64,000 nucleotides of DNA from Natronosalvus amylolyticus (lineage in GTDB: Archaea; Halobacteriota; Halobacteria; Halobacteriales; Natrialbaceae): assembly GCF_024298845.1 (NCBI RefSeq), contig NZ_CP101156.1, forward strand, positions 3,100,001-3,164,000, written 5' to 3'. Under the pieces are notes generated by a model. The model saw nothing but the letters and a program-made list of their open reading frames with translations, ran no database searches and was not told the DNA's origin. Shown here piece by piece: positions 1 through 64,000 of the stretch. The translations under genes were made by a program, and so were the position numbers. Within the stretch, counting starts at the first letter, position 1. Each line of letters starts with the position of its first letter.

Positions 1-24
1 TCGGATGACGGGTCTTTTGAAACG

Positions 25-1749
25 CTACAGCCCGGTAATCGTCCCGTCCGGTTTCACGTCGATCTCCTTTGCTGCCGGCTCCGACGGGAGTCCGGGCATC
101 GTCATCACGTCGCCCGTCAGGGCAACGACGAACCCTGGCCCGGCAGAGGGGTAGAGCCGACGGACGGTGAGCGTCCAGTCGGTGGGGACGCCGAGTGCCG
201 TCGGATCGTCCGACAGCGAGGACGGCACCTTCGAAATGCACACCGGCAGGTCGGCAAAGCCCTGTTCGGCCAGTTCTTCGAGGTCGGACCGCGCTCCCTT
301 CGTGAAGTCGACGCCGTCCGCGCCGTACACCTCGGTGGCGACCGTCTCGAGTTTCGCTTCGAGACTGTCCTCGAGGTCGTACAGCGGCTCGAAGTCGGGC
401 GCGCCACGGTCGGCGGCATCGCGAGCGGCCCGGGCGAGTTCGACGCCACCCTCGCCACCGTTGCGGTAGACGTCGGAGACGGCAGCCGTCACCCCGCGCT
501 CTCGACAGTGGGCACGTACGGCCTCGAGGTCGGCCTCGCTGTCGTCGGGGAAGCGGTTGATCGCCACGACGGGGTCGAAGCCGACGTGCTCGAGGACGTC
601 CAGGTGGTGGTCGAGGTTGGCGAAACCGGCCTCGAGCGCCTCGAGCGAGCGGTCACCGGGAGTCACCGCTTCGTCGAGCGCGTCCTCGCTTTCGAGTACG
701 TGTTCCCCGTGGTGTTTCAGCGCACGGACGGTTACGACGAGGACGACGGCATCCGGCTCGAGGTCGTGTCTCGAGACGATATCGAAGAACTTCTCGGCCC
801 CGAGGTCGGCCCCGAAGCCGGCTTCGGTGACGACGTAATCGGCGAGCGAGAGTCCGATCTGGTCGGCGACGATGGTGTTGGTCCCGTGGGCGATGTTCGC
901 GAAGGGGCCACCGTGGATGAACGCCGGCGTGCCCTCGAGCGTCTGGACGAGGTTCGGTCGGATCGCGTCCCGGAGGACGGCGGCGACGGCACCGGTTGCC
1001 CCGAGGTCGTCGACCGTGACGGGTTCGCCGTCGACGTCGTGGGCGACGATCACGCGGCCGACGCGTGTTTTGAGGTCGGGGATATCGGTCGCCATCCCGA
1101 CGACGGCCATGAGTTCCGAGGCGGCCGTGATGAGAAACTCCGATTCTCGGGGGACGCCGTTGACCGACCCGCCGAGGCCGACGACGACGTTTCGGAGCGC
1201 CCGGTCGTTCATGTCCAGGGCTCGAGGCCAGACGACCTCGCCCGGGTCGATACGGGGCTCCTGGTCCTGGTGGAGGTGGTTGTCGACCATCGCGGCGATG
1301 AGATTGTGAGCGACGGTAATCGCGTGGATATCGCCCGTGAAGTGGACGTTGATGTCGTCCATCGGGATGACCTGGCTGTAGCCGCCACCCGCTGCGCCGC
1401 CTTTGATACCGAATATTGGGCCGAGGGAGGGCTGTCGGACGGCGACGAGTCCGTCCTCGCCCAGTTTGCCGAGCCCCTGTCCAAGCCCGACGGTGGTGAC
1501 GGTTTTCCCCTCACCGGCGCGAGTCGGCGTCATTGCAGTGACGAGGATGAGTTTGCCGTCCCGTGACTCCGCTGTGTGCCGCTGGATCGCGTCGTGGGTC
1601 ACCTTGGCTTTCGTCGACCCCAGCCGTTCGATTTCGTCCGTCTCGAGACCCAGATCGCGGGCGATGTCTTCGATGGGACGATAGCTCGCCGCGTTCGAAA
1701 TTTCGGCGTCGGACGGGATTTCCTCGAGGTGCGTTGTCGTGTCTGTCAT
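25..1749 (-). CDS. fhs: Formate--tetrahydrofolate ligase
   Basis: A 574-residue protein that matches 10-formyl-tetrahydrofolate synthetase along its whole length. The enzyme joins formate to tetrahydrofolate using ATP in cytosolic one-carbon metabolism. The ATP-binding segment TPTRAGEGKT lies at residues 74-83, followed by the conserved RQPSLGP and FGIKGGAAGGG segments near 105-123. I chose the ATG at 1749 because a TATA-like ttttaacagg sits 27 nt upstream, which suits a leaderless mRNA. An extension to 1770 would start above that promoter. The gene stands alone and runs to the window edge. In haloarchaea this family is usually regarded as acquired from bacteria, which is family knowledge and not shown here. 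Confidence 0.97.
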   Translation of the reverse strand: MTDTTTHLEEIPSDAEISNAASYRPIEDIARDLGLETDEIERLGSTKAKVTHDAIQRHTAESRDGKLILVTAMTPTRAGEGKTVTTVGLGQGLGKLGEDGLVAVRQPSLGPIFGIKGGAAGGGYSQVIPMDDINVHFTGDIHAITVAHNLIAAMVDNHLHQDQEPRIDPGEVVWPRALDMNDRALRNVVVGLGGSVNGVPRESEFLITAASELMAVVGMATDIPDLKTRVGRVIVAHDVDGEPVTVDDLGATGAVAAVLRDAIRPNLVQTLEGTPAFIHGGPFANIAHGTNTIVADQIGLSLADYVVTEAGFGADLGAEKFFDIVSRHDLEPDAVVLVVTVRALKHHGEHVLESEDALDEAVTPGDRSLEALEAGFANLDHHLDVLEHVGFDPVVAINRFPDDSEADLEAVRAHCRERGVTAAVSDVYRNGGEGGVELARAARDAADRGAPDFEPLYDLEDSLEAKLETVATEVYGADGVDFTKGARSDLEELAEQGFADLPVCISKVPSSLSDDPTALGVPTDWTLTVRRLYPSAGPGFVVALTGDVMTMPGLPSEPAAKEIDVKPDGTITGL

Positions 1750-1770
1750 ACGGGAACCTCGGTCGGCCAC

Positions 1771-1780
1771 CCTGTTAAAA
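1771..1780 (-). promoter_or_regulatory. TATA box for fhs
   Basis: On the minus strand this reads ttttaacagg, 27 nt before the ATG at 1749, which is typical spacing for a haloarchaeal leaderless promoter. Inferred from sequence only. Confidence 0.5.
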
Positions 1781-2082
1781 CGCGGCAGTAATTGCGAGAC
1801 AGTGAGAACGACGGTGGACCCGCTTCACTACAGTGAAAGCGATGATGAACGTGCTCACAACAACATCCAGAGAGACAGTTGCCGATGACACGCTCGAGTG
1901 AGGTGTATAAAGGTCAACTGAGTAACCTGTGGGCCGATGCCATCTCCCCCGCTCTAGGCTGAAACCGACGTACGCGTGTCTGGTGATTTCGGGGTTATTC
2001 TGGGCTGAGTGACATTCACCCCATCACAAAGTTTATATCCCTCATCGGTCTGTTTTCGAGTCAACGGAGCCCCCTATTAACA
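1781..2082. other. Intergenic region between fhs and cetZ
   Basis: About 330 nt separate the divergent fhs and cetZ start codons and I see no gene here. The spacer contains a short inverted repeat, TTCACT-AC-AGTGAA, near 1824-1837, a second TATA-like tgtataaagg near 1902-1911, and the cetZ promoter at its right end. The CAGTGAAA segment resembles the arms of the inverted repeats at 28938 and 39011. Confidence 0.4.
2030..2040 (+). promoter_or_regulatory. TATA box for cetZ
   Basis: The sequence aagtttatatcc, preceded by a purine-rich BRE-like stretch, lies about 47 nt before the cetZ ATG. This predicts a transcript start near 2060 and a short leader of about 20 nt. Confidence 0.6.
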
Positions 2083-3264
2083 ATGAAGCTGGCGATGATC
2101 GGTTTCGGACAGGCCGGTGGGAAGGTCGTCGATCGATTCCTCGATTACGACGACCGAACCAACAGCGGAATCGTCCGTGCGGCGATCGCTGTGAACTCCG
2201 CGAAAGCGGATCTCATGGGTCTGACCAATATCCCCCAGGAGAATCGCATCCTCATCGGCCAGGCCCGCGTGAAGGGCCACGGCGTCGGTGCGGACAACGA
2301 ACTCGGCGCGGAAATCGCCGAGGAGGACATCGACGAGGTGCAAAACGCCGTCGACTCGATTCCGACCCACGAAGTGGACGCGTTCCTCGTCGTGGCTGGG
2401 ATGGGTGGTGGTACCGGTTCCGGCGGTGCACCCGTCCTCGCTAAACACCTCAAACGAATCTACACGATTCCCGTCTACGGCCTCGGCATCCTGCCGGGCA
2501 CGGACGAAGGTGGCATCTACACGCTGAACGCCGCCCGCTCGTTCCAGACGTTCGTCCGTGAGGTCGACAACCTGCTCGTCTTCGACAACGACTCCTGGCG
2601 ACAGACCGGTGAGTCAGTCGAAGGCGGGTACGCTCAGATCAACGAAGAGATCGTCCGCCGGTTCGGCGTGCTGTTCGGCGCAGGCGAGGTCGGCGAAGGC
2701 CAGGAAGTCGCCGAAAGCGTGGTCGACTCCTCTGAAATCATCAACACACTCTCGGGCGGTGGCGTCTCGACGGTCGGCTACGCCTCCGAGGAGGTCGAAC
2801 TCAACACCAGCGGCGGCCTGCTCTCGCGATTCACCGGCGGCGGTGGCGGCGGCGACGACGGCCTGGACGCGGCCAACACGACCAACCGAATCACCAGTCT
2901 GGTTCGGAAAGCCGCACTCGGCCGCCTCACACTGCCCTGTGAGATCGATGGCGCAGAGCGCGCGCTGCTCGTCCTCTCCGGTCCCAGCGAGTACCTGAAC
3001 CGGAAAGGAATCGAGCGCGGACGGAAGTGGCTCGAGGAGGAAACCGGCAGTATGGAAGTGCGCGGCGGTGACTTCCCCCGGCAGGTGCCCGAAGTGTCCG
3101 CGGCAATCTTGCTCTCGGGCGTGACGAACGTCCCGCGAATCAAGCGCCTCCAGCAGGTGGCAATCGAAGCCCAGGACAACATGGAAGACATCCAATCGGA
3201 GAGCCAACAAAACCTCGAGAGCCTGGTCGAAGACGACGAGGACGAACTCGAGCCGCTGTTCTAA
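2083..3264 (+). CDS. cetZ: Tubulin-like protein CetZ
   Basis: A 393-residue tubulin/FtsZ-superfamily GTPase. The N-terminus carries GFGQAGGKV (7-15) and the tubulin signature GMGGGTGSG at 106-114 forms the phosphate-binding loop. A glycine run (RFTGGGGGGDDG) interrupts the protein near residue 250, and the tail is acidic (EDDEDELEPLF). CetZ proteins polymerise at the haloarchaeal envelope and influence cell shape and motility rather than division. The N-terminus is closest to the CetZ1 type as I remember it, but I cannot assign the paralogue without alignment. It is a single-gene unit with its own TATA box. Confidence 0.95.
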   Translation: MKLAMIGFGQAGGKVVDRFLDYDDRTNSGIVRAAIAVNSAKADLMGLTNIPQENRILIGQARVKGHGVGADNELGAEIAEEDIDEVQNAVDSIPTHEVDAFLVVAGMGGGTGSGGAPVLAKHLKRIYTIPVYGLGILPGTDEGGIYTLNAARSFQTFVREVDNLLVFDNDSWRQTGESVEGGYAQINEEIVRRFGVLFGAGEVGEGQEVAESVVDSSEIINTLSGGGVSTVGYASEEVELNTSGGLLSRFTGGGGGGDDGLDAANTTNRITSLVRKAALGRLTLPCEIDGAERALLVLSGPSEYLNRKGIERGRKWLEEETGSMEVRGGDFPRQVPEVSAAILLSGVTNVPRIKRLQQVAIEAQDNMEDIQSESQQNLESLVEDDEDELEPLF

Positions 3265-3575
3265 CCGTCTCGAGGGGGCGAACACGGGGTCGGGCCCGAT
3301 CTCTAGCGGATGTGAGCGACGCGATGTCGAGCCCCGCTGACGTGGCTACTTTCTCGGTCGGATTCGCTGTCTCGAGGCTGGTGCGTATACTCGCAAAACA
3401 ATAGTAAATTAATACGTATATCAAATCATAGTGGTCGCATCGTCTTCGAAACCGAATAAGGGGGCTGCGGCCGCTCGAGAGTCGCCGCTATCAGTAGCCG
3501 GCCACTCCGGCCAGCCCATCCAGGGCGCCATCGACTCCGATGTCCTTTTGCCCGTTTACTGGCAATCTCCCTCGA
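3265..3575. other. Intergenic region between cetZ and cofC
   Basis: This 311-nt stretch has no convincing coding frame. It contains an AT-rich island around 3393-3432 (aaaacaatagtaaattaatacg and following), the only low-GC patch in the first 10 kb. Possible promoter elements lie there, but the nearest gene start (3576) is 140 nt away, so either cofC has a long leader or the island serves another purpose. Confidence 0.35.
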
Positions 3576-4223
3576 ATGCAGGTCGTCGTTCCCTTCGCCG
3601 GCCGGACGCCGAAATCACGTCTCGAGCCCGTCCTCTCGCTCGAGGAACGCCGGGCGTTAGCTCGAGCGATGCTCGCGGACGTCTGTGGGGCCGTGGTGGC
3701 CACCGGTAACTCGCCGACGATTCTCGCGACGGCACCTCTCTCCGCGGCGACGAGGCGGGAACTCGAGGCGGCGACCGGTGGTGAGTACGCGGTCGAGGTC
3801 GACGACCGGCCGCTGTCGCCGGCGGTGAACGCACTCCTCGAGGTGAGTGCGGAATCGGTCGCCATCGTCATGACAGACCTCGCACTCGCGACGCCGGGCG
3901 CGCTCGAGGAACTGTTCGACGCCAGCGGCGACGTCGTCATCGCGCCGGGTCGGGGCGGGGGCACGAACGCAATGGTCGTTCGTCACCCCGCGTTTCGGGT
4001 GGATTACCACGGGGCGTCGTATCTGGACCATCGCCAGGGCGCTCGGGCGGTCGGTGCGTCCCTCGAGACTGTCGACTCGTTTCGCCTGGCGACGGATATC
4101 GACGAACCCGAAGACCTGGTCGAGGTGTGGCTCCACAGCGACTCGCGGTCGAAGGCCACACTCGAGGCACAGGGGTTTCACCTCGAGACGACCGAGGGTC
4201 GAGTTCGACTGGCTCGTGACTAA
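3576..4223 (+). CDS. cofC: 2-phospho-L-lactate guanylyltransferase
   Basis: A 215-residue nucleotidyltransferase of the CofC family, which activates 2-phospho-L-lactate (or phosphoenolpyruvate in some lineages) with GTP for coenzyme F420 side-chain assembly. The start VVVPFAGRTPKSRL, the central AIVMTDLAL and the later APGRGGGTNAM are characteristic. The ATG at 3576 gives the usual start, and 12 upstream in-frame residues are poor in family character. cofG follows at 5220, supporting an F420 locus, although an esterase gene is inserted between them. Confidence 0.92.
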   Translation: MQVVVPFAGRTPKSRLEPVLSLEERRALARAMLADVCGAVVATGNSPTILATAPLSAATRRELEAATGGEYAVEVDDRPLSPAVNALLEVSAESVAIVMTDLALATPGALEELFDASGDVVIAPGRGGGTNAMVVRHPAFRVDYHGASYLDHRQGARAVGASLETVDSFRLATDIDEPEDLVEVWLHSDSRSKATLEAQGFHLETTEGRVRLARD

Positions 4224-4362
4224 CTCGCCACCGGCGGTGAGTGGTTCGAACTGGCGTTCCGTGCCACGACGAACCGAACGGACACGCTGAGAACCGACGA
4301 CCGCCTGTCCGATGGTATCCGCAGCTTTTTGGCGTGTTACCGGCCACTGTCGAGGCGAAGCG

Positions 4363-5190
4363 ATGTCGAACCACGCGAACACCCTCGACCTCGAGTGGCG
4401 ACCGTACGACCTGACCGACGGCGAGCAGGTGGTAGGAGACGTTCGCGTCTCGAACGAAGTGAACTCGCCGCTGCTCGAGTCCTCGAGACGGGTGGTTGCG
4501 TATCTGCCGCCGTCGTACGAAACGGGCGAGCGCCAGTATCCGGTCGTCTACATGCACGACGGGCAAAACCTGTTCGACGAGGCCATGAGCTATAGCGGGG
4601 AGTGTCGCGTCGACGAGACGATGGAGCGCCTCGCTGCGGACGGGTACGAAGCAATCGTTATCGGCGTCCCGAACGCCGGCGACGACCGCCGCCTGGAGTA
4701 CACGCCGTGGCCACACTCCGAGTACGGTGGCGGCGGGGCAGACGACTATCTCGAGTGGCTGCTCGCCTCTCTGAAACCGGCGGTCGACGCCACCCTGCGG
4801 ACGAAACCCGAACGCGAGACGACCGGGCTGGCGGGTTCCTCCCTCGGCGGTCTCGTCAGTCTCTACGGCTACTTCGAGTACCCAGAACGCGTCGGTTGTG
4901 TAGGCGCCTTGAGTCCGGCGTTCTGGTGGAACGATGAGGCGTGGTTCGACTATCTGGAGGCCCAGCCATCACGGTCGGGTCGGATCTACATGGACGTTGG
5001 CGACAGCGAGAGTCTCGAGGACGACGACCTGAACGCGGCCTACCTCGAGGACGCAAAAGCGACGGCAGCGCTACTCGAGTCCAACCGGCACGAGCCCTCG
5101 TTGCGATTCCGCGTCGACGAAGGTGGTCGACACCGCGAGACGGCCTGGGCACGGCGGTTCCCTGCTGCCGTACAGTTTTTGCTCCCCTGA
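4363..5190 (+). CDS. Esterase-type alpha/beta hydrolase (esterase D / Fes-like)
   Basis: A 275-residue alpha/beta hydrolase of the putative esterase family that includes siderophore esterases and esterase D. It contains PVVYMHDGQNLFDE at 60-73 and the nucleophile elbow GSSLGG at 158-163 (Ser160). A histidine in the C-terminal segment GGRHRETAWARRFP probably completes the triad. No signal peptide is visible, so it is likely cytosolic. I preferred the ATG at 4363 because the family-like sequence begins there. It lies between cofC and cofG, but nothing in the sequence links its substrate to F420. Confidence 0.85.
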   Translation: MSNHANTLDLEWRPYDLTDGEQVVGDVRVSNEVNSPLLESSRRVVAYLPPSYETGERQYPVVYMHDGQNLFDEAMSYSGECRVDETMERLAADGYEAIVIGVPNAGDDRRLEYTPWPHSEYGGGGADDYLEWLLASLKPAVDATLRTKPERETTGLAGSSLGGLVSLYGYFEYPERVGCVGALSPAFWWNDEAWFDYLEAQPSRSGRIYMDVGDSESLEDDDLNAAYLEDAKATAALLESNRHEPSLRFRVDEGGRHRETAWARRFPAAVQFLLP

Positions 5191-5219
5191 TAGGAATCAG
5201 TGTCACTGAGTAGTGGTCA

Positions 5220-6446
5220 GTGACGGACCGGGTCGGCCCTGACCGCGATAACGAACCGTATACGCCGTTCGTAGGGACCGTCCGACAGGCTATTGACGCT
5301 GCGGACAACTCTCTCGAGATAATGATACCCGGCGCCGAGACCTACGACGTCGATATCGCAATCGACGACGAGACCATCGACAAACTGCTCGAGGTGACGC
5401 CCGCGGACGTCGACCCGGCTCCGGCACTCACGTACTGCAAGAACGTCTTTATCCCGCTAACGACCGCCTGCCGGTACACCTGCACCTACTGCACCTACTT
5501 CGACCCGCCGGGAGACGCCTCCTTGCTCTCGCTCGAGGAGGTTCGCGATATCTGCCGGACTGGGGCTGACGCCGGCTGTACGGAGGCACTGTTCACGTTC
5601 GGAGACGACCCGGACGAGCGCTACACCGAGCTGTACGACCAGCTCGAGGCCTGGGGCCACGACTCGATTCACACCTATCTGCGCGACGCCTGCGCGGTCG
5701 CGCTCGAGGAGGGGTTGCTCCCGCACGCCAATCCGGGCGATCAGACGCACGAGCAGATGGCGACTGTCGCCGACGTCAACGCCAGCATGGGGGTGATGCT
5801 CGAGACGACGGCCGACGTGGCGGCACACGCGGGCCCTCGGCAGAAGGTCCCCGGTCAGCGCCTGCGGACTATCCAGAACGCGGGTGAACTGGACGTCGCC
5901 TTCACCACCGGCATCCTCGTCGGCATCGGCGAATCCTGGCGCGACCGAGCCGAGAGCCTGCTCGCCATCCGTGAGATGCACGAGCGCTACGATCACATTC
6001 AGGAGGTTATCGTCCAGCCGGTCGCGAACAACGAGCGCTGGACGGCAGGAGGCCCGGACCTCGAGACGCTGCGGCGGGTGACGGCCATGGCTCGCGTCGC
6101 GCTTCCCGACTCCATTTCGGTGCAGGTCCCGCCGAATCTCGCGCCCGCGGGCGAGTTGGTCGACTGCGGCATCGACGACCTCGGCGGCGTGTCGCCGATC
6201 ACCGACGACCACATCAACCCGGATTACGCCTGGCCCGGACTGCGCGAACTCGAGTCAATCGCCGAGGCGGCGGGCGTCCCGCTTCGCGAGCGACTGCCGG
6301 TCTACGACCGATACCTCCCCGAATCGTTGCGATCACCGGCGTTCGACGGCGTGCCTGCTGCTGGCGTCGAGTCGGACGACGACCGCGAGTGGCTCTCGCC
6401 GCGGATGCGACGCGCGCTCACAGACGTGGTACCAACAGAGCAGTGA
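5220..6446 (+). CDS. cofG: 7,8-didemethyl-8-hydroxy-5-deazariboflavin synthase subunit CofG
   Basis: A 408-residue radical SAM protein. The cluster motif CRYTCTYC provides Cys84, Cys88 and Cys91 (CxxxCxxC). Later segments such as HEQMATVADVNASMGVMLET and GILVGIGESWRDR match CofG, which works with CofH to build the deazaflavin chromophore of F420. The start is a GTG at 5220, 29 nt after the esterase stop, and no better ATG is present. The last codons and the stop lie inside a 22-bp tandem duplication (6438-6481). Confidence 0.94.
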   Translation: MTDRVGPDRDNEPYTPFVGTVRQAIDAADNSLEIMIPGAETYDVDIAIDDETIDKLLEVTPADVDPAPALTYCKNVFIPLTTACRYTCTYCTYFDPPGDASLLSLEEVRDICRTGADAGCTEALFTFGDDPDERYTELYDQLEAWGHDSIHTYLRDACAVALEEGLLPHANPGDQTHEQMATVADVNASMGVMLETTADVAAHAGPRQKVPGQRLRTIQNAGELDVAFTTGILVGIGESWRDRAESLLAIREMHERYDHIQEVIVQPVANNERWTAGGPDLETLRRVTAMARVALPDSISVQVPPNLAPAGELVDCGIDDLGGVSPITDDHINPDYAWPGLRELESIAEAAGVPLRERLPVYDRYLPESLRSPAFDGVPAAGVESDDDREWLSPRMRRALTDVVPTEQ

Positions 6447-6481
6447 CCACTCGACGACGGAGCGGTGACCACTCGAGGCTG
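6438..6481. repeat. 22-bp tandem duplication across the cofG stop codon
   Basis: Two adjacent 22-bp units (6438-6459 and 6460-6481) match at 18 of 22 positions. Unit one contains the final Glu-Gln codons and the TGA of cofG, and unit two repeats this just downstream. Each unit contains gtgaccactcga. Confidence 0.75.
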
Positions 6482-6583
6482 TGTAGTGCTAGCTCGGCGA
6501 CTCCTCGAGATACATTTTCGTCTCGGTTCGCTGATTACCCACTCGACCACCCCCCGGAGTGACGACCCATTGTCAGACCGACA

Positions 6584-6592
6584 GTTTAAGTA
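6584..6592 (+). promoter_or_regulatory. TATA box for the rhomboid gene
   Basis: The sequence gtttaagta lies 23-31 nt before the ATG at 6615, which fits a leaderless transcript. Confidence 0.6.
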
Positions 6593-6614
6593 AATCTTCA
6601 CCCAACTGCAGCCA

Positions 6615-8663
6615 ATGATGGTGACGCCGACACAGGCCGTCTTGTTCGTGACGCTCGTCGCCGCGCTCGCCTTCGGCTGGTTTTTCGCCAGCGAAACGCG
6701 CGACCGGTGTCGAGCGCACCTCGAGCGTCGCTTTCTGTATGGCGTTCCGTGGGGAACCCTGGTGACCGTCGCGGTCGTCGTCGCGTTCTATCTGTTCGCA
6801 CAGGGGGGTCTTCGAAACTGGAACGACCCGCTCATCTATCCGTACGTCACCTGGTCGTACTTCTACCCGACGGGCGTCCTCACGGCGGGTATCGCTCACG
6901 GCTCGGTCGCACACATCCTCTCGAACATGTCGGCGACGCTCGTGTTGGCTCCCATCGCCGAGTACGCCTGGGGGCACTTTTCGCCTCGAGACGACGCTGA
7001 CGGTGAGAACGACGAAGAGACCGGTCGCTCGAGCGACGAGGGGGTAGGTACCGGAACGATTGACGACTCGATGGCCGGTTCCGAAACCGGTCGACCGCCG
7101 CTTCGGACGGATGGGGCAGGGGATGAAGCTGAGGCGGACAGAGGGGGAGCCAACGAAGGTGTAACAGGCGTTGATGGGGGTACGGGCGCTCGAGCCGCGG
7201 GCATCTTGCAACGACCGTGGATCCGCGCCCTCGTCGTCTTCCCCGGCGCACTGCTGGGGATGGCTCTCCTGACCTCGACGTTCTCGATGGGGCCGGGGCT
7301 CGGCTTTTCCGGTGCCGTATTCGCTATCGCTGGCTTTGCACTCGTCACCTACCCCCTCGCGACGGTAGTTGGTGTCGCCGCGAGCGCGGCACTGAGTACG
7401 GTGTTGACCGCGCTCAACACACCTATCGTCCGCGCAGGTATCGAGACTGGACCACCGTCGCCCCCAGGCTGGGCGGGAATCGGGTTTCAGGCCCACATGC
7501 TCGGCTTTCTGCTAGGCGTGCTCCTGGCAATCGGATTGCTCGCCGTCCGAACCGACCGGCAACAACCGAGACCGTCCGCCGGGCGACTCTTCGGGGCGAC
7601 GGTCCTCTTTGGCCTGGCGCAGTCGCTCTGGTTGCTCGCGTTTCCGGGTGGAGAGGACACGTTCGTCCTCTATCGTGGCGCTGGCGTCGTCCTCGTGTTT
7701 CTGTTGGCTATTGGGATTACGCTCGCCGTCACGGGAAGTACTCGGCCCCTGCCGCGAATCTTCTCGAGTGCGTCCCGGGTTCCCTCGAGGCGACAGGTGG
7801 GCGCGTTCTGGCTGGTCTTCCTGGGACTCGTATTTGCCGGGACGGTCGTCGGGGCCTTCGCGTCGGAGACGCCCGTCGTCCCCGTCGCTGGCGTCGCCGC
7901 CTTTTTCGTGTTTCTGTTCGGGGTCCCGGCGGTAGTGGCTGTGTTCCCCGACCGACTCCGGCCAGGTTCGGGGCCGGTCACGCGACGACAGACGGTCACT
8001 GTCTGCCTGCTGGTGTTTACGGTGCTGGTCGCCGCACCCAGTCTCCCGCTGAGTCTGGGCGTCGTCGATGACGGAACGGTGCCCGCCGGCGAGGTCAGGG
8101 CTGGCGATTACGCGGTGAGTTACGCCGAGAACGCGACCAGCGGCCAGACGCCCGCCGTCGACTTCGGGGACGACGAACTCTTTTCGAGTCAACAGAGTGG
8201 CGTCATCGTCGTTAGCGAGGACAGACAGCTCTGGACGGTCGCCGTCCGCGAGGAGGTGCTCGCCCACGAGGGCAACGATACCGTCCACGTCGGCGGCTTC
8301 GGTTGGCGGGAAACGATTGCGGTCGACCGGCACGGCTGGAACGTCGTCGGCAACGACACCGCCTACGTCGTCGACCTCGAACTGGACGGCGAGACCACCC
8401 GGTCGTTCGCCTCCGAGCCGTCGACCGCGAACGTCCGTCTCGACGGCCACGAGCTAACGGTGGTTCCGGGCGAGGAGGTCTCGATGCAAGTCACTCGAGA
8501 CGGTGAGACGGTGGGCGAGGCCGCGATTCCGTCGGTCGGTGACCGTGTCTCGGTCGGCCCGCTCGAGATCCGAACCGAAACCGTCGATGGCGACGTTCGC
8601 GTGGTCGTCGACGACGGCGAGACGCAGGTACAGGTCGCCGAACGCGAGGAGTTTTCGAGCTAA
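6615..8663 (+). CDS. Rhomboid-family intramembrane serine protease with long extensions
   Basis: A 682-residue membrane protein. Rhomboid hallmarks are the HGSVAHILSN segment (His95, His100, Asn104), the nucleophile motif GFSG at 230-233 (Ser232) and the catalytic histidine in GFQAHMLGF (His294). Two features are unusual. About 75 hydrophilic residues (roughly 122-196, rich in Asp, Glu, Gly and Thr) split the second and third conserved helices. After the rhomboid core come further membrane helices (about 320-490) and a soluble C-terminal domain of about 190 residues rich in beta-type sequence, probably extracytoplasmic. Starts at 6615 and 6618 are equivalent. The substrate is unknown. Confidence 0.85.
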   Translation: MMVTPTQAVLFVTLVAALAFGWFFASETRDRCRAHLERRFLYGVPWGTLVTVAVVVAFYLFAQGGLRNWNDPLIYPYVTWSYFYPTGVLTAGIAHGSVAHILSNMSATLVLAPIAEYAWGHFSPRDDADGENDEETGRSSDEGVGTGTIDDSMAGSETGRPPLRTDGAGDEAEADRGGANEGVTGVDGGTGARAAGILQRPWIRALVVFPGALLGMALLTSTFSMGPGLGFSGAVFAIAGFALVTYPLATVVGVAASAALSTVLTALNTPIVRAGIETGPPSPPGWAGIGFQAHMLGFLLGVLLAIGLLAVRTDRQQPRPSAGRLFGATVLFGLAQSLWLLAFPGGEDTFVLYRGAGVVLVFLLAIGITLAVTGSTRPLPRIFSSASRVPSRRQVGAFWLVFLGLVFAGTVVGAFASETPVVPVAGVAAFFVFLFGVPAVVAVFPDRLRPGSGPVTRRQTVTVCLLVFTVLVAAPSLPLSLGVVDDGTVPAGEVRAGDYAVSYAENATSGQTPAVDFGDDELFSSQQSGVIVVSEDRQLWTVAVREEVLAHEGNDTVHVGGFGWRETIAVDRHGWNVVGNDTAYVVDLELDGETTRSFASEPSTANVRLDGHELTVVPGEEVSMQVTRDGETVGEAAIPSVGDRVSVGPLEIRTETVDGDVRVVVDDGETQVQVAEREEFSS

Positions 8664-8703
8664 CTTCTTGGGTCCCGACCCGCCTCTGTAGTTCCTGGAG
8701 TCC

Positions 8704-9168
8704 CTATTCGTCTCGATAAAACGATTCGTGCACGGCGAGGCCTTCGTCCTCGAGGACGGGGCCATCGACGACTGTGTCACCGTTGCCTCGTTCGATCACT
8801 TCAGCGCATGGTATCGTGATGACGCCACCGTCACGAAGCGCTGCGAGCGACGTCCCCTCGACGCTGTAGACGACCCGGCCGAGCCCCGCGTAGTGGAGGG
8901 CTGCGGCACACATCGGACAGGGTTCGGTGCTCGTATACATCGTACACGCCGCTCGGTCGTCGGGCTCGAGTTCGCTGGCTGCCCAGCGCGCGAGGACGAA
9001 CTCCGGGTGGGCGGAGATATCGTCGTCGGTGAGCGTTCGATTGCGGGCCTCGCGAATCACCTCGCCGTCGATCTCGAGGAGTGAGCCAAAGGGCGTGTTC
9101 CCGTTTTCGACGGCTTCTTCGGCGAGTTCGATTGCACGTTTGATGAAGCCCTCCTCGGCGTCTGTCAT
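8704..9168 (-). CDS. Nucleoside/base deaminase (CMP/dCMP deaminase fold)
   Basis: A 154-residue zinc-dependent deaminase. Zinc and catalytic residues are His54 and Glu56 in ISAHPEF, and Cys84 and Cys87 in PCPMC. The family includes guanine deaminase, cytosine deaminase and tRNA adenosine deaminase. The length and NGNTPFGSLL motif resemble GuaD-like nucleobase deaminases more than TadA, but the substrate is not settled. The usual HAE is HPE here, which is a tolerated variant. A TATA-like ctatatgcc on the minus strand about 25 nt upstream supports the start at 9168. Confidence 0.85.
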   Translation of the reverse strand: MTDAEEGFIKRAIELAEEAVENGNTPFGSLLEIDGEVIREARNRTLTDDDISAHPEFVLARWAASELEPDDRAACTMYTSTEPCPMCAAALHYAGLGRVVYSVEGTSLAALRDGGVITIPCAEVIERGNGDTVVDGPVLEDEGLAVHESFYRDE

Positions 9169-9189
9169 GACGTCCGATTAGGTGACACG

Positions 9190-9199
9190 GCATATAGAG
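9190..9199 (-). promoter_or_regulatory. TATA box for the deaminase gene
   Basis: On the minus strand this reads ctctatatgc, about 26 nt before the ATG at 9168, consistent with a leaderless transcript. Confidence 0.5.
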
Positions 9200-9351
9200 G
9201 CTGTTGTGGTGGAACGATACCTTCGTTCTCACCTCTCGAGCGAGGGCTCCGTCCAGTATTGGATACCACCAGCGGTTGTGTGGCTGTAGAGTGTCTGCGG
9301 TTGTGAGATTGCCGAGATCCAGCGTCGGCACGGCTGGCCGTAATGACACAA

Positions 9352-9362
9352 ATCTATATATT
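9352..9362 (+). promoter_or_regulatory. TATA box for the small membrane protein gene
   Basis: The sequence atctatatatt ends about 22 nt before the ATG at 9384. This is a strong archaeal TATA box and supports the short start rather than a longer upstream frame. Confidence 0.6.
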
Positions 9363-9383
9363 TCCACAACTGGTAGGCGCAGC

Positions 9384-9590
9384 ATGGAGATTTCCGAACT
9401 CGGCTCGAGCAGTACCTCGGGACGCAATGGCTCGGGAGCGGCTGCCGCCGGCGCTGGCGTCTTCTTGCTCGTGATTGGCTCTGTCGTCTACCTCTCATCT
9501 GAATCGATGGTGACGACGGCGGCCGTGATGGCTGCGTTGCTCGCCGTCATGATCGTGTTCAACGCGCTCTACGACCGATTCGTCCTGTGA
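9384..9590 (+). CDS. Small two-helix membrane protein
   Basis: A 68-residue protein with a Ser/Gly-rich N-terminus and two hydrophobic helices (about 20-40 and 44-65). The promoter at 9352 places the transcript start at this ATG. It resembles haloarchaeal small membrane proteins of unknown function that I cannot assign to a numbered family. The function is unknown. Confidence 0.65.
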   Translation: MEISELGSSSTSGRNGSGAAAAGAGVFLLVIGSVVYLSSESMVTTAAVMAALLAVMIVFNALYDRFVL

Positions 9591-9661
9591 GTTGCCGTTC
9601 GGTCATCCTGCTCGAGACAGCTTCCTCCAAAAAGGGTGTCCTTCACCGGTCCAAAGGGGGC

Positions 9662-10711
9662 TTACGCACTGCTTTCCAGATCGCTCGCGACCCGCTCTCC
9701 AACCTCGAGGCCGTTGGCGATCGCGGCGTGAAGTCGCCCCTCGCCGGCAACCCAGTCCCCGAGGAGGTACAGGCCGTCAGCTTCGGCGGCTTCCAGTGGG
9801 GCTCTCGAGACACCGCCCTCGGGTAAGGCGTACCGCCAGCCCTGGTAATCCGTCCAGTCGGGGTCGGTCAGGCGCTCGTCCTCGAGCAGTGCGGCGGTGC
9901 CCTCGATGAGCGTCCGAAGATTGTCCTCGCGCGGCGCGTCGTACTGTGCTTTCGACCACTCGTTGCCGGCCTGGATGACCAGCAGTGATTCACCATCGGG
10001 GACGTGGCCGGCTTTGCACTCCTCGCGGGCGACCCAGCCGATATCGTGTGCCTTGTCGGTGTTGACCAGGGCGTAGTACGGAACGTCGAGTTCGAACGGA
10101 TAGTGAGCGACGACGGTTATCACGCTTCGATAGGGGACGGCTGCGACGGCGTCCTGCAATGGACGACGATTCTCGCTCGCCCAGTCGGCACGCTCGAGCA
10201 GCGCTGCCGTCTGTGGCGCTGGCGGGTTCAAAAGCAACACGTCGAACGGCCCCCACTCGTCACCGTCTACATCCTCGAGGTGCCAGCGTTCGCTGTCGCG
10301 GCGGAGCGTTTCGACACGGGTTTCCCGATGTATCGTTGCCCCCGCTCGAGCGAACAGTCGCTTCGCGATCTGTGTCAGTCCGGCGTCGTAGCTCCACTTG
10401 TGGCTGTCGCTCTCGCGTCCCGGTTCGACCGTGCCGTCCTGGTCGAACGTCCAGATCGGTTCGTCGATGTCGGCCAGGCCGTCGGTCTCGAGGGTGTTCG
10501 TTACGAGGTCGGTGACTCGGTCGTCGTCGGCTTTCAGATAGTTTGCACCGTAGTCGTAGACGCAGTCGTTCTTTCGGCGGGTCGCCGCCCGACCACAGAC
10601 GCCGCGGGATTTCTCGAGCACGGTGATCGTCGCCCCCGGGTACTGTGTTGAGACGGTGTAGGCTGCAGCGGCGGCCGCCGCACCGGCCCCGACGATACCG
10701 ATTCGGTTCAT
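9662..10711 (-). CDS. FAD-dependent amine oxidase-like (renalase-type) oxidoreductase
   Basis: A 349-residue flavoprotein. The N-terminal dinucleotide fold has GIVGAGAAAAAAA at 4-16, then the acidic ribose-binding position in VLEKSRGVCGRAATRR, as in renalase-like and amine-oxidase-like proteins. The C-terminus has the second FAD motif YLLGDWVAGEGRLHAAIANGLE. The true substrate is unknown. A TATA-like cagttaattt on the minus strand about 27 nt upstream supports the ATG at 10711. It is transcribed in the same direction as ubaA, 160 nt away. Confidence 0.82.
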   Translation of the reverse strand: MNRIGIVGAGAAAAAAAYTVSTQYPGATITVLEKSRGVCGRAATRRKNDCVYDYGANYLKADDDRVTDLVTNTLETDGLADIDEPIWTFDQDGTVEPGRESDSHKWSYDAGLTQIAKRLFARAGATIHRETRVETLRRDSERWHLEDVDGDEWGPFDVLLLNPPAPQTAALLERADWASENRRPLQDAVAAVPYRSVITVVAHYPFELDVPYYALVNTDKAHDIGWVAREECKAGHVPDGESLLVIQAGNEWSKAQYDAPREDNLRTLIEGTAALLEDERLTDPDWTDYQGWRYALPEGGVSRAPLEAAEADGLYLLGDWVAGEGRLHAAIANGLEVGERVASDLESSA

Positions 10712-10734
10712 ACTCGTCGCTTGGCTTCAGCGGA

Positions 10735-10743
10735 AATTAACTG
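10735..10743 (-). promoter_or_regulatory. TATA box for the renalase-like gene
   Basis: On the minus strand this reads agttaattt, about 27 nt before the ATG at 10711. Confidence 0.5.
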
Positions 10744-10752
10744 TGGGGTCAC

Positions 10753-10855
10753 CCCTCGAGGCTGCCGGTTCAGTCCAGGAGGCTGCTGATTCCCGCCGAA
10801 CGTCAGGCGTTCACCCTCGAGGGTAGCGACTCATCCCTCGAAGCTGTCGCTTCAG
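10753..10855. repeat. CTCGAG-anchored degenerate direct repeats
   Basis: Segments 10753-10773 and 10835-10855 match at 18 of 21 positions (ccctcgaggctgccggttcag type). A partial third copy begins near 10813. They fill the spacer between the renalase-like gene and ubaA. Confidence 0.65.
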
Positions 10856-10871
10856 CTCTCGAAAGCGGGAT

Positions 10872-11702
10872 TCAATCGGCGTCGATCGTACAGGTGTGTT
10901 CGTAACTGACGTCGCTGACGGAGTCGATGGCCGGCTGGTCGCCACAGACCGGGCAGTTCGGGTTGCGCTGGAGTTCGACCGTCTCGAAACTCATATCCAT
11001 CGCATCGTAGAGCAACAGGCGTCCCTCGAGGACGTCCCCTTGCTCGAGTAGCAGTTTGACGACTTCGGTGGCCTGGATACAGCCGACCGTACCCGGTAAG
11101 ACGCCGAGGACGCCCGTGGTCGCACAGTCGGGAACGGTGCCGGGCTCGGGCGCTTCCGGGAAGACACACCGGTAACAGGGGCCGTCGCTTCCCTCACGGT
11201 TCGGTATCGTCGTCACCTGGCCTTCGAAGCGGTAGATAGCGCCGTGGGACAACGCGGTCCCCGAGAGCACGCAGTAGTCGTTGAGCAGGTATCGCGTCGC
11301 GAAGTTGTCGCTCGCATCCAGTACGACGTCGTACTCGCCCGCCAGTTCGTCGACGTTTTCGGAGGTGAGACGTGTCTCGTACGTTTCGACGGCGACGTCC
11401 GGGTTGAGTCGGTGAACGTAGTCGGCCGCGCTCTCGACTTTCGGCCGCCCGACGTCGTCGTCGTCGTGGACGATCTGGCGCTGGAGGTTCGAGCGCTCGA
11501 CGACGTCGTCGTCGACGATGCCGAGGTGGCCGACGCCGGCCGCCGCCAGATACTGAATCGCTGGGGAACCGAGGCCGCCGGCACCGACGACGAGAACGGA
11601 CCCCTCGAGCAGCCGTTTCTGTCCCTCGGGACCGACTTCGTCCATGATGACGTGTCTCGAGTAGCGGTCCAGTTGGGTCGCATCGAGGCGAAGGTCGCTC
11701 AT
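10872..11702 (-). CDS. ubaA: Ubiquitin-like protein (SAMP)-activating E1 enzyme UbaA
   Basis: A 276-residue MoeB/ThiF/E1-family adenylyltransferase. The nucleotide motif VVGAGGLGSPA lies at 38-48 and DDDVVERSNLQRQ at 64-76. Paired CxxC zinc sites are at 176-179 and near the C-terminus (CPVC), and the probable thioester cysteine is Cys193 in PDCATTGVLG. In haloarchaea UbaA adenylates SAMP proteins for protein conjugation, tRNA thiolation (with NcsA) and molybdopterin synthesis. ncsA (59819) and moaC (46516) are elsewhere in the window. MoeB/ThiF is the alternative name, but in haloarchaea one enzyme serves these roles. Confidence 0.93.
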   Translation of the reverse strand: MSDLRLDATQLDRYSRHVIMDEVGPEGQKRLLEGSVLVVGAGGLGSPAIQYLAAAGVGHLGIVDDDVVERSNLQRQIVHDDDDVGRPKVESAADYVHRLNPDVAVETYETRLTSENVDELAGEYDVVLDASDNFATRYLLNDYCVLSGTALSHGAIYRFEGQVTTIPNREGSDGPCYRCVFPEAPEPGTVPDCATTGVLGVLPGTVGCIQATEVVKLLLEQGDVLEGRLLLYDAMDMSFETVELQRNPNCPVCGDQPAIDSVSDVSYEHTCTIDAD

Positions 11703-11841
11703 AGTGAGGACTTCACGGGGAGGGGCAAAAAGTGCGCGGACGTTTCGATCAGCAGGTGGTCCTGAGGCCGGATGTGTGGAATCGATGACGACGACTCGCG
11801 GGAATCATCGGTGTTCCGAACGGTCAATTCTCCTGCGTTGT

Positions 11842-11858
11842 GTGACACTCGTTGTCAC
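11842..11858. promoter_or_regulatory. Inverted repeat upstream of the small zinc-finger gene
   Basis: A perfect 6-bp inverted repeat, GTGACA-CTCGT-TGTCAC, lies about 10 nt upstream of the TATA box, where an activator or repressor could act. Confidence 0.45.
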
Positions 11859-11866
11859 TACCCAAC

Positions 11867-11893
11867 CCTTTATGTGTGATGTATGCTATACAT
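11867..11893 (+). promoter_or_regulatory. Promoter and start-site palindrome of the small zinc-finger gene
   Basis: The TATA-like cctttatgtg lies at 11867-11876, about 27 nt before the ATG at 11899. Immediately after it, ATGTAT-GCT-ATACAT (11879-11893) is a perfect 6-bp inverted repeat with a 3-nt spacer. It sits between the TATA box and the predicted transcript start, a position expected to block initiation when bound. Confidence 0.5.
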
Positions 11894-11898
11894 TGACT

Positions 11899-12084
11899 AT
11901 GGCATCTTCACCCAACGGTGCCGGTGACGACGTGTTCGACCAGTTCCTTGCAGACCGCGGCCACGCGGTAGAACGAACAGGTTGGGAACGCGATTATAAC
12001 AAAAAACAGTGTCCGGACTGTGGCGGCCTTCACGACACGTCCGCGACAACCTGTACCGTCTGTGGGTGGCGTCCACGACCCTGA
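11899..12084 (+). CDS. HVO_0416-type small zinc-finger protein
   Basis: A 61-residue protein with two CxxCG knuckles, CPDCGG and CTVCGW, forming one predicted zinc ribbon in its C-terminal half. The middle segment GWERDYNKKQCPDCG is highly characteristic of a conserved haloarchaeal small zinc-finger family that I recall as HVO_0416. The function is unknown. The start is set by the TATA box at 11867. Two inverted repeats in its promoter suggest tight regulation. An oligo-T tract follows the stop. Confidence 0.88.
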   Translation: MASSPNGAGDDVFDQFLADRGHAVERTGWERDYNKKQCPDCGGLHDTSATTCTVCGWRPRP

Positions 12085-12088
12085 AACG

Positions 12089-12104
12089 ACTTTTCCAGTT
12101 TTTT
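12089..12104 (+). terminator. Oligo-T terminator
   Basis: Two T tracts (tttt, then tttttt at 12099-12104) follow the zinc-finger gene by a few nucleotides, matching intrinsic oligo-T termination in archaea. Confidence 0.55.
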
Positions 12105-12255
12105 CGCGGCCTCGAGCACCACCGCTAACGATCGACTGTCCCTATCACTCACTGCAAAACATACTGGATTGTGTGACTGTTGGCCCTAATTTCAGCCCTC
12201 TTTAGTCGATACAATTATTACGGATTATTCCTCACTGATGACGTAGGGACCATCA

Positions 12256-12417
12256 ATGCCCAAATGTCAAAACTGCGGTGGGTTCGTGACGGACGCGTAT
12301 GCGAGAGTGTTCACCCCTCGAGGTGTCGACAACCCGCGTGTCTGTCCACAGTGCACCGACAAAATCCGTGACGGTGCAGAGGTTCGACAGGCGCGCTCAC
12401 CACGGAACAATTCCTGA
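12256..12417 (+). CDS. Small zinc-ribbon protein (DUF7563-like)
   Basis: A 53-residue protein starting MPKCQNCGGFVT, with CxxC pairs at residues 4-7 and 30-33 (CPQC) and a basic tail. It matches a widespread haloarchaeal mini zinc-ribbon family that I associate with DUF7563. An AT-rich tract around 12207-12222 (acaattattacgg) could supply the promoter. The function is unknown. Confidence 0.82.
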   Translation: MPKCQNCGGFVTDAYARVFTPRGVDNPRVCPQCTDKIRDGAEVRQARSPRNNS

Positions 12418-12559
12418 CGGCGATTGTGGTTCTCTCGATAACTCCAACGAACACGGAGACGGTCTAATGTCGAATCGACGACGACCCCATTTCCCGTCCA
12501 GAAATCGGTCCGAAGGCGGCCTTCTTTCCCGTTGGATTTCCCGGTCCAAACCCACGTCA

Positions 12560-12568
12560 CTTATAAGA
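12560..12568 (+). promoter_or_regulatory. TATA box for the UvrD-like helicase
   Basis: The sequence cttataaga ends about 23 nt before the ATG at 12591, consistent with a leaderless mRNA for the helicase-M24 pair. Confidence 0.65.
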
Positions 12569-12590
12569 GTCGCGGCCCTGATACGCTACA

Positions 12591-14462
12591 ATGGCTACGA
12601 CGGAGGCGGATACGGAGGTAACCCGTCTATTTGGCGGTCCTGGCAGCGGGAAGACAACAGCTCTCCTCGATCACGTCGAAGAGATACTGGAGCAAGACGA
12701 CGTCACGTTTCGGGACATTCTGGTCGTCTCGTACACTCGAGCAGCGGCACAGGAAATTCGCGAACGACTCGCCGAGCGGCTCGACGAAAACCCTCGAGCG
12801 CTACAGGGCAACGTCTGTACGATGCACGCGAAAGCGTACGATCTTCTCGATCTTTCTCGCGGCGACGTCATCGGCGAAAAGGACAAAGAGACCTTCTGTG
12901 AAGAGTACGGCCTCGAGTACGAAGACGAGTACAGCGGGGCCGGTCGCCGGACGGCCCGGTCGACCACCATCGGGAACAAGATTATCGCGACGAGTCAGTG
13001 GCTCCAGCGAACCCGTCGTGACGTCGCCGACTGGTACGACGTACCCTTCCAGTGGGACGTCGAAGAGGTTCGACTCCCGCCCGAAATCGACCCGAACGCG
13101 CAGGAAGGCAACAAGTACACGCCGACATGGCCCTCGGACGACGACCGAATCGACGTCCCCGAAGCGATCAGAGGCTGGCGCAACTACAAGGGCCAGGAAG
13201 GGAAAATCGGCTTCGCCGACATGCTCGAGCGCGTCAAACAGCGCTCACTCGTGCCGAACGTCGACTACCTCGTTATCGACGAGTTTCAGGACATTACGAC
13301 GCTACAGTACGACGTCTACGAGGAGTGGAAACCCCACGTCGACCGCGTGTTGATCGCCGGCGACGACGACCAGGTCGTCTACTCCTGGCAGGGGGCCGAC
13401 CCGGCACTCTTGCTCGACGAACGCGTCGACGACGACATCATCCTGCCGAACTCCTACCGACTTCCATCGAACGTGCTCAACGCGGTCAACCAGGAGATTC
13501 GCCACATCGACGTTCGACAGGATAAAGACCTGAATCCCCGCAAAGAGGGTGGGCTCGTCGAAGCCTACCAGAACCGATCGATGCTCGATGTCGTCCGGAT
13601 GGTCCGCCAGACGCTCGTCGAAGGCGACGGAACGATCATGCTCCTGTTTCGGGCACGCTACCAGATGTTCCAGTTCATCGATGAGTTCATCACCGAGGGG
13701 ATTCCCTTCACTGCGCTGACCGACCAGCGGATGTGGACCGACCGACTCACCCAGTACGTCCGAGCGATCGAAGCCCTCGAGAACGACGACGACGTCACCG
13801 GCCTGCAGGCTCGGCGACTCGCCGACATGCTGATGGACTCGGCGTTTGGTACCAACGAACGGGACGCCCTGTTCGACGAAATTGACGACCGCCAGGAGGA
13901 AGCCGGCATCGAGGACCTCGAGGACCTGCTCATCCCGGCCGACGTCATTCGAGACCACGCGCCGTTCCTCCCCGGCCCGGCTTCGGCCTCCGACATGGTG
14001 CGGAAGGTGACGAACTTCCAGAAGAAGTCGATCAAGGCCTACTTCGCCATCGGCACCTATCAGGGGATGCCGACCGATCGCGTTCGCGTCGGAACGATTC
14101 ACTCGGCGAAAGGTCGTGAGGCCGACCACGTTTTCGTCGGCACCGACCTCACCGAGAAGGTCGTCGAGCAGATGGTCGCGACCGTCGACGACCCGACCGA
14201 CATCCCCGGCGTCGAAGAGTTCACCAAGACCACCTCCCCCGTTCCCGTCCTCACCGACAACGAACGGCGCGTCTTTTACGTCGGTATGTCTCGAGCCCGC
14301 GAACGGCTCGTCCTCCTCGAGAATCTGGTCGACGGTGCGCCGACGCTACCGATCGACGTCTTGCTCAACAACCGCCAGACAGGTGCTGACCTCGAGGAAC
14401 TGGTCGAGCAGGCCCAACAGCCCGAATCCGATCGTCTCGAGGAGGCCGAAGTCGAAGCGTGA
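12591..14462 (+). CDS. UvrD/PcrA-type superfamily 1 DNA helicase
   Basis: A 623-residue SF1 helicase. Motif I is GGPGSGKTT (15-23), motif Ia contains SYTRAAAQEIRERL, motif II is DEFQD (230-234), motif III is GDDDQVVYSWQGADP, motif V is TIHSAKGREADHV and motif VI is VGMSRARERLVLLE. It lacks a long nuclease-type C-terminus, so it is a stand-alone translocase. UvrD-type enzymes act in repair and replication-restart and on displaced strands. Its stop overlaps the GTG start of the next gene, so the two are translationally coupled. Confidence 0.93.
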   Translation: MATTEADTEVTRLFGGPGSGKTTALLDHVEEILEQDDVTFRDILVVSYTRAAAQEIRERLAERLDENPRALQGNVCTMHAKAYDLLDLSRGDVIGEKDKETFCEEYGLEYEDEYSGAGRRTARSTTIGNKIIATSQWLQRTRRDVADWYDVPFQWDVEEVRLPPEIDPNAQEGNKYTPTWPSDDDRIDVPEAIRGWRNYKGQEGKIGFADMLERVKQRSLVPNVDYLVIDEFQDITTLQYDVYEEWKPHVDRVLIAGDDDQVVYSWQGADPALLLDERVDDDIILPNSYRLPSNVLNAVNQEIRHIDVRQDKDLNPRKEGGLVEAYQNRSMLDVVRMVRQTLVEGDGTIMLLFRARYQMFQFIDEFITEGIPFTALTDQRMWTDRLTQYVRAIEALENDDDVTGLQARRLADMLMDSAFGTNERDALFDEIDDRQEEAGIEDLEDLLIPADVIRDHAPFLPGPASASDMVRKVTNFQKKSIKAYFAIGTYQGMPTDRVRVGTIHSAKGREADHVFVGTDLTEKVVEQMVATVDDPTDIPGVEEFTKTTSPVPVLTDNERRVFYVGMSRARERLVLLENLVDGAPTLPIDVLLNNRQTGADLEELVEQAQQPESDRLEEAEVEA

Positions 14463-15595
14463 GCGAGCGGTCGGTCGGTGCTTCGGGGAACGGTTCCGTT
14501 TTTGATACCGTCCGAGCGACGCGGTTGCGAGACGTGCTCGAGGAGCGTGGAGCAACGGCGTTCGTCCACGCCGGGACGCTGGGTGACCCGACGATTCGAT
14601 TCGCCGTCCGGGCGTGCAGGGCGTCGTGTCCCGAGGGCGAGCGCTTCGAGTCCCCGACGCGGGTACAGCATGGGACGGTGTACGCCGTCGGTTTCGACGG
14701 CGAACGGTGGCACAGCGTTTCGAAGCCGCCACGCGACGGTGGCGATCATCCATCACAGACGCTCGGTGAATCCCTCCTCGAGGCTGAGATAGATGGCGCG
14801 GGGAGGAACTTGCGACTCTTGACGCCGGCGCACATCCCCCACGACGCCGCGCTGTATCTCGAGCGGGCCGGGTTCGAACTCGCCTCGAGTGACGTGCTCT
14901 CTCGACTCCGAGTCAGGAAAACGGAGCCCGAACTGGCCGCGATCGAACGTGTACAGGAGGCGGTCCGTGCCGGGCTCGAACGGGCGATGTCCCTGCTCGA
15001 GAAGGAGTCTCCGACCCCGGGCCGTCTCGAAACGGCGCTCGAGGTGGGCGTCCTCGAGGCTGGTGGTCGTCCCGTCTCGAGTGCCGTCGTCTGGACGGGG
15101 GCGAACGGGGGTGTCACAGACGGCGACCCGACAGCACCACTGCCGACTGACCGGCCACTGATTCTCACCGTTGAAGCGAGCAACGCCGGCTACTACGGCC
15201 GACAGACGCGAACCCTCGTCGTCGACCCGGATGGCGGTCCCGAACGACGGGGTCACATCGGACTCACCCACGGGTTTCGCTCGGTGCAATCGCTGCTCAC
15301 GGCAGGCGAGGCGACGGTGGGGACCGTCGAGGCCGACCTCGAGGCCGAAATCCGGGCGTTCGGGTTCGACGAGACGGCTTCAATCGAGGTACAGGTCAGC
15401 GGTGTCGGCCTCGAGGGCCTCGAACGGCCGCTTCAGGCAGGCACGACCATCGAACGTCGGTCGCCGGTCGTGGTGGATGCGAGCCTCGTGACGAGCGTGG
15501 GTCGGATTCGCCTCGCAGACGTGATCGTTCGTACAGGCGAACGAGCACGGTGGCTTTCGCCTGCCTCGCGGTCGCTCGTTCCAAAGAACAGGTAG
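14459..15595 (+). CDS. Degenerate M24 (creatinase/aminopeptidase-fold) protein
   Basis: A 378-residue protein starting at GTG and overlapping the helicase stop by 4 nt. The C-terminal half follows the pita-bread fold of M24 peptidases (the RKTEPELAAIERVQEAVRAGLE helix, then an SAVVWTGANGG strand). The expected metal ligands are missing, however. The usual VDxG...SDITRT region reads VEASNAGYYGRQTRT, the histidine motif reads VSGVGLEG, and no terminal glutamate pair is evident. I therefore infer a non-enzymatic binding protein. Coupling to a helicase suggests a DNA or chromatin role. Confidence 0.72.
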   Translation: MSERSVGASGNGSVFDTVRATRLRDVLEERGATAFVHAGTLGDPTIRFAVRACRASCPEGERFESPTRVQHGTVYAVGFDGERWHSVSKPPRDGGDHPSQTLGESLLEAEIDGAGRNLRLLTPAHIPHDAALYLERAGFELASSDVLSRLRVRKTEPELAAIERVQEAVRAGLERAMSLLEKESPTPGRLETALEVGVLEAGGRPVSSAVVWTGANGGVTDGDPTAPLPTDRPLILTVEASNAGYYGRQTRTLVVDPDGGPERRGHIGLTHGFRSVQSLLTAGEATVGTVEADLEAEIRAFGFDETASIEVQVSGVGLEGLERPLQAGTTIERRSPVVVDASLVTSVGRIRLADVIVRTGERARWLSPASRSLVPKNR

Positions 15596-15735
15596 CCTGA
15601 TACACAGGTGTCGCGACCGGTGACGGCTTCTCGAGGTCGGTGTGCTTACATCGCAGTTATCGGATTGTCGTCGTCTCTTCCCGTCGATCACCGGTCGATT
15701 CGAGTGCTTAGCAGTACAGAATCACGAGAACCGTA

Positions 15736-16197
15736 TCAGTCGACCCGGAACAACCGGTAGGAGCCCTGTCCGGTCGCAACCTCGGTCGTCTCGCCGTCGG
15801 GTGTCGTACTTTCGACGGTGATCTCGCTGACGCCGACGCTCTGGCCGGCCCGCACGATGGTGGCCGTCGCCTCGAGGTCGCCCGTCGCCGGGCGCAGGTA
15901 GTTGACGTTGAGGTTGATGGTCGCGGCACCGGACTCGGTCGGCTTGTCGAAGTCGGTGTGGAAGACGAGGCCACCGACGGTGTCGATGAGCGTGGCAGCG
16001 ACGCCGCCGTGGATATCCGGGCGGTGGTCGCCACGGCCGGGCCGGGTGTTCGTGAGCTTTTCGTCGTAGGGTATCGCCATCGTCATCTCGCCGTAGTCGA
16101 CGTGCTCGACGGTCGTCCCCAGCCAGGAGAGAAACTCGTGGTCGGTATCGATATGTGTCTGTAAAATGGCTCCCATCTGCTCGAACGACTCGGACAT
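15736..16197 (-). CDS. PaaI-family hot-dog thioesterase
   Basis: A 153-residue hot-dog protein. The active-site helix carries HGGVAATLIDTVGGL (His63, Asp72), followed by LNVNYLRPATGDL, as in PaaI/YbgC-type acyl-CoA thioesterases. The acyl substrate is unknown. I chose the ATG at 16197 (MSESFEQMGAI). The open frame extends further upstream, but only through a palindromic repeat element (16287-16369), so that extension is not real protein. Confidence 0.87.
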   Translation of the reverse strand: MSESFEQMGAILQTHIDTDHEFLSWLGTTVEHVDYGEMTMAIPYDEKLTNTRPGRGDHRPDIHGGVAATLIDTVGGLVFHTDFDKPTESGAATINLNVNYLRPATGDLEATATIVRAGQSVGVSEITVESTTPDGETTEVATGQGSYRLFRVD

Positions 16198-16286
16198 ACT
16201 CTCGAGTGTGTGGGCCAGTGATTTGTGTCCTGCGTTTAGCCGTCCGCTCGAGTGGGTAGTGATAGTCGCCATCGATCGCGACGAGA

Positions 16287-16369
16287 GGCTTCCCAAACCT
16301 GAACGAATGCGTGAAACCGATTGCAGTTGTCCGGTTTCACTCATCAGTCGACGTTTGGAAGGGTACTAG
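16287..16369 (-). repeat. 83-bp palindromic repeat, copy A
   Basis: Read on the minus strand, this element matches 27661-27743 at 76 of 83 positions with no gaps. It is itself a long imperfect palindrome, with about 30-nt arms ending in gtgaaaccg / cggtttcac (16311-16319 and 16332-16340) around a 12-nt loop. It occupies the spacer between the divergent thioesterase and TusA genes. Confidence 0.9.
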
Positions 16370-16383
16370 ATAGATGGTTCTTG

Positions 16384-16407
16384 CTATATTGGAATTACCA
16401 CACAATA
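16384..16407 (+). promoter_or_regulatory. Putative promoter and inverted repeat of the sulfur operon
   Basis: A TATA-like ctatatt (16384-16390) overlaps TATTG (16387-16391), which is mirrored by CAATA (16403-16407) 11 nt later. The predicted transcript start is near 16412, giving tusA a leader of about 30 nt. The repeat is short, so an operator role is tentative. Confidence 0.35.
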
Positions 16408-16442
16408 CTAACTACCTCGAGGAAGTAGGTTCAGTCGTACCC

Positions 16443-16685
16443 ATGACTGATACCGAAATCGAGCCGACCGAAACTGTCGATTCACGCGGCGCTGCCTGCC
16501 CGGGACCGCTAATGGACCTCATCGGGAAAATTCGGACCGTCGAGAGCGGTGACGTGGTCTGTCTGCTCAGCGACAACGACCAGTCGCTTACAGACGTCAG
16601 GGAGTGGTCCGAAGAGGCGGGTAACGAACTGTTGGCAGTCGAAGAACTCGAGGATTACTACGAGTTCTACGTGGAGAAGGCATGA
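16443..16685 (+). CDS. TusA-family sulfurtransferase
   Basis: An 80-residue TusA/SirA-fold protein. The sulfur-carrying cysteine is Cys19 in RGAACPGPLMDL, the hallmark CPxP motif. These proteins carry persulfide sulfur between enzymes. It overlaps the flavoprotein start by 4 nt and begins an operon of sulfur-handling genes, so a role in passing sulfane sulfur to or from the SQR-like enzyme or rhodanese is likely. The start MTDTEIEP at 16443 is preferred because the TATA-like site lies within the upstream extension. Confidence 0.9.
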   Translation: MTDTEIEPTETVDSRGAACPGPLMDLIGKIRTVESGDVVCLLSDNDQSLTDVREWSEEAGNELLAVEELEDYYEFYVEKA

Positions 16686-17827
16686 GCGAACACATCGTTA
16701 TCGTCGGTGGCGGGACGGGCGGTGCCGTCCTCGCGAACGGGTTGGCAACCCACCTCAGGGCGGAGATTGCCAGTGACGACGTTCGCGTTACGCTCATCAA
16801 CGACGAACCGGACCACATCTACAAACCGGTCTGGCTGTACGTTCCTTTCGGCCTCCGTGAACCCGAGGACGCACGACGCCCGCTCGAAGAACTGGTCGAC
16901 GACGCCGTCGACGTCAGGATCGATCGCGTCTCGGATATCGATACCGAGAACGGGACGCTCGCCCTCGGTGTGACCGAACGGTCGTTGTCGTACGATCACC
17001 TCGTACTAGCGACGGGCTCACAGCTTGCGCCCGAGGAAATCCCCGGTCTCGCTGACGCGGGTCATCACTATTACGGAGAATCGGGCGCGACCGACCTTCG
17101 CGAGGAACTGCTCTCGTTCACGGACGGGCATCTCGTATTGAGCGTCATCGGGTCGCCGCACATGTGCCCGGCCGCACCACTCGAGTTCGTCTTCATGGCC
17201 GACGACTGGTTCCGAAAGCGAGGCCTCCGCGAGGACGTCGACATCACGTACACGTACCCGATTCAGCGCGTCCACGGGAACCCACACATCGCCGATTGGG
17301 CACAACCCCTGATGGAGTCGCGCGATATCTCCATCGAGACGTTCTTCAACCCGGAGGAAGTCGACCCCGAAGCCGACGTTCTCCACACACTGGAGGGGTC
17401 CGAACTCGAGTACGACCTGCTCGTCGGGATTCCACCCCACCGCGGGAGCGAGCTGATCGAATCGGCCGGGTTGGGCGACCGTGGCTGGGTGGACGTCGAC
17501 AAGCACACCCTCGAGGCAGACGGGGCAGCGAACGTGTACGCGATCGGTGATGCCGCCGCCACCGGCGTCCCCAAAGCAGGCAGCGTCGCTCACTACCAGG
17601 CCGGCGTGGTCACTCGCCGTCTCGCGAGCGAGGTTCGGGACCAGCTCCCGACGGCACGCTATGACGGCAAAACCCTGTGCTTCATCGAAACGGGGATGGA
17701 CGCCGCTTCCTACGTCGAGTTCGATTACAAGAACCCACCGTCGCCAGCGAAACCGTCTCAGAAACTACACTGGGCAAAACTCGCGTATAACGAATCCTAC
17801 TGGCTCACCGCACGGGGGCTCCTCTAA
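16682..17827 (+). CDS. Sulfide:quinone oxidoreductase-like flavoprotein
   Basis: A 381-residue FAD protein of the SQR/NDH-2 group. It has IVIVGGGTGGAVLANGL at 5-21, the LVLATGSQ motif near 107-114, and the second FAD motif NVYAIGDAAATGVPKAG at 284-300. Cys162 in PHMCPAAPLEF and Cys333 in TLCFIETG match two of the three classical SQR cysteines. I see no third, so it may be a variant type. The C-terminal helix (KLHWAKLAYNESYW) is typical for membrane association. It sits within a TusA-DUF1641-rhodanese operon, which strongly supports sulfide or persulfide oxidation. Confidence 0.85.
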   Translation: MSEHIVIVGGGTGGAVLANGLATHLRAEIASDDVRVTLINDEPDHIYKPVWLYVPFGLREPEDARRPLEELVDDAVDVRIDRVSDIDTENGTLALGVTERSLSYDHLVLATGSQLAPEEIPGLADAGHHYYGESGATDLREELLSFTDGHLVLSVIGSPHMCPAAPLEFVFMADDWFRKRGLREDVDITYTYPIQRVHGNPHIADWAQPLMESRDISIETFFNPEEVDPEADVLHTLEGSELEYDLLVGIPPHRGSELIESAGLGDRGWVDVDKHTLEADGAANVYAIGDAAATGVPKAGSVAHYQAGVVTRRLASEVRDQLPTARYDGKTLCFIETGMDAASYVEFDYKNPPSPAKPSQKLHWAKLAYNESYWLTARGLL

Positions 17828-17829
17828 CG

Positions 17830-18453
17830 ATGACTGATTCGACAGCTGTCGACACGAACCAGGATGCCCTCGAGGCGGCCATCGCGGAAAACCCGGAGGC
17901 GGTCGCCGAGTTCGTCGATCGACTCGACGCGGTCAACGAACTCCTCGACGTCCTCTCGCTGGGCGAAAATGCCCTGACCGACGACATGGTCGTCGAACTC
18001 GCAGACACCGGATCGACGCTCGCCGAATCCGCCGACGAAATCGCGACTGATGAAACGGTCGGGCTCGCCGCAGCGGTCGGAACGAACGCGGGTGAGCTTA
18101 CGGACGCACTCGAGACGCTGGTCGAACTCCAGCAAAGCGGCACCCTCGAGAACCTCACTGAACTGGCACAACTGGCGTCGCTGGCGACCGATGCGCTCGA
18201 CGACGAGATGGTCACCTCACTCGCGGCGACGGGGGCTGGGGTCGGCGAACTGGCTGATGCTGCATCGGATCCCGATACCCGCCAGGGAATCGAACGGACG
18301 CTCGCCGGTCTCGGCCAGGCCGAACGGGAAGCTGTCGAGCCCGTTGGCCCGGTTGGGCTGGTCAAGGCGCTTCGAGATCCGCAGGTGCAGGCGGGGCTTG
18401 GCTATCTAATAGCCGTCGCGGGGGCACTCGGGGAGTCAACGCCGACCCGGTAA
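17830..18453 (+). CDS. DUF1641 protein
   Basis: A 207-residue, strongly acidic, alanine- and leucine-rich helical protein starting 3 nt after the flavoprotein stop. The regular LxxLxELxxS pattern and terminal VGLVKALRDPQVQAGLGYLIAVAGALG are typical of DUF1641 proteins, often encoded beside SQR-type or formate dehydrogenase-type flavoproteins. The glycine-rich end may contact the membrane. The biochemical role is unknown, and I infer an accessory or membrane-docking role for the SQR-like enzyme. Confidence 0.82.
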   Translation: MTDSTAVDTNQDALEAAIAENPEAVAEFVDRLDAVNELLDVLSLGENALTDDMVVELADTGSTLAESADEIATDETVGLAAAVGTNAGELTDALETLVELQQSGTLENLTELAQLASLATDALDDEMVTSLAATGAGVGELADAASDPDTRQGIERTLAGLGQAEREAVEPVGPVGLVKALRDPQVQAGLGYLIAVAGALGESTPTR

Positions 18454-18489
18454 CTGAAGCGTTTTTGTTGCCGAGGGCAAGTGTATAGT

Positions 18490-18858
18490 ATGGCCACTAT
18501 CACCCCATCTCGATTCGACGAGAAGCGGGACTCGAGCGACCCGTTCGTGTTGGACATTCGCCCGACCGACTCGTTCGAACGCGAGCACATCGAGGGGAGT
18601 TATAACGTGCCGGTGTACTCGGACCTCCAGCGTGGCAACGAGGATTCGTTTCGCCGACGACTGGACGAGATTCCCGGCGACCGTCCGGTTGTCGTCGTCT
18701 GTAAGGCCGGTATCGTCGCTCGCAAGGCGACGGCGATTTTGGACGACGAAGGCCACGAGTCGATGACACTGTTGGGTGGCATGGGCGCGTGGAACGGCTA
18801 TCAAAAAAACTCACTCGGGTACAAAATTCGATCGCTGGTGTGGAAACTCACGCGGTGA
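18490..18858 (+). CDS. Rhodanese-like sulfurtransferase
   Basis: A 122-residue single rhodanese domain. The motif LDIRPTDSFEREHIEGSYNVP and the active-site loop VCKAGIVARKAT place the persulfide cysteine at Cys71. It closes the TusA-SQR-DUF1641 cluster after a 36-nt gap containing a T5 tract, so it may have partial independent expression. It probably exchanges sulfane sulfur with TusA. The C-terminal basic stretch SLGYKIRSLVWKLTR may bind membrane. Confidence 0.9.
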   Translation: MATITPSRFDEKRDSSDPFVLDIRPTDSFEREHIEGSYNVPVYSDLQRGNEDSFRRRLDEIPGDRPVVVVCKAGIVARKATAILDDEGHESMTLLGGMGAWNGYQKNSLGYKIRSLVWKLTR

Positions 18859-18913
18859 GTGGCTCACTTTTCGCACGCACGTAGCAGGCATCTCGGACCA
18901 ATACTCGGCACTG

Positions 18914-20272
18914 TCACTCGCTCCAGGGCTGGATTTCGTCGTAATCGCCCGGCGGAACCGGTCCCTCGAGCAACGGGTCATCGGTTGCTTGCATCCAGGC
19001 CTCGAGGTCGCCGGCGAGTCTGTCTCGTTGGTCTCGATACCGGGGTTCGAACGCCACGTTGTCGGCTTCCTGCGGGTCTTCGTGAAGGTCGTACAGTTCT
19101 TCGTACGCTCGCGTGGGTGCGCCGTAGGTCTCGCGAACTTCGCGACCCGCTTCGCTCGCGTAGCAGTCTTTGGTCAGATACACCTTCGGGAGGTGCCAGA
19201 AGTTTCGGATGTACTTGTACTGTTCCGTTCGAATCGCGCGGACCGGGTTGTACATATCGTGCCAGGTCATCTCGGCGAAAACCCGCGTTCGCGGGTCGAA
19301 CGCACCGTCTTCGCCCGTAAGCAGCGGTTCGAAACTTCGACCATCGAAATCGGGGCTGGACCCTGGTGGATCGATCCCGAGGTACTCCAGGAGCGTCGGT
19401 AACACGTCGACGTTGCTCACGAGTTCGGTTCGGACCTGCCCGGACTCGACGCCCGGACCACGCCAGATGAGTACGCCCTCGAGGCCGGCGTCGTAACAGG
19501 ACCCCTTCGCTCGCGGGAAGGCGATGCCGTGTTCGGTCGTGAAGATGACCAGCGTGTCTTCGGCGAGGTCGGTTCGCTCGAGGCTTTCGACGATGGTTTC
19601 GATGGCGTCGTCGACGGCGTACACCATGCCCCGCATCTCGGCGAGGTCGTGGCGGATACCGCGTCGGTCGGGGAGATACGGCAGCGGATATATCCCGTCT
19701 GGCTCGTCGGTGTCGTAGTAGTCGGCGTCGAACCCGAAACGACCGTTGTCGGCTTCCACCCGGTGTAACTCGAAGAAGCCGACGCTCGCGAAGAAGGGGG
19801 AATCGAAGGCACCGCGGTCGAAGAACGTCGTGAGGACATCAGCGACGTTTCGAGCGCGATTGGCCTGGTGGACCGAGGGTGAAACGCCCGGATACAGGTT
19901 TCCCTCCGAGTGGACGTACTCGTAGCCAAGCCGGTCTGTATCCTGGCTGATGTGCTGGAGGCCGAACAGGTGGGTCTCGTAGCCGTTCTCGTCGAGATAG
20001 TGTGGGAGAATCCGCTCGTTTTCGTGGAGTTCCCAGTCGCCGTGAGCCAACCCCATCAACCCGTTGACGTGGGGGTAGCGGCCAGTCATGAGACTCCCCC
20101 GAGAGGGCGAACACTGCGGCGCAGTCACGAAGTGATTCTCGAAGCGAGTGCCCTTCTCGGCGAGTCTGTCGATGGCGGGCGTTTCGACGTCGACGCCGTA
20201 ACAGCCCAGGTACTGGCCGAGATCGTGGCTGTGTATCAGAACGACGTTGGGCCGCCTGTCAGTCGGGGACAT
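18914..20272 (-). CDS. Sulfatase (formylglycine-dependent type I)
   Basis: A 452-residue alkaline-phosphatase-superfamily sulfatase. The cysteine-type motif CSPSRGSL at 54-61 would need conversion of Cys54 to formylglycine. The first metal segment reads VLIHSHDLGQYLGCYG, with His replacing the usual first Asp, as in some sulfatase subfamilies. TGRYPHVNGLMGL and the later IFTTEHGIAFPRAKG are also family-typical. No signal peptide is visible, so it is probably cytosolic. The substrate is unknown. It converges with the rhodanese gene. The start at 20272 is preferred over 20317 because MSPTDRRPNVVLI begins the conserved domain. Confidence 0.88.
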   Translation of the reverse strand: MSPTDRRPNVVLIHSHDLGQYLGCYGVDVETPAIDRLAEKGTRFENHFVTAPQCSPSRGSLMTGRYPHVNGLMGLAHGDWELHENERILPHYLDENGYETHLFGLQHISQDTDRLGYEYVHSEGNLYPGVSPSVHQANRARNVADVLTTFFDRGAFDSPFFASVGFFELHRVEADNGRFGFDADYYDTDEPDGIYPLPYLPDRRGIRHDLAEMRGMVYAVDDAIETIVESLERTDLAEDTLVIFTTEHGIAFPRAKGSCYDAGLEGVLIWRGPGVESGQVRTELVSNVDVLPTLLEYLGIDPPGSSPDFDGRSFEPLLTGEDGAFDPRTRVFAEMTWHDMYNPVRAIRTEQYKYIRNFWHLPKVYLTKDCYASEAGREVRETYGAPTRAYEELYDLHEDPQEADNVAFEPRYRDQRDRLAGDLEAWMQATDDPLLEGPVPPGDYDEIQPWSE

Positions 20273-20392
20273 ACCCCCGTCGTACCACGAAGGGGCCCAT
20301 AATCGTTCGTGGCTCACCGACCGAATAGGGGCGAGCTACTGCCCTCGAGTGCGACACCCTCTCCTCAGTCCTCGAGTGCGTTTAACCGTCGC

Positions 20393-21121
20393 CTACAGTT
20401 TCGTCGTGGCCTCGAGGGCGATATCGATCGCTCGAGCGACGTTGTTTTTCGCCTTCTCGGGCAGTTCGTCGTCTTCGGTGTCGGTGCCTTTTTGGGTGCC
20501 TTTCACGAGGTTGCCGTCGACGGTACAGATCGCGCCGGCGCGCAGTCCCTTTCGACGGGTGAGCGAGAAGACCGCGGCGGCTTCCATCTCGACCGACAGG
20601 AGGCCGGCGGCTTCCCAGTCCTCGACGTACTCGTCGGTCTCGGCGTAGTAGGCGTCGTCGCTGGCGATGGGACCGACGTGGACCATCTCGTCGCGTGCTT
20701 CGGCGGCGTCGACCAACCCCGAGAGGACGTGGTAGTCGGGGACGGCGGGATACTCGACGGCTTCGTAGCGTTTCGAGGTTCCCTCGTTTTTGGCTGCGCC
20801 CGTCGCGACGATCATGTCGCCGATTTCGATATCGGCCTGCAGCGCCCCGGTTGTGCCGACACGAATGAACGTCTCGACGCCGACGTTGGCGAGCTCTTCG
20901 ATGGCGATTGCGGCGGATGGACAGCCGATACCGGTCGAACAGATCGTCAGGTCCCGGTCGTCGTAGGTGGCGTTGACGACTTTGTACTCGCGGTTTTCGG
21001 CGACGGTTTCGGCGCTGTCACAGTGACTCGCGATACGGTCGACTCGTCCGGGGTCGCCCGGAATGAGTGCGATATCGTGTACGTCACCGTCGTCGACGAG
21101 CAAGTGCGGTTGCATAGCCAT
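20393..21121 (-). CDS. udp: Uridine phosphorylase / nucleoside phosphorylase
   Basis: A 242-residue PNP/UDP-family phosphorylase. Diagnostic segments are ALIPGDPGRVDRIA (phosphate site), CSTGIGCPSAAIAIEEL, IRVGTTGALQ and SVEMEAAAVFSL (ribose site). It splits nucleosides with phosphate to ribose-1-phosphate plus base. Uridine preference is inferred from the family. It belongs with the PfkB kinase, ribose-1,5-bisphosphate isomerase and DeoC genes 1-6 kb away. Starts at 21121 or 21115 are both possible, and an upstream extension lacks family residues. Confidence 0.88.
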   Translation of the reverse strand: MAMQPHLLVDDGDVHDIALIPGDPGRVDRIASHCDSAETVAENREYKVVNATYDDRDLTICSTGIGCPSAAIAIEELANVGVETFIRVGTTGALQADIEIGDMIVATGAAKNEGTSKRYEAVEYPAVPDYHVLSGLVDAAEARDEMVHVGPIASDDAYYAETDEYVEDWEAAGLLSVEMEAAAVFSLTRRKGLRAGAICTVDGNLVKGTQKGTDTEDDELPEKAKNNVARAIDIALEATTKL

Positions 21122-21264
21122 GGTCGCCCTTTTCGGGGTATCAGGAAAAAGGTCGCGTTCGACGCTCGAGGCTGGTACTTCGAGCGACCCGGTCGCTTGC
21201 TTCGTCATCCGTTCGCTCGCTTGCTTCGTATTGGGTCGCCCCGATTGACGAGTCGAGTGAGGAG

Positions 21265-21657
21265 TTACCGGTGTGGACGGCCGAACGTATCTCCCTCGAG
21301 TCGGGATTCACTCGAGTTCGATGGGTTGTACGGTTCCGTCGCCGTGTCTCTCGGTTCGACCGTAATAGTCGAGTCGGTAATGACGACGCGTGCTTGTGGC
21401 TGGGAGAGTCGTAACGTCACCTGCCCGGTTGGTCGTGGTAGCCCGTTCTCTCTGTCGGCAAACAGCGCGTCGAGTGCTTCGGGATCGACGAGGTCGTACA
21501 GCCGTGTCGACGGCTGCGTGACGTCCTCGTCGGTGAAGATCGCTAACGCGGTTGCTGTTGCGACACTGATCGGCTCTGTATCGGCGCGTTCGTATCGAAC
21601 GCAGTAATGACGTTCAGTGCCCCCGCCCCGAACGTCTGAAATCGTTCCATCTGTCAT
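21265..21657 (-). CDS. HalOD1 output-domain protein
   Basis: A 130-residue protein with the haloarchaeal HalOD1 pattern: SVATATALAIFTDEDVTQ, then LYDLVDPEALDALF, and a beta-rich end with VTLRLSQPQARVVITD. HalOD1 domains appear as signalling outputs or alone in haloarchaea, and their ligand is unknown. A strong TATA box (gttatatac on the minus strand, 21698-21705) predicts a start near 21675, which selects the ATG at 21657 over 21687. Confidence 0.8.
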   Translation of the reverse strand: MTDGTISDVRGGGTERHYCVRYERADTEPISVATATALAIFTDEDVTQPSTRLYDLVDPEALDALFADRENGLPRPTGQVTLRLSQPQARVVITDSTITVEPRDTATEPYNPSNSSESRLEGDTFGRPHR

Positions 21658-21696
21658 GTCTCTCAGTGACGGTACCTGAGTGGCCAACGGGCGGCG

Positions 21697-21706
21697 GTAT
21701 ATAACT
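21697..21706 (-). promoter_or_regulatory. TATA box for the HalOD1 gene
   Basis: On the minus strand this reads agttatatac. Its position decides the start codon of the HalOD1 gene (21657). Confidence 0.55.
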
Positions 21707-21786
21707 GCCGTCAGACAACACGCTGTGAGAATATCGTGTCGGTCTGTTTACCTCGCTTTCGCCAGGTTCTTCGGCCGTTTACAACC

Positions 21787-22674
21787 CTATTCGAGCGTTT
21801 GTTCTTCGAGAAACGCCTCGACGGTGGCAGCAGTGGGCGTAATTCTGGCCCCCTCCGCACTCGCCGCGAGCGCACCACAGGCGTTGGCGAACTCGAGGAC
21901 GGCCTCGAGGTCGTCGGTTCCTAACGAGGTTGCGATAAAGCCAGCGGCGAAGGCGTCGCCGGCTCCCGTCGTGTCGACGGGATCGATGTCGAAGCCGGGA
22001 TGGCGAATCGAGCCGCCGGGGGAGTGAATCTCGGCTCCGTCGCCACCGTATTTGATGACGACCAGGCGGTCGTTGTACGTCGAGGCCGGGTACGACGACT
22101 CGAGGACGGATTCGGCTTCCCTGTCGGTCAGAAAGATGATATCCGCGTGCTCGAGGGCCGTACTGTAATCGCGCTCGGCCAGCCGCCGGCCCGGGTCGAC
22201 GCTGACGGTCGCGTCGCTCTCGCTTGCCAACTGGGCGAGTCGCCCCGCAGTATCGGGACGCTGGCTCGTCAGGTGGACGTGGTCGGCAGCATCGATTCGC
22301 TCGGGATTCAGGTCTTCAGGCCCCACGGCTTCGTTCACGCCGTCGTTTCCCAGCAAGGCAACCTCGCCCGCGTCGTCGACGACGATGTATTTTACGGCGG
22401 TTTCGGCGTCTTCGACGATACGGACGCCATCGATGTCGACCGCGGCGTCCTCGAGTTCGCGTCTAGCGAGCAATCCGGTATCGTCGTCGCCGACGCTCCC
22501 GATAAGGCCGGTATCGACCTCGAGTGCGCTACAGGCGACTGCGACGTTGGCTGCACTGCCGCCGCCGGATTGCTGGCGCGAGCGAATCGCTACTTCCCCG
22601 TCGGGTTCCGGAAACTGGTCGACGCGGAGGGTGACGTCCCAGTTGATGTGTCCGGCGGTGAGTACGGTGACCAT
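21787..22674 (-). CDS. PfkB-family sugar kinase (candidate ribose-1-phosphate kinase)
   Basis: A 295-residue ribokinase-fold enzyme with SGGGSAANVAVACSALE (37-53) and the catalytic DTTGAGDAFAAGF at 234-246 (Asp240). The NWDVTLRVDQFPEPDGE start is family-typical. It lies between a uridine phosphorylase and a ribose-1,5-bisphosphate isomerase. The known halophilic non-carboxylating pentose bisphosphate pathway needs a PfkB-type ribose-1-phosphate kinase here, so I infer that role. Ribokinase or a sugar-acid kinase remain alternatives. An A6 tract at 22705-22710 is an oligo-T on its strand and may form part of its promoter. Confidence 0.82.
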   Translation of the reverse strand: MVTVLTAGHINWDVTLRVDQFPEPDGEVAIRSRQQSGGGSAANVAVACSALEVDTGLIGSVGDDDTGLLARRELEDAAVDIDGVRIVEDAETAVKYIVVDDAGEVALLGNDGVNEAVGPEDLNPERIDAADHVHLTSQRPDTAGRLAQLASESDATVSVDPGRRLAERDYSTALEHADIIFLTDREAESVLESSYPASTYNDRLVVIKYGGDGAEIHSPGGSIRHPGFDIDPVDTTGAGDAFAAGFIATSLGTDDLEAVLEFANACGALAASAEGARITPTAATVEAFLEEQTLE

Positions 22675-22749
22675 CGGTGGTGACCGCCACAGACGGGTGC
22701 CGATCAAAAAACGTTATCGTCTGCCGGGGGGCGGGACCGGTCTGGAGCG

Positions 22750-23742
22750 TTACAGTACCGCGAGTGTGACACCGAGTGAGAACACGCTCGCGACGGTGAG
22801 TGCGGCCACGACGACGAGCACGGGTCCGGGGCCGAGTCGTCTGAGGTCGGCCGTTCGAATCGCCGTTCCCAGGCCGACGAACGCGAGTAAGAACAGCCAG
22901 TCGACGGCGCTCGAGATGAACGCCTGCTGTGACGACGAAAACGCCCCGAAGCTCGCCAGCCCGACCACGACGAGAAAGCCGACGACGAATTTCGGAAACG
23001 TCTCCCAGAGGGTTCGGATGGTGACCGAACCGTCCGCGTCGCTTCGCGCGTAGTAGCTGGCGTACCCGAGAACGACCGCGCCGATGAGCACGTTTCGTGC
23101 GAGTTTCGTGATCGTCGCCCACTGACCGGCGACTTCCGAGTAAGCGAAGCCGACCGCGACGACCGGACTGGTTGAGAGCATACTCACGCCAGCCCAGACG
23201 CCGAAAACGACGTCGGGTAACTCGAGGTAGCTCCCGACCAGCGGATACACGACGAGCGTGATCGCGTCCATCAGGAGGACGATGCCGGCGGCGTAGGCGA
23301 TCTGACTCTCGTTGGCGCGAACGCTGGTGCCAACGGCGACGACGGCCGAGACGCCACAGATGCTGGCACCGGCGGCCAGAAGCGACCCGAACCGGTCGGT
23401 GATACCCGCAACGTTTCTCGCCAACAACTCGACGGTCGTCAACGTCACCAGCACCGTCGCGAGCAAAATCACGAGCACGGCCGCCCCCGTCTCGAGAATC
23501 GCCTCGAGCGTGATCGACGCGCCGAGAAGAACGATGCCGGCAGCGAGCCAGATCGAATGGGTGTTCAGCCCCTGTTCGAGGCGTTCTGGCACGCCGAGCG
23601 TGTTCGCGAGGACGACGCCAAGGCCGATTGCCACGAGCAGTTCGTGGACGCCGACGAGTTCCGAGAGGGCGCGAGCAAGCACGGCGCCGCCGGCGAGTAT
23701 GGCGAGTCCTGGAGCGACCGTGCGGGCAGTGACACGACTCAT
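22750..23742 (-). CDS. YeiH-family (putative sulfate exporter) membrane protein
   Basis: A 330-residue multipass protein with about nine to ten hydrophobic helices. The segments GLGVVLANTLGVPERLEQG, GASICGVSAVVAVG and KLARNVLIGAVVLGYASYY match the YeiH/UPF0324 family, annotated as putative sulfate exporters mainly by prediction. Its start overlaps the stop of a 43-residue membrane ORF by 4 nt, suggesting translational coupling. No direct tie to the neighbouring nucleoside genes is known. Confidence 0.85.
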   Translation of the reverse strand: MSRVTARTVAPGLAILAGGAVLARALSELVGVHELLVAIGLGVVLANTLGVPERLEQGLNTHSIWLAAGIVLLGASITLEAILETGAAVLVILLATVLVTLTTVELLARNVAGITDRFGSLLAAGASICGVSAVVAVGTSVRANESQIAYAAGIVLLMDAITLVVYPLVGSYLELPDVVFGVWAGVSMLSTSPVVAVGFAYSEVAGQWATITKLARNVLIGAVVLGYASYYARSDADGSVTIRTLWETFPKFVVGFLVVVGLASFGAFSSSQQAFISSAVDWLFLLAFVGLGTAIRTADLRRLGPGPVLVVVAALTVASVFSLGVTLAVL

Positions 23743-23870
23743 ACCAACTCGAGGGCGAACGTCGCAGTCAGGACGATTGTGGCGACGGTGACTCCCTGCC
23801 AGTCGGTCTCGAGGCGACGCCAGCGATCGACACCCCGTTGCAGCCACCTCGAGACCAGCTGGTTGTGCAT
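23739..23870 (-). CDS. Single-helix microprotein upstream of YeiH
   Basis: A 43-residue frame with a basic, amphipathic N-terminal half (MHNQLVSRWLQRGVDRWRR) and one hydrophobic helix (VTVATIVLTATFALELV). Its TGA overlaps the YeiH ATG in an ATGA arrangement. The coupling and plausible topology support a real gene, although there is no recognised family. It might be an accessory subunit of the transporter or a leader peptide. Confidence 0.5.
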   Translation of the reverse strand: MHNQLVSRWLQRGVDRWRRLETDWQGVTVATIVLTATFALELV

Positions 23871-23954
23871 ACTCGGGGGTGGTCGATGCGTACCCCTATA
23901 CGTACTGGTTTGCGTCGCGGATACCGGCAACATGTGTGGGGGATTTCGCGGTTC

Positions 23955-24779
23955 TCACATCCCGGCAGTAAAGAGAAGGACGTTGTGGACGCCGGGGCCG
24001 AGACCGACGGCCGCGACGAAGGCAAGAATTGTGCGAGCCTGTCGTGGTGCGTCTCTGACGTACTCTTTGAACAGCGCGACGATGACCAGCGCCAGGACGA
24101 CCTTCACCAGGACGAACAGCCATCCTGCACCGATGAACTCCGCAGTTGGTAAGGCTTCGCCAGCCTCGAGAATCAGCCTCGAGGCGGGTACTTCTTCGGT
24201 ACCGCCCAGCACGTCGTAGCCGATAGCTGTCGAGACGCCGTCGAGGCTGTGGCTGAAGACGACGATAGCGCCCGTGAGTCCCGTGATTGCGGCCACGTCA
24301 GTGAGCCACAGACTGAGACCGACCCAGGCTAACCCAGCGACGATGCCGGCGACGACGACCGAGATGACTGGCCAGAACGGGTCGAAGTTCCCCATTTGCC
24401 AGCCCGAGATGACCGTGAACATCGCGAAGACGATGAAGAAACTCGTCCCCGTAATCCCGAGGACGCGTTCGATAGAGCGCTGTAACCCGGCTGCGTAGAG
24501 AAAACTGCCACCGATCCAGGTGAGTCCGGCGACGATGGCCGTCGTCGCGTAGACGGTCGGTGCGCTGAACAGCACCTCGATGCTCGATGGGAGCTCCCCG
24601 AGTTTGTACAGCACGTGGAGCGTGGACCCGAGCATCATCCACGGCGTAAACGCGAGCACTGTTTCATCAGTCACCGGCGGTTCCAGCACCCACAACAAAG
24701 CCACAACACCAGTTAGCACTACAACCAGTGGCACGAGCATGTACCACGGTGGCAGCACGAATCCCTCTGGCAACACCAT
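23955..24779 (-). CDS. DUF63 membrane protein
   Basis: A 274-residue protein with about eight hydrophobic helices. Features such as MMLGSTLHVLYKLGELP, VFSHSLDGVSTAIGYDVLG and the terminal LGPGVHNVLLF match archaeal DUF63, a membrane family of unknown function. The ATG at 24779 opens the first hydrophobic domain, and an in-frame extension to 24836 has no family support. It lies in the nucleoside-degradation neighbourhood, downstream of the R15P isomerase on the same strand. Confidence 0.85.
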   Translation of the reverse strand: MVLPEGFVLPPWYMLVPLVVVLTGVVALLWVLEPPVTDETVLAFTPWMMLGSTLHVLYKLGELPSSIEVLFSAPTVYATTAIVAGLTWIGGSFLYAAGLQRSIERVLGITGTSFFIVFAMFTVISGWQMGNFDPFWPVISVVVAGIVAGLAWVGLSLWLTDVAAITGLTGAIVVFSHSLDGVSTAIGYDVLGGTEEVPASRLILEAGEALPTAEFIGAGWLFVLVKVVLALVIVALFKEYVRDAPRQARTILAFVAAVGLGPGVHNVLLFTAGM

Positions 24780-24919
24780 AGCAAAACAGGCACAGAGCAG
24801 CGTAAAACAGTTTCCGGTTGGTTGTCGGGTTGCCAACGTTTCTGGCTCGCTCGAGTCCGTGTCCCGAATCCGGTAGTTCCCTCGAGTGACCGTGACCGGA
24901 CTCGTCGGCGGCTCGAAAA

Positions 24920-25978
24920 CTACGCTCGCCAGGGGTCAGTCGTCGTCTCGCCGAACAGTTCCCGCATCAGGACGACGACGCTCTCGGGCGGATACTGTCC
25001 GTGCTCGGTCACGATGGCGTCGACGTGACGCGGCGGGGTGACGTCGAACGCCGGGTTTTCGACGGTGAGGCCGCCGTCGACGGCTTCGAGGCGGCCCTCG
25101 TCGGTGACATCACCATCGGCACCATCACCTTTCGCCCCACTCGTCTCGTCGGTCGCAATCTCGAGGTAGTCCTCGGCCTCGAGCACCTCGCGCTCGTCAC
25201 GCATCTCGATTTCGACGGTGTGGCCCGTCATCGTGTCCGGATGGAGCTTGATCGACTGGGCGGCGACCATCACGGGTACGCCTCGTTCGCGGGCGTTGAC
25301 CGCCAACCCGCTCGTTCCGATTTTGTTGATGACGCTGCCGTCGGCGGCGATGCTGTCGGCCCCCACCAGCACGTGGTCTGTGTCGTCGAGATAGCGGCGG
25401 GCGGCGTTGTCCACGATCAACGTGACGGGGACGCCCATCTCGCGCAACGCTCGAGCGGTGATGTGACCCTGGAGCCGCGGGCGGGTCTCTTTCACGATAG
25501 CCTCGATATGCTTGCCGTCGTCGACGGCAGCCTCGATACAGGCCAGGGCGTCGGTCGAGTGGCAGTGGGTCATCACGACGTCGCCGTCTCGAAGGCGATT
25601 TGCCCCGACGCTGCCGAGGGTGTCCTGGGCTTGCTCGAGGTCCCGCTGGAATCGTCTGGCGCGGGCAACCGTCTCCGTCCGGAGGCGGTCAACAGATTTC
25701 GACTCCTCGCCGTCGCGGTCGTCTTCGGGTTCGAGCCCCCGGAGGACGTACCGGAGGGCGTTGGGCAGGCTCACCGCGGTTGGCCGGGTCCGGTAGAGTT
25801 CGGTTGCGGCGGCCTCGAGGTCAGCACGAAACGCCGCGGGAGTGTCAGCCGTCGACGCTTCGGCCTGGTCGGCCAGTGCGGCCGCGGCGGCGTCCGCGAT
25901 GGTGGCCGCTCCCCGAACTTCCATCTCGGCGATGTCGGTCGCCGTCTCCTCGACGGTCGGAGCCACGTCGGGTGTCAT
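24920..25978 (-). CDS. Ribose-1,5-bisphosphate isomerase (eIF2B-fold)
   Basis: A 352-residue protein of the eIF2B/MtnA/R15Pi superfamily. The catalytic pair expected for R15P isomerase is present: Cys139 in VVMTHCHSTDALA and Asp208 in HVLVGADSIAADG. INKIGTSGLAVNARERGVP and the C-terminal VENPAFDVTPPRHVDAIVTE also fit. It converts ribose-1,5-bisphosphate to ribulose-1,5-bisphosphate in nucleoside breakdown. An acidic insertion near 285-305 looks like a haloarchaeal linker. It diverges from deoC through a compact shared control region. Confidence 0.85.
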   Translation of the reverse strand: MTPDVAPTVEETATDIAEMEVRGAATIADAAAAALADQAEASTADTPAAFRADLEAAATELYRTRPTAVSLPNALRYVLRGLEPEDDRDGEESKSVDRLRTETVARARRFQRDLEQAQDTLGSVGANRLRDGDVVMTHCHSTDALACIEAAVDDGKHIEAIVKETRPRLQGHITARALREMGVPVTLIVDNAARRYLDDTDHVLVGADSIAADGSVINKIGTSGLAVNARERGVPVMVAAQSIKLHPDTMTGHTVEIEMRDEREVLEAEDYLEIATDETSGAKGDGADGDVTDEGRLEAVDGGLTVENPAFDVTPPRHVDAIVTEHGQYPPESVVVLMRELFGETTTDPWRA

Positions 25979-26001
25979 ACTCACCTCTTTCGTCGCGGGC
26001 G

Positions 26002-26048
26002 GGTAAAAGACCGTGGGCCAGTCGTGGCTGACCGCGCGCTTTTTTACG
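26002..26048. promoter_or_regulatory. Bidirectional promoter and operator between R15P isomerase and deoC
   Basis: A minus-strand TATA-like tcttttaccc (about 26003-26012) serves the isomerase (start 25978), and cttttttacg (26039-26048) serves deoC (start 26070). Between them, GGCCAG-TCGTGG-CTGACC at 26016-26033 is a near-perfect inverted repeat, well placed for one regulator to control both genes. Confidence 0.55.
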
Positions 26049-26069
26049 CCCGGCGTGAGTCGAAGGGGT

Positions 26070-26708
26070 ATGGACCGACGCGAACTCGCACCCCTGATCG
26101 ACCACACCGTTCTCGGCCCCGAAACGACGCCGGCGGACGTCGAGGACGTCCTCGAGGCCGCCGACACCCACGGGATGAACGCCTGTATCCCGCCGTACGC
26201 ACTCGAGGAGGCGTCCGAGGCGTACCCCGACGTGACGCTCGCGACCGTCGTCGGATTCCCCCACGGACAGAACCACCACGACAGCAAACGCGACGAAGGC
26301 GTTGCGGCCTGGAAAGCCGGTGCCGACGAACTGGACGTCGTCATCAACATTGGCCTGCTCAAAGCGGGCCGACACGAGGCAGTCGAAGCCGAACTGCAGG
26401 AACTCGTCGCCGCCGTTCCCGTTCCGGTGAAAGTCATCATCGAGACGGCGCTGTTGACCGACGAACAAAAACACGCGGCCTGTGAAGCCGCCGTCGCCGC
26501 CGACGCCGACATGGTCAAAACCTCGACTGGGTTTGCGGACGGCGGCGCGACCGTCCCCGACGTCGAACTGATGAGCGAGTACCTGCCGGTCAAAGCCAGC
26601 GGCGGCGTCGGCAGCTACGAGGACGCCATGGCCGTGCTCGAGGCCGGAGCCGAACGCATCGGTGCCTCGAGCGGGGTCGCCATCCTCGAGGGTGCGCCGG
26701 AGGCCTAA
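26070..26708 (+). CDS. deoC: Deoxyribose-phosphate aldolase
   Basis: A 212-residue class I aldolase that cleaves 2-deoxyribose-5-phosphate to acetaldehyde and glyceraldehyde-3-phosphate. The Schiff-base lysine is Lys150 in MVKTSTGF. Lys121 (VPVKVIIET) and Asp89 (ELDVVINIG) are the partner residues. [12 protein letters not shown] opens the protein. The ATG at 26070 lies 22 nt after the TATA-like tract, which fits leaderless expression. It complements the nearby phosphorylase and ribose pathway by dealing with deoxynucleosides. Confidence 0.95.
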
Positions 26709-26887
26709 GGAGGAGGGACGTATCGACGGGATCAGAGTCGAACCTGTCGTGACTCGAGCGGACCGGTCGATTCGGTAAACCTTCTCGAGTGGAATGTCGG
26801 CAGCGTACTCGCAAGGAGGATAGTGACGTATTCTACACGCCTGCCCCTACACTCTGCCTACCATAATAAATAACGTCGATAATTGGA

Positions 26888-27577
26888 CTAAATAACGTCG
26901 CCCCGAACTGTCGCTCCCTCCTGGTCGGCCCGCCAGGCGTGGACCGCCTCGGCGGCCGTCGTCGACTCGCTCTCGTCCATCCCGAGCATCTCGAGCGCCG
27001 TCGACAGCGGCGGGAAGGCGAGCTCGCTCGAGCGGAGTTTCTCGAACGCCGTCTCGCTGCGAACGCCGTCGGCGAACAGACAGACGCCACGGGGGTCGAG
27101 CAGTTGGGTGTAATCGTCCCGAAGCTGTGCGCCGCGCAGGCGCTGGGTGACGTTGTCCTCGAAACTGGCGTTGCAGACCTCGAGGTGGATGGGCTCTTCG
27201 TCTCCGTCCGTTTCGCTGCCAGCGTCAGCTTCATCCGAATCGAGCAACTGCGCCGCGAGACACGTCTCGGGGGCGGCGTGGCCGTTGGTGTTCGCTCGGA
27301 GGTATTCGGGGTGTTCGCGCGCCCAGTCGGCGCGAACGGACTTGCCGACGCCTTTGATTCCGTATTCGGCTTCGAACTCGGCTTCGGCGTCAGGTTGGTC
27401 TCGCAGCAACACGTCCTTGGTGAGGTAGACGTCGAGGCGGTCGACGGGGTCGACGCCGAGGGCGAGGTCGCCGTACACCCACACCTCGCGAACGGGAACT
27501 GGGAGGGCGTCCGAGGCGACGGTGTCGACGATGCCCTCGACCCGGTCGACGGCCTCCTCGCGGGCAAATCCGGTCAT
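26888..27577 (-). CDS. Haloarchaeal conserved protein (DUF7095-like)
   Basis: A 229-residue acidic soluble protein. The segment PVPVREVWVYGDLALGVDP followed by RLDVYLTKDVLLRDQ resembles a nucleotidyltransferase-like start, and the rest is specific to haloarchaea. I associate it with DUF7095 from memory, but the function is unknown. The stop lies in a short direct repeat (aaataacgtcg) at about 26869-26900. It is encoded alone, downstream of a palindromic repeat element. Confidence 0.68.
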   Translation of the reverse strand: MTGFAREEAVDRVEGIVDTVASDALPVPVREVWVYGDLALGVDPVDRLDVYLTKDVLLRDQPDAEAEFEAEYGIKGVGKSVRADWAREHPEYLRANTNGHAAPETCLAAQLLDSDEADAGSETDGDEEPIHLEVCNASFEDNVTQRLRGAQLRDDYTQLLDPRGVCLFADGVRSETAFEKLRSSELAFPPLSTALEMLGMDESESTTAAEAVHAWRADQEGATVRGDVI

Positions 27578-27660
27578 TGCTGGTGCTTAGCGAGTCGCGG
27601 GCAAAACGGTTTTCCTCGAGCGGCCACTTTCGTTCTTCGAGTGGTACCGACGACTCCGCA

Positions 27661-27743
27661 CTAGTACCCTCCCAAACGTCGACCCATGCGTGAAACCCGA
27701 CAACAGCAATCGGTTTCACGCATTCGTTCAGGGTTGGGAAGCC
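27661..27743 (+). repeat. 83-bp palindromic repeat, copy B
   Basis: This copy matches copy A (16287-16369, opposite strand) at 76 of 83 positions. Its central stem is gtgaaacc / ggtttcac around a loop containing gacaacagcaat, and the outer arms extend the palindrome to about 30 nt each side. It begins ctagtaccct and ends 1 nt before the stop codon of the convergent-reading membrane gene at 27745. Confidence 0.9.
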
Positions 27744-27744
27744 A

Positions 27745-28236
27745 CTACCGCCCGCGAAACCACTCGAGCGGACCTGCCGGGAACAGCCGAACGAAGGCGA
27801 CTCTGCAGAGCACCACCACCGCGAGGACGGCACCGACGAACAGTGCCACGATCGAGGGCGGAATACCGCCCACTCGAGCGATGTACATCACGTAGACGCT
27901 GCCGACGACCCACCAGAGGGTGTTGGCGGCAACGACGCCGAGGGCGACCGAAAAGAGCAGGTGCGTGATGGCGGTATCCCCAGGTTTCGTTCGCTCGGTA
28001 TCCCCGAAATACGTCGACACGAGACGCCAGGCGTGAGAACCGACGCCGAGGAGTACCGACGCCGCGAGCAGGCCGGGCAAGAGCAAAATGAGGAGTTCGA
28101 ACAGGAGAGAACCGAGCGCTGGGAGCAACACGGGAACCTCGAGGAAGTACAGCCCAGCGAAGCCGACCACGACAATTGCGAGCAATGGCTCGAGGGCCCG
28201 CCGGGTGACCGGCAACCCGCGTGAGTGTTCGACCAT
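27745..28236 (-). CDS. Four-helix membrane protein of unknown function
   Basis: A 163-residue integral membrane protein with four hydrophobic stretches (about 18-34, 38-60, 88-115 and 120-143 from the ATG) and a basic, aromatic C-terminus (RLFPAGPLEWFRGR). I use the ATG at 28236. A TTG at 28266 is possible, but a TATA-like acttatt just above it places the transcript start near 28245. No family recognised. Confidence 0.6.
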   Translation of the reverse strand: MVEHSRGLPVTRRALEPLLAIVVVGFAGLYFLEVPVLLPALGSLLFELLILLLPGLLAASVLLGVGSHAWRLVSTYFGDTERTKPGDTAITHLLFSVALGVVAANTLWWVVGSVYVMYIARVGGIPPSIVALFVGAVLAVVVLCRVAFVRLFPAGPLEWFRGR

Positions 28237-28334
28237 GCGTGCCACCAACTTCTGTAGAATCTCCAATAAGTGTTCCCCGGCAGACGGTATTCGTCGGGGT
28301 ACTCAGTACTCCGTCACGCGTCGACGTGCAAACT

Positions 28335-28364
28335 GAAGCCGACAACCGCTATCGGTTCGGCTTC
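28335..28364. repeat. Hairpin with the repeat-A/B loop but a different stem (copy C)
   Basis: The stem GAAGCCG / CGGCTTC encloses a segment (cgacaaccgctatcgg) that matches the copy B loop region at 14 of 16 positions. The stem letters differ from copies A and B while pairing is kept. It lies in the spacer between the membrane gene and the DUF4442 gene. Confidence 0.6.
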
Positions 28365-28387
28365 CATGGGCAGGCGTGGCGAACCAC

Positions 28388-28855
28388 TCAGGCCCGTTTC
28401 GACTCGTCCGTGCCGATGTACACCGTCTTCTCCGCGGTGGCGTGGCGAACGCCGTCGGCCGAGACGATATCGACGGTGTAGGTACGAGTGACCGAGGGCT
28501 GGTCCTCGAGTTTCCGTTCGATACTCTCGAGTTCCGCGTCCGGAATTCGGAACCGGGCGTACAGCGTCTCCGACCCGGGTTTCAGGAACTCGATTGATGC
28601 CGCGCGGTCCCAGACCACGTAGTCGCCCGCGAGCGCCTGGGTCAGCATGACGGCGTAAATCGGGTCGATAGCGGCGTACAGACTGCCGCCGAAGGTCGTC
28701 CCGAAGATGTTTTTCGTCCGCCAGGAGTGCGGGATTGCCACGCGAATCTCCTGCCAGTCGCTCGCGATGTACAGCACGCGGCCGCCGGCGAGTCGATAGG
28801 CGGGAAAGAGATTGAAGCGATAGCGGGCGAGTTTCGTGCGAATCGATTCGCTCAC
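28388..28855 (-). CDS. DUF4442 hot-dog-fold protein
   Basis: A 155-residue protein related to hot-dog thioesterases (DUF4442, YiiD-like). NIFGTTFGGSLYAAIDPIYAVML forms the typical active-site helix region, and DYVVWDRAASIEFLKPG follows. I chose the GTG at 28855 because the conserved sequence begins there. An in-frame extension to 29005 would pass through an inverted-repeat element (28938-29012). Probable acyl-thioester substrate, unknown identity. Confidence 0.78.
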   Translation of the reverse strand: MSESIRTKLARYRFNLFPAYRLAGGRVLYIASDWQEIRVAIPHSWRTKNIFGTTFGGSLYAAIDPIYAVMLTQALAGDYVVWDRAASIEFLKPGSETLYARFRIPDAELESIERKLEDQPSVTRTYTVDIVSADGVRHATAEKTVYIGTDESKRA

Positions 28856-28937
28856 AGGTGCCTTTCTCGAGGGGTGATTGTAGCCGCTTCGAATGCCGTT
28901 TCGGGCCGAGGGCGACGGTCGGGATTCGACACGATAG

Positions 28938-29012
28938 GTGCCAGTGAAACGATGTACACACCAACCGCGACGCAGTCTTGCGATAGGGTGTCCAATGACG
29001 TTCACTGGCTAC
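28938..29012. repeat. Inverted repeat element, type 2 (copy E1)
   Basis: The arm gtgccagtgaaacgatgtac and following (28938-28962) is inverted at 28987-29012 (ggtgtccaatgacgttcact and following). The same CAGTGAAAC-type arms occur around 39011-39083. Confidence 0.6.
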
Positions 29013-29074
29013 TATACCGTGTCCGAGCAGCGGAACCGTTCAGGTTTTTATCCTTTCCCGACGAATCCGAAGGT

Positions 29075-29827
29075 ATGAGAGAGCGAATCTTCAACGAAGA
29101 CGGCGAGGAGGACCTCGTGTTCGTCATGGGCCTCGGCAACCGCTGGACCCACGAGAACGTGAGCTGGCTCATCGAGCAACTCGTGGATGCCGGCTATCGC
29201 GTTCACGCGTTCGAACTCCCGACGAACATCGACGATTTCAAAGCGGACTGGCTCGAGCCAATCGCCGAGTACGTGATCGACCTCGAGGAGTACCAGCTCC
29301 TGGCACACAGCGCGGGCTCGCTCATCGCACAGGCACTCGACGGGGCCGACAACCACGTCTACCTGAGTCCGTGGTGGGGGTACAGCCCCGACCGCTCCCC
29401 GCTATTGCTCGATATCCTCGAGCAGATTCCGACCAGTGCGCCCTTCTTGCCACGTGGGGAGGTCCCGAAGTCGGCCATCGGTGACCTGGCGACCGACCAC
29501 CAGATGGCTACGGGACCAAGCTGGCTCTCTCCCTCGTTCATCCGCGAAACCCGGCGGGCACAACAGGAGTTGCTCGCCATCGATCACGACGCCGTCGTCT
29601 TCTGCTCGCTTCGCGACTCGATCATCGACCTGCGCCCCATCGGCGAGCGCGTCCCCGCCGAACATATCGTGCTCTACGACGGCGGACACGAACTGTTCTC
29701 CTCGAGCGTTCGCGACCGATACGTCGACCTCCTGCTTGCGGCACTCGAGTATGGCGCTGACGCCATCGAGGAACGGCAGGTCGTGCCGCTGCCCGAACCC
29801 GAAGGGCTGACTCCATCAGTCGAATAG
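29075..29827 (+). CDS. Alpha/beta-fold hydrolase
   Basis: A 250-residue alpha/beta hydrolase. It has the oxyanion-type GLGNRWTHENVSWL, the nucleophile elbow AHSAGSLIAQAL, a probable acid around CSLRDSIIDL and the C-terminal histidine in YDGGHELF. No signal sequence. The substrate is unknown and the family resembles general haloarchaeal lysophospholipase-like hydrolases. The ATG at 29075 follows a TATA-like ggtttttatcc at about 29043-29053. Confidence 0.82.
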   Translation: MRERIFNEDGEEDLVFVMGLGNRWTHENVSWLIEQLVDAGYRVHAFELPTNIDDFKADWLEPIAEYVIDLEEYQLLAHSAGSLIAQALDGADNHVYLSPWWGYSPDRSPLLLDILEQIPTSAPFLPRGEVPKSAIGDLATDHQMATGPSWLSPSFIRETRRAQQELLAIDHDAVVFCSLRDSIIDLRPIGERVPAEHIVLYDGGHELFSSSVRDRYVDLLLAALEYGADAIEERQVVPLPEPEGLTPSVE

Positions 29828-30070
29828 TCGCCGTTCCCGCACACGTCGTCATCTGAACGAACCGTGTGTGCACGCCGACCTATCGCTTTAGGGCATGTCG
29901 GCAGAACCGCCTGCAGGACCTGTCGGCAGCCCCATCGCTTGCATACAGCGCATCGCCAGTCCTCTCGAGACCCGTCTGAGTGACCCTCGAGTGGGTATGC
30001 ACGCACAACAGCCTGCACAATCGGTGAAAGTCGCCCATAACTATTGACGCCGGTGTGGAATCGGCGGTAG

Positions 30071-31321
30071 ATGGCCCCGGCACATCCCACTCGAGCGAGC
30101 GAGCAGCCATCGATTCGTTCATCGAGCACACCAGGTCTGCTCGAGCGATTGCGGCTCGGATTCGACCCGCTCGACGGTGGCTGGCGAGGGAGTAATTCAC
30201 CGGAGTCGACGCCAGAGATGGACTCACTCGAGCAGGTGGCACTGGCTCGGGCCGTCGAGACGCTCTTTACACCGGTCGAATCCGGGGGCTTCTGGGACCA
30301 GTCGGCGGGCCATTTCGTCCCCGGCTATCGGCTTCGAAAGCCCCCGTTACAGGTGGAAGCGACCGCTGATGAGGGCCACACCTCGTCGCTCCTCCCTCGC
30401 GTGCCCGGCTTTCGATGGTGTCCCCAGCGCGGCCTCGAATACCGCAACGGGCCGCTGGCCACGATGGCCGCCATGCGCTGGCGCGTCTCACCAGCCGGGA
30501 CGGGGGCGTACGACACGGAGCTGCACCAGCAACTCGCCCATAGTCGAACTCTGGCGACCTCCCTTACTCATCGCGATAGCCTCGCGCCGGCCGAGTTGGG
30601 GGCGCTGCTCGAGGCGTTCGTGCTGGCAAGCGACGTTCTCGACCCGTCGTGGCTCGAGGTGGCGAACGTTCTGTTCGACCGAACCCGTGGCTGTGCGCTC
30701 GACCGGCCCGAATCGGGGCTCGTACTGGTCGGCTGGGCGGCGCTGGCCGAACGCTGCCCCGAGTCGGCGGCTCGAGCGGCGCTCACCGAAGGGCTGGCCG
30801 TTCTCGAGCAGCACCGTCACGAGGACGGCTCACTGGGGTTCGACGACGCGTCCCACGCGACCCAACAGTTCACGAACTGGGGGCTCGCCCGTGCGGCGAG
30901 GGCCCTCGATCGGTCGGCCGTTTTGGGGGCCGTCGAACACCAGCTCGAGGACACGGTCGAACACCGGATGCGAGCCGACGGCGCACTCTTTTCGACCGAC
31001 CCGCAAGGAGGAGGCTGGCTCGAGCGCTCTCGAGCGAGCGAACCGCCGGAGTGGCGGGTCCTCAAACCGATCTCGCAGGCGCTCTTTGCCACGACTATCG
31101 ACGAGTACGTGGGTGCCGGCGGCCTCTGTCGGTACGATCGTGAGCGAGCGGCCGCCCTGCGATGGCTCTGGAACGGCCATCCAGGAGGCGACGGTGACGG
31201 GATTCCCCTCGACCCGGTGACGGAGTCCGGTCACCGCGCCCCGCCGGGCTACCGAACGGTGTCGGCAGCTGACCTCGCCTGGGTCGTCGCGGCGCTGGCG
31301 GGCCAGCCTTCGTCCGGATAG
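30071..31321 (+). CDS. Uncharacterised 416-residue soluble protein
   Basis: A 416-residue protein without signal peptide or membrane segments. The body is rich in Ala, Leu, Glu and Arg, with repeated helical units (for example ALARAVETLFTPVESGGFWD, RAALTEGLAVLEQHR, LARAARALDRSAVLGAVE). Aromatic Gly-Phe-Trp and Gly-Trp-Leu motifs recur. This pattern recalls alpha/alpha-barrel proteins such as glycosidases or prenyl cyclases, but no catalytic motif is clear. The codon pattern matches neighbouring genes, so it is not an antisense artefact. The function is unknown. Confidence 0.6.
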   Translation: MAPAHPTRASEQPSIRSSSTPGLLERLRLGFDPLDGGWRGSNSPESTPEMDSLEQVALARAVETLFTPVESGGFWDQSAGHFVPGYRLRKPPLQVEATADEGHTSSLLPRVPGFRWCPQRGLEYRNGPLATMAAMRWRVSPAGTGAYDTELHQQLAHSRTLATSLTHRDSLAPAELGALLEAFVLASDVLDPSWLEVANVLFDRTRGCALDRPESGLVLVGWAALAERCPESAARAALTEGLAVLEQHRHEDGSLGFDDASHATQQFTNWGLARAARALDRSAVLGAVEHQLEDTVEHRMRADGALFSTDPQGGGWLERSRASEPPEWRVLKPISQALFATTIDEYVGAGGLCRYDRERAAALRWLWNGHPGGDGDGIPLDPVTESGHRAPPGYRTVSAADLAWVVAALAGQPSSG

Positions 31322-31478
31322 TTTTGGTATTTGCGCTGTCGTCGGCTAGTGGTCGGATTCGTGCCTCTCGAGTCGACGTTCGGCCGTAGCCTGCCCATGG
31401 CCAGGGAACGCGTGGTAACCCGAAACAATGATACGGAAATCGGATACTACTCGAGACAGATCAATCCGGCTGTACTGA

Positions 31479-31488
31479 CACTTATGCT
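31479..31488 (+). promoter_or_regulatory. TATA box for the NhaC gene
   Basis: The sequence cacttatgct lies 22-31 nt before the ATG at 31510, consistent with a leaderless transcript. Confidence 0.5.
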
Positions 31489-31509
31489 AATCGCCGTTGT
31501 GGCCGTGTT

Positions 31510-33228
31510 ATGTCCGAATTCGGTGCCCTTTCGCTCGTTCCGCCGCTGTTAGCCATCGCGCTGGCGATCTGGACTCGTCGACCCATCCTCTCGCTGTTCG
31601 TGGGCGTCTGGATCGGCGGGGTCATCTTCACCGGCGGACTCGGCGTCGGACAGACGTTCGACTGGATCGCCGGCTCGATCGCGGACATGTTCCACGCACA
31701 GATCCTGATTTTCACCTTGCTGTTGGGCTCGGGCGTCGCCCTCATCTGGCGACTCGGCGGTGCTATCGCCGTTCGAAACTGGGCGGTCGAACGCCTCGAG
31801 AGCCAGCGAACGACGGGCGTGACGACCTGGCTGCTCGGTATCGCGCTCTTTTTCGACGATTACGCCAACACGGCCATCGTCGGCTCGACGATGCGAGACA
31901 TCTCCGACCGGATGCGAATCTCTCGAGAAAAGCTCTCGTACATCGTCGACTCGACGGCTGCGCCCGTGGCAACCATCGCCATCTCGAGTTGGGTCGCCTT
32001 CCAGCTCTCGATGGTTCGCGAGGCGTTCGCCGACATCGAGGAAACCGCCGGCGTCGAAACGCCCAGCGCGTTCACGGTGTACCTCGAGTCGATTCCGTAC
32101 AACGCCTACGCGCTGTTGGCGATCGCGATGGTCGGCATCATCGTCCTCTCGCGGCGCGATTACGGCGAGATGCTCGACGCCGAACACCGGTCCTGGCAGA
32201 CCGGGAACGTCACCCGCGAGGACGCCGTCCCCCTGCAAGAGGTGGAAAAAGACCTCGGGGAGCCCGTCCTCGATCGGCCGATGTTACGGACGTTTTTCGT
32301 CCCCATCGTGGTTCTGATCGCCGTGACGACGGTTGGCGCGTTCTGGACGGGGTATCAGGCGGCGGAACTGGCAGGTATGGGGGAGGTCCTCGGACTGACG
32401 ATGGGCGAGTTCGCGGAGACGATAGCCGGCGAGGCCGACTGGGCTGCTGCGCTGGTCTGGGGCTCGTTCGCGATGGTGCTCTCGGCGATCGTACTCGGCC
32501 TGGTCTACGATCTGTTCGACCTCGAGGACGGCGTCGAAACGGTGCTCGACGGGTTCGCCTTGATGCTGACCGCGGTGACCATCCTCGTGCTCGCCTGGTC
32601 GATCAGCGCTGTCGCGACCGACCTCGGCACCGGAGAGTACGTCGCTGCGGCGACCGAAGGCGTGCTCTCGCCGGCAATCTTCCCGGTGGTCGTCCTCTTG
32701 ACGGCGGGGTTCATCGCGTTCACGATGGGCTCGTCGTGGGCGACCATGGGAATCGTGACGCCGATCGCGCTGCCCGTCGCGTTCAACCTGACGGGCGATT
32801 TCACGCTCGCACCGATCGTCGTCGGCGCCGTCTTCTCCGGGGCGATTTTCGGTGACCACACCTCACCTATCTCGGACACGACGGTGCTCTCCTCGACGTT
32901 TACCGGGGCAGATCTAATCGACCACGTGCGCACGCAGGCGTACTATGCCGTGACCGTCCTCCTCGTCGTCGTCTTTGCGTACCTGCTCAACGGCTACCTC
33001 GGGGTGCCCCCGATCGTGTTCTTGCCCCTTGGCGTGCTGGTCCTCGTCGGCCTGGTCTACGGGCTCTCGAGCCTCGACGCACAGCGCAAGGGTGTCGACC
33101 CCGTCGCCTCGAGCGTCGAGGTCGACTGGGAGGAAACATCGGCTGGCGGATTCGGCGGCACCTCGAGTTCGGGAGCCGGTGGGGACACAGACCCGACCTC
33201 GGCCAGCGGGTCCGAGTCCGACGACTGA
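31510..33228 (+). CDS. NhaC-family Na+/H+ antiporter
   Basis: A 572-residue membrane protein with about 11-12 helices. Diagnostic segments are LFFDDYANTAIVGSTMRDI (ion-binding acidic pair), IVDSTAAPVATIAISSWVAF and FSGAIFGDHTSPISDTTVLSST, all typical of NhaC. It exchanges sodium for protons across the cell membrane, an essential role for a halophile. The C-terminal tail of about 60 residues is hydrophilic (Gly, Ser, Asp) and probably cytoplasmic and regulatory or disordered. The gene stands alone. Confidence 0.94.
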   Translation: MSEFGALSLVPPLLAIALAIWTRRPILSLFVGVWIGGVIFTGGLGVGQTFDWIAGSIADMFHAQILIFTLLLGSGVALIWRLGGAIAVRNWAVERLESQRTTGVTTWLLGIALFFDDYANTAIVGSTMRDISDRMRISREKLSYIVDSTAAPVATIAISSWVAFQLSMVREAFADIEETAGVETPSAFTVYLESIPYNAYALLAIAMVGIIVLSRRDYGEMLDAEHRSWQTGNVTREDAVPLQEVEKDLGEPVLDRPMLRTFFVPIVVLIAVTTVGAFWTGYQAAELAGMGEVLGLTMGEFAETIAGEADWAAALVWGSFAMVLSAIVLGLVYDLFDLEDGVETVLDGFALMLTAVTILVLAWSISAVATDLGTGEYVAAATEGVLSPAIFPVVVLLTAGFIAFTMGSSWATMGIVTPIALPVAFNLTGDFTLAPIVVGAVFSGAIFGDHTSPISDTTVLSSTFTGADLIDHVRTQAYYAVTVLLVVVFAYLLNGYLGVPPIVFLPLGVLVLVGLVYGLSSLDAQRKGVDPVASSVEVDWEETSAGGFGGTSSSGAGGDTDPTSASGSESDD

Positions 33229-33392
33229 GAGCGAGTCGTGGGTGTCCTGGGCCACTCGAGTGGAGACGGGACCGCTCGAGCCCCCGATAGTTCCACGCAC
33301 CTTCAAGCTGCTGCGTGCTGCACTGACTCGGTATCCCCAACACGTTCTCCGCCTTCGCTACTCTTTTGCCGTCAGCTACTGCATATCCCCGC

Positions 33393-34157
33393 ATGGACGC
33401 ACCTATCGATCACGTCATGCTTCGTGTCGAAGATCTCGAAGAATCCCTGGAGTGGTACCAGACGCACCTGGACTACGAGGAGAAAGGCCGCTGGGAGGCC
33501 GACACCTTCACCAACGTCTTTCTCGGCCCCGAAGACGTCCACGAGGACGGTGCGCTGCTCGAGTTGACCTACAACCACGACGGGCGCACCTACGAGATGG
33601 GCGACGCCTGGGGGCACATCGCCGTGCGCGTCCCCGAAGACGAACTCGAGTCGAGTTACCAGCAACTGATGGACGAGGGCGTCGAGGACTACCGCGATCC
33701 CGAATCCTGTGGGAACCGCTACGCGTTCGTCAAGGACCCGGACGGGCACGAGATCGAGATCGTGAAACGCGATTACGGCGCGAAGTGGAGCCTCGACCAC
33801 ACCATGATCCGCGTCGAGGATGCCACGGAGGCGCTTGGCTACTGGCTCCGAACGTTCGAGTACGAGCACACGGGTCGCTGGGAGGCAGAGACCTTCGCGA
33901 ACTACTTCATGAGCCGGGAGGGAGCAGCGCCCGAGGAGATGAGCGTCGAACTCACGTACAATTACGACGGGCGCACGTACACGATGGGCGATGCCTGGGG
34001 CCACCTCGCGGTCGCCGTCGACGATCTGGACGAGGCCTGGGAACAGGTGCTCGAGCGCGAATCCGAGGACTATCGGGACCCCGAATCCTGTGGCGACCGC
34101 TACGCGTTTACCAAAGACCAGGACGGGCACGAGATCGAGATCGTGCGAAAAGACTGA
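33393..34157 (+). CDS. Double-domain VOC (glyoxalase I-like) protein
   Basis: A 254-residue protein made of two tandem VOC halves (1-127 and 128-254) that are clearly duplicates. Each has DHxMxRVED, GRWEA(D/E)TF, ELTYN(H/Y)DGRTY, GDAWGH(I/L)AV, then RDPESCG(N/D)RYAF and GHEIEIV. The metal positions (His, Glu, His, Glu) are present in both halves, so each may be active. Glyoxalase I (methylglyoxal detoxification) is the closest named family, but haloarchaea lack abundant glutathione, so the thiol cofactor may be gamma-glutamylcysteine (inference). Confidence 0.88.
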   Translation: MDAPIDHVMLRVEDLEESLEWYQTHLDYEEKGRWEADTFTNVFLGPEDVHEDGALLELTYNHDGRTYEMGDAWGHIAVRVPEDELESSYQQLMDEGVEDYRDPESCGNRYAFVKDPDGHEIEIVKRDYGAKWSLDHTMIRVEDATEALGYWLRTFEYEHTGRWEAETFANYFMSREGAAPEEMSVELTYNYDGRTYTMGDAWGHLAVAVDDLDEAWEQVLERESEDYRDPESCGDRYAFTKDQDGHEIEIVRKD

Positions 34158-34618
34158 ACCGCTACACTAGTCTTTCGACCGCTGCACTGTGACCGGTTTA
34201 CGATTTTCCCGTATTTCGACCGTTCTCGTTGATGATGACTATCGACTCGAGACTGTCGACTGGTGTGTACTTCCTCGAGGAGTATCACCTCCCTAGACGA
34301 CGAAGGGCATCCGCCTCGAGTACCACGTTCTCGTGGCAGTTGCCTATCCATTTCTCGAGGAGTGAGTGTCTCGAGGGTTTATATGTGGGTCTCGAGTAAT
34401 CCAGGGTTTCCCGCTGGAGCAATTCGGGAGTATTCGGGCGTTTCAGGCTATGTGTGTGGGTTTGACACACCCCTATTTCACCACAAAGCATTTATAATAA
34501 CAGTCCATCGGTATCTAATACCCCTACCCAGGGTGACAGTAGTTAGTATGGCCTTACACGCGGTAATGTGTAATTGGCAGGAACAGACTGTCGCCGTAAA
34601 CAGATACAAACGATAAAC
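34158..34618. other. Long intergenic leader region before the surface-glycoprotein gene
   Basis: A 461-nt spacer with no convincing gene. It holds two copies of ctcgaggagt (near 34273 and 34356), an inverted repeat GTGTG-GGTTTGA-CACAC near 34455-34475, a TATA-like gtttatatg at about 34377-34385 and a stronger tttataataa at 34491-34500. The latter predicts a leader of about 100 nt, unusually long for this genome. Confidence 0.45.
34489..34500 (+). promoter_or_regulatory. TATA box for the surface glycoprotein
   Basis: The sequence catttataataa has a good archaeal TATA match. The transcript is predicted to start near 34525, about 95 nt before the ATG at 34619. An alternative box lies at 34377-34385. 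Confidence 0.5.
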
Positions 34619-37009
34619 ATGACAGGAACTAAACAGAAGATTAGCTCAGCCCTGATGGCTGTGCTGATGGTCCTTTCGGTCGTCGCCATCGGTGGCGCTG
34701 CCTTTGCAGGCGCTGCTACTGCGGCTGACGATTCGGTGGACAAAAACGATTTGAGCGGCGTTTATTTCGCCGGTCAGACGATAGAGGTAACGGGAATTAC
34801 TGGTGATGCTGAGCTTCGTGAAGGAGACACTGAATCGAGCACGTGGGTTACTAACCTGAACGTCGATGGTGACACTGTCACGATCGACACTTCGGACCTC
34901 GATGGTGACGAGTACGTCATCCGAGACGATGATGGTGACCACGGCCCATTCGAGATTCGTGAGCAGAACGTCGGCTTTGGTTTTGCTGACGACACCGTCA
35001 CCATTGGTGACGACACGACTCTCGACTTCGAGTCTGACAACCGCAAAGCAACGGTGAACGTCACCGTCAGCGCTGAGGACCTCACGGCTGAGGAAATCAA
35101 CGCGACCTTCGAAGATGCGGAACTCGTTGGTGAGGACGACGATGTCGTTCTCATTCAGGACGTGACTGAGGGCGACTCGCTCAACGCATCCTTCAGCGGC
35201 TACGAAGCCGGTGACTACGAGTTTACCGTGAGCGTTGAAGACAGCACCGCTGAGGACACTGCAAGCATCACTGTCAACGATGCTGACGCATACGATGTCA
35301 ACTTCGTCGAGGACTTCCAGAATCAGGAAGTCGGTGACGTTGTCGAGTTCGAAATCGACATTGAAGGCGGTGACGAGGCGTACGTGACCCTCGAGGACGA
35401 GTACGACTTCTACAGCGCAAACTTCACCGTCTCCACCACGGCCGATGACGGTGTTGCTACGGTCAAATTCAACACATTCGCAGCAGCTCAGGGCGATGCT
35501 GATGCTGTCTTCACGCCTGGAGATGACACCGATATCGTCGAGGCTAACGAGCCCGCAGATCTCAACCTCGATGGTGAGCGCATCATCCCCGGTGAGATCG
35601 AAATGGAAGTCGCTCAGGACGATGGAAGCGAAGTCCTTGACATCGCATTCATCCAGCTCAACGAGCGCTCCACTGACGATCTGACCACGTGGACCACCAG
35701 CCTCAGCCCCAGCGAAGTTGCTGACGCTGACCCTGCCGACATCCCAGATGCCGGCATTATGACTGACGAAATCGCTGCCGGCGACACGGTTGTCGTTCAG
35801 GTCGAAGCGTCCGGTCTCTACGGATACTTCGATGGCGACTTCGGTGAGAACGGTCTCGAGCTCGAGTTCGAGAGCACCGAAGAAACCGTCTACGGTAGCG
35901 CCCCATCCGTGAACGCGTCCCAGGTCGATCACGAAGTCGTGATTGACGAGGAGAACAACCAGTTCTTCGTCGCAGTCAGCTCCGCTGACCTCGGCCAGGC
36001 TCTCGAAGACGAAGGCGAACGCTACACCTTCGAAACGCCTGCTGAAATCGACACCGTGTTCTCCATCAGTGACGAGAACCCATACGTTGCAGACGATGAC
36101 TCCGAATCCGTCAACCAGCTCATGACGGCAGTCGCGCCGTCCCTCGAGATCGTTGGCGAATTCGACGATGAGGACCGCCTCACCGTCGAGAAGAGTGACG
36201 CTGCAGTGATCGAAGGCGAGACCAACGTTGCACCCGGTCAGGACGTTGACTACCGCCTCCGCTTCACCGAGACTATCGTTCGCGGCACGGCTACCATCCA
36301 GGATGATGGTACGTTCGCTGCCGAGTTCGACCTCGACAACCGTGAAGCCGGTGACACGTTCACCGTCACGCCAAGCCTCGACGGCTACGGCTTCTCCGCT
36401 GAGGACGTCCGCGAGAACGCAGTCATCACCGAGGATGACTCGACTGGACCAATCTTCGACGGCGACGTCGACGTTGACCCAGCCGAGCCTGTTGAAGGCG
36501 ACGACGTGACCGTCACGGTCGACATCTCCAACTCCGGCGACGCAGAAGGCACCACGAGTGCTGAGTTCGTCTTCGGTGGAGACACTCTCATCGACGAAGA
36601 GGAGATCACCCTCGACGCTGGTGACTCCGAAGAATTCAGTGCAACCGTCGAAGACGCCGCCGCTGGCGACTACGACTGGGAACTCTGGATCGACGGTGAG
36701 GAAGCCCTCTCGGGCACCCTGACCGTTGAAGATGTCGACGAAGGTGAGACCGACGACGGCGAAACCGACGACGGCGAAACCGACGACGGTGAGACCGACG
36801 ACGGCGAAACCGACGATGGTGAGGCCGACGACGGCGAAACCGACGATGGTGCTGACGACGTCGAAACCGACGACGGTGCTGACGACGCCGACGAGACCGA
36901 CGACACCGCCGACGACGACGGTGACGACGGTCAGCCCGGCTTCGGTGTCGCTGTCGCACTCGCAGCCCTGCTCGGAGCCGCCATGCTGGCACTCCGCCGT
37001 CAGGACTAA
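34619..37009 (+). CDS. Surface glycoprotein (BGTF / PGF-CTERM S-layer-type)
   Basis: A 796-residue secreted protein. The signal peptide is MTGTKQKISSALMAVLMVLS and following, with likely cleavage around residue 35 (ATA-ADD). The mature protein begins DLSGVYFAGQTIEVTG, the BGTF surface-domain start. Several N-glycosylation sites (NVT, NAT, NAS, NFT) are visible. Near the C-terminus is a TDDGETDDGE-type repeat (about 36750-36850), then QPGFGVAVALAALLG with a hydrophobic helix and RRQD. This PGF-CTERM signal predicts archaeosortase processing and lipid anchoring. It is less CTCGAG-rich and more AT-tolerant than its neighbours, as expected for a highly expressed gene. Confidence 0.9.
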   Translation: MTGTKQKISSALMAVLMVLSVVAIGGAAFAGAATAADDSVDKNDLSGVYFAGQTIEVTGITGDAELREGDTESSTWVTNLNVDGDTVTIDTSDLDGDEYVIRDDDGDHGPFEIREQNVGFGFADDTVTIGDDTTLDFESDNRKATVNVTVSAEDLTAEEINATFEDAELVGEDDDVVLIQDVTEGDSLNASFSGYEAGDYEFTVSVEDSTAEDTASITVNDADAYDVNFVEDFQNQEVGDVVEFEIDIEGGDEAYVTLEDEYDFYSANFTVSTTADDGVATVKFNTFAAAQGDADAVFTPGDDTDIVEANEPADLNLDGERIIPGEIEMEVAQDDGSEVLDIAFIQLNERSTDDLTTWTTSLSPSEVADADPADIPDAGIMTDEIAAGDTVVVQVEASGLYGYFDGDFGENGLELEFESTEETVYGSAPSVNASQVDHEVVIDEENNQFFVAVSSADLGQALEDEGERYTFETPAEIDTVFSISDENPYVADDDSESVNQLMTAVAPSLEIVGEFDDEDRLTVEKSDAAVIEGETNVAPGQDVDYRLRFTETIVRGTATIQDDGTFAAEFDLDNREAGDTFTVTPSLDGYGFSAEDVRENAVITEDDSTGPIFDGDVDVDPAEPVEGDDVTVTVDISNSGDAEGTTSAEFVFGGDTLIDEEEITLDAGDSEEFSATVEDAAAGDYDWELWIDGEEALSGTLTVEDVDEGETDDGETDDGETDDGETDDGETDDGEADDGETDDGADDVETDDGADDADETDDTADDDGDDGQPGFGVAVALAALLGAAMLALRRQD
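36750..36890 (+). repeat. TDDGE-type coding repeat in the surface glycoprotein
   Basis: About six to eight repeats of a 15-nt unit (gaaaccgacgacggc-like) encode Thr-Asp-Asp-Gly-Glu and variants, forming a rigid acidic stalk before the anchor. Confidence 0.85.
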
Positions 37010-37032
37010 GTCTCACACACCACACTGAGACT
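37009..37032 (+). terminator. Stem-loop directly after the surface-glycoprotein stop codon
   Basis: AGTCTCA (37009-37015) pairs perfectly with TGAGACT (37026-37032) around a cacaccacac loop. It starts within the stop codon. It may stabilise the mRNA end or assist termination. Confidence 0.5.
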
Positions 37033-37048
37033 TCGTCGCTAACAACCA

Positions 37049-37086
37049 CCCGAACACGCGTTCGGGCCCCGCGGTGCGATTTTTTA
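37049..37086 (+). terminator. Intrinsic-like terminator after the surface-glycoprotein gene
   Basis: CCCGAAC (37049-37055) pairs with GTTCGGG (37060-37066) with a 4-nt loop, followed 13 nt later by a T6 tract (37080-37085). Confidence 0.6.
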
Positions 37087-37561
37087 TAGACGCTATCCAC
37101 ACAGCGACAGCGCCGCGCATTTTTGTACCCACGGCTCAGCAATTTCCCACCCCGACTCGAGGCCCATCCTTCGTGAAACAGTCACTCGAGGCTCATCCCC
37201 TCGCTCGAGCGCCTTCTTGACCCTTTCTCGAGTCAGTAACTGTCACTAATCCTGTCTAGACGTGATCCACTGGGCAGTCACCGAGCGTCGAAACGACGGC
37301 GTTCACTGGACCCTGACTCGTACACACGCTCCGTTCATCTCGAGTTCACGCATTGCTTCTCGTCGCTACCGATCACTGCCCCGTTCCGGTGCAAGCCATG
37401 CGAACCGTCTAGTCCCGCCACGTAGCCTGTCGCACCCACTAACACGCCATCGTCCCGTGCACCGAGGGACAACTCTAGTCGATCTTCGAACCTGTGGGTG
37501 GCCGTTTGCGCTCCTTCAGAATGTCATCGCTGATCGAAAACGAATCGGGTGGTCCGGTGGA
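37087..37561. other. Intergenic region without recognised genes
   Basis: About 475 nt between the surface-glycoprotein terminator and the end of the Grx-TrxR gene. I find no frame with family character. It contains an imperfect direct repeat (actcgaggc(c/t)catcc at 37155-37169 and 37184-37198, 14 of 15 matching) and a T5 tract near 37121. Confidence 0.45.
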
Positions 37562-38932
37562 TTAGTCGTCTGCAGCCGCCACTTCCGCTTCCGTCTCAGC
37601 CGCCCGCTCGAGGTCCTCGAGGTACTCGTCGGCGTCGATGGCGGCTTTCGAGCCCATCCCGGCGGCCGTGACGGCCTGCTGGTAGTGGAAGTCGACGACG
37701 TCGCCAGCGCCGAAGATGCCGTCGACGTCGGTTTCGGTCTGGCTGCCGGCGTCGCCGCCTTTGGTGCGAAGGTAGCCCTCGTCGTCGGTCACGACGCCGG
37801 TGCCCTCGAGGTAGCCGGTGTTCGGGGTATGGCCGATGGCGAAGAAGACCGCGCCGACGTCGAAGTCGAACTCCTCGGTGTCGGGGTCCTCGAGGCGGTC
37901 GGTCGGGTGCCCCTGCTCGTTTCGGACCATGGTGACGTGATCGACGCCGCCTTCCTGGGAGCCGTGAATCTCGATTACTTCGGTGTTTTTCATGATCTCG
38001 ATGTTGCCCTCCTCGACGTGTTCGTGGACGCGGTCGATCCAGTAGTCTTCGGCGCGGAACTCCTCGCGTCGGTGGGCGATGTAGACGGTGTCGGCGAACT
38101 TGGTGAGGAAAGAGGCCTCTTCCATAGCGGCGTCGCCACCGCCGACGACGAGCATGTCTTCGTCGCGGAAGAACGCCCCGTCACAGGTCGCACATGTCGA
38201 GAGACCGTAGCCCATGAGTTCGTCCTCGCCGGGGATACCGAGCGTGCGGGCGCTGGCTCCCGAGGCCGCGATGACCGCGTCGGCAGTGTAGACGTCGCCG
38301 TTGGTCAACTCCACGCAAAACGACCGTTCGGACGCGCCGACGTCTCGAGCGTCGGCCGGTGAAACCGAGTCGCTGTCGCCGATGCGTTCGACGGAGTCGA
38401 CGATACCGTTTTTCAGCTCCGCGCCGAACTGTTTGGCCTGGGCTTTCATGTTGTTCACCAGTTCGGGGCCGCTGATGCCCTCGGGGAAGCCCGGGTAGTT
38501 GGCGACGTCGGTCGTCAACGTGAGTTGGCCGCCGGGTTCGTCACCTTCGATCACCAGTGGCTCGTTGTTCGATCGGCCGGCGTAAATCGCGGCGGTAAGA
38601 CCGGCGATACCGGTTCCGGCGATGAGCAGTTTCCGGTGTTCGACGATGTCACAGTCGCGTTCGGTGGCGATGCCCAGTTTCTCGTCGAGTTCACCCGTCT
38701 CGTCGAGGGCGCTGGTGTCGTCCCAGCCGCCGATGAGTTCGTCGTCGATGAACACTTCGGGGGCGGTTTTGCGACCGTCGGCGCGCTCGACCATCTCCTC
38801 GAACAGCGCGTCGTCGCCAGTGACGTTGTAGGTCTCGTACTCGACTCCCTTCGCGTCGAAGAGGTCTTTGGCCTTCTCACAGTACGGACAGTTCGTCTTG
38901 GTATAGATTTCGACTCGAGGCTGCTCGCTCAT
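37562..38932 (-). CDS. Glutaredoxin-thioredoxin reductase fusion
   Basis: A 456-residue fusion. Residues 1-90 form a glutaredoxin domain with CPYC at 15-18 and TAPEVFIDDELIGGW. Residues from about 100 form a thioredoxin reductase with FAD motif IAGTGIAG (104-111), the redox pair CATC at 247-250, NADP motif GGGDAAMEEA and a C-terminal FAD segment IFGAGDVVDFHYQQ. Reduction would pass from NAD(P)H through FAD and CATC to the attached glutaredoxin, so the fusion probably works as a self-contained disulfide reductase. The TATA-like gcgtttacc on its strand about 27 nt upstream and a hairpin at 38982-39003 suggest redox control. Confidence 0.92.
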   Translation of the reverse strand: MSEQPRVEIYTKTNCPYCEKAKDLFDAKGVEYETYNVTGDDALFEEMVERADGRKTAPEVFIDDELIGGWDDTSALDETGELDEKLGIATERDCDIVEHRKLLIAGTGIAGLTAAIYAGRSNNEPLVIEGDEPGGQLTLTTDVANYPGFPEGISGPELVNNMKAQAKQFGAELKNGIVDSVERIGDSDSVSPADARDVGASERSFCVELTNGDVYTADAVIAASGASARTLGIPGEDELMGYGLSTCATCDGAFFRDEDMLVVGGGDAAMEEASFLTKFADTVYIAHRREEFRAEDYWIDRVHEHVEEGNIEIMKNTEVIEIHGSQEGGVDHVTMVRNEQGHPTDRLEDPDTEEFDFDVGAVFFAIGHTPNTGYLEGTGVVTDDEGYLRTKGGDAGSQTETDVDGIFGAGDVVDFHYQQAVTAAGMGSKAAIDADEYLEDLERAAETEAEVAAADD

Positions 38933-38955
38933 ACGCCTGTGTACGGAAACGCGGG

Positions 38956-38964
38956 GTAAACGCC
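38956..38964 (-). promoter_or_regulatory. TATA box for the Grx-TrxR fusion gene
   Basis: On the minus strand this reads gcgtttacc, about 27 nt before the ATG at 38932. Confidence 0.5.
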
Positions 38965-38981
38965 TTGCGTTCTCAGCAGGA

Positions 38982-39003
38982 GCTGTGCGTTTCGCCGCAC
39001 AGC
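38982..39003. promoter_or_regulatory. Perfect inverted repeat upstream of the Grx-TrxR promoter
   Basis: GCTGTGCG (38982-38989) and CGCACAGC (38996-39003) pair over 8 bp around tttcgc. It lies some 20 nt upstream of the TATA box on the minus strand, an activator-type position. It could alternatively be a terminator hairpin of the upstream TIGR00341 gene. Confidence 0.5.
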
Positions 39004-39010
39004 ACCTGTC

Positions 39011-39083
39011 GTCGTCAGTGAAACGATTTACCCACTTACCGCCGCGCACGCTTGCGGTTTTGTGTGCACTGACTTTCACTGGC
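39011..39083. repeat. Inverted repeat element, type 2 (copy E2)
   Basis: The arm gtcgtcagtgaaacgattta and following (39011-39035) is inverted at 39061-39083 (tgtgtgcactgactttcact and following), with an inner accgc / gcggt stem. It shares its arms with the element at 28938-29012. Confidence 0.55.
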
Positions 39084-39092
39084 TGCTATTGC

Positions 39093-40403
39093 TCACGGTG
39101 TCGAGTCACCCTCACTCGAGTCACTGTGTTCGACGAACGCAACGGTCACGGTCACGGAATGGTCGGTCTGCGCTTCGATTCGTGTCTCGAGCGTGTCCGC
39201 CAGGTCGGGGTAAGGAGTATCGGCAGGTCTGGCGACGGTTACGGTGACGTCGGCGCTCTCGACGAACAGCCCGCGGTCCTGGAAGGTCGTGTCGATGGCG
39301 ACGAGTTCGAGGTCGGCGTAGGCGTCATCGGCGAGGGTTTCCCTGACGCCGTCGTTGATGTCGTTTTCGAAGCCGACGTGGCCGTAGAGGAGCGATCCGG
39401 CAGCGAGGAGGACGATGGCGAGACAGCCGACGAGGAGGGCACCGGTCTTGAGTCGCTGTGCGGTGAGGTTCCCCCGGAGGGTTCCGCCCGACCAGTCGGC
39501 GGGACGATAGCCGAGATACCAGAAGACGGCCACGCCGGCGAGCAAGATAGCGGTCGTGTTCACCACGACTAACACAAACGCACCGAGGGCGACGGTCGGG
39601 TATCCCCATGCCAGGCCGATACCGACCGTTGCGGCAGCGGGGATCAACGCGATGGCGATCATGACGCCCACGAGGGACACCGAGAGGGCAGTTGCGAGGC
39701 CGAAGGCACCCGCTGCGCCCGCACAGAGGCCCACTACCACGGCGAGGAGTCCCGGCGAAATTCGGTTCTGGATCTGTGAAATCGCCGTGATCTCGACGGC
39801 TGAGGGAACGATGCCCACGTAGCGGACGCTCCAGGCGAGGGCGAACGCACTCAAGACCGCGACGAACAGGCCACCGAGCAACGAGGTTACCCCGTCGACG
39901 AACATCGGCCGGTCCTCGAGGACGAGGCCCACGGTTCCCGTAAGCGCAGCGCTGACCTGTGGTGCAATGACCATCGAGCCGACGACGATGGCCGGCGAAT
40001 CGAGGAGCAACCCGGCGGTTGCGACGACGGCACTGAGGACGGTCATCGCGTAGTAGGTCAACCGACCGGGCGTCAGGTTCAGCGCCCGGGTTCGAATCTC
40101 GGCGCTCGAGATGCTGTCGTCGGCTTCGGTTCCGCTGAGAAAGCGTTCCTCGAGCGCCTCGATGTTCGAGGTTCGGGCCGTCTCGATCTGGCTGACGACG
40201 AGAAACTCCTCTTCGAGTCCTGCCTCTCGCAGTGCGGTGAGGACGTGTTCGACGGCCTGTGTCGGCACGGGAAAGTGGACGATTTCGGCGTCCTCGCGGT
40301 CGCTGCACTCGTCGGTAATGACGTAGTCGATGTCTTCGTTCTCGAGCGTCTCGAGGACGTTTGATCGCCTGGATGTCGGGACGAGAGCCTGTATCAGACG
40401 CAT
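39093..40403 (-). CDS. TIGR00341 / DUF389 family membrane protein
   Basis: A 436-residue protein. A soluble N-terminal domain (MRLIQALVPTSRRSNVLETL and following) precedes a DUF389 membrane core with LTYYAMTVLSAVVATAGLLL, AIVVGSMVIAPQ and several further helices. A soluble C-terminal domain is rich in DTTFQDRGLFVESADVTVTV. TIGR00341 proteins are common in haloarchaea and have no known function. It is probably monocistronic, transcribed away from DUF357. Confidence 0.85.
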   Translation of the reverse strand: MRLIQALVPTSRRSNVLETLENEDIDYVITDECSDREDAEIVHFPVPTQAVEHVLTALREAGLEEEFLVVSQIETARTSNIEALEERFLSGTEADDSISSAEIRTRALNLTPGRLTYYAMTVLSAVVATAGLLLDSPAIVVGSMVIAPQVSAALTGTVGLVLEDRPMFVDGVTSLLGGLFVAVLSAFALAWSVRYVGIVPSAVEITAISQIQNRISPGLLAVVVGLCAGAAGAFGLATALSVSLVGVMIAIALIPAAATVGIGLAWGYPTVALGAFVLVVVNTTAILLAGVAVFWYLGYRPADWSGGTLRGNLTAQRLKTGALLVGCLAIVLLAAGSLLYGHVGFENDINDGVRETLADDAYADLELVAIDTTFQDRGLFVESADVTVTVARPADTPYPDLADTLETRIEAQTDHSVTVTVAFVEHSDSSEGDSTP

Positions 40404-40420
40404 TGTGTAGACGGGCGGGG

Positions 40421-40441
40421 AACCGATGCAGTTGTCCGGTT
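40421..40441. repeat. Hairpin related to repeat A/B (copy D)
   Basis: AACCG (40421-40425) pairs with CGGTT (40437-40441). The loop atgcagttgtc matches the copy A loop except for one missing T. It lies between the divergent TIGR00341 and DUF357 genes. Confidence 0.6.
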
Positions 40442-40449
40442 ACTGTTAC

Positions 40450-40483
40450 GTTCCCGTTCGGGAGATACTCGGTTCCCGTTCGG
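40450..40483 (+). repeat. 12-bp perfect direct repeat
   Basis: GTTCCCGTTCGG occurs at 40450-40461 and 40472-40483, period 22, in the spacer upstream of DUF357. Confidence 0.7.
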
Positions 40484-40593
40484 TTGGACACCCGTAGGGC
40501 CTCTACATCGACCTGTGTGATACGTGTTGATTTTCATTTCACGCAGCGAAACATCGGGTGGATACAGTCGTTTTACCTCCTTCTCGACGACGC

Positions 40594-40603
40594 ACTTACG
40601 TAG
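40594..40603 (+). promoter_or_regulatory. TATA box for DUF357
   Basis: The sequence gcacttacgt lies about 25 nt before the ATG at 40624, typical leaderless spacing. Confidence 0.45.
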
Positions 40604-40623
40604 GCTCGTGAGCCAGTGCCCGT

Positions 40624-40908
40624 ATGGCTGCAGACCTCGAGGAGAAGACCGAACGCTACGGGCGATTGCTTACAGAAGCACTCGAGGCGGCCGCTATCGC
40701 GCCGCCCGCGGGCACGCCGATGGCTGAGGCTGCCGAGGAGTGTTACGAGATGGCCGCCTCATATCTCGAGGACGGTCGCCATTTCGAAGCCGATGACGAT
40801 CTGGTCAACGCACTGGCTGCGTTTTCCTACGGCCACGCCTGGCTCGATGCGGGCGCTCGAGTGGGGCTGTTCGACGTTCCAGAAGAGGGGCACCTCTTTA
40901 CCGTCTAG
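40624..40908 (+). CDS. DUF357 protein
   Basis: A 94-residue all-helical acidic protein. EKTERYGRLLTEAL and CYEMAASYLEDGRHFEADDDLVNALAAFSYGHAWLDAG match archaeal DUF357, a helical-hairpin protein of unknown function conserved across Euryarchaeota. It lies just upstream of the TFB gene. Confidence 0.88.
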   Translation: MAADLEEKTERYGRLLTEALEAAAIAPPAGTPMAEAAEECYEMAASYLEDGRHFEADDDLVNALAAFSYGHAWLDAGARVGLFDVPEEGHLFTV

Positions 40909-40927
40909 GCGAGATTTCTCCTTGACA

Positions 40928-41003
40928 ATTAATCATTTTATAACCGAAACGTACATAACTATTTCGCGTATCGTTTATAAACTCGACGAAAGGTTTAAGT
41001 ACT
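40928..41003 (+). promoter_or_regulatory. Stacked promoter elements upstream of TFB
   Basis: Three TATA-like sites occur in the 180-nt leader: cattttataacc (about 40931-40942), cgtttataaa (about 40972-40981) and, preceded by a BRE-like cgaaagg, tttaagta (about 40994-41001). The last gives a leader of about 70 nt with an ACCGGG / CCCGGT pair (41034-41039 and 41060-41065). Confidence 0.5.
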
Positions 41004-41092
41004 TTTCGCCCTTACTCAGTGTTAGCCGAGGCAACCGGGCATATTTTCTGGTTTACCCACCCGGTAGCCCCGAGTAACCAACCCGTGATACC

Positions 41093-42058
41093 ATGACAGA
41101 TACGAAAATCCAGACCTATAGTGGCGAGACGCAGCGAGAAAAACAGACGCAGACGAGTGAGGAAGAGCGCTGTCCGGAGTGTGGCGGCCGCCTGGTCTCC
41201 GACAGTGAGCACGCAGAGACGGTTTGCGACCAGTGTGGACTGGTCGTCGAGGAAGATGCAATCGACCGCGGTCCGGAGTGGCGAGCCTTCGATAGCGCGG
41301 AGAAAGACCAGAAATCTCGCGTCGGTGCGCCGACGACGAAGATGATGCACGACCACGGCCTCTCGACGAACATCGGCTGGCAGGACAAAGACGCCTACGG
41401 CCGGGCGCTCTCGAGTCGCCAGCGTCAGAAGATGCAGCGACTTCGAACCTGGAACGAGCGGTTCCGAACGCGTGACAGCAAAGAGCGCAACCTCAAACAG
41501 GCCCTCGGCGAAATCGACCGCATGGCCTCTGCCCTGGGGCTGCCGGAGAACGTCCGTGAGACGGCCAGCGTGATCTACCGACGCGCACTCGACGAGGACC
41601 TGCTCCCAGGTCGCTCGATCGAGGGTGTCGCGACGGCAGCGCTCTATGCCGCCGCTCGTCAGGCTGGCACGCCGCGCAGCCTCGATGAGATTTCGGCCGT
41701 GAGCCGCGTCGACCGGATGGAGCTCACCCGGACCTACCGCTACATCGTCCGCCAGCTCAACCTCGAGATCAAGCCGGCGGACCCAGAGAGCTACGTGCCG
41801 CGGTTCATCAGCGACCTCGACCTCTCCGATGAGACCGAGCGTCGGGCTCGTGACCTCCTGGGCTCGGCCCGCGAGAAAGGCGTCCACAGCGGCAAATCGC
41901 CGGTCGGCCTCGCGGCCGCGTCGGTGTACGCCGCCGCACTGTTGACCAACGAGAAGGTCACCCAGAACGACGTCAGTGAGGTCGCGAACATCTCCGAAGT
42001 GACGATCCGAAACCGCTACAAGGAGTTGCTCGAGGCCAGCGACACGATGACGGCCTGA
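41093..42058 (+). CDS. tfb: Transcription initiation factor IIB
   Basis: A 321-residue TFB. The N-terminal zinc ribbon carries CPECGGRLV and CDQCGLVVEE. A B-reader/linker region (WRAFDSAEKDQKSRVGAP) follows, then two cyclin-fold repeats (about 120-215 and 215-315) and a C-terminal helix-turn-helix (NDVSEVANISEVTIRNRYKELLE). It bridges TBP, BRE DNA and RNA polymerase at every archaeal promoter. Haloarchaea encode several TFBs, and which paralogue this is cannot be read from the window. Confidence 0.96.
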   Translation: MTDTKIQTYSGETQREKQTQTSEEERCPECGGRLVSDSEHAETVCDQCGLVVEEDAIDRGPEWRAFDSAEKDQKSRVGAPTTKMMHDHGLSTNIGWQDKDAYGRALSSRQRQKMQRLRTWNERFRTRDSKERNLKQALGEIDRMASALGLPENVRETASVIYRRALDEDLLPGRSIEGVATAALYAAARQAGTPRSLDEISAVSRVDRMELTRTYRYIVRQLNLEIKPADPESYVPRFISDLDLSDETERRARDLLGSAREKGVHSGKSPVGLAAASVYAAALLTNEKVTQNDVSEVANISEVTIRNRYKELLEASDTMTA

Positions 42059-42131
42059 TCACGGCCAGTTGCGTTGGGGTGACCGCGTGAACGCGGCAAC
42101 GTTTTTGATGGTGGGTGTGTAATGCAGTGGC

Positions 42132-42311
42132 ATGGTCGAGACGACCGTTCAATTGTTGTGTCCTGAATGTACGAAAGAGTGGCAAGTGACACCCGACCAG
42201 TTGCCCGAAACCACGGCGATGTTTCATTGCCCCAACTGTCACGCTTCGAGGCGTATGTCCGAGTTTATGCGAACCGATCGCGATCTGCGAACGCTGAAAC
42301 AGCTCGGGTGA
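42132..42311 (+). CDS. Small zinc-ribbon protein (DUF7836-like)
   Basis: A 59-residue protein, MVETTVQLLCPECTKEWQVT, with CxxC pairs at 10-13 and 33-36 (FHCPNCHASR) forming one zinc ribbon. A helical basic tail follows. It resembles a haloarchaeal small zinc-finger group I associate with DUF7836. No promoter TATA is obvious, and it may be co-transcribed with tfb (74-nt spacer). The function is unknown. Confidence 0.75.
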   Translation: MVETTVQLLCPECTKEWQVTPDQLPETTAMFHCPNCHASRRMSEFMRTDRDLRTLKQLG

Positions 42312-42534
42312 GCGCCGAGATTCAAGCGCACCGCTCTGGCGTCCGTTCAATCGCCCCTTGTTCGACGTAAATCGTGTTATTGGGCCTCCGTACGGATCAC
42401 GTATCTGATGAGTAATCTCGAGTTGGTCCTGGGGCCTGCCCCGATTTTACAAACTGTCGCTGCTGGTGAATCTCGCGCGTGCTTGTAGGTACACCGATTT
42501 TTTCACCCGAGAACCGTGTTAACGAGACTCAAGA

Positions 42535-42546
42535 TAATAATATAAC
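42535..42546 (+). promoter_or_regulatory. TATA box for the UPF0058 gene
   Basis: The AT-rich aataatataacc lies about 27-38 nt before the ATG at 42573. An oligo-T tract (cgattttttc) at about 42494-42502 precedes it and may end upstream transcription. Confidence 0.55.
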
Positions 42547-42572
42547 CCTGCAGTGGATAGCATTTGATGGTT

Positions 42573-42809
42573 ATGAAGAAACAAGAGCTCATTCACCTTC
42601 ACGGCCTTCTTGCCGAGGTATCGAACCAGTGTGCCAAATGGAACGACTGTCCTGTAGCTCTCGACGAATACGAGTCGCTTGGTATTCGGCCGACATCCAT
42701 TCACAAATCGAAAACTGATCACAAAGCTGCTGTTTTTGCACTTGCTGGGGGAATTACGGACTCGATGCGGGAGGGGGAAGCCGAAGCAGTTGCCGCAACT
42801 GCCGACTGA
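42573..42809 (+). CDS. UPF0058 family protein
   Basis: A 78-residue protein beginning MKKQELIHLHGLLAEVSN, the signature of UPF0058, a helical family widespread in haloarchaea without known function. The ATG at 42573 (not 42564) gives the conserved start, and it lies 27 nt after the TATA-like tract. Confidence 0.9.
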   Translation: MKKQELIHLHGLLAEVSNQCAKWNDCPVALDEYESLGIRPTSIHKSKTDHKAAVFALAGGITDSMREGEAEAVAATAD

Positions 42810-42951
42810 AATTTACGACGCACTCCCACGACACGCTCACTGCTGAGTGAAACGGCTCTTCATCTCCATCTACTGTCGTTCTCGACGGGTGCCTGCCGAG
42901 ACGTCCTCGAGCCAGCAGTAGCCGAGTGAAACACGGTGTAGCGGCTGCTTC

Positions 42952-43020
42952 CAACGCTCGAGATGGGCCCTCCAAAATCCCTCTCAATGCTCGAGATGAA
43001 CCCTCCTAACAACGCTCGAG
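42952..43020. repeat. CTCGAG-anchored degenerate tandem repeat
   Basis: Units at 42952-42973 and 42985-43006 match at 19 of 22 positions (caacgctcgagatgggccct type) with a period of 33, and a partial third copy begins at 43010. They lie between the UPF0058 and UPF0212 genes. Confidence 0.65.
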
Positions 43021-43062
43021 TGTGACTCCCGAGTATAGCTTCGCCTCGTCGCCGTAGAGTGG

Positions 43063-43542
43063 TCACTCGAGGAGGTCTTCGAACTCGGGGAGCACGTCAT
43101 CGTCTTCGTCACTCGTCTCCGAATCGTTGTCAGCCGCCTCGTCACTCGAAGCGTCGTCATCGGCCGATTGGTCGTCTTCGGCTTCCGCGTCGTCTTCGTC
43201 GTCGTCGTCTTCGATAATCTCGACGCTGAGCACCTCGAGTGGGATGTTCTGGAGCCGTTGGCCGATCTCTTTGCGGGCAATCCGTGAGGCGTGTTCTTCG
43301 CGTTCGACGTTGAACACGGTCATCTCGAGTTCGAGGGCGACGAGGGCTTCGTCGGCGGCGATAAAGGCAGGTGGCAGCTCTTCCCCGCCCGGGGAGGTTC
43401 GTTCACCCATGTTGATTTCGACGTAGTTCAGGTCAGGGTTGAGCATCTCGCCAGTCTTTGAGATGGCGATGCGGATTGCCTCGTCCTCCGTCTCGACGTC
43501 GTACACCGGCACAGCAGCTTCGACGACAACCCTGCAGTGCAT
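43063..43542 (-). CDS. UPF0212 (DUF555) protein
   Basis: A 159-residue protein. The conserved part MHCRVVVEAAVPVYDVETED and following runs to about residue 105 and includes INMGERTSPGGEELPPAFIAADEALV. The C-terminal 50 residues are almost only Asp, Glu, Ser and Ala, a disordered acidic tail. The function is unknown. It is divergent from the glycosylase gene, with about 95 nt between starts. Confidence 0.9.
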   Translation of the reverse strand: MHCRVVVEAAVPVYDVETEDEAIRIAISKTGEMLNPDLNYVEINMGERTSPGGEELPPAFIAADEALVALELEMTVFNVEREEHASRIARKEIGQRLQNIPLEVLSVEIIEDDDDEDDAEAEDDQSADDDASSDEAADNDSETSDEDDDVLPEFEDLLE

Positions 43543-43636
43543 GGGTAGGTATTGTGTCGCATATGCTATGAAGGTTCGCCTGCGTGTGGAGCGCGCCTTC
43601 GAAAGGCCCTTACTCGCGCTCGCTAACCTCCGGTCG

Positions 43637-44542
43637 ATGGAAACGGGTGTCATCTCGAGCGACGAATTCGTCGGCGGCTTCGACCTGTATCGAACCCTCG
43701 AGAGCGGACAGAGCTACCTCTGGACGCGAAGCGATGGGGCGATGTACACGGATCAACCGGCACCGAACGCCTGGTACGAAACGGTCGTCGACGGTGTCCC
43801 GATTCGGGTTCGCCAGCCCGACGGCACGAACGGCGGCCTCGAGTGGCGAGCCGGTGAGGACGCCGTCCCGACGATTCGCCGCCTGCTCAGACTGGACGAC
43901 GACCTCGAGGCGATTGCTGCCGATGCACCCGACGACGCTTTGATTCAGGAGGCCTACACAGCCCACGACGGGATGCGATTAGTCGAAGACCCCGCGTTCG
44001 GGACTCTCATCTCGTTTATCTGTTCGGCCCAGATGCGCGTCGGGCGGATTCACACGATGGTGTCGACGCTCGCAGGTGAATACGGCGAACCGTACACGCT
44101 CGAGGGCGACACGATCTACGCGTTTCCGACGCCGAAGGCGCTGGCGGCGGCGACCGAAGCCGACCTGCGGCATCTCAGCCTCGGCTATCGTGCGCCCTAC
44201 GTCGAACGAACCGCAGCGATGGTCGCCGAGGGTGAGGCGCACCCCGAGGACGCTCGAGCCCTCGAGTACGAAGCCGCCCGCGAGCACCTGACGCAGTTCG
44301 TCGGCGTCGGCGACAAAGTAGCCGACTGCGTGTTGTTGTTCGCGCTGGGATTCGACGAAGCCGTTCCGCTCGACACCTGGATCAAATCCGCGATTGCGGA
44401 GTACTATCCCGACTGCGACCGTGGGAACTACGCCGACACTTCGAGGGCAATTCGCGAGCGCCTCGGTGGTTGCTACGCCGGCTACGCCCAGACCTATCTG
44501 TTCCACCATCTTCGGACGGGTGCGGTCGACTCGAGTGCCTGA
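43637..44542 (+). CDS. 8-oxoguanine DNA glycosylase (OGG1-like)
   Basis: A 301-residue helix-hairpin-helix DNA glycosylase/lyase. The hairpin and catalytic lysine are in VGVGDKVADCVLLFALGF (Lys227) and the catalytic aspartate is Asp246 in VPLDTWIK. The 19-residue spacing equals that of human OGG1 (Lys249 to Asp268). The N-terminal FDLYRTLESGQSYLWTRSDG fits the OGG N-terminal domain. It removes oxidised guanine in base-excision repair. The frame extends upstream, but ATG 43637 begins the domain. Confidence 0.92.
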   Translation: METGVISSDEFVGGFDLYRTLESGQSYLWTRSDGAMYTDQPAPNAWYETVVDGVPIRVRQPDGTNGGLEWRAGEDAVPTIRRLLRLDDDLEAIAADAPDDALIQEAYTAHDGMRLVEDPAFGTLISFICSAQMRVGRIHTMVSTLAGEYGEPYTLEGDTIYAFPTPKALAAATEADLRHLSLGYRAPYVERTAAMVAEGEAHPEDARALEYEAAREHLTQFVGVGDKVADCVLLFALGFDEAVPLDTWIKSAIAEYYPDCDRGNYADTSRAIRERLGGCYAGYAQTYLFHHLRTGAVDSSA

Positions 44543-44545
44543 CAA

Positions 44546-44555
44546 ACTTTTTTGC
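44546..44555 (+). promoter_or_regulatory. TATA-like element for acylphosphatase
   Basis: The sequence aacttttttg lies 24-33 nt before the ATG at 44579. The same T6 tract can act as terminator of the glycosylase gene just upstream. Confidence 0.4.
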
Positions 44556-44578
44556 CCGCTGCGACAGTCCGTTCTCCC

Positions 44579-44866
44579 ATGACCGAAACCGACGAACGAA
44601 TCCGCGCACACGTGTTCGTCTCCGGAAACGTCCAGGGCGTGTTTTTCCGGGCGACGACTCGAGACACCGCGACGGACCACGGTGTCGACGGCTGGGTACG
44701 GAACCTCGAGGACGGCCGCGTCGAGGCCGTGTTCGAGGGCGACACTGACAGCGTCGAGGCGATGGTCGAGTGGTGCCACGAGGGGTCGCCCGCGGCGACC
44801 GTCGAAGACGTCGAGGTAACCATGGAGGAACCGACTGACTGCGCTGGATTCGAGGTTCGGTACTGA
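44579..44866 (+). CDS. acyP: Acylphosphatase
   Basis: A 95-residue acylphosphatase. The phosphate loop VQGVFFRATTRD carries the catalytic arginine and GWVRNLEDGRVEAVFEG the catalytic asparagine. It hydrolyses carboxyl-phosphate bonds such as acetyl phosphate in the cytosol. Its length equals the family norm. It is a stand-alone gene. Confidence 0.95.
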   Translation: MTETDERIRAHVFVSGNVQGVFFRATTRDTATDHGVDGWVRNLEDGRVEAVFEGDTDSVEAMVEWCHEGSPAATVEDVEVTMEEPTDCAGFEVRY

Positions 44867-44885
44867 GCCAGTGTCTCAGAACCCT

Positions 44886-44936
44886 GATATGGCTTCTATA
44901 GCAAGTTTGTATTATTTCAATAGCTATCATATTTCT
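44886..44936. promoter_or_regulatory. AT-rich control island upstream of nnr
   Basis: A 50-nt AT-rich stretch (tatagcaagtttgtattatt and following) with an ATAGC / GCTAT pair, in a GC-rich neighbourhood. Transcription of nnr probably starts here, giving a leader of roughly 100 nt because no TATA box lies nearer the start codon. Confidence 0.4.
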
Positions 44937-45041
44937 ACCGTGAGCGAATGCTGTCGCTATTCTCACTCGAGTGCGGCGTGCCTCGAGATTCGCCGGTGTG
45001 CCTCCGGAATCTTCAACGGGCCGGCAGCCGAAGCGAGGGGT

Positions 45042-46529
45042 ATGATCACCGGCAGACGGATGGCCGCCGTCGACCAGAACGCCGCGGCCCTCGGCGTCAC
45101 CCAGAAGCAGCTCATGGAATCGAGCGGGCACGCCGTCGCCCGTGCGGTCGAACGCCTGCTCGAGGACGAGAGAGCCAGCCACCGCGAGGGCGATAGAATC
45201 GACTCCGACGCCCGGGATTCCAGCGACCCACCGCGCGTCTGTCTCGTCGCCGGCCGCGGCAACAACGGCGGTGACGCCTTCGTCGCCGCCCGCTTTCTCG
45301 AGGGGTACGACGTCACGACGGTCCTGGTCGGCCGAGCGGACGCCATCGGGACACGGATTGCCCGCGAGAACTGGGCTGCCCTCGAAGCCGCCGATCACGA
45401 CCTGCGAGAGATTCGGGACTCTCGAGACGCGTCGTTGCCGGCATGTGACCTCGTCGTGGATGCCATGCTCGGCACGGGTATCACCGGTGACCTCCGCGAA
45501 CCCGCGGCGTCGATGGCCGCCGAAATCAACGCGGCGGACGCCCCGGTTCTGAGTGTCGACGTTCCGTCGGGATTCGACGCTGACGACGGCGACCACGCCA
45601 CGAACGGCGTCGAGGCCGATCACGTCGTCACCTTTCACGACGCCAAACCGGGCCTCGAGGCGCTGTCGGCGTCGCTCGAGGTCGCCGATATCGGCATTCC
45701 GGCGGCCGCAGCACGCTTCGTCGGTCCCGGTGACTGCCGACTGGCTCGTCCCGAGGCTCGAACCGGCCGTGGGTTCGTAATCGGCGGCGGTCCCTACACC
45801 GGCGCGCCCGCGCTGGCAGCCCTCGCAGCCCTTCGGACGGGGATGGAACTCTCCTTCGTGGCGGCCCCGAGTACGGTCGCCGGCGAGATCGCGAGCTACA
45901 GCCAGGACCTGATCGTCCAGCCCTACGACGGCGACGTGCTCACCCCGGAGGCGGTGCCGAACCTCGTCGAGACGGCCGAACGCTACGACGACGTCGTCAT
46001 CCTCGGTCCCGGACTGGGCACGGCCGACACGACGATCGAGGCTGTGCGTGCGTTCCTCGAGTCCTACACCGGCCCGGCGGTCGTCGACGCCGACGCGCTG
46101 GGGATCGTCCCGAATGTCGACACCGACGCCACGCTCGTCTGCACGCCCAATACGCGCGAACTCGAGGGGATGGGCGGGCCTGCGACCGACGATCCGGCGG
46201 CGGTCGCCGACGAGATCGAAGCCTTCGCTCGCGACCTCGGGCACGTCGTTCTGGTCAAGGGAGCCACGGACGTGATCACCGACGGCGAGACGACCAGGCT
46301 GAACCGTACCGGCACCCCCGGTATGGCCGTCGGCGGAACGGGGGACTTGCTCGCCGGGATTACGGCCGGCCTGCTCGAGCACAACGTCCCGCTCGAGGCG
46401 GCCGCCGTCGGTGCCTACGTCAACGGACGGGCCGGCGAGTCGGTCGCGGCCGACACCCACGCGGGATTACTAGCGACGGACCTGCTCGAGGCGATTCCGC
46501 CAGCGCTATGGGGGGATGACGATGAGTGA
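45042..46529 (+). CDS. nnr: Bifunctional NAD(P)HX epimerase / ADP-dependent dehydratase
   Basis: A 495-residue two-domain repair enzyme. The N-terminal epimerase (YjeF_N) has GRGNNGGDAFVAARFL and VVDAMLGTGITGDLREP. The C-terminal dehydratase (YjeF_C) has VILGPGLGTADTT, VLVKGATDVI and GTPGMAVGGTGDLLAGITAG. Together they restore hydrated NAD(P)H. MITGRRMAAVDQNAAALGV is the usual start, and the frame above it (to 44871) lacks family residues. It overlaps moaC by 14 nt, a common pairing in haloarchaea as I recall. Confidence 0.93.
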   Translation: MITGRRMAAVDQNAAALGVTQKQLMESSGHAVARAVERLLEDERASHREGDRIDSDARDSSDPPRVCLVAGRGNNGGDAFVAARFLEGYDVTTVLVGRADAIGTRIARENWAALEAADHDLREIRDSRDASLPACDLVVDAMLGTGITGDLREPAASMAAEINAADAPVLSVDVPSGFDADDGDHATNGVEADHVVTFHDAKPGLEALSASLEVADIGIPAAAARFVGPGDCRLARPEARTGRGFVIGGGPYTGAPALAALAALRTGMELSFVAAPSTVAGEIASYSQDLIVQPYDGDVLTPEAVPNLVETAERYDDVVILGPGLGTADTTIEAVRAFLESYTGPAVVDADALGIVPNVDTDATLVCTPNTRELEGMGGPATDDPAAVADEIEAFARDLGHVVLVKGATDVITDGETTRLNRTGTPGMAVGGTGDLLAGITAGLLEHNVPLEAAAVGAYVNGRAGESVAADTHAGLLATDLLEAIPPALWGDDDE

Positions 46530-47085
46530 GGACCGGCCGATGACGTCGAATGGGAACGACAGTGAGGATGAAGAGGGACCGGGTAAGGCGTCGCTCACGC
46601 ACACGACCGACGACGGCGATGTACAGATGGTCGACGTCGGCTCGAAACCGGATACGCGACGACGGGCGGTCGCAGCCGGGGACATTCACCTTCGGCAGTC
46701 GACGGCAGCGGCGATTCGCGAGGACACTGTCGACAAGGGCGACGTACTGGCGACCGCTCGAGTCGGCGCGATTCAGGCCGTCAAACACACCTGGGAGACG
46801 ATTCCGATGTGTCACCAGATTCCGATCACGAACGTCGATACGTCGTTCGAGTTCCTCGACACTGCGGACGACGACGGGGCTGACTATGCGACGCTCTCAC
46901 TCGAGGTCGCCGTCGAGACGACGGGCAAAACCGGCTGTGAGATGGAGGCTCTCGAGGGAGTGACGACGGGACTCAACGTCGTCTGGGACATGGTGAAAGC
47001 CGTCGAAAAGGACGAAGACGGGCAGTACCCGGCGACCCGAATCGAGAACGTTCGCGTGCTCGAGAAACGGAAACGCGAGCGGTAG
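46516..47085 (+). CDS. moaC: Cyclic pyranopterin monophosphate synthase MoaC
   Basis: A 189-residue MoaC. DVGSKPDTRRRAVAAGDIHL, TWETIPMCHQIPITNVD and TTGKTGCEMEALEGVTTGL are diagnostic, and ETTGKTGCEMEAL contains the active-site lysine region. It forms cyclic pyranopterin monophosphate for molybdenum cofactor. The first 20 residues are acidic and poorly conserved. It overlaps nnr by 14 nt, so it is translationally coupled. UbaA and a molybdate transporter gene in the same window serve the same cofactor. Confidence 0.94.
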   Translation: MTMSEDRPMTSNGNDSEDEEGPGKASLTHTTDDGDVQMVDVGSKPDTRRRAVAAGDIHLRQSTAAAIREDTVDKGDVLATARVGAIQAVKHTWETIPMCHQIPITNVDTSFEFLDTADDDGADYATLSLEVAVETTGKTGCEMEALEGVTTGLNVVWDMVKAVEKDEDGQYPATRIENVRVLEKRKRER

Positions 47086-47100
47086 CTACCACCCGAGGAT

Positions 47101-48189
47101 TCACAGCGTGAGTCCCCCATCGACGATAGCCGTCGCGACCATCGCCATGTACTCGATGTGTGGCTCCCAGTCGGCGTCGCTCCCGATCTCGACGGAGTGC
47201 CGGTGGAGGTCGACCCAGACGGTCGCCAGCATGAACGCCGCGTGTGCCCGATAGAACCGCTCGTGTTCGAACGCGTAGCCGGTTCGTTGTTCGTAGCGAG
47301 CCACGAGTTCCTGACGGGTCGGACTGCCCGGTTTCGCGGTATACGGGGCCAGACCCCGTTGGTTCGTTTCTCGCAGGTGCTCGAGAGCCTCGCTCCCCTG
47401 GTATTTCGACTCGAGGGAATCGAGGTCCGGCGTCGGATCACCCTCGTCGCGCCATCGGAGCAAGAGATAGCCGAGTTCGGTCAGCGGGTCTCCGAGTATC
47501 GCCGTCTCCCAGTCGATGACGCCTGTCACCGTTGGTTGGTCCTCGGCGAACAGCAGATTTCCGGGTCGGTAATCGCCGTGAACCAGCGTCGTCCGCGTCG
47601 TCGCTGGTGGGTTGTCCTCGAGGCAGGTTGCAATCGACCGGAGGCGTGGAAATTCCCGTCCCGTCACCGTCGCCGCCGTCTCGAGGCGGTCTTTCGCGAT
47701 GGCGACCTGCTCGAGGGGCGTCTGTCGTTCACAGACGTCGTCGAACGAGTCGGGCTCGAGCGTGTGTATTTTCGCCAGCGTATCGACGATCCTCTGCGCG
47801 AGCGCTCGTCGATCAGTCGGATTTTGAAACCCTTCGGGGAGGTCGCTCCCGAGCGGAATCGGGGTTCCCTCGAGATACTCCATCAGGAACCATTCGCCGT
47901 CGAGAACGGCCGTGTCGGTGCAGTAGTGAACGGGCTCGGGGGTTGGAACTGACGTTTCCACCAGTCTCGAGAGGAGTCGATACTCCGAGCGGAGGTCGTT
48001 GAACAGGTCGCTCTCTCGGAGTTTGTTCGGGCGTCGCAGGACGAAGGCGTTCGACTCGGCTGGGGTCGACACGCTACAGAGCAAGTTGAGCCCGTCGGCC
48101 ATCACCTCGATTCCGGTCACGGCAATCCCCTGGCGCTCGAGGTAGCCCTCGAGTCGGGCGGTTTCGAGCGGTGGCGCAGTTCCCGTCAT
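47101..48189 (-). CDS. Aminoglycoside phosphotransferase-fold kinase
   Basis: A 362-residue APH-type phosphotransferase. VHGDYRPGNLLF carries the catalytic aspartate and VIDWETAILGDPLTELGYLLL the metal-binding aspartate. The N-terminal NLLCSVSTPAESNAFVLRRPNKL matches the acyl-CoA dehydrogenase-associated subfamily seen in many bacteria and archaea. The substrate is unknown. ATG 48189 is preferred over 48201, and a TATA-like acttttttg precedes it on the minus strand. Confidence 0.87.
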   Translation of the reverse strand: MTGTAPPLETARLEGYLERQGIAVTGIEVMADGLNLLCSVSTPAESNAFVLRRPNKLRESDLFNDLRSEYRLLSRLVETSVPTPEPVHYCTDTAVLDGEWFLMEYLEGTPIPLGSDLPEGFQNPTDRRALAQRIVDTLAKIHTLEPDSFDDVCERQTPLEQVAIAKDRLETAATVTGREFPRLRSIATCLEDNPPATTRTTLVHGDYRPGNLLFAEDQPTVTGVIDWETAILGDPLTELGYLLLRWRDEGDPTPDLDSLESKYQGSEALEHLRETNQRGLAPYTAKPGSPTRQELVARYEQRTGYAFEHERFYRAHAAFMLATVWVDLHRHSVEIGSDADWEPHIEYMAMVATAIVDGGLTL

Positions 48190-48454
48190 ACTCGGACCCA
48201 CTCGCTCACGTACAAAAAGTGGTGATGGGGTGTGCTACTGCTTACACGGTCGGGGCCGCAGACGTTCCACCCGAGCCCCATCGCTCGAGACCATCTGCAC
48301 GCTCGTTATGGACCACTTACCGCTCGTTCGAGGGGATACAGGGACAGCCAACGTGGATACTCGAGTACGCGTCGATGGGTGGAACCGCTCGCCTACGAGG
48401 TGACAAGTCTGGGCATAACAATCTCCCTCTCACGTGGTACTCGTTTTCGGCGCA

Positions 48455-49774
48455 ATGAAGCGACGTATCTATCTTGCTACGGCAGGCGCACTGGCCCTCG
48501 GCGGCTGTATGGGTTTCGGCGAGACCGACGGTCCAGGCGACGACGCAGCAAACGAGTCCACAGGTAACGGCAACGATGACAACGGCACCGGGAACGGCAC
48601 CGGAAACGGGACCGGTGACGGCAACGGTGACGAAAACGGTGATGAAAACGGCGACGAGAACGGCGACGAAAACGGCAACGACGACCCCCTCGAGGCTGAA
48701 ACGTTCGACGATTTCGAAAGCCTCGACGACTGGCGAACGATTTCCGGATCCGTCCGTGCATACGACGGCTACAGCGTGGTCGGCTCCCAATCGGTCCTGC
48801 TCGAGGCCGACGAGTCCGTCGAACAGGTCCGGATGGTTCGCGAACTCGAGGAGCCGCTGGATTGTAGCGAGGTCGTTCCCGGTCTCGCGGTGGCATCGCA
48901 CGGAATAGCGAACGTCGGCATTCAGCTGTACGATGAGTCCCGAAGCAAGGTGGTCTATCGACAGCGAACCCACGGGATGTCGATTCGTCACGTCCCCTTC
49001 GGCGTCGAGTACATCGAAGGCACACCCGACCTGACCGAAGTCACGGAGATTCACATCTCCATCTGGGCGGGTGAGGGAACGGCCCAGGGCTGGGTCGACG
49101 ACTTACACTTCGTCCCTAAATCCGCTGGCAAAGTCCTGCTCACCTTCGACGGAGCGTACGAATCACACTACGAGGAAGCGATGCCCCTGCTCGAGGAGTA
49201 CGGCTATCCGGCCACGGCGTTCGTCCCGACGGGTCGTCTCCGAGAGGAGGCTAGCCACGACGGCAGTCGACTCACCTACGACCAGGTCGCCGACCTCCAC
49301 GACGCCGGCTGGACGATCAGCAGTAACGGTGCTCACGGGGGCAACCTGACCACGCTCGAGGGTGACCGAACACCCTCGAGTGAGATCACCGAAGCCGTCG
49401 GCTGGCTCGAAGAACACGGCTACGGGGACGGGGCAGCCTTCATGGCCTATCCCGGCGGCTACTACGACGACGACGTCCTCGAGATTGCGGGTGACGCACA
49501 CACGCTGGCCTTCGCCGGGGGCTATCCGGGCCACGGCTACGTGAAAAACCCGATGCTGTGTTCACGTCGCTTACAGCCCGACGCAGATCAGGCACGTCAC
49601 GCCCTCGACGTCGCGGCCGAACTGGGCGGCGTTACGACCCTGGCCTTCTTCAACGTCGACTCGGATTCGGACGTCGACCTCGAGGACACGCTCTCGTATC
49701 TCGCTGAACTGGAGTCGGCTGGCGACCTCGAGGTCGTTACGCCCCAGGCGATTGCAGACGAACAGCTGCTCTGA
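48455..49774 (+). CDS. Lipoprotein with polysaccharide-deacetylase (NodB) domain
   Basis: A 439-residue secreted lipoprotein. The short signal MKRRIYLATAGALALGGC gives the lipid cysteine at Cys18. A Gly-Asn-Asp-Glu-rich linker (about 25-75) leads to a beta-sandwich region and then a NodB-like catalytic domain with LTFDGAYESHYEEAMPLLEE, YPATAFVPTGRL and AFMAYPGGYYDDDVLEIAG. It probably modifies an envelope or external glycan. It stands alone. Confidence 0.88.
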   Translation: MKRRIYLATAGALALGGCMGFGETDGPGDDAANESTGNGNDDNGTGNGTGNGTGDGNGDENGDENGDENGDENGNDDPLEAETFDDFESLDDWRTISGSVRAYDGYSVVGSQSVLLEADESVEQVRMVRELEEPLDCSEVVPGLAVASHGIANVGIQLYDESRSKVVYRQRTHGMSIRHVPFGVEYIEGTPDLTEVTEIHISIWAGEGTAQGWVDDLHFVPKSAGKVLLTFDGAYESHYEEAMPLLEEYGYPATAFVPTGRLREEASHDGSRLTYDQVADLHDAGWTISSNGAHGGNLTTLEGDRTPSSEITEAVGWLEEHGYGDGAAFMAYPGGYYDDDVLEIAGDAHTLAFAGGYPGHGYVKNPMLCSRRLQPDADQARHALDVAAELGGVTTLAFFNVDSDSDVDLEDTLSYLAELESAGDLEVVTPQAIADEQLL

Positions 49775-49883
49775 TCGGCGTTGGGAGCGAAACGGGTGCG
49801 GGGAGGGGTTCGATTTTCGGATGCGGTATGGTGACGGGTGGGGGAGTCGCCCGATACGGAGGGGTTGTATCCATCCGTGAGTC

Positions 49884-50705
49884 TCACTCGAGATTCAGGC
49901 GTCGATAGTCGGGGAGAGTGTCGTCTTGCAGCACGGCACCGCGGCCGCCGTCGACCAGCAGCGTCGACCCCGTGATGAACGCGGCATCCTTGCTCGCGAG
50001 GAACGCGACGACTCCGGCGACGTCGGCAGGCGTACCGATGCGCCCGACCGGATGAATCGATTCGACCTCCTCGAGGCGGCCGCCGGGCAACTCTTCTCGG
50101 GTCCGTTCGATCTCGATCCAGCCTGGCGCGACCGTGTTCGTTCGAATCGACGGACCGAGGTCGAGCGCCATGGCCCGGGTCATCCCGTTGATGCCGGCTT
50201 TGACGGCGTTGTAGGGAAACAGCCCCGGCATCGTCGATTCGGCGTGATTCGAGGAGATGTTGATGATCGACCCCTCGTCCATGTGCTCGAGGGCGGCTTT
50301 CGCCGCGAGCCAGTAGGCACGGAAGTCGGTCTCGAGGACGAACGCCCAGTCGTCCATCGACGCCTCGTCGACGGCTGTCTCGGTCTGGACGCCCGCGTTG
50401 TTCACCAGGATGTCGACGCCGCCGTAGGTCTCGGCGGTGGCTTCGGCGAGCGCCGCGATGTCGTCGGGTTCTCGCATGTCGGCTTCGACGAAGACGGCTT
50501 CGCCGCCGTCAGCTTCGATAGCGTCGACGACGGCTTTGCCGGCTTCGGCGGTTCGCCCCGTGACGACCACGTTCGCGCCTTCGGCGGCGAGTCGGGCCGC
50601 GATACCGGCACCGATGCCGCGCGTCGACCCCGTCACGATGGCTGTCTGCCCGTCGAATCGCCCCTCGACGGCGTTTGCGGTTGGGGACTCGAGGCGTTCG
50701 GTCAT
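49884..50705 (-). CDS. SDR dehydrogenase of the sugar-acid operon (candidate galactose dehydrogenase)
   Basis: A 273-residue short-chain dehydrogenase. TGSTRGIGAGI (25-35) binds NAD(P), and catalytic Ser151/152, Tyr165 and Lys169 are in NISSNHAES and YNAVKAG. It lies beside a galactonate dehydratase, so oxidation of the imported sugar is likely. In Haloferax the De Ley-Doudoroff route begins with galactose dehydrogenase, though the actual sugar here is an inference. It is the last gene of the operon, after a spacer containing tandem CTCGAG repeats. Confidence 0.78.
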   Translation of the reverse strand: MTERLESPTANAVEGRFDGQTAIVTGSTRGIGAGIAARLAAEGANVVVTGRTAEAGKAVVDAIEADGGEAVFVEADMREPDDIAALAEATAETYGGVDILVNNAGVQTETAVDEASMDDWAFVLETDFRAYWLAAKAALEHMDEGSIINISSNHAESTMPGLFPYNAVKAGINGMTRAMALDLGPSIRTNTVAPGWIEIERTREELPGGRLEEVESIHPVGRIGTPADVAGVVAFLASKDAAFITGSTLLVDGGRGAVLQDDTLPDYRRLNLE

Positions 50706-50719
50706 CGTCTCCCTCCGTG

Positions 50720-50755
50720 GCTCGAGTGTGAATCGTTGCTCGAGCGTGAATCGGT
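50720..50755. repeat. 18-bp CTCGAG-anchored tandem repeat
   Basis: Units gctcgagtgtgaatcgtt (50720-50737) and gctcgagcgtgaatcggt (50738-50755) match at 16 of 18 positions. They lie between the SDR and dehydratase genes. Confidence 0.8.
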
Positions 50756-50846
50756 GGGGACGGTCCCTCGAGGTCGTGAGCGTGTGTGTCGGCTCGTTTC
50801 TCGAGGTCGTGGATCGATTTCTCGAGCGAGTCGTGGCACCGTCATG

Positions 50847-51995
50847 TTACCACTCGGCGACGCTGCCGTCGTCGTGTCGCCAGATCGGGTTGTGCCAGTC
50901 GACGCCGCCGGTCTGCTCGCGGACGTAGGACTCGTCGATTTCGATGCCGAGTCCCGGACCATCCGGCAGGTCGACGTAGCCGTCTCGATACTCGAACACG
51001 GAGGGGTCGACCAGGTAATCGAGGACGTCGCTCGTCTCGTTGTAGTGGATGTCCAGACTCTGTTCCTGGATCAGCGTGTTGGGCGAGCAGGCGTCGACCT
51101 GGATACAGGAGGCCAGTGCGATGGGGCCGAGCGGGCAGTGTGGTGCCACCGACACGTCGTAGGCTTCGGCCATCGCGGCGATCTTTTTGACCTCCGTGAT
51201 GCCACCGGCGTGTGAGAGGTCCGGTTGGATGACGTCGACCGCGTTGTCCTCGAAAATCTGTTTGAAATCCCATCGGGAGTACATTCGTTCGCCGGTTGCG
51301 ATGGGAGTCGTCGTCGCTGCCCGGATATCCGCCAGCGCGTCGTTGTGCTGGGGCAAGACGGGTTCTTCGATGAACATCGGGTCGTACGGCTCGAGCGCCG
51401 CCGCGAGGCGTCTGGCCATCGGTTTGGAGACGCGTCCGTGGAAGTCGACGCCGATATCGACTTCGTCGCCGACGGCTTCTCTGACGGCGGCGATCCGGTC
51501 GACCGCGTCCGAGACAGCACGCGGGTTGTCGACGGGACGGAACTCGGGCGTGGCGTTCATCTTGAGCGCCGTAAAGCCCTCGTCGACCTTCTCGCGGGCG
51601 GCGTCGCCCACATCCCGCGGGCGGTCGCCGCCGATCCACTGGTAGACGCGGACGCGGTTTCTGGCTCGACCGCCGAGCAGTTCGTAGACGGGGGCATCGA
51701 AGTGCTTGCCCTTGATGTCCCACAGCGCCTGATCGACGCCGGCGATGGCGGACATGAGGACGGGCCCACCGCGATAGAATCCGCCGCGATACATCGCCTG
51801 CCAGTGGTCTTCGATTCGACTGGGGTCTTCGCCCAGCAGGTAGTTGTCGAGCAGTTCTTCGACGGCCGTGCGAACGGTCTTGGCCCGCCCTTCGACGACC
51901 GGCTCACCCCAGCCGACGGTGCCGTCGCTAGTGGTCAGCTTGAGAAAGAGCCATCGTGGGGGGACTTCGAACAGTTCGTAATCAGTGATACGCAT
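50847..51995 (-). CDS. dgoD: Galactonate dehydratase (enolase superfamily)
   Basis: A 382-residue mandelate-racemase/enolase-superfamily dehydratase. ITDYELFEVPPRWLFLKLTT opens the protein. Metal ligands lie in VDFHGRV, FIEEPVLP and ATGERMYSRW, and the histidine in VAPHCPLGP supports the acid-sugar dehydratase type. Matches to D-galactonate dehydratase are strong through ALKMNATPEFRP. It yields 2-keto-3-deoxy-galactonate. It starts 1 nt before the ABC ATPase stop, so the gene set is one operon. Other C5/C6 aldonates cannot be excluded. Confidence 0.85.
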   Translation of the reverse strand: MRITDYELFEVPPRWLFLKLTTSDGTVGWGEPVVEGRAKTVRTAVEELLDNYLLGEDPSRIEDHWQAMYRGGFYRGGPVLMSAIAGVDQALWDIKGKHFDAPVYELLGGRARNRVRVYQWIGGDRPRDVGDAAREKVDEGFTALKMNATPEFRPVDNPRAVSDAVDRIAAVREAVGDEVDIGVDFHGRVSKPMARRLAAALEPYDPMFIEEPVLPQHNDALADIRAATTTPIATGERMYSRWDFKQIFEDNAVDVIQPDLSHAGGITEVKKIAAMAEAYDVSVAPHCPLGPIALASCIQVDACSPNTLIQEQSLDIHYNETSDVLDYLVDPSVFEYRDGYVDLPDGPGLGIEIDESYVREQTGGVDWHNPIWRHDDGSVAEW

Positions 51996-53117
51996 TCAGG
52001 TAGATACCTCCGTGTGGATGTTTTCGGGTGCCTCGTCGGTTTTCGTCTTCAGTGCGTCGCCGGTCTCTGCGTCGAACAGGTACAGCGCGGCCTCGTCGAA
52101 CGCGAAGGCGACCTCCTCGCCGGCGGTCGGTCGCTGGGTCGGACTGATTCGTGCCGTCATCTCGACGTGCTCGAGTTCCATGTAACAGAAGTTCTCGTTG
52201 CCCATCGGCTCGACGACGGTCACTTCCGCGCGGTTAGGGCCACCGTCGACCAGTCGAATATCTTCGGGGCGGATACCGACACGGACCCGGTCGTAGTCGT
52301 CGACCGGCGAGGCGTCCTCGAGTTCGTACGTGAACCCACCGGGCCCGAGCAGGGTCGAACCGTTGACTTCGGCGGTAAACAGGTTGATACTCGGTGAGCC
52401 GATGAAGTCGGCGACGAACTCGTTAACCGGATCGCGGTACACCGTCTCCGGCGCACCGACCTGCTGGAGGACGCCCCCGTCCATGACGGCGATTCGATCA
52501 CCCATCGCCATCGCCTCGGTCTGGTCGTGGGTGACGTACACCGTCGTCACGTCCAGGTCCTGCTGAAGTTCCTGCAACTCGGTGCGCATGTCAGACCGAA
52601 GTTTGGCGTCGAGATTGCTCAGGGGCTCGTCCATCAGGAACACTTCCGGTTCGCGAACGATCGCCCGGCCGAGTGCCACTCGCTGTTGTTGGCCGCCCGA
52701 GAGCTCTTTTGGCTTGTCGCCGAGCAGTTCGCTAATGCCGAGCATCTCGGCGACCGACTCGACGCGCTCGTTGATCTCGCTCGAGGAGAGTTTCGAGGAG
52801 AGTTTGAGCCCGAAGCCGATGTTCTGGCGGACGCTCATGTGGGGGTACAGCGCGTAGTTCTGAAACACCATCGCGACGTCTCGCTCGCTGGCGCTGTAGG
52901 TGGTGACGTCGGTGTCTCCGAACTCGAGGCGACCCTCGGTGATGTCTTCGAGGCCGGCGATACACCGGAGTGTGGTGGATTTTCCACAGCCCGACGGGCC
53001 GACGAGGACGAGGAACTCGCCATCGTCGACGGTGAGGTTGCAGTCCTCGACGGCGACGACTGCTTCGCCGCCGGGGTCGTACACCTTGGTGAGGTCGGTG
53101 AGTGTTATGCGTGCCAT
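51996..53117 (-). CDS. Sugar ABC transporter ATP-binding protein (MalK/UgpC type)
   Basis: A 373-residue ATPase. Walker A is GPSGCGKST, the Q-loop is in VFQNYALYPHMSVRQNIGFG, the signature is LSGGQQQR, and Walker B is FLMDEPLSNLDAKLRSD. A C-terminal TOBE-like regulatory half follows. It energises the permease pair encoded upstream, importing a sugar or sugar acid. UgpC-like sequence alone does not define the substrate. Confidence 0.93.
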   Translation of the reverse strand: MARITLTDLTKVYDPGGEAVVAVEDCNLTVDDGEFLVLVGPSGCGKSTTLRCIAGLEDITEGRLEFGDTDVTTYSASERDVAMVFQNYALYPHMSVRQNIGFGLKLSSKLSSSEINERVESVAEMLGISELLGDKPKELSGGQQQRVALGRAIVREPEVFLMDEPLSNLDAKLRSDMRTELQELQQDLDVTTVYVTHDQTEAMAMGDRIAVMDGGVLQQVGAPETVYRDPVNEFVADFIGSPSINLFTAEVNGSTLLGPGGFTYELEDASPVDDYDRVRVGIRPEDIRLVDGGPNRAEVTVVEPMGNENFCYMELEHVEMTARISPTQRPTAGEEVAFAFDEAALYLFDAETGDALKTKTDEAPENIHTEVST

Positions 53118-53178
53118 GGGTCTCGGTCGTGGGTGGGTTTCGTGTCGTGTGTTCGTGTTGGGGTGTGTGCGTACATGG

Positions 53179-54015
53179 TTACTCTTTGAGCGATCCGGCC
53201 AGAATGCCGCTGACGAACTGTTTCTGGAGCACCAGGAACAGGATTGCCAGCGGGATGATCGCGAGACTCGTCGCGACCATGATCTGGTCGTAGTACACCC
53301 GCTGGGTCCCCTCGAGTCCGGAGAGGGCCACGGGGATGGTGTAGTTCGCCGACGTTTCGAGGATGACCAGCGGGTAGAGGAACAGGTCCCACTGGAACAG
53401 GAACAGGATGATGGCGAGTGCAGCGATCGAAGAGCGCATCGCCGGGAGTGCGATCCGGTAGAAGATCTGGAACTCCGTCGCGCCGTCCATCCGTGCTGAC
53501 TCGAGCAGTGCGTCGGGGATGGATTTCATATTCTGTCGCATGAGGAAGATGCCGATGGGGTTCGCCAGCCACGGGATGATGATGGCTCTGAAGGTATCAG
53601 TCCAGTCGATCTGGGACATCATCAAGAACAGCGGGATGACCAGCAACTGGATGGGCAACACGAGCGTCGCCAGGATGAGATAGAAGATCGGCTCTTTGAA
53701 CCGGAACTCGTACTTTGCGAACGCGAATCCGGCCATCGAGCACAGCAGTATCGAGAGAACGGTATAGACGACGGCGATAAAGACGCTGTTCCAGATCGAG
53801 CGGACGAAGTTCGTCCGTTCCTGGAGTGCAGCGAAGTTCTCGAAAAAGGCCGTTCCGGGGTACAGCCGTGGCGGGAACTGGATGAACTGCTCCTGGGGGA
53901 GTGTCGCGGCGACGATCATCCAGTAGAGCGGGACGAGCATCACGAGCGTCATCACGAGGATGAACACGTAGGTCGTGAACTGCCAGACGGCGTCTTTGCG
54001 ACGTTGTTCGCGCAT
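53179..54015 (-). CDS. Sugar ABC transporter permease (MalG/UgpE type)
   Basis: A 278-residue permease with six helices. The EAA loop reads ESARMDGATEFQIFYRIALP, the docking site for the ATPase, and the C-terminus FLVLQKQFVSGILAGSLKE is typical of MalG-type partners. Its start overlaps the other permease gene (TGATG). Confidence 0.92.
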   Translation of the reverse strand: MREQRRKDAVWQFTTYVFILVMTLVMLVPLYWMIVAATLPQEQFIQFPPRLYPGTAFFENFAALQERTNFVRSIWNSVFIAVVYTVLSILLCSMAGFAFAKYEFRFKEPIFYLILATLVLPIQLLVIPLFLMMSQIDWTDTFRAIIIPWLANPIGIFLMRQNMKSIPDALLESARMDGATEFQIFYRIALPAMRSSIAALAIILFLFQWDLFLYPLVILETSANYTIPVALSGLEGTQRVYYDQIMVATSLAIIPLAILFLVLQKQFVSGILAGSLKE

Positions 54016-55043
54016 CAGTCGTCACCCCCAATTTTGATCTGGATGATGGAGATGACGCTGACGATGGCCACGAAGACGACCGTCAGCGCGCTCGCGTAGC
54101 CGAGGTTCCAGTTCTGGAACGCTTCGCGGTAGATGTACTGGACGATGGTTATCGTCGCGTTCGTCGGGCCACCGTCGGTGATGACGTAGGGCTCGGCGAA
54201 CAGTTTGAACGTCCCGATAGTCGAGAGGACGACGACGAACAACAACACGGGTTTCAGCTGTGGCAGGGTCACGTACCGGAACTTCTCCCAGCGACTCGCG
54301 CCGTCGATTTCGGCGGCCTCGTACAGCTGTTGGGGGATGTTCTGTAGCCCCGCGAGCAGGATAATCATGTTGTAGCCGGTCCATCGCCAGGTGACAGCGG
54401 CGATGATCGTTTTTCGCGCCCAGAACTCGTCTCTGAGCCAGGCGATCGGTTCGATGCCGACCGTCGTAAGCAGGTAGTTGATGAAGCCGAACTGCTCGTT
54501 GAACAGGAGCAAAAAGACCGTCGAGTAGGCGACGATGTTCGCCGAGACCGGGATCGCGATAGCCGTTCGGAAGAAGCCTTTGAACCGGACGAACGACGCG
54601 TTGAGCGCCAACGCAAGTGCGAGTGCTAGCCCGATCATGATCGGCACCTGAATCAGCAGGATGTACGTCGTGTTGAACATCGACTGCCAGAACAGGCTGT
54701 CGCCGGCCATGTGGACGTAGTTCCCGAATCCGACGAACCGCAACTCGGCAATCTGTGGAACGTCGATGAATAGCGGTCCGAGATCGATCCAGAACAGGCT
54801 GTCGCTGCTGACGCTCTGGTACTCGAAAAACGAGAGGTACACCGTGTAGACGATGGGGAACGCCAGAAACAGCCCGAACAGGACGAAAAACGGCGAAATA
54901 AACAGATATGCGACGCTCTCGATCTTCGGCATCCGCTCGGTGTACGTCTGTCTGGCGAATCGAATCCGATCCCAGAGTCGCAGTCGAAGCGGGTCACCGT
55001 CGCTCGAGACGGGCGTCTCGTCGTCAGAATGCTGTGTTGACAT
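54015..55043 (-). CDS. Sugar ABC transporter permease (MalF/UgpA type)
   Basis: A 342-residue permease. An N-terminal hydrophilic stretch precedes six helices, and the EAA motif is EAAEIDGASRWEKFRYVTLPQ. It pairs with the MalG-type permease and follows the solute-binding protein gene in the operon order. Confidence 0.92.
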   Translation of the reverse strand: MSTQHSDDETPVSSDGDPLRLRLWDRIRFARQTYTERMPKIESVAYLFISPFFVLFGLFLAFPIVYTVYLSFFEYQSVSSDSLFWIDLGPLFIDVPQIAELRFVGFGNYVHMAGDSLFWQSMFNTTYILLIQVPIMIGLALALALALNASFVRFKGFFRTAIAIPVSANIVAYSTVFLLLFNEQFGFINYLLTTVGIEPIAWLRDEFWARKTIIAAVTWRWTGYNMIILLAGLQNIPQQLYEAAEIDGASRWEKFRYVTLPQLKPVLLFVVVLSTIGTFKLFAEPYVITDGGPTNATITIVQYIYREAFQNWNLGYASALTVVFVAIVSVISIIQIKIGGDD

Positions 55044-55063
55044 GAAGGGAGACCAGAGGAGTT

Positions 55064-56434
55064 TCAGGCCAGATCGCGGCCGGTTCGTTCGGCGACGGTC
55101 TCCGCAGCGGCCAGCACAGCGTCTTCGGGGTCGATGTCGTCACGGAGCATGCGTTCGAACTCCGTGTTGATAGCATCACTGACTTCTGGCGTGTCCTCGG
55201 AGAACCGGTAATCTGGCATATCCTCTGCGACGTCGGCGAACACTCGTCGCGCTGCCTGTCCACCGAAGAAGTCGAGTTCCTCGTCGAAGGCATCGTCGTC
55301 GTAGGTCGTCTCGAGTGCCGGGAACAGGCCGTACTCGTCGTACATGAGTAGCTGCATCTCCTCGGTCGCGAGGGTCCACTCGATGTAGTCCCAGGCGCGG
55401 TTTCGTTCGGCGTCGTCGATCTGGTTGGGAATCATCAGACTCGAGCCACCCCAGTTCGAGGCGCGCGGGCCGCCTGCTTCGTGGGCGGGGACCTTGTAAA
55501 CGCCCCAGTTGCCGTCGGTGCCCGGGAGTTCGTCCCGGAGGGTACCCTCCATCCACGCGGCAGACGGCAGCGACGCGATATCACCGTTCTCGTAGGCGCC
55601 GAACCAGGCCGTCGACCAGCCGTCGAGCGTCGAGGCGAGCCCTCTGTCGTTGAGCTCTTTCATGATTTCGGCGATCATTACCGAATCCTCGTTGTGGATG
55701 TTGACGTCACCGTCATCGGTGAACGGGTTGTTCCCGAGTTGGCGGAACTGGTACCGCCAGGCTCCGTCGAGGTCGTTCAGCGGCAGGTTCAACATCGAGA
55801 CGTCGTCTGGAAGCTTTTCGCCTTCTTCCATGAAGTCGTCCCAGGTCTCGATGGCATCGGCCTCGAGACCGTGCTCGTCGTAGACGTCTCGACGGTAGTA
55901 GACGGCGGTTGGGCCGATGTCCCACGGGAGCGCGTACACGTCGTCGCCGTCACTCAGTGCATCCCACACGCCGGGGACGAAGTCGTCGTATACGCCAGCG
56001 TCCTCGATTCGGTCGGAGATCTCGAGCACCGAGCCGGTATCGATGTAGGATGGTCCGTCGATCATCTCGAGCATCGAGACGTCGGGAGCGCCCGAGCCGC
56101 TGGCGAGTCGCGTCTGCAGATCGTCTTTCATCGCCTCTCGACCGAACTCTTCAACGGTGACGGTGGCGTCGTGCGCTGCGTTGTACTCCTCAGCGGTGAG
56201 TTGCATCGAACGGGCTGCAACGTCCCATCCCCAGCCGAGGATATCGTCGGCCATCGGTGCCTCACCGTTGCCACCGTTGCCGCCGTTACCGCCGTTGCCG
56301 CCGTTTCCACCGTTGCCGTTTCCATCGTCGTCTTCGGGGTCACCGGTACCGATACACCCTGCGAGTGCGGTTGCACCTGCTGCCCCAGCACCGATCAGCA
56401 TTCGTCGTCGACTGTAGTTGCTATTGCGTGGCAT
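55064..56434 (-). CDS. Sugar ABC transporter solute-binding lipoprotein
   Basis: A 456-residue family-1 solute-binding protein. A Tat-type signal (SRRRMLIGAGAAGATALAG) leads to the lipid cysteine at Cys27. A Gly-Asn-Gly linker (about 36-60) follows, then the binding domain (VEEFGREAMKDDLQTRLASG onward). The start at 56434 is preferred: a TATA box at 56471-56479 places the transcript start near 56449, below a competing ATG at 56455. It is the first gene of the sugar operon. Confidence 0.92.
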   Translation of the reverse strand: MPRNSNYSRRRMLIGAGAAGATALAGCIGTGDPEDDDGNGNGGNGGNGGNGGNGGNGEAPMADDILGWGWDVAARSMQLTAEEYNAAHDATVTVEEFGREAMKDDLQTRLASGSGAPDVSMLEMIDGPSYIDTGSVLEISDRIEDAGVYDDFVPGVWDALSDGDDVYALPWDIGPTAVYYRRDVYDEHGLEADAIETWDDFMEEGEKLPDDVSMLNLPLNDLDGAWRYQFRQLGNNPFTDDGDVNIHNEDSVMIAEIMKELNDRGLASTLDGWSTAWFGAYENGDIASLPSAAWMEGTLRDELPGTDGNWGVYKVPAHEAGGPRASNWGGSSLMIPNQIDDAERNRAWDYIEWTLATEEMQLLMYDEYGLFPALETTYDDDAFDEELDFFGGQAARRVFADVAEDMPDYRFSEDTPEVSDAINTEFERMLRDDIDPEDAVLAAAETVAERTGRDLA

Positions 56435-56469
56435 TGTCCCACTGACTATTCTCACACTATGGTGAGCAC

Positions 56470-56480
56470 TACTTAAAGAT
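56470..56480 (-). promoter_or_regulatory. TATA box for the sugar operon
   Basis: On the minus strand this reads atctttaagta, about 40 nt before the ATG at 56434, giving a leader of about 15 nt. Confidence 0.5.
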
Positions 56481-56496
56481 TTTGGTGGGCCTCACA

Positions 56497-56509
56497 GTGA
56501 ACGTATCAC
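56497..56509. promoter_or_regulatory. Candidate IclR operator
   Basis: GTGA-ACGTA-TCAC is a perfect inverted repeat about 20 nt upstream of the sugar-operon TATA box and between the divergent sugar operon and the IclR gene. It is a suitable site for that regulator, but short. Confidence 0.4.
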
Positions 56510-56718
56510 GTCTATCACTTTTGCGGTGTTCTGTAGAGGGAAACAGGCCTTATTTATAAGCAATTATGCCTCGATCTGGGACAGTTACTGGCAATATTTC
56601 CCGCAAAACGCTTTGTTCAACAGGATAAATCGTGTATGTATTCTCGCTCCACGTCACGGTGTTCAGCTATGGAGAACAAGGGTTTTGTAGATGGGGTGCT
56701 GTATATCAGAGACGAACG

Positions 56719-57471
56719 ATGGGGAAAGATGCTGGCGTTTCCGTTCAGGCGACGGCAACGTCGTTTGCAATCGTGGAAGCGCTTCGAACGCGCGAGCAGG
56801 CTGGCGTCACCGAGTTAGCGACCGAACTTGGCCGATCGAAAAGCGCCGTTCACAACCATCTCTCGACCCTCGAGACGCTCGGATACGTCACCAGTACTGA
56901 CGGAAAGTACCGGCTGACCCATCGATTTCTCCGCCTCGGGTTAGCCACACGCGAACGCAACCCGATCTACGTCGCTGCCAAAGCGAAGTTGCGAACGTTG
57001 GCTCGGACCACCGGCGAGAGCGTCAACCTCGTCGTCCCCGAAGACGACCACGGAGTGTACCTGTACCGCGTCGGCAACGGGGACCATCCGATCGAGGAAG
57101 GTGGCAGCGTTGCTCTTCACGCCTCCGCGGCGGGGAAAGCGATTCTCGCCTACCGCGGCCACGACGCCGTCGACGACTTCATCGACCGACACGGTTTGCC
57201 AGCCCTGACCGAACGCACGGTCACTGACCCGGCCACCTTGCGAAGTCAACTGCGCTCGATTCGCGACCGACGCGTCGCGTTCGACCGAGGCGAACAGACA
57301 GAAGGCTGGCAGTGTGTCGCGAGCGCTATCGTCATAGAAGACGAACCTGTCGCCGCCATCAGCGTCTCCGGCCCCGCCGACCGCATGCAGGGCAAACGCC
57401 TCGAGGAGGACACCACCGGTCTCGTGGTGAGCACGGCCAAAGCAATCGAACTCGAGGTTCTCTCCGACTGA
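56719..57471 (+). CDS. IclR-family transcriptional regulator
   Basis: A 250-residue regulator. An N-terminal winged HTH (SFAIVEALRTREQAGVTELATELGRSKSAVHNHLSTLETLGYV) is followed by the IclR effector domain with SVALHASAAGKAILAY. The start MGKDAGVSVQATATSFAI fits the family and the upstream frame does not. It is divergent from the sugar ABC/galactonate operon and very likely controls it in response to a sugar or sugar acid. Confidence 0.92.
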   Translation: MGKDAGVSVQATATSFAIVEALRTREQAGVTELATELGRSKSAVHNHLSTLETLGYVTSTDGKYRLTHRFLRLGLATRERNPIYVAAKAKLRTLARTTGESVNLVVPEDDHGVYLYRVGNGDHPIEEGGSVALHASAAGKAILAYRGHDAVDDFIDRHGLPALTERTVTDPATLRSQLRSIRDRRVAFDRGEQTEGWQCVASAIVIEDEPVAAISVSGPADRMQGKRLEEDTTGLVVSTAKAIELEVLSD

Positions 57472-57660
57472 GTCCCCCTCCTGTTCTTCTCGGGCATAGG
57501 CATTGTGGCTCGGAACCGATTCCGTTCCCGAAACGCGACACATGACACATCTCGAGGACGCCTTTTCCCTCGAAGAACCTCTCTAAAACCCTACAAACGT
57601 CGGAATACGTGAGTGTTGTCGGGTTACTAGTATTTGTCCTTCGGGCCCGTAATTACCGGT

Positions 57661-58389
57661 ATGACCTTTCCCATCATCGACGCGATGACCGACGGGTACA
57701 CCCGAACCGCCACTCGAGCGGGCGCGATGCTCGTCGCCGTCTTCGCCGCCTTATCGATCGCCAGTGCCGTGTTCGCACCGACTACACTCGGGGCGGCCGG
57801 AACGACAGAGCCCGCGGTCGGCGCGTGGGGGCTGGTCACCGGTGTCCTCTCGTTCGTGTTCGCCATCGGGACCGTCGCCGCCGCCATCGTCGCCCTCCGA
57901 ACGTTCGCTGCCGGTGAGACCGAGCGTATTCCGCGTGCACTCGCCCGACACAAGATCGGGTTCGCCACACTGAACGCCATCGTGGGCGGTATCGTCTTCG
58001 GGATACTGGTCGCTGCCGGAACCGTCCTGTTCGTGATTCCCGGCCTGTTCGTCCTCGTGAGCCTCTATTACTGGGCCGTGTTCGTCGCCGTCGAAGACGA
58101 CAACGCCCTCGAGGGATTCCGACGAAGCTATCGCCTCACTCGAGGCAATCGTCTTCGCCTGTTCGGCCTCGGCGTCGCCGTAGTCGGCCTCGGCACGGTT
58201 GCCCTCGCCGCGGTGAGCGTGCCGCTGGCCTTCTTCGGTATCGCTGGCGCACTCCTTGGACAGATTGCGGCCGCCGCCGTCACCGTCTATACGCTGGCGA
58301 CGACCGTCAGCGCCTACGACCAGTTACGGGGTCTCGAGGCCCTCGAGATGGCAGAGAGCCGCGAAACGACGCCCGGAGCCCCAGCCTAG
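57661..58389 (+). CDS. Multipass membrane protein (DUF7847-like)
   Basis: A 242-residue integral membrane protein with about six hydrophobic helices. The central [40 protein letters not shown] resembles a haloarchaeal membrane family that I associate with DUF7847, though that number is from memory. ATG 57661 is supported by a TATA-like actagtattt about 30 nt upstream. Its stop codon is the first base group of a partial 83-bp repeat (58386-58416). The function is unknown. Confidence 0.72.
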
Positions 58390-58416
58390 TACCCTGTCAA
58401 CCGTCGACCGGTGCGT
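58386..58416 (+). repeat. Partial copy of the 83-bp palindromic repeat (left arm)
   Basis: The segment ctagtaccctgtcaaccgtc and following matches the left 31 nt of copy B at 26 of 31 positions, including the first ten. The right arm is missing or eroded. It overlaps the stop codon of the gene before it. Confidence 0.55.
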
Positions 58417-58475
58417 ATTTTTCAGACTACTGGAACTGCCGACACAGGCAAATAACCTCTCGAAAAAGTCCAGAT

Positions 58476-59369
58476 ATGAGCAGGTTGCGTTCACGACAGC
58501 TCTCTCGATGTGCTGTCAGACTCGCACGTACCAGTGCGCCATGGGGGTTCCCCCTGCTGTATCTGGGCTGGGCCTATCTCTTCTGGCTACCTGTAGTCGT
58601 CTCAGAAGCGTCCGTCTGGACGTACCCGAACGTGGTGTTGCTATTGATCGGCGGCTCGAGTCCGCTCTTGGCCGGGATCGTGATGCTGTGGGCAAACCAC
58701 GGGCGGGCTGGGTTCGTCGACCTCCGTCGGCGGCTGTTCGAGGTCGGTCGGATCAGTCATCGATGGTGGCCGATCATCCTGCTGTTCTATCCGCTGTTTA
58801 CTCTCGCCATGGCTAGTGTCGCCCTCCTTATCGAGTTCACTGCCGAACCGCTGGTGTTCATCGGCCTCGACCGCCTCTTCGACCCCGCAGCACTGTTGTT
58901 CTTGCTGGCGGTCGCGTTCCTGTTTCCGGCGATCGAAGAGGTTGGCCTTCGCGGCTACTGGTTCGATCAACTCCAGGCACGGTGGAGCGCGTTCGTGAGT
59001 AGCCTGATTCTGGGAACCGTGTGGGCGCTGTGGCACGTTCCGCTGGTCTACATGCCCGGCTATTACGAAGGGACGACGTTCCAGCCGGAACTGTGGTGGT
59101 GGCTTCCAAGCATCGTCTTGACTGCAATCATTGGAACGTGGGTTTACAACAATACTGCACGGAGCGTCCTCGCAGTCATCGTTTTCCACTTCCTCGGGAA
59201 CCTCACTGGCGAGACGATGGGATTTGCTCCCGAACTGTATCCATTCGCTCACGTCGGGACTGTTATCGTCGCGCTGACGGTCGTGCTATGGTTCGGCGCG
59301 GATTCGCTGCGTGGTCGGGACACGGCGCGGCCGTTACCGGACTGGGTTCCCGCCAATCGGCGTCAGTAA
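58476..59369 (+). CDS. CPBP-family intramembrane metalloprotease
   Basis: A 297-residue membrane protein with about eight helices. The CAAX-protease-like motif [10 protein letters not shown] supplies Glu154-Glu155 and Arg159. [10 protein letters not shown] gives His187 and FHFLGNLTG gives the further histidine. CPBP proteases cut prenylated or other membrane proteins and sometimes protect against bacteriocins. The substrate is unknown. ATG follows a TATA-like aataacc about 22-27 nt upstream. Confidence 0.87.
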
Positions 59370-59487
59370 CCGACCACCGCCCGCTATTCGGCACCATTGG
59401 CAGCTTCGCTTCACTCGAGCGCTCCAATGGGGATGTCGAACGCTCCTTTCGGAACTACTTTGATGGTCAGCCGAGACACCTCGTTTC

Positions 59488-59802
59488 ATGTCCGACTTCC
59501 AACTTACGGACCTCTTCGGCGTCTCCGCTCTCGTTCTCGGCGGCATCCTCGTCACGGCCTGGCTGGGCGCGTTCGTGTTCAGTGTCTACCGGTATCGACG
59601 AGGGGCTTTGACGCCAGCCGAGTTCCACCTGTGGGGTGGTGGTGCGCTCATGTGGATTGCGTTCGGACTCGGTCAGGCGCTTCGCGACCTCTCCGGAGGA
59701 CGCAGCCGTGTCGTCGAACTGGCCATGTTCGGGAGTGCGCTCGTCGCTATCGGATTCTGGGTGCAGTGGTGGCGGGTCCGAGACGGCGGGAACGAAGGGT
59801 AG
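59488..59802 (+). CDS. Three-helix membrane protein
   Basis: A 104-residue protein with hydrophobic helices around 12-34, 46-63 and 76-94 and a short charged tail. No family recognised. It lies 118 nt after the CPBP gene on the same strand. It converges with ncsA, and the stops lie 16 nt apart. Confidence 0.65.
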   Translation: MSDFQLTDLFGVSALVLGGILVTAWLGAFVFSVYRYRRGALTPAEFHLWGGGALMWIAFGLGQALRDLSGGRSRVVELAMFGSALVAIGFWVQWWRVRDGGNEG

Positions 59803-59818
59803 CTTTTCCGGAACGCGA

Positions 59819-60787
59819 CTACACCGCCTGAATCGACTCGAGCAGCGAGCACTTCCGACAGATTTCTCGCGTCGTCGTCGACCCACACTCCGTGCACTCG
59901 CGTAGGTCCGGATCGTCACCATCGGCGTCGTAGCGCTCGGCGACGATGCCAGCCAGTTCTTCGTAGCCGGAGAGAATCGAGTGTCGAGTGCCGGGATGGT
60001 TCTCCTCGAGGCCGTACAACAACTGCTGAATCTCGCCGCGGTAGGCCTCACTCGAGTGTGGACACTCGGTGATGTGGGCTGGCAGGTCCCTGAGGTGGGC
60101 GTACAGCGCCACCTCCTTTTCGGGGACGTCACGCAGCGGTTTCGCTCGCGGGACGAACGCGTCTCCAGTGCGACGTTCCGAGAGCGGGCCGAGGCTGGCG
60201 TCGAAGTGCTTTGCGATCTGGGCGACGTCACCTTCGAGAAAGTTCATCAACGCGGTCTGAGCCTCGTCGTCGAGGTTGTGGCCGGTCAGCAGGAGGTCTG
60301 CGTCGATATCCTCGGCGTAGTTCGAGAGCAGATCGCGCCGGAAGACCCCACAGTAGGCGCAGGCGGCCATGTTTTCGGGGTCGTCCTCGACCACCTGGTC
60401 CATTCGGACGTCGAATTCGTCTTCGTAGCTCAGCACCTCGTGGGTGAAGTCGAGGTCGTCGGTCAACTCGAGGCAGGCGTCGAGGCTCTTGTCGCGGTAG
60501 CCCTCGATACCCTCGTGGATGGTGAGACAGATCAGTTCGATTCGAGGGTCTTCGTGGAAGGTCTCGTAGAGTATTTGCGTGAGAACGACGCTGTCTTTGC
60601 CGCCGGAGAGGCCGATCAGCCACTTTTGCGGATTGTCGGGCGTCGCCGACCGTGGCACGAGATCGTCCCGGCGAATCCGTCGACGGACGCGCTTTTCGAC
60701 CGACTCGAGGAAGTGTGCCTCACAGAGGTGTGCCCCGGAGTAGGCGGCGTGCATCACCGCCGGTTCGGCACACCGATTACAGTTCAT
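59819..60787 (-). CDS. ncsA: tRNA 2-thiolation protein NcsA
   Basis: A 322-residue ATP-pyrophosphatase of the Ncs6/TtcA group. The PP-loop is SGGKDS (61-66), and cysteine motifs are CNRCAEPAVMH at the start, CAYCGVFRR in the middle and a C-terminal zinc knuckle CTECGSTTTREICRKC. It thiolates U34 in tRNA for lysine, glutamate and glutamine in archaea, using SAMP2 activated by UbaA, whose gene is in this window. No clear promoter TATA is visible before 60787. Confidence 0.93.
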   Translation of the reverse strand: MNCNRCAEPAVMHAAYSGAHLCEAHFLESVEKRVRRRIRRDDLVPRSATPDNPQKWLIGLSGGKDSVVLTQILYETFHEDPRIELICLTIHEGIEGYRDKSLDACLELTDDLDFTHEVLSYEDEFDVRMDQVVEDDPENMAACAYCGVFRRDLLSNYAEDIDADLLLTGHNLDDEAQTALMNFLEGDVAQIAKHFDASLGPLSERRTGDAFVPRAKPLRDVPEKEVALYAHLRDLPAHITECPHSSEAYRGEIQQLLYGLEENHPGTRHSILSGYEELAGIVAERYDADGDDPDLRECTECGSTTTREICRKCSLLESIQAV

Positions 60788-60832
60788 TGCGCGAACCTAA
60801 CGGGTTCCGGGGGAAACGCGTTTCGCTCTGCG

Positions 60833-60929
60833 CTCGAGGGCCGGCACGCGCTGCTGGGTACACTCACGTAACGGCAACGCTGACGTAGCGGCAACGCCGA
60901 CTGCTCGAGTGGCGGCACGCGCTGCCGTG
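60833..60929. repeat. Nested duplications in the ncsA-aldolase spacer
   Basis: An outer pair (60833-60858 and 60904-60929; ctcgagggccggcacgcgct type) matches at 22 of 26 positions. An inner tandem pair (60866-60882 and 60883-60899; acgtaacggcaacgctg type) matches at 15 of 17. Confidence 0.8.
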
Positions 60930-60932
60930 ACC

Positions 60933-60942
60933 AATAATATAT
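60933..60942 (+). promoter_or_regulatory. TATA box for the aldolase gene
   Basis: The AT-rich aataatatat lies about 26-35 nt before the ATG at 60968. Confidence 0.6.
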
Positions 60943-60967
60943 CGTGGTTCCCGAGATAGCCTCAGCC

Positions 60968-61837
60968 ATGCACGGCACTGGCGTTCCACTCGCGACGCCG
61001 TTCGACGAGGCTGGAACCGTAGACCACTCGACACTCGAGGAACTGGTCGACTGGCTCGAGACCGCCGGAATCGACTTTTTCGTCCCCTGTGGCTCGACGG
61101 GCGAGGCTCCGCTGTTGACCCTCGAGGAACGAATCGGTGTCACGGAAACTGTCGCGAACGCGACCGAAAAACCCGTTCTCGCGGGGACTGGATTCGAGGG
61201 GTACGAACCGACGCTCGAGGCGACCGAACGAACGGCCGACGTCGGGGCGGATGCGGCACTCGTCATCACGCCGTCGTACTACGGCAGCGACGACGGTGCG
61301 ATCGGCCGGTACTACCGACGCCTGGCCGAGGAGTCGCCCATACCGATCTACCTCTACAGCGTCCCCAAGTTCACGGGTCACACACTCGCCCCCAGAACCG
61401 TCGAATCACTCGCCTCCCATCCGAACATCGCCGGCATTAAAGACTCGAGCGGGAGCCTCGAGTCCGTCCAACGCCTGGTCCGGTTCACCGACGACATGGA
61501 CTTCTCGGTGCTCGTCGGCAGTGGAAGCGTCTACGCCCCGGCACTCGATGCGGGCGTCGACGGCGGCATCCTGGCAGTGGCGAACGCCGTCCCGGAGCGA
61601 GCCGCTACGATCTACGAACGCCATACGGGTGGCGACACTGCCGGGTCGCGAGCCCTGAACGCGGACCTGGTAGAACTCAATCGCGCGGTCACCTCTCGCT
61701 ACGGCGTGCCGGGGGTCAAAGCTGCGCTCTCCCTTCGCGGCCAGTCCGTCGGCAACCCTCGCCGACCACTCGAGGCGGTCGACGAAGTCGTCGTCGACGA
61801 ACTCGATGCCTTGCTCGAGAGAGCACTCGAGGCGTAG
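60968..61837 (+). CDS. DHDPS/KDG-type aldolase
   Basis: A 289-residue class I aldolase of the dihydrodipicolinate synthase family. GSTGEAPLLTLEER (42-55), the tyrosine in PIYLYSVPKFTG (Tyr130) and the Schiff-base lysine Lys158 (IAGIKDSSGS) are intact. Substrate specificity is open: DapA for lysine synthesis or 2-keto-3-deoxy-(6-phospho)gluconate/galactonate aldolase. The sugar-acid operon 4 kb away favours the latter (inference). Confidence 0.86.
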   Translation: MHGTGVPLATPFDEAGTVDHSTLEELVDWLETAGIDFFVPCGSTGEAPLLTLEERIGVTETVANATEKPVLAGTGFEGYEPTLEATERTADVGADAALVITPSYYGSDDGAIGRYYRRLAEESPIPIYLYSVPKFTGHTLAPRTVESLASHPNIAGIKDSSGSLESVQRLVRFTDDMDFSVLVGSGSVYAPALDAGVDGGILAVANAVPERAATIYERHTGGDTAGSRALNADLVELNRAVTSRYGVPGVKAALSLRGQSVGNPRRPLEAVDEVVVDELDALLERALEA

Positions 61838-61952
61838 CCGTTTTCTGCCGTGGTTCCGGAGCCTTTCGGTGGGTCTGTTCGGTCTTCTCTCTTCCTGCTA
61901 TAGTAATCAAAAGTAGTTTCTCGACCTTACCTCTTTGACCATTTGCTGTTAC

Positions 61953-61962
61953 GGATATTTTT
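61953..61962 (+). promoter_or_regulatory. TATA-like box for the molybdate transporter gene
   Basis: The sequence ggatattttt lies about 29-38 nt before the ATG at 61991, giving a leaderless or near-leaderless transcript. Confidence 0.45.
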
Positions 61963-61990
61963 CAAGGTTGGTGCCCCTGTAGGTTCACTA

Positions 61991-63094
61991 ATGGCCCTCT
62001 ATAGCGGGTATGTCGATTTACCCGCTATCGAATTCTCGACGCGTGAACTAACGGGTGCGTTAGGGGATTCGATTACGGTATTGCCACTGGTCGTCGCCCT
62101 CGCTGCGACGACCTCCGTCTCGCTGGCCCACGTCTTTCTGGCGTTCGGCATCTTTCAGATCGTCTGGGGACTGTTCTATGGGATGCCGATGTCGCTCGAG
62201 CCGATGAAGGCGCTGGTTGGCCTTGCAATCGTCGGCGCGCTCTCCCACCCGGAACTGATCGCCGCCGGATTGCTCACTGGCGGGGTCTTGCTGCTCGTTG
62301 GGTGGTTCGGGCTCGTTGGTCGACTCGAGCGAGTCGTCGGTGAACCGGTCGTCCGCGGGATTCAACTGGCGGTGGCGTTACTGTTGCTCCAGGCTGCGTT
62401 CGGGCTGTCTCTCGAGTCGCTGCCCGTTGCACTCGGCGGCGTAACGCTCGTCGCACTGCTGTGGATTGGCGGGTTCCGAAACGGAAGTTCGCTCGTCGTT
62501 CTCGGCGTTGGCGGTGCGGTGGCCGTTAGCGTCGCCGGTTTTCCGGCCCTGCGTCTCCCGGAGGCAAGCTTCTTTCCGGCCGGAAATCCCGCGCTTACCG
62601 TCGGTGCACTCGAGGCGACCGTTGCCCAGCTCGGGATGACGATCGGGAACGCCGCAATCGCAACGGCGCTCCTCGCTGGAGACCTCTACGACCGGCAGCT
62701 CTCGTCGGATCGGCTCTCTCGCAGTATGGGTGTTACCTGCCTGGCGGCAGTACCTCTCGGTGGCGTTCCGATGTGTCACGGCAGCGGTGGACTGGCAGGC
62801 AAGTACGCGTTCGGGGCGAAGACCGCTGGAGCGAACGTCATCCTCGGCGTCGGCTATCTCGCACTGTCGCTGCTGGCTATCGGAGCTCTCCTGGCGGCGT
62901 TTCCGCTGGCATTACTGGGCGTGTTGTTGGCCATCGTCGGTGTCGAACTTGGTCGTGCCGCAGTGACGCCGCTTTCGACGTATCGCGACGGAGCAATCGC
63001 CGTGACCGTCGGGTTGCTCGGTCTCTTCGTGAACGTTGGGTTGGCGTTCGTCGCCGGCGTCGTGCTCTGGCAACTGGTCGTTCGGTTCCGGTAA
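61991..63094 (+). CDS. Sulfate/molybdate transporter of the MOT1 group
   Basis: A 367-residue protein with about ten to eleven helices. The initial TGALGDSITVLPLVVALA and PMSLEPMKALVGL match MOT1-type molybdate transporters, and GGVPMCHGSGGLAGKYAFGAKT is the second signature. The start at 61991 opens the first conserved segment. It probably brings molybdate in for the cofactor made with MoaC. Sulfate as substrate is possible. Confidence 0.85.
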   Translation: MALYSGYVDLPAIEFSTRELTGALGDSITVLPLVVALAATTSVSLAHVFLAFGIFQIVWGLFYGMPMSLEPMKALVGLAIVGALSHPELIAAGLLTGGVLLLVGWFGLVGRLERVVGEPVVRGIQLAVALLLLQAAFGLSLESLPVALGGVTLVALLWIGGFRNGSSLVVLGVGGAVAVSVAGFPALRLPEASFFPAGNPALTVGALEATVAQLGMTIGNAAIATALLAGDLYDRQLSSDRLSRSMGVTCLAAVPLGGVPMCHGSGGLAGKYAFGAKTAGANVILGVGYLALSLLAIGALLAAFPLALLGVLLAIVGVELGRAAVTPLSTYRDGAIAVTVGLLGLFVNVGLAFVAGVVLWQLVVRFR

Positions 63095-63149
63095 CCGGGC
63101 CGTGGTCGGGCCATGTCGATTTTTCACCCTCGAGGACGAACGCCAACCG

Positions 63150-63284
63150 ATGACTGACACGCTGGCGTGGCGCGACCTGTTCGAGCGAGGCGAGGCGGTC
63201 GGCGTCGACCTCGAGACGATTCGAACGACGAGGGCACGACTCCGTGCCGAAGCGACCGAAGGAGGTGAGCGAGACGATGCCTGA
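63150..63284 (+). CDS. Small acidic partner of the PIN-like gene
   Basis: A 44-residue charged protein (MTDTLAWRDLFERGEAVGVDL and following), with one predicted amphipathic helix and no hydrophobic segment. It overlaps the PIN-like ORF by 8 nt. The arrangement resembles toxin-antitoxin or regulator pairs, but no DNA-binding motif is visible. A TATA-like gatttttca about 30 nt upstream supports the start. Confidence 0.6.
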   Translation: MTDTLAWRDLFERGEAVGVDLETIRTTRARLRAEATEGGERDDA

Positions 63285-63750
63285 CCGGCCGAATCCGGCT
63301 CGAGTGGTCGCCGATACGGACGTCCTGGCGGCGGACCTGTTCGTCGACGGCGATGCCAGAGCAGCCCTCGACCACGTCCGGCGTCACGAGTGGGTCGAAC
63401 TCGTCGCCAGCGACGAACTGCTCACAGCAACCGAGACGCTCGTCACGTCGCTCGCAGATAGCGATCTCGCGGCGGCTCACCGCGAGCGTCTCGAGCCCGA
63501 CCGCGTTCGCGTCGAACAGCCGCCCGAGGATCATCCAGCGCTGGCGTCTGCCTACCGCGGAAACGCGGCACACCTGCTCACGTACGAGGAGGGGTTGCGT
63601 TCGGCCAAGGCCGGACTGACACTCCAACCGCGGGTGTCGGTCAGCATCCGGTCTCCGGATGCCTTCGCCACGCTGTTCGACCCGGAAAGCCTGTACGAAG
63701 CCGTCGTCGGTGGGACCTATCCCGGTCCTGATCGAGACCCACTCGAGTGA
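63277..63750 (+). CDS. PIN-like domain protein (DUF7384-like)
   Basis: A 157-residue protein. VVADTDVLAADLFVDG at the start, SDELLTATETLV in the middle and DHPALASAYRGNAAHLLTYEEGL resemble a PIN nuclease fold, although the last acidic position reads Glu-Glu instead of the usual Asp. It corresponds to a haloarchaeal group that I associate with DUF7384. ATG 63277 is chosen over 63244. Its C-terminal stop lies within a 32-bp direct repeat. It may cleave RNA, with the small upstream protein as a possible partner. Confidence 0.72.
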   Translation: MPDRPNPARVVADTDVLAADLFVDGDARAALDHVRRHEWVELVASDELLTATETLVTSLADSDLAAAHRERLEPDRVRVEQPPEDHPALASAYRGNAAHLLTYEEGLRSAKAGLTLQPRVSVSIRSPDAFATLFDPESLYEAVVGGTYPGPDRDPLE

Positions 63751-63805
63751 CATACTTTACCGAAACCGACCCGCTCGAGTGACATACTTTTTTGAAACAG
63801 CGCCC
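63742..63805. repeat. Direct duplication across the PIN-like gene stop codon
   Basis: A 17-bp perfect repeat (ctcgagtgacatacttt) occurs at 63742-63758 and 63774-63790, period 32. The first copy contains the gene's last codons and TGA. Confidence 0.85.
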
Positions 63806-63809
63806 TCCC

Positions 63810-64000
63810 TCAATCCGATGCCTCGAGCGCTTCGGCGGTCGTCTCCGTTGGGACCACGTACCGATCCGGAAGCTCTGGAATCGGCTCGCGGCCGACGGTG
63901 AAAAACCGCTCGGTGCGCGTGAGCTCTTCGGCGGCGGGACTCGGCTTCTTGATTTCTTCGAACTCGACGGCGACGCCCTCGTCTTCCGGGGCGATGCGGA
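63810..64000 (-). CDS. C-terminal end of an unidentified minus-strand protein
   Basis: A partial gene cut by the window edge. The last 62 or so residues read RIAPEDEGVAVEFEEI, then KPSPAAEELTRTERFFTVG, then PELPDRYVVPTETTAEALEASD. The acidic composition is consistent with a real haloarchaeal protein. I do not recognise the family. Confidence 0.6.
   Translation of the reverse strand, partial: RIAPEDEGVAVEFEEIKKPSPAAEELTRTERFFTVGREPIPELPDRYVVPTETTAEALEASD

Follow-up and report, generated by a model that had tools for sequence, protein, structure and literature searches.

The UvrD helicase of Haloferax volcanii is HVO_0415, and deletion of its gene causes no sensitivity to UV or MMC (PMC7776575). 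The protein has been co-purified with Cas1, alongside UvrA and UvrB (PMC9051519). The CPXCG zinc-finger protein HVO_0416 (PMC6560208) is its neighbor by locus numbering. In H. volcanii, short overlaps between genes couple translation by termination-reinitiation, and the products of 45.2% of the gene pairs spaced by −8 to +10 nt form heteromeric complexes, as compared to 5.6% of those spaced by more than 20 nt (PMC10666635).

The M24B peptidases, such as PepQ, the Pyrococcus prolidase, and aminopeptidase P, have a two-domain pita-bread fold. The N-terminal domain of Spt16 (Spt16-NTD, FACT) and Ebp1/PA2G4 have the M24 fold without a peptidase site and work by binding; both are eukaryotic and were inactivated separately. 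More generally, dead M24 folds in other systems bind proteins. Here, we describe a haloarchaeal locus in which a gene for an M24-fold protein directly follows that of a UvrD-type helicase.

Organization of the Locus

The window is the whole stretch of DNA that was analyzed, 64,000 nucleotides from Natronosalvus amylolyticus. The helicase gene (12591..14462, + strand, with the ATG start at 12591 and the TGA stop at 14462) encodes a UvrD/PcrA-like SF1 protein of 623 aa, in which the motifs GGPGSGKTT, DEFQD, QGADP, VGTIHSAKGREADHVFV, and YVGMSRARERL can be read and whose matches to the Pfam families UvrD-helicase (PF00580, 2e-29) and UvrD_C (PF13361, 9e-13) identify it as a UvrD-type SF1 helicase. 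It shares the SF1A motifs and domains with bacterial PcrA, UvrD, and Rep, but it is shorter and falls below all of their NCBIfam equivalog cut-offs (TIGR01073, PcrA, 103 vs 911 bits; TIGR01075, 95 vs 1144 bits). With scores so far under the cut-offs, we place it on a separate branch of the UvrD-type helicases.

Upstream of the helicase lies the gene of a CPXCG zinc-finger micro-protein of 61 aa (CPDCG...CTVCG; 11899..12084, + strand). Such a gene is present in 79 of 102 loci, nearly always upstream of and on the same strand as the helicase, and also in lineages that have no M24 gene. The H. gibbonsii locus itself has the gene order zinc finger, helicase, M24. This order, together with the numbering of the zinc finger HVO_0416 next to HVO_0415, makes the window helicase very probably the orthologue of H. 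volcanii UvrD, which is a member of the same SF1 helicase family; the assignment relies on locus context and numbering. The M24 gene of H. volcanii would then be HVO_0414, a predicted assignment; the literature searched contains neither a mention of HVO_0414 nor a discussion of an M24 partner of UvrD in this organism. The zinc-finger micro-protein is a possible third member of the module.

The gene downstream of the helicase (14459..15595, + strand, GTG start and TAG stop) encodes a protein of 378 aa with the fold of M24 enzymes (prolidase/aminopeptidase P) that has lost the five metal ligands. The open reading frames are exactly as described in an earlier, sequence-only reading of this DNA, the helicase stop overlapping the GTG in a 4-nt GTGA (14459..14462, + strand). 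The resulting spacing of −4 nt on the same strand lies within the −8 to +10 nt range of the termination-reinitiation type (PMC10666635). As to the translational coupling proposed in that reading, the overlap is of a type known to couple translation in Haloferax, and coupling in the present species is inferred on that ground.

Metal Site and Fold of the M24 Protein

The M24 protein matches the Pfam family Peptidase_M24 (PF00557, 2e-6, 28 bits vs a cut-off of 23) and zero NCBIfam models, including that of archaeal PepQ (NF040821, cut-off 630 bits). Even the intact orthologues, at 88-106 bits, are far short of the latter cut-off. As the alignment used to anchor the ligand columns includes orthologues that keep the canonical D-D-H-E-E set, these columns are set by real sequence and involve no guessing. 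In the window protein they read L236 or T237 (depending on the alignment), R248, S314, D340, and A353, which bears out the proposed loss of all the metal ligands. The fourth column alone retains an acid, D340 in the window and usually D or E across the Natrialbaceae. The substrate-side His residues are lost too, and the neighboring signatures ADLH, HGVG, SLHE, EPGVY, and RIEDL are absent. In the 31 Natrialbaceae sequences, the other ligand columns hold varied non-ligand residues, which argues against a shifted replacement site, and no intact ligand set was found at shifted positions in any of them. The DDHEE set of an active M24 metallopeptidase is thus confined to relatives of the window protein.

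The AF2 model of the window protein, calculated with a 26-sequence alignment, has a pLDDT of 88 and a pTM of 0.86. The best structural matches are Xaa-Pro dipeptidases/prolidases (VIA-align Z 29.5, 3.4 Å, 332-334 residues), followed a little lower by Spt16-NTD (Z 27.0 and 25.3), with aminopeptidase P and creatinase also close behind. Both the profile (28 bits) and the model (Z 29.5) accordingly place the protein in the M24 fold superfamily, as had been suggested from the sequence. Since all of these matches have the same two-domain architecture, the likeness to Spt16 is a likeness to the whole superfamily. A phmmer search with the single window protein returned zero matches among the PDB sequences, and a profile built from 26 M24 sequences matches prolidases. 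The window protein has the same full-length fold as PepQ, the Pyrococcus prolidase, and aminopeptidase P (Z 27-29), and the DDHEE, HGVG, and EPGVY motifs of these enzymes are common to the intact orthologues; it differs from them by the absence of the metal ligands and by the coupling of its gene to uvrD.

Conservation of the Gene Pair

The helicase orthologue is found as a single copy in 141 of the 146 sampled Halobacteriales genomes, with identities of 56-94%, and no match to it was found at 1e-60 in the rest of the phylum. In 71 of these 141 genomes, the M24 gene lies directly 3′ of the helicase gene on the same strand, so that the pair is conserved in haloarchaea far beyond chance. The families (f1 to f17) were named via the nearest helicase of named loci: f1 corresponds to the Natrialbaceae, f4 is Haloarcula-like, f5 includes Haloferax, Halorubrum, Halolamina, Haloprofundus, Halobellus, and others, and f12 includes Halobacterium. 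The pair occurs in all 20 sampled f1 genomes, in all those of f5, f7, and f14, and in 14 of the 17 of f12; f16 contributes one further case, an M24 fragment at the end of a contig. At the sampled loci of f2, f3, f4, f6, f8, f10, f13, f15, and f17, of which mostly 5 kb was read, the M24 gene was not found.

Taking the start closest to the helicase stop, an in-frame M24 start is located at −8 to +10 nt in 49 of 52 M24-bearing loci. No unlinked copy of the gene was recognized, the linkage to the helicase holding in every M24-bearing family. The conserved pair ends with the M24 gene, because, in the locus comparison, the thioesterase gene that follows in the window (15736-16344) was seen next to the pair in the nearest genome and in no other; this candidate for a third conserved operon gene was therefore rejected. 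Compared with the helicase, the M24 protein has a much higher rate of evolution, and about half of the helicase-bearing genomes lack it; the helicase therefore does not require it.

No paper in the literature searched connects a haloarchaeal UvrD to an M24 gene, in agreement with the earlier statement that such a complex is undescribed. This literature describes neither the pairing nor its spread, nor the repeated inactivation at the locus; the parts themselves are of known kinds, a UvrD helicase and an M24 pseudopeptidase.

Repeated Loss of the Metal Site

The DDHEE set is intact in 18 of the 74 M24 sequences tested, while 56 are dead. Intact forms occur in f14, in several genera of f5 (Haloprofundus, Halogeometricum, Halolamina, and most Halorubrum), and in one f12 genus. 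The dead forms carry differing residues, such as SAGRT in Haloferax and AAYER in Halopenitus, and are also found in Halobellus, Halohasta, Halonotius, Halobacterium, one Halorubrum-type locus (L089), all f7, and all Natrialbaceae. The intact state is taken to be ancestral, since the regaining of five ligands is implausible.

If losses are irreversible, the helicase tree requires at least 7 of them when branches with a support below 95 are collapsed, and 9 when they are not; the starred branches alone force 6 changes. The unrooted M24 tree requires 2 changes, and the dead forms cluster more on it than on the helicase tree; this is expected for rapidly evolving sequences and may reflect long-branch attraction. 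A single old clade of all dead forms is rejected by the M24 data (AU p 0.003, with the caveat of long branches), while a single clade of all f5 (Haloferacaceae-type) forms, intact and dead, is not (AU p 0.26). These results are thus better read as vertical inheritance accompanied by repeated loss.

Given the intact orthologues at the same position and the Xaa-Pro dipeptidases as best matches, the haloarchaeal M24 protein is a repeatedly inactivated peptidase, separate from the Spt16-like lineages. The Spt16/chromatin analogy of the sequence-only reading is thus not sustained. The locus shares with Spt16-NTD and Ebp1/PA2G4 the fold without a peptidase site, and it differs from them in that active-looking relatives are kept and the loss recurs.

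In the Natrialbaceae, the dead form is maintained under purifying selection. The frames are undisrupted in all 20 f1 genomes and open in all 31 dead Natrialbaceae sequences. The dN/dS values, which were obtained by the simple Nei-Gojobori method and are hence indicative only, are 0.23-0.48 for dead M24 pairs, with about 0.25-0.45 in the Natrialbaceae. Close intact pairs mostly lie at 0.13-0.28, and the helicases of close pairs at about 0.04-0.18. About 80 positions of the Natrialbaceae M24 sequences are conserved at 90% or more. The residues P127-H128-D129-A-A131..E135, S143, R151, K154, Q166, R251-T252, G259-G260, R263-R264, E297, G315/G317, E322, and P324 are kept in both the intact and the dead states. 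The M24 gene is frame-shifted in two genomes (loci L092 and L128); together with its disappearance from several lineages, this indicates that the retained function is useful but dispensable.

Proposed Role of the M24 Protein

Given the close spacing, the conserved linkage, and the loss of catalysis under continued selection, the M24 protein most likely acts without catalysis, by binding UvrD or an assembly that contains UvrD. We consider this proposal to have about an even chance of being correct. In the suggested scenario, the ancestral partner of UvrD would have been an Xaa-Pro-peptidase-like protein with an intact metal site. Termination-reinitiation would match the synthesis of the M24 protein to that of UvrD, and the protein would serve as an accessory or regulatory subunit bound to UvrD itself or to a repair assembly that includes UvrD. 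The binding would employ catalysis-independent surfaces, for example the PHDAA...E hinge region; the codons of P127-HDAALYL-E135 (14837..14863, + strand), a motif common to intact and dead orthologues, constitute a candidate non-catalytic site. The peptidase activity would have been a second function that could be dispensed with, as the genome encodes 6-7 other M24 proteins to cover it. In lineages where the binding role could be dispensed with too, the gene would have decayed or disappeared, as in the Haloarcula-like f4, in f3 and f10, and in part of f12.

A more specific version of this proposal, to which we assign somewhat less than an even chance, is that haloarchaeal UvrD has the M24 protein as its dedicated accessory subunit. 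The two would form an undescribed two-protein repair module, for which a peptidase fold was recruited to bind and then lost its active site at least 7 separate times. The repair complex that was suggested earlier is likewise inferred. The lack of a UV or MMC phenotype of the H. volcanii uvrD deletion (PMC7776575), the much faster evolution of the M24 protein, the absence of its gene from about half of the helicase-bearing genomes, and the decay of the gene in L092 and L128 speak against a binding partner. A model of a fused helicase-M24 chain, obtained by reading through the stop in a Natrialbaceae MAG (L108), was calculated with a 44-row alignment in which 6 rows were paired. Its pTM is 0.45, and the poor prediction of the helicase half makes it uninformative about an interface.

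H. volcanii is a main genetic model of archaeal repair, and a conserved partner gene directly 3′ of uvrD is a concrete ground to re-examine a helicase whose deletion has no UV phenotype there. In addition, a single locus has lost the same active site repeatedly, and its intact and dead forms can be compared between sister lineages. This makes it a natural experiment of unusual clarity on how a metabolic enzyme turns into a non-catalytic binding protein, the same step that lies behind eukaryotic Spt16 and Ebp1.

The strongest alternative, though in our view a less likely one, is that the M24 gene is an operon passenger. An intracellular peptidase of the Xaa-Pro type would have come to share a transcript with uvrD, and its dead forms would have some other conserved role, unrelated to the helicase, in binding a peptide, a metabolite, or a protein. 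It would account for the matches of the intact forms to prolidases and aminopeptidase P and for the decoupled evolutionary rates and presence of the two genes, and 54.8% of the close H. volcanii pairs are indeed non-complexes (PMC10666635). It is more difficult to reconcile with the absence of recognized unlinked copies and with a helicase linkage and close spacing that persist across the M24-bearing families.

Rather improbable is the possibility that a redundant peptidase gene is in slow decay under relaxed selection, the dead state being the stage before loss. The loss of the gene in f3, f4, f10, and part of f12, the frame-shifted genes of L092 and L128, the presence of 6-7 further M24 proteins in the genome, and the dN/dS of dead pairs somewhat above that of close intact pairs would all fit. 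However, the 31 Natrialbaceae sequences are all dead yet open, with dN/dS well below 1, and they have lineage-specific fixed residues and a confident fold predicted from a dead-rich alignment.

Some of these fixed residues raise the question of a different, non-metal active site in the dead form. Some residues fixed in the Natrialbaceae differ from those of the intact forms (P44, P98, P205, H266, S275, L294, and V313), and H266, S275, and E295 are conserved specifically in this family. Yet the former active-site positions vary freely and the residues differ between the dead lineages, making a new catalytic activity very unlikely. Least probable of all is an Spt16-like chromatin factor that binds archaeal histone or DNA together with the helicase, since, despite the match to Spt16-NTD (Z 27.0) and the binding of proteins by dead M24 folds elsewhere, prolidases match equally well or better, intact orthologues occupy the same locus, and the protein is a single M24 unit of 378 aa with no further Spt16-type domains and zero matches to the Spt16 families of Pfam.

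Other Features of the Locus and Its Relatives

A ThiF/MoeB-like E1 gene (10872-11702, − strand) is divergent from the zinc-finger, uvrD, and M24 genes of the window. It has the same place in 24 of the 102 loci, which comprise nearly all those of the Natrialbaceae, three of f7, and one of f3. Further downstream in the window (16374-18858), genes for a TusA-like protein, a sulfide:quinone-oxidoreductase-like flavoprotein, a possible DUF1641-type protein, and a rhodanese follow in series, in what looks like a sulfur-handling cluster as judged from the sequence.

Two individual loci can also be mentioned. In L092, from a Halorubrum-type genome (G033), a frameshift splits the M24 gene (6860-8304) while the helicase is intact, i.e., the locus is in mid-decay. 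In L075 (G060, probably Haloquadratum), it is the helicase frame that shifts, near residue 582, and the matches resume in another frame; this frameshift is either real or an assembly error, and the M24 neighbor is highly divergent.
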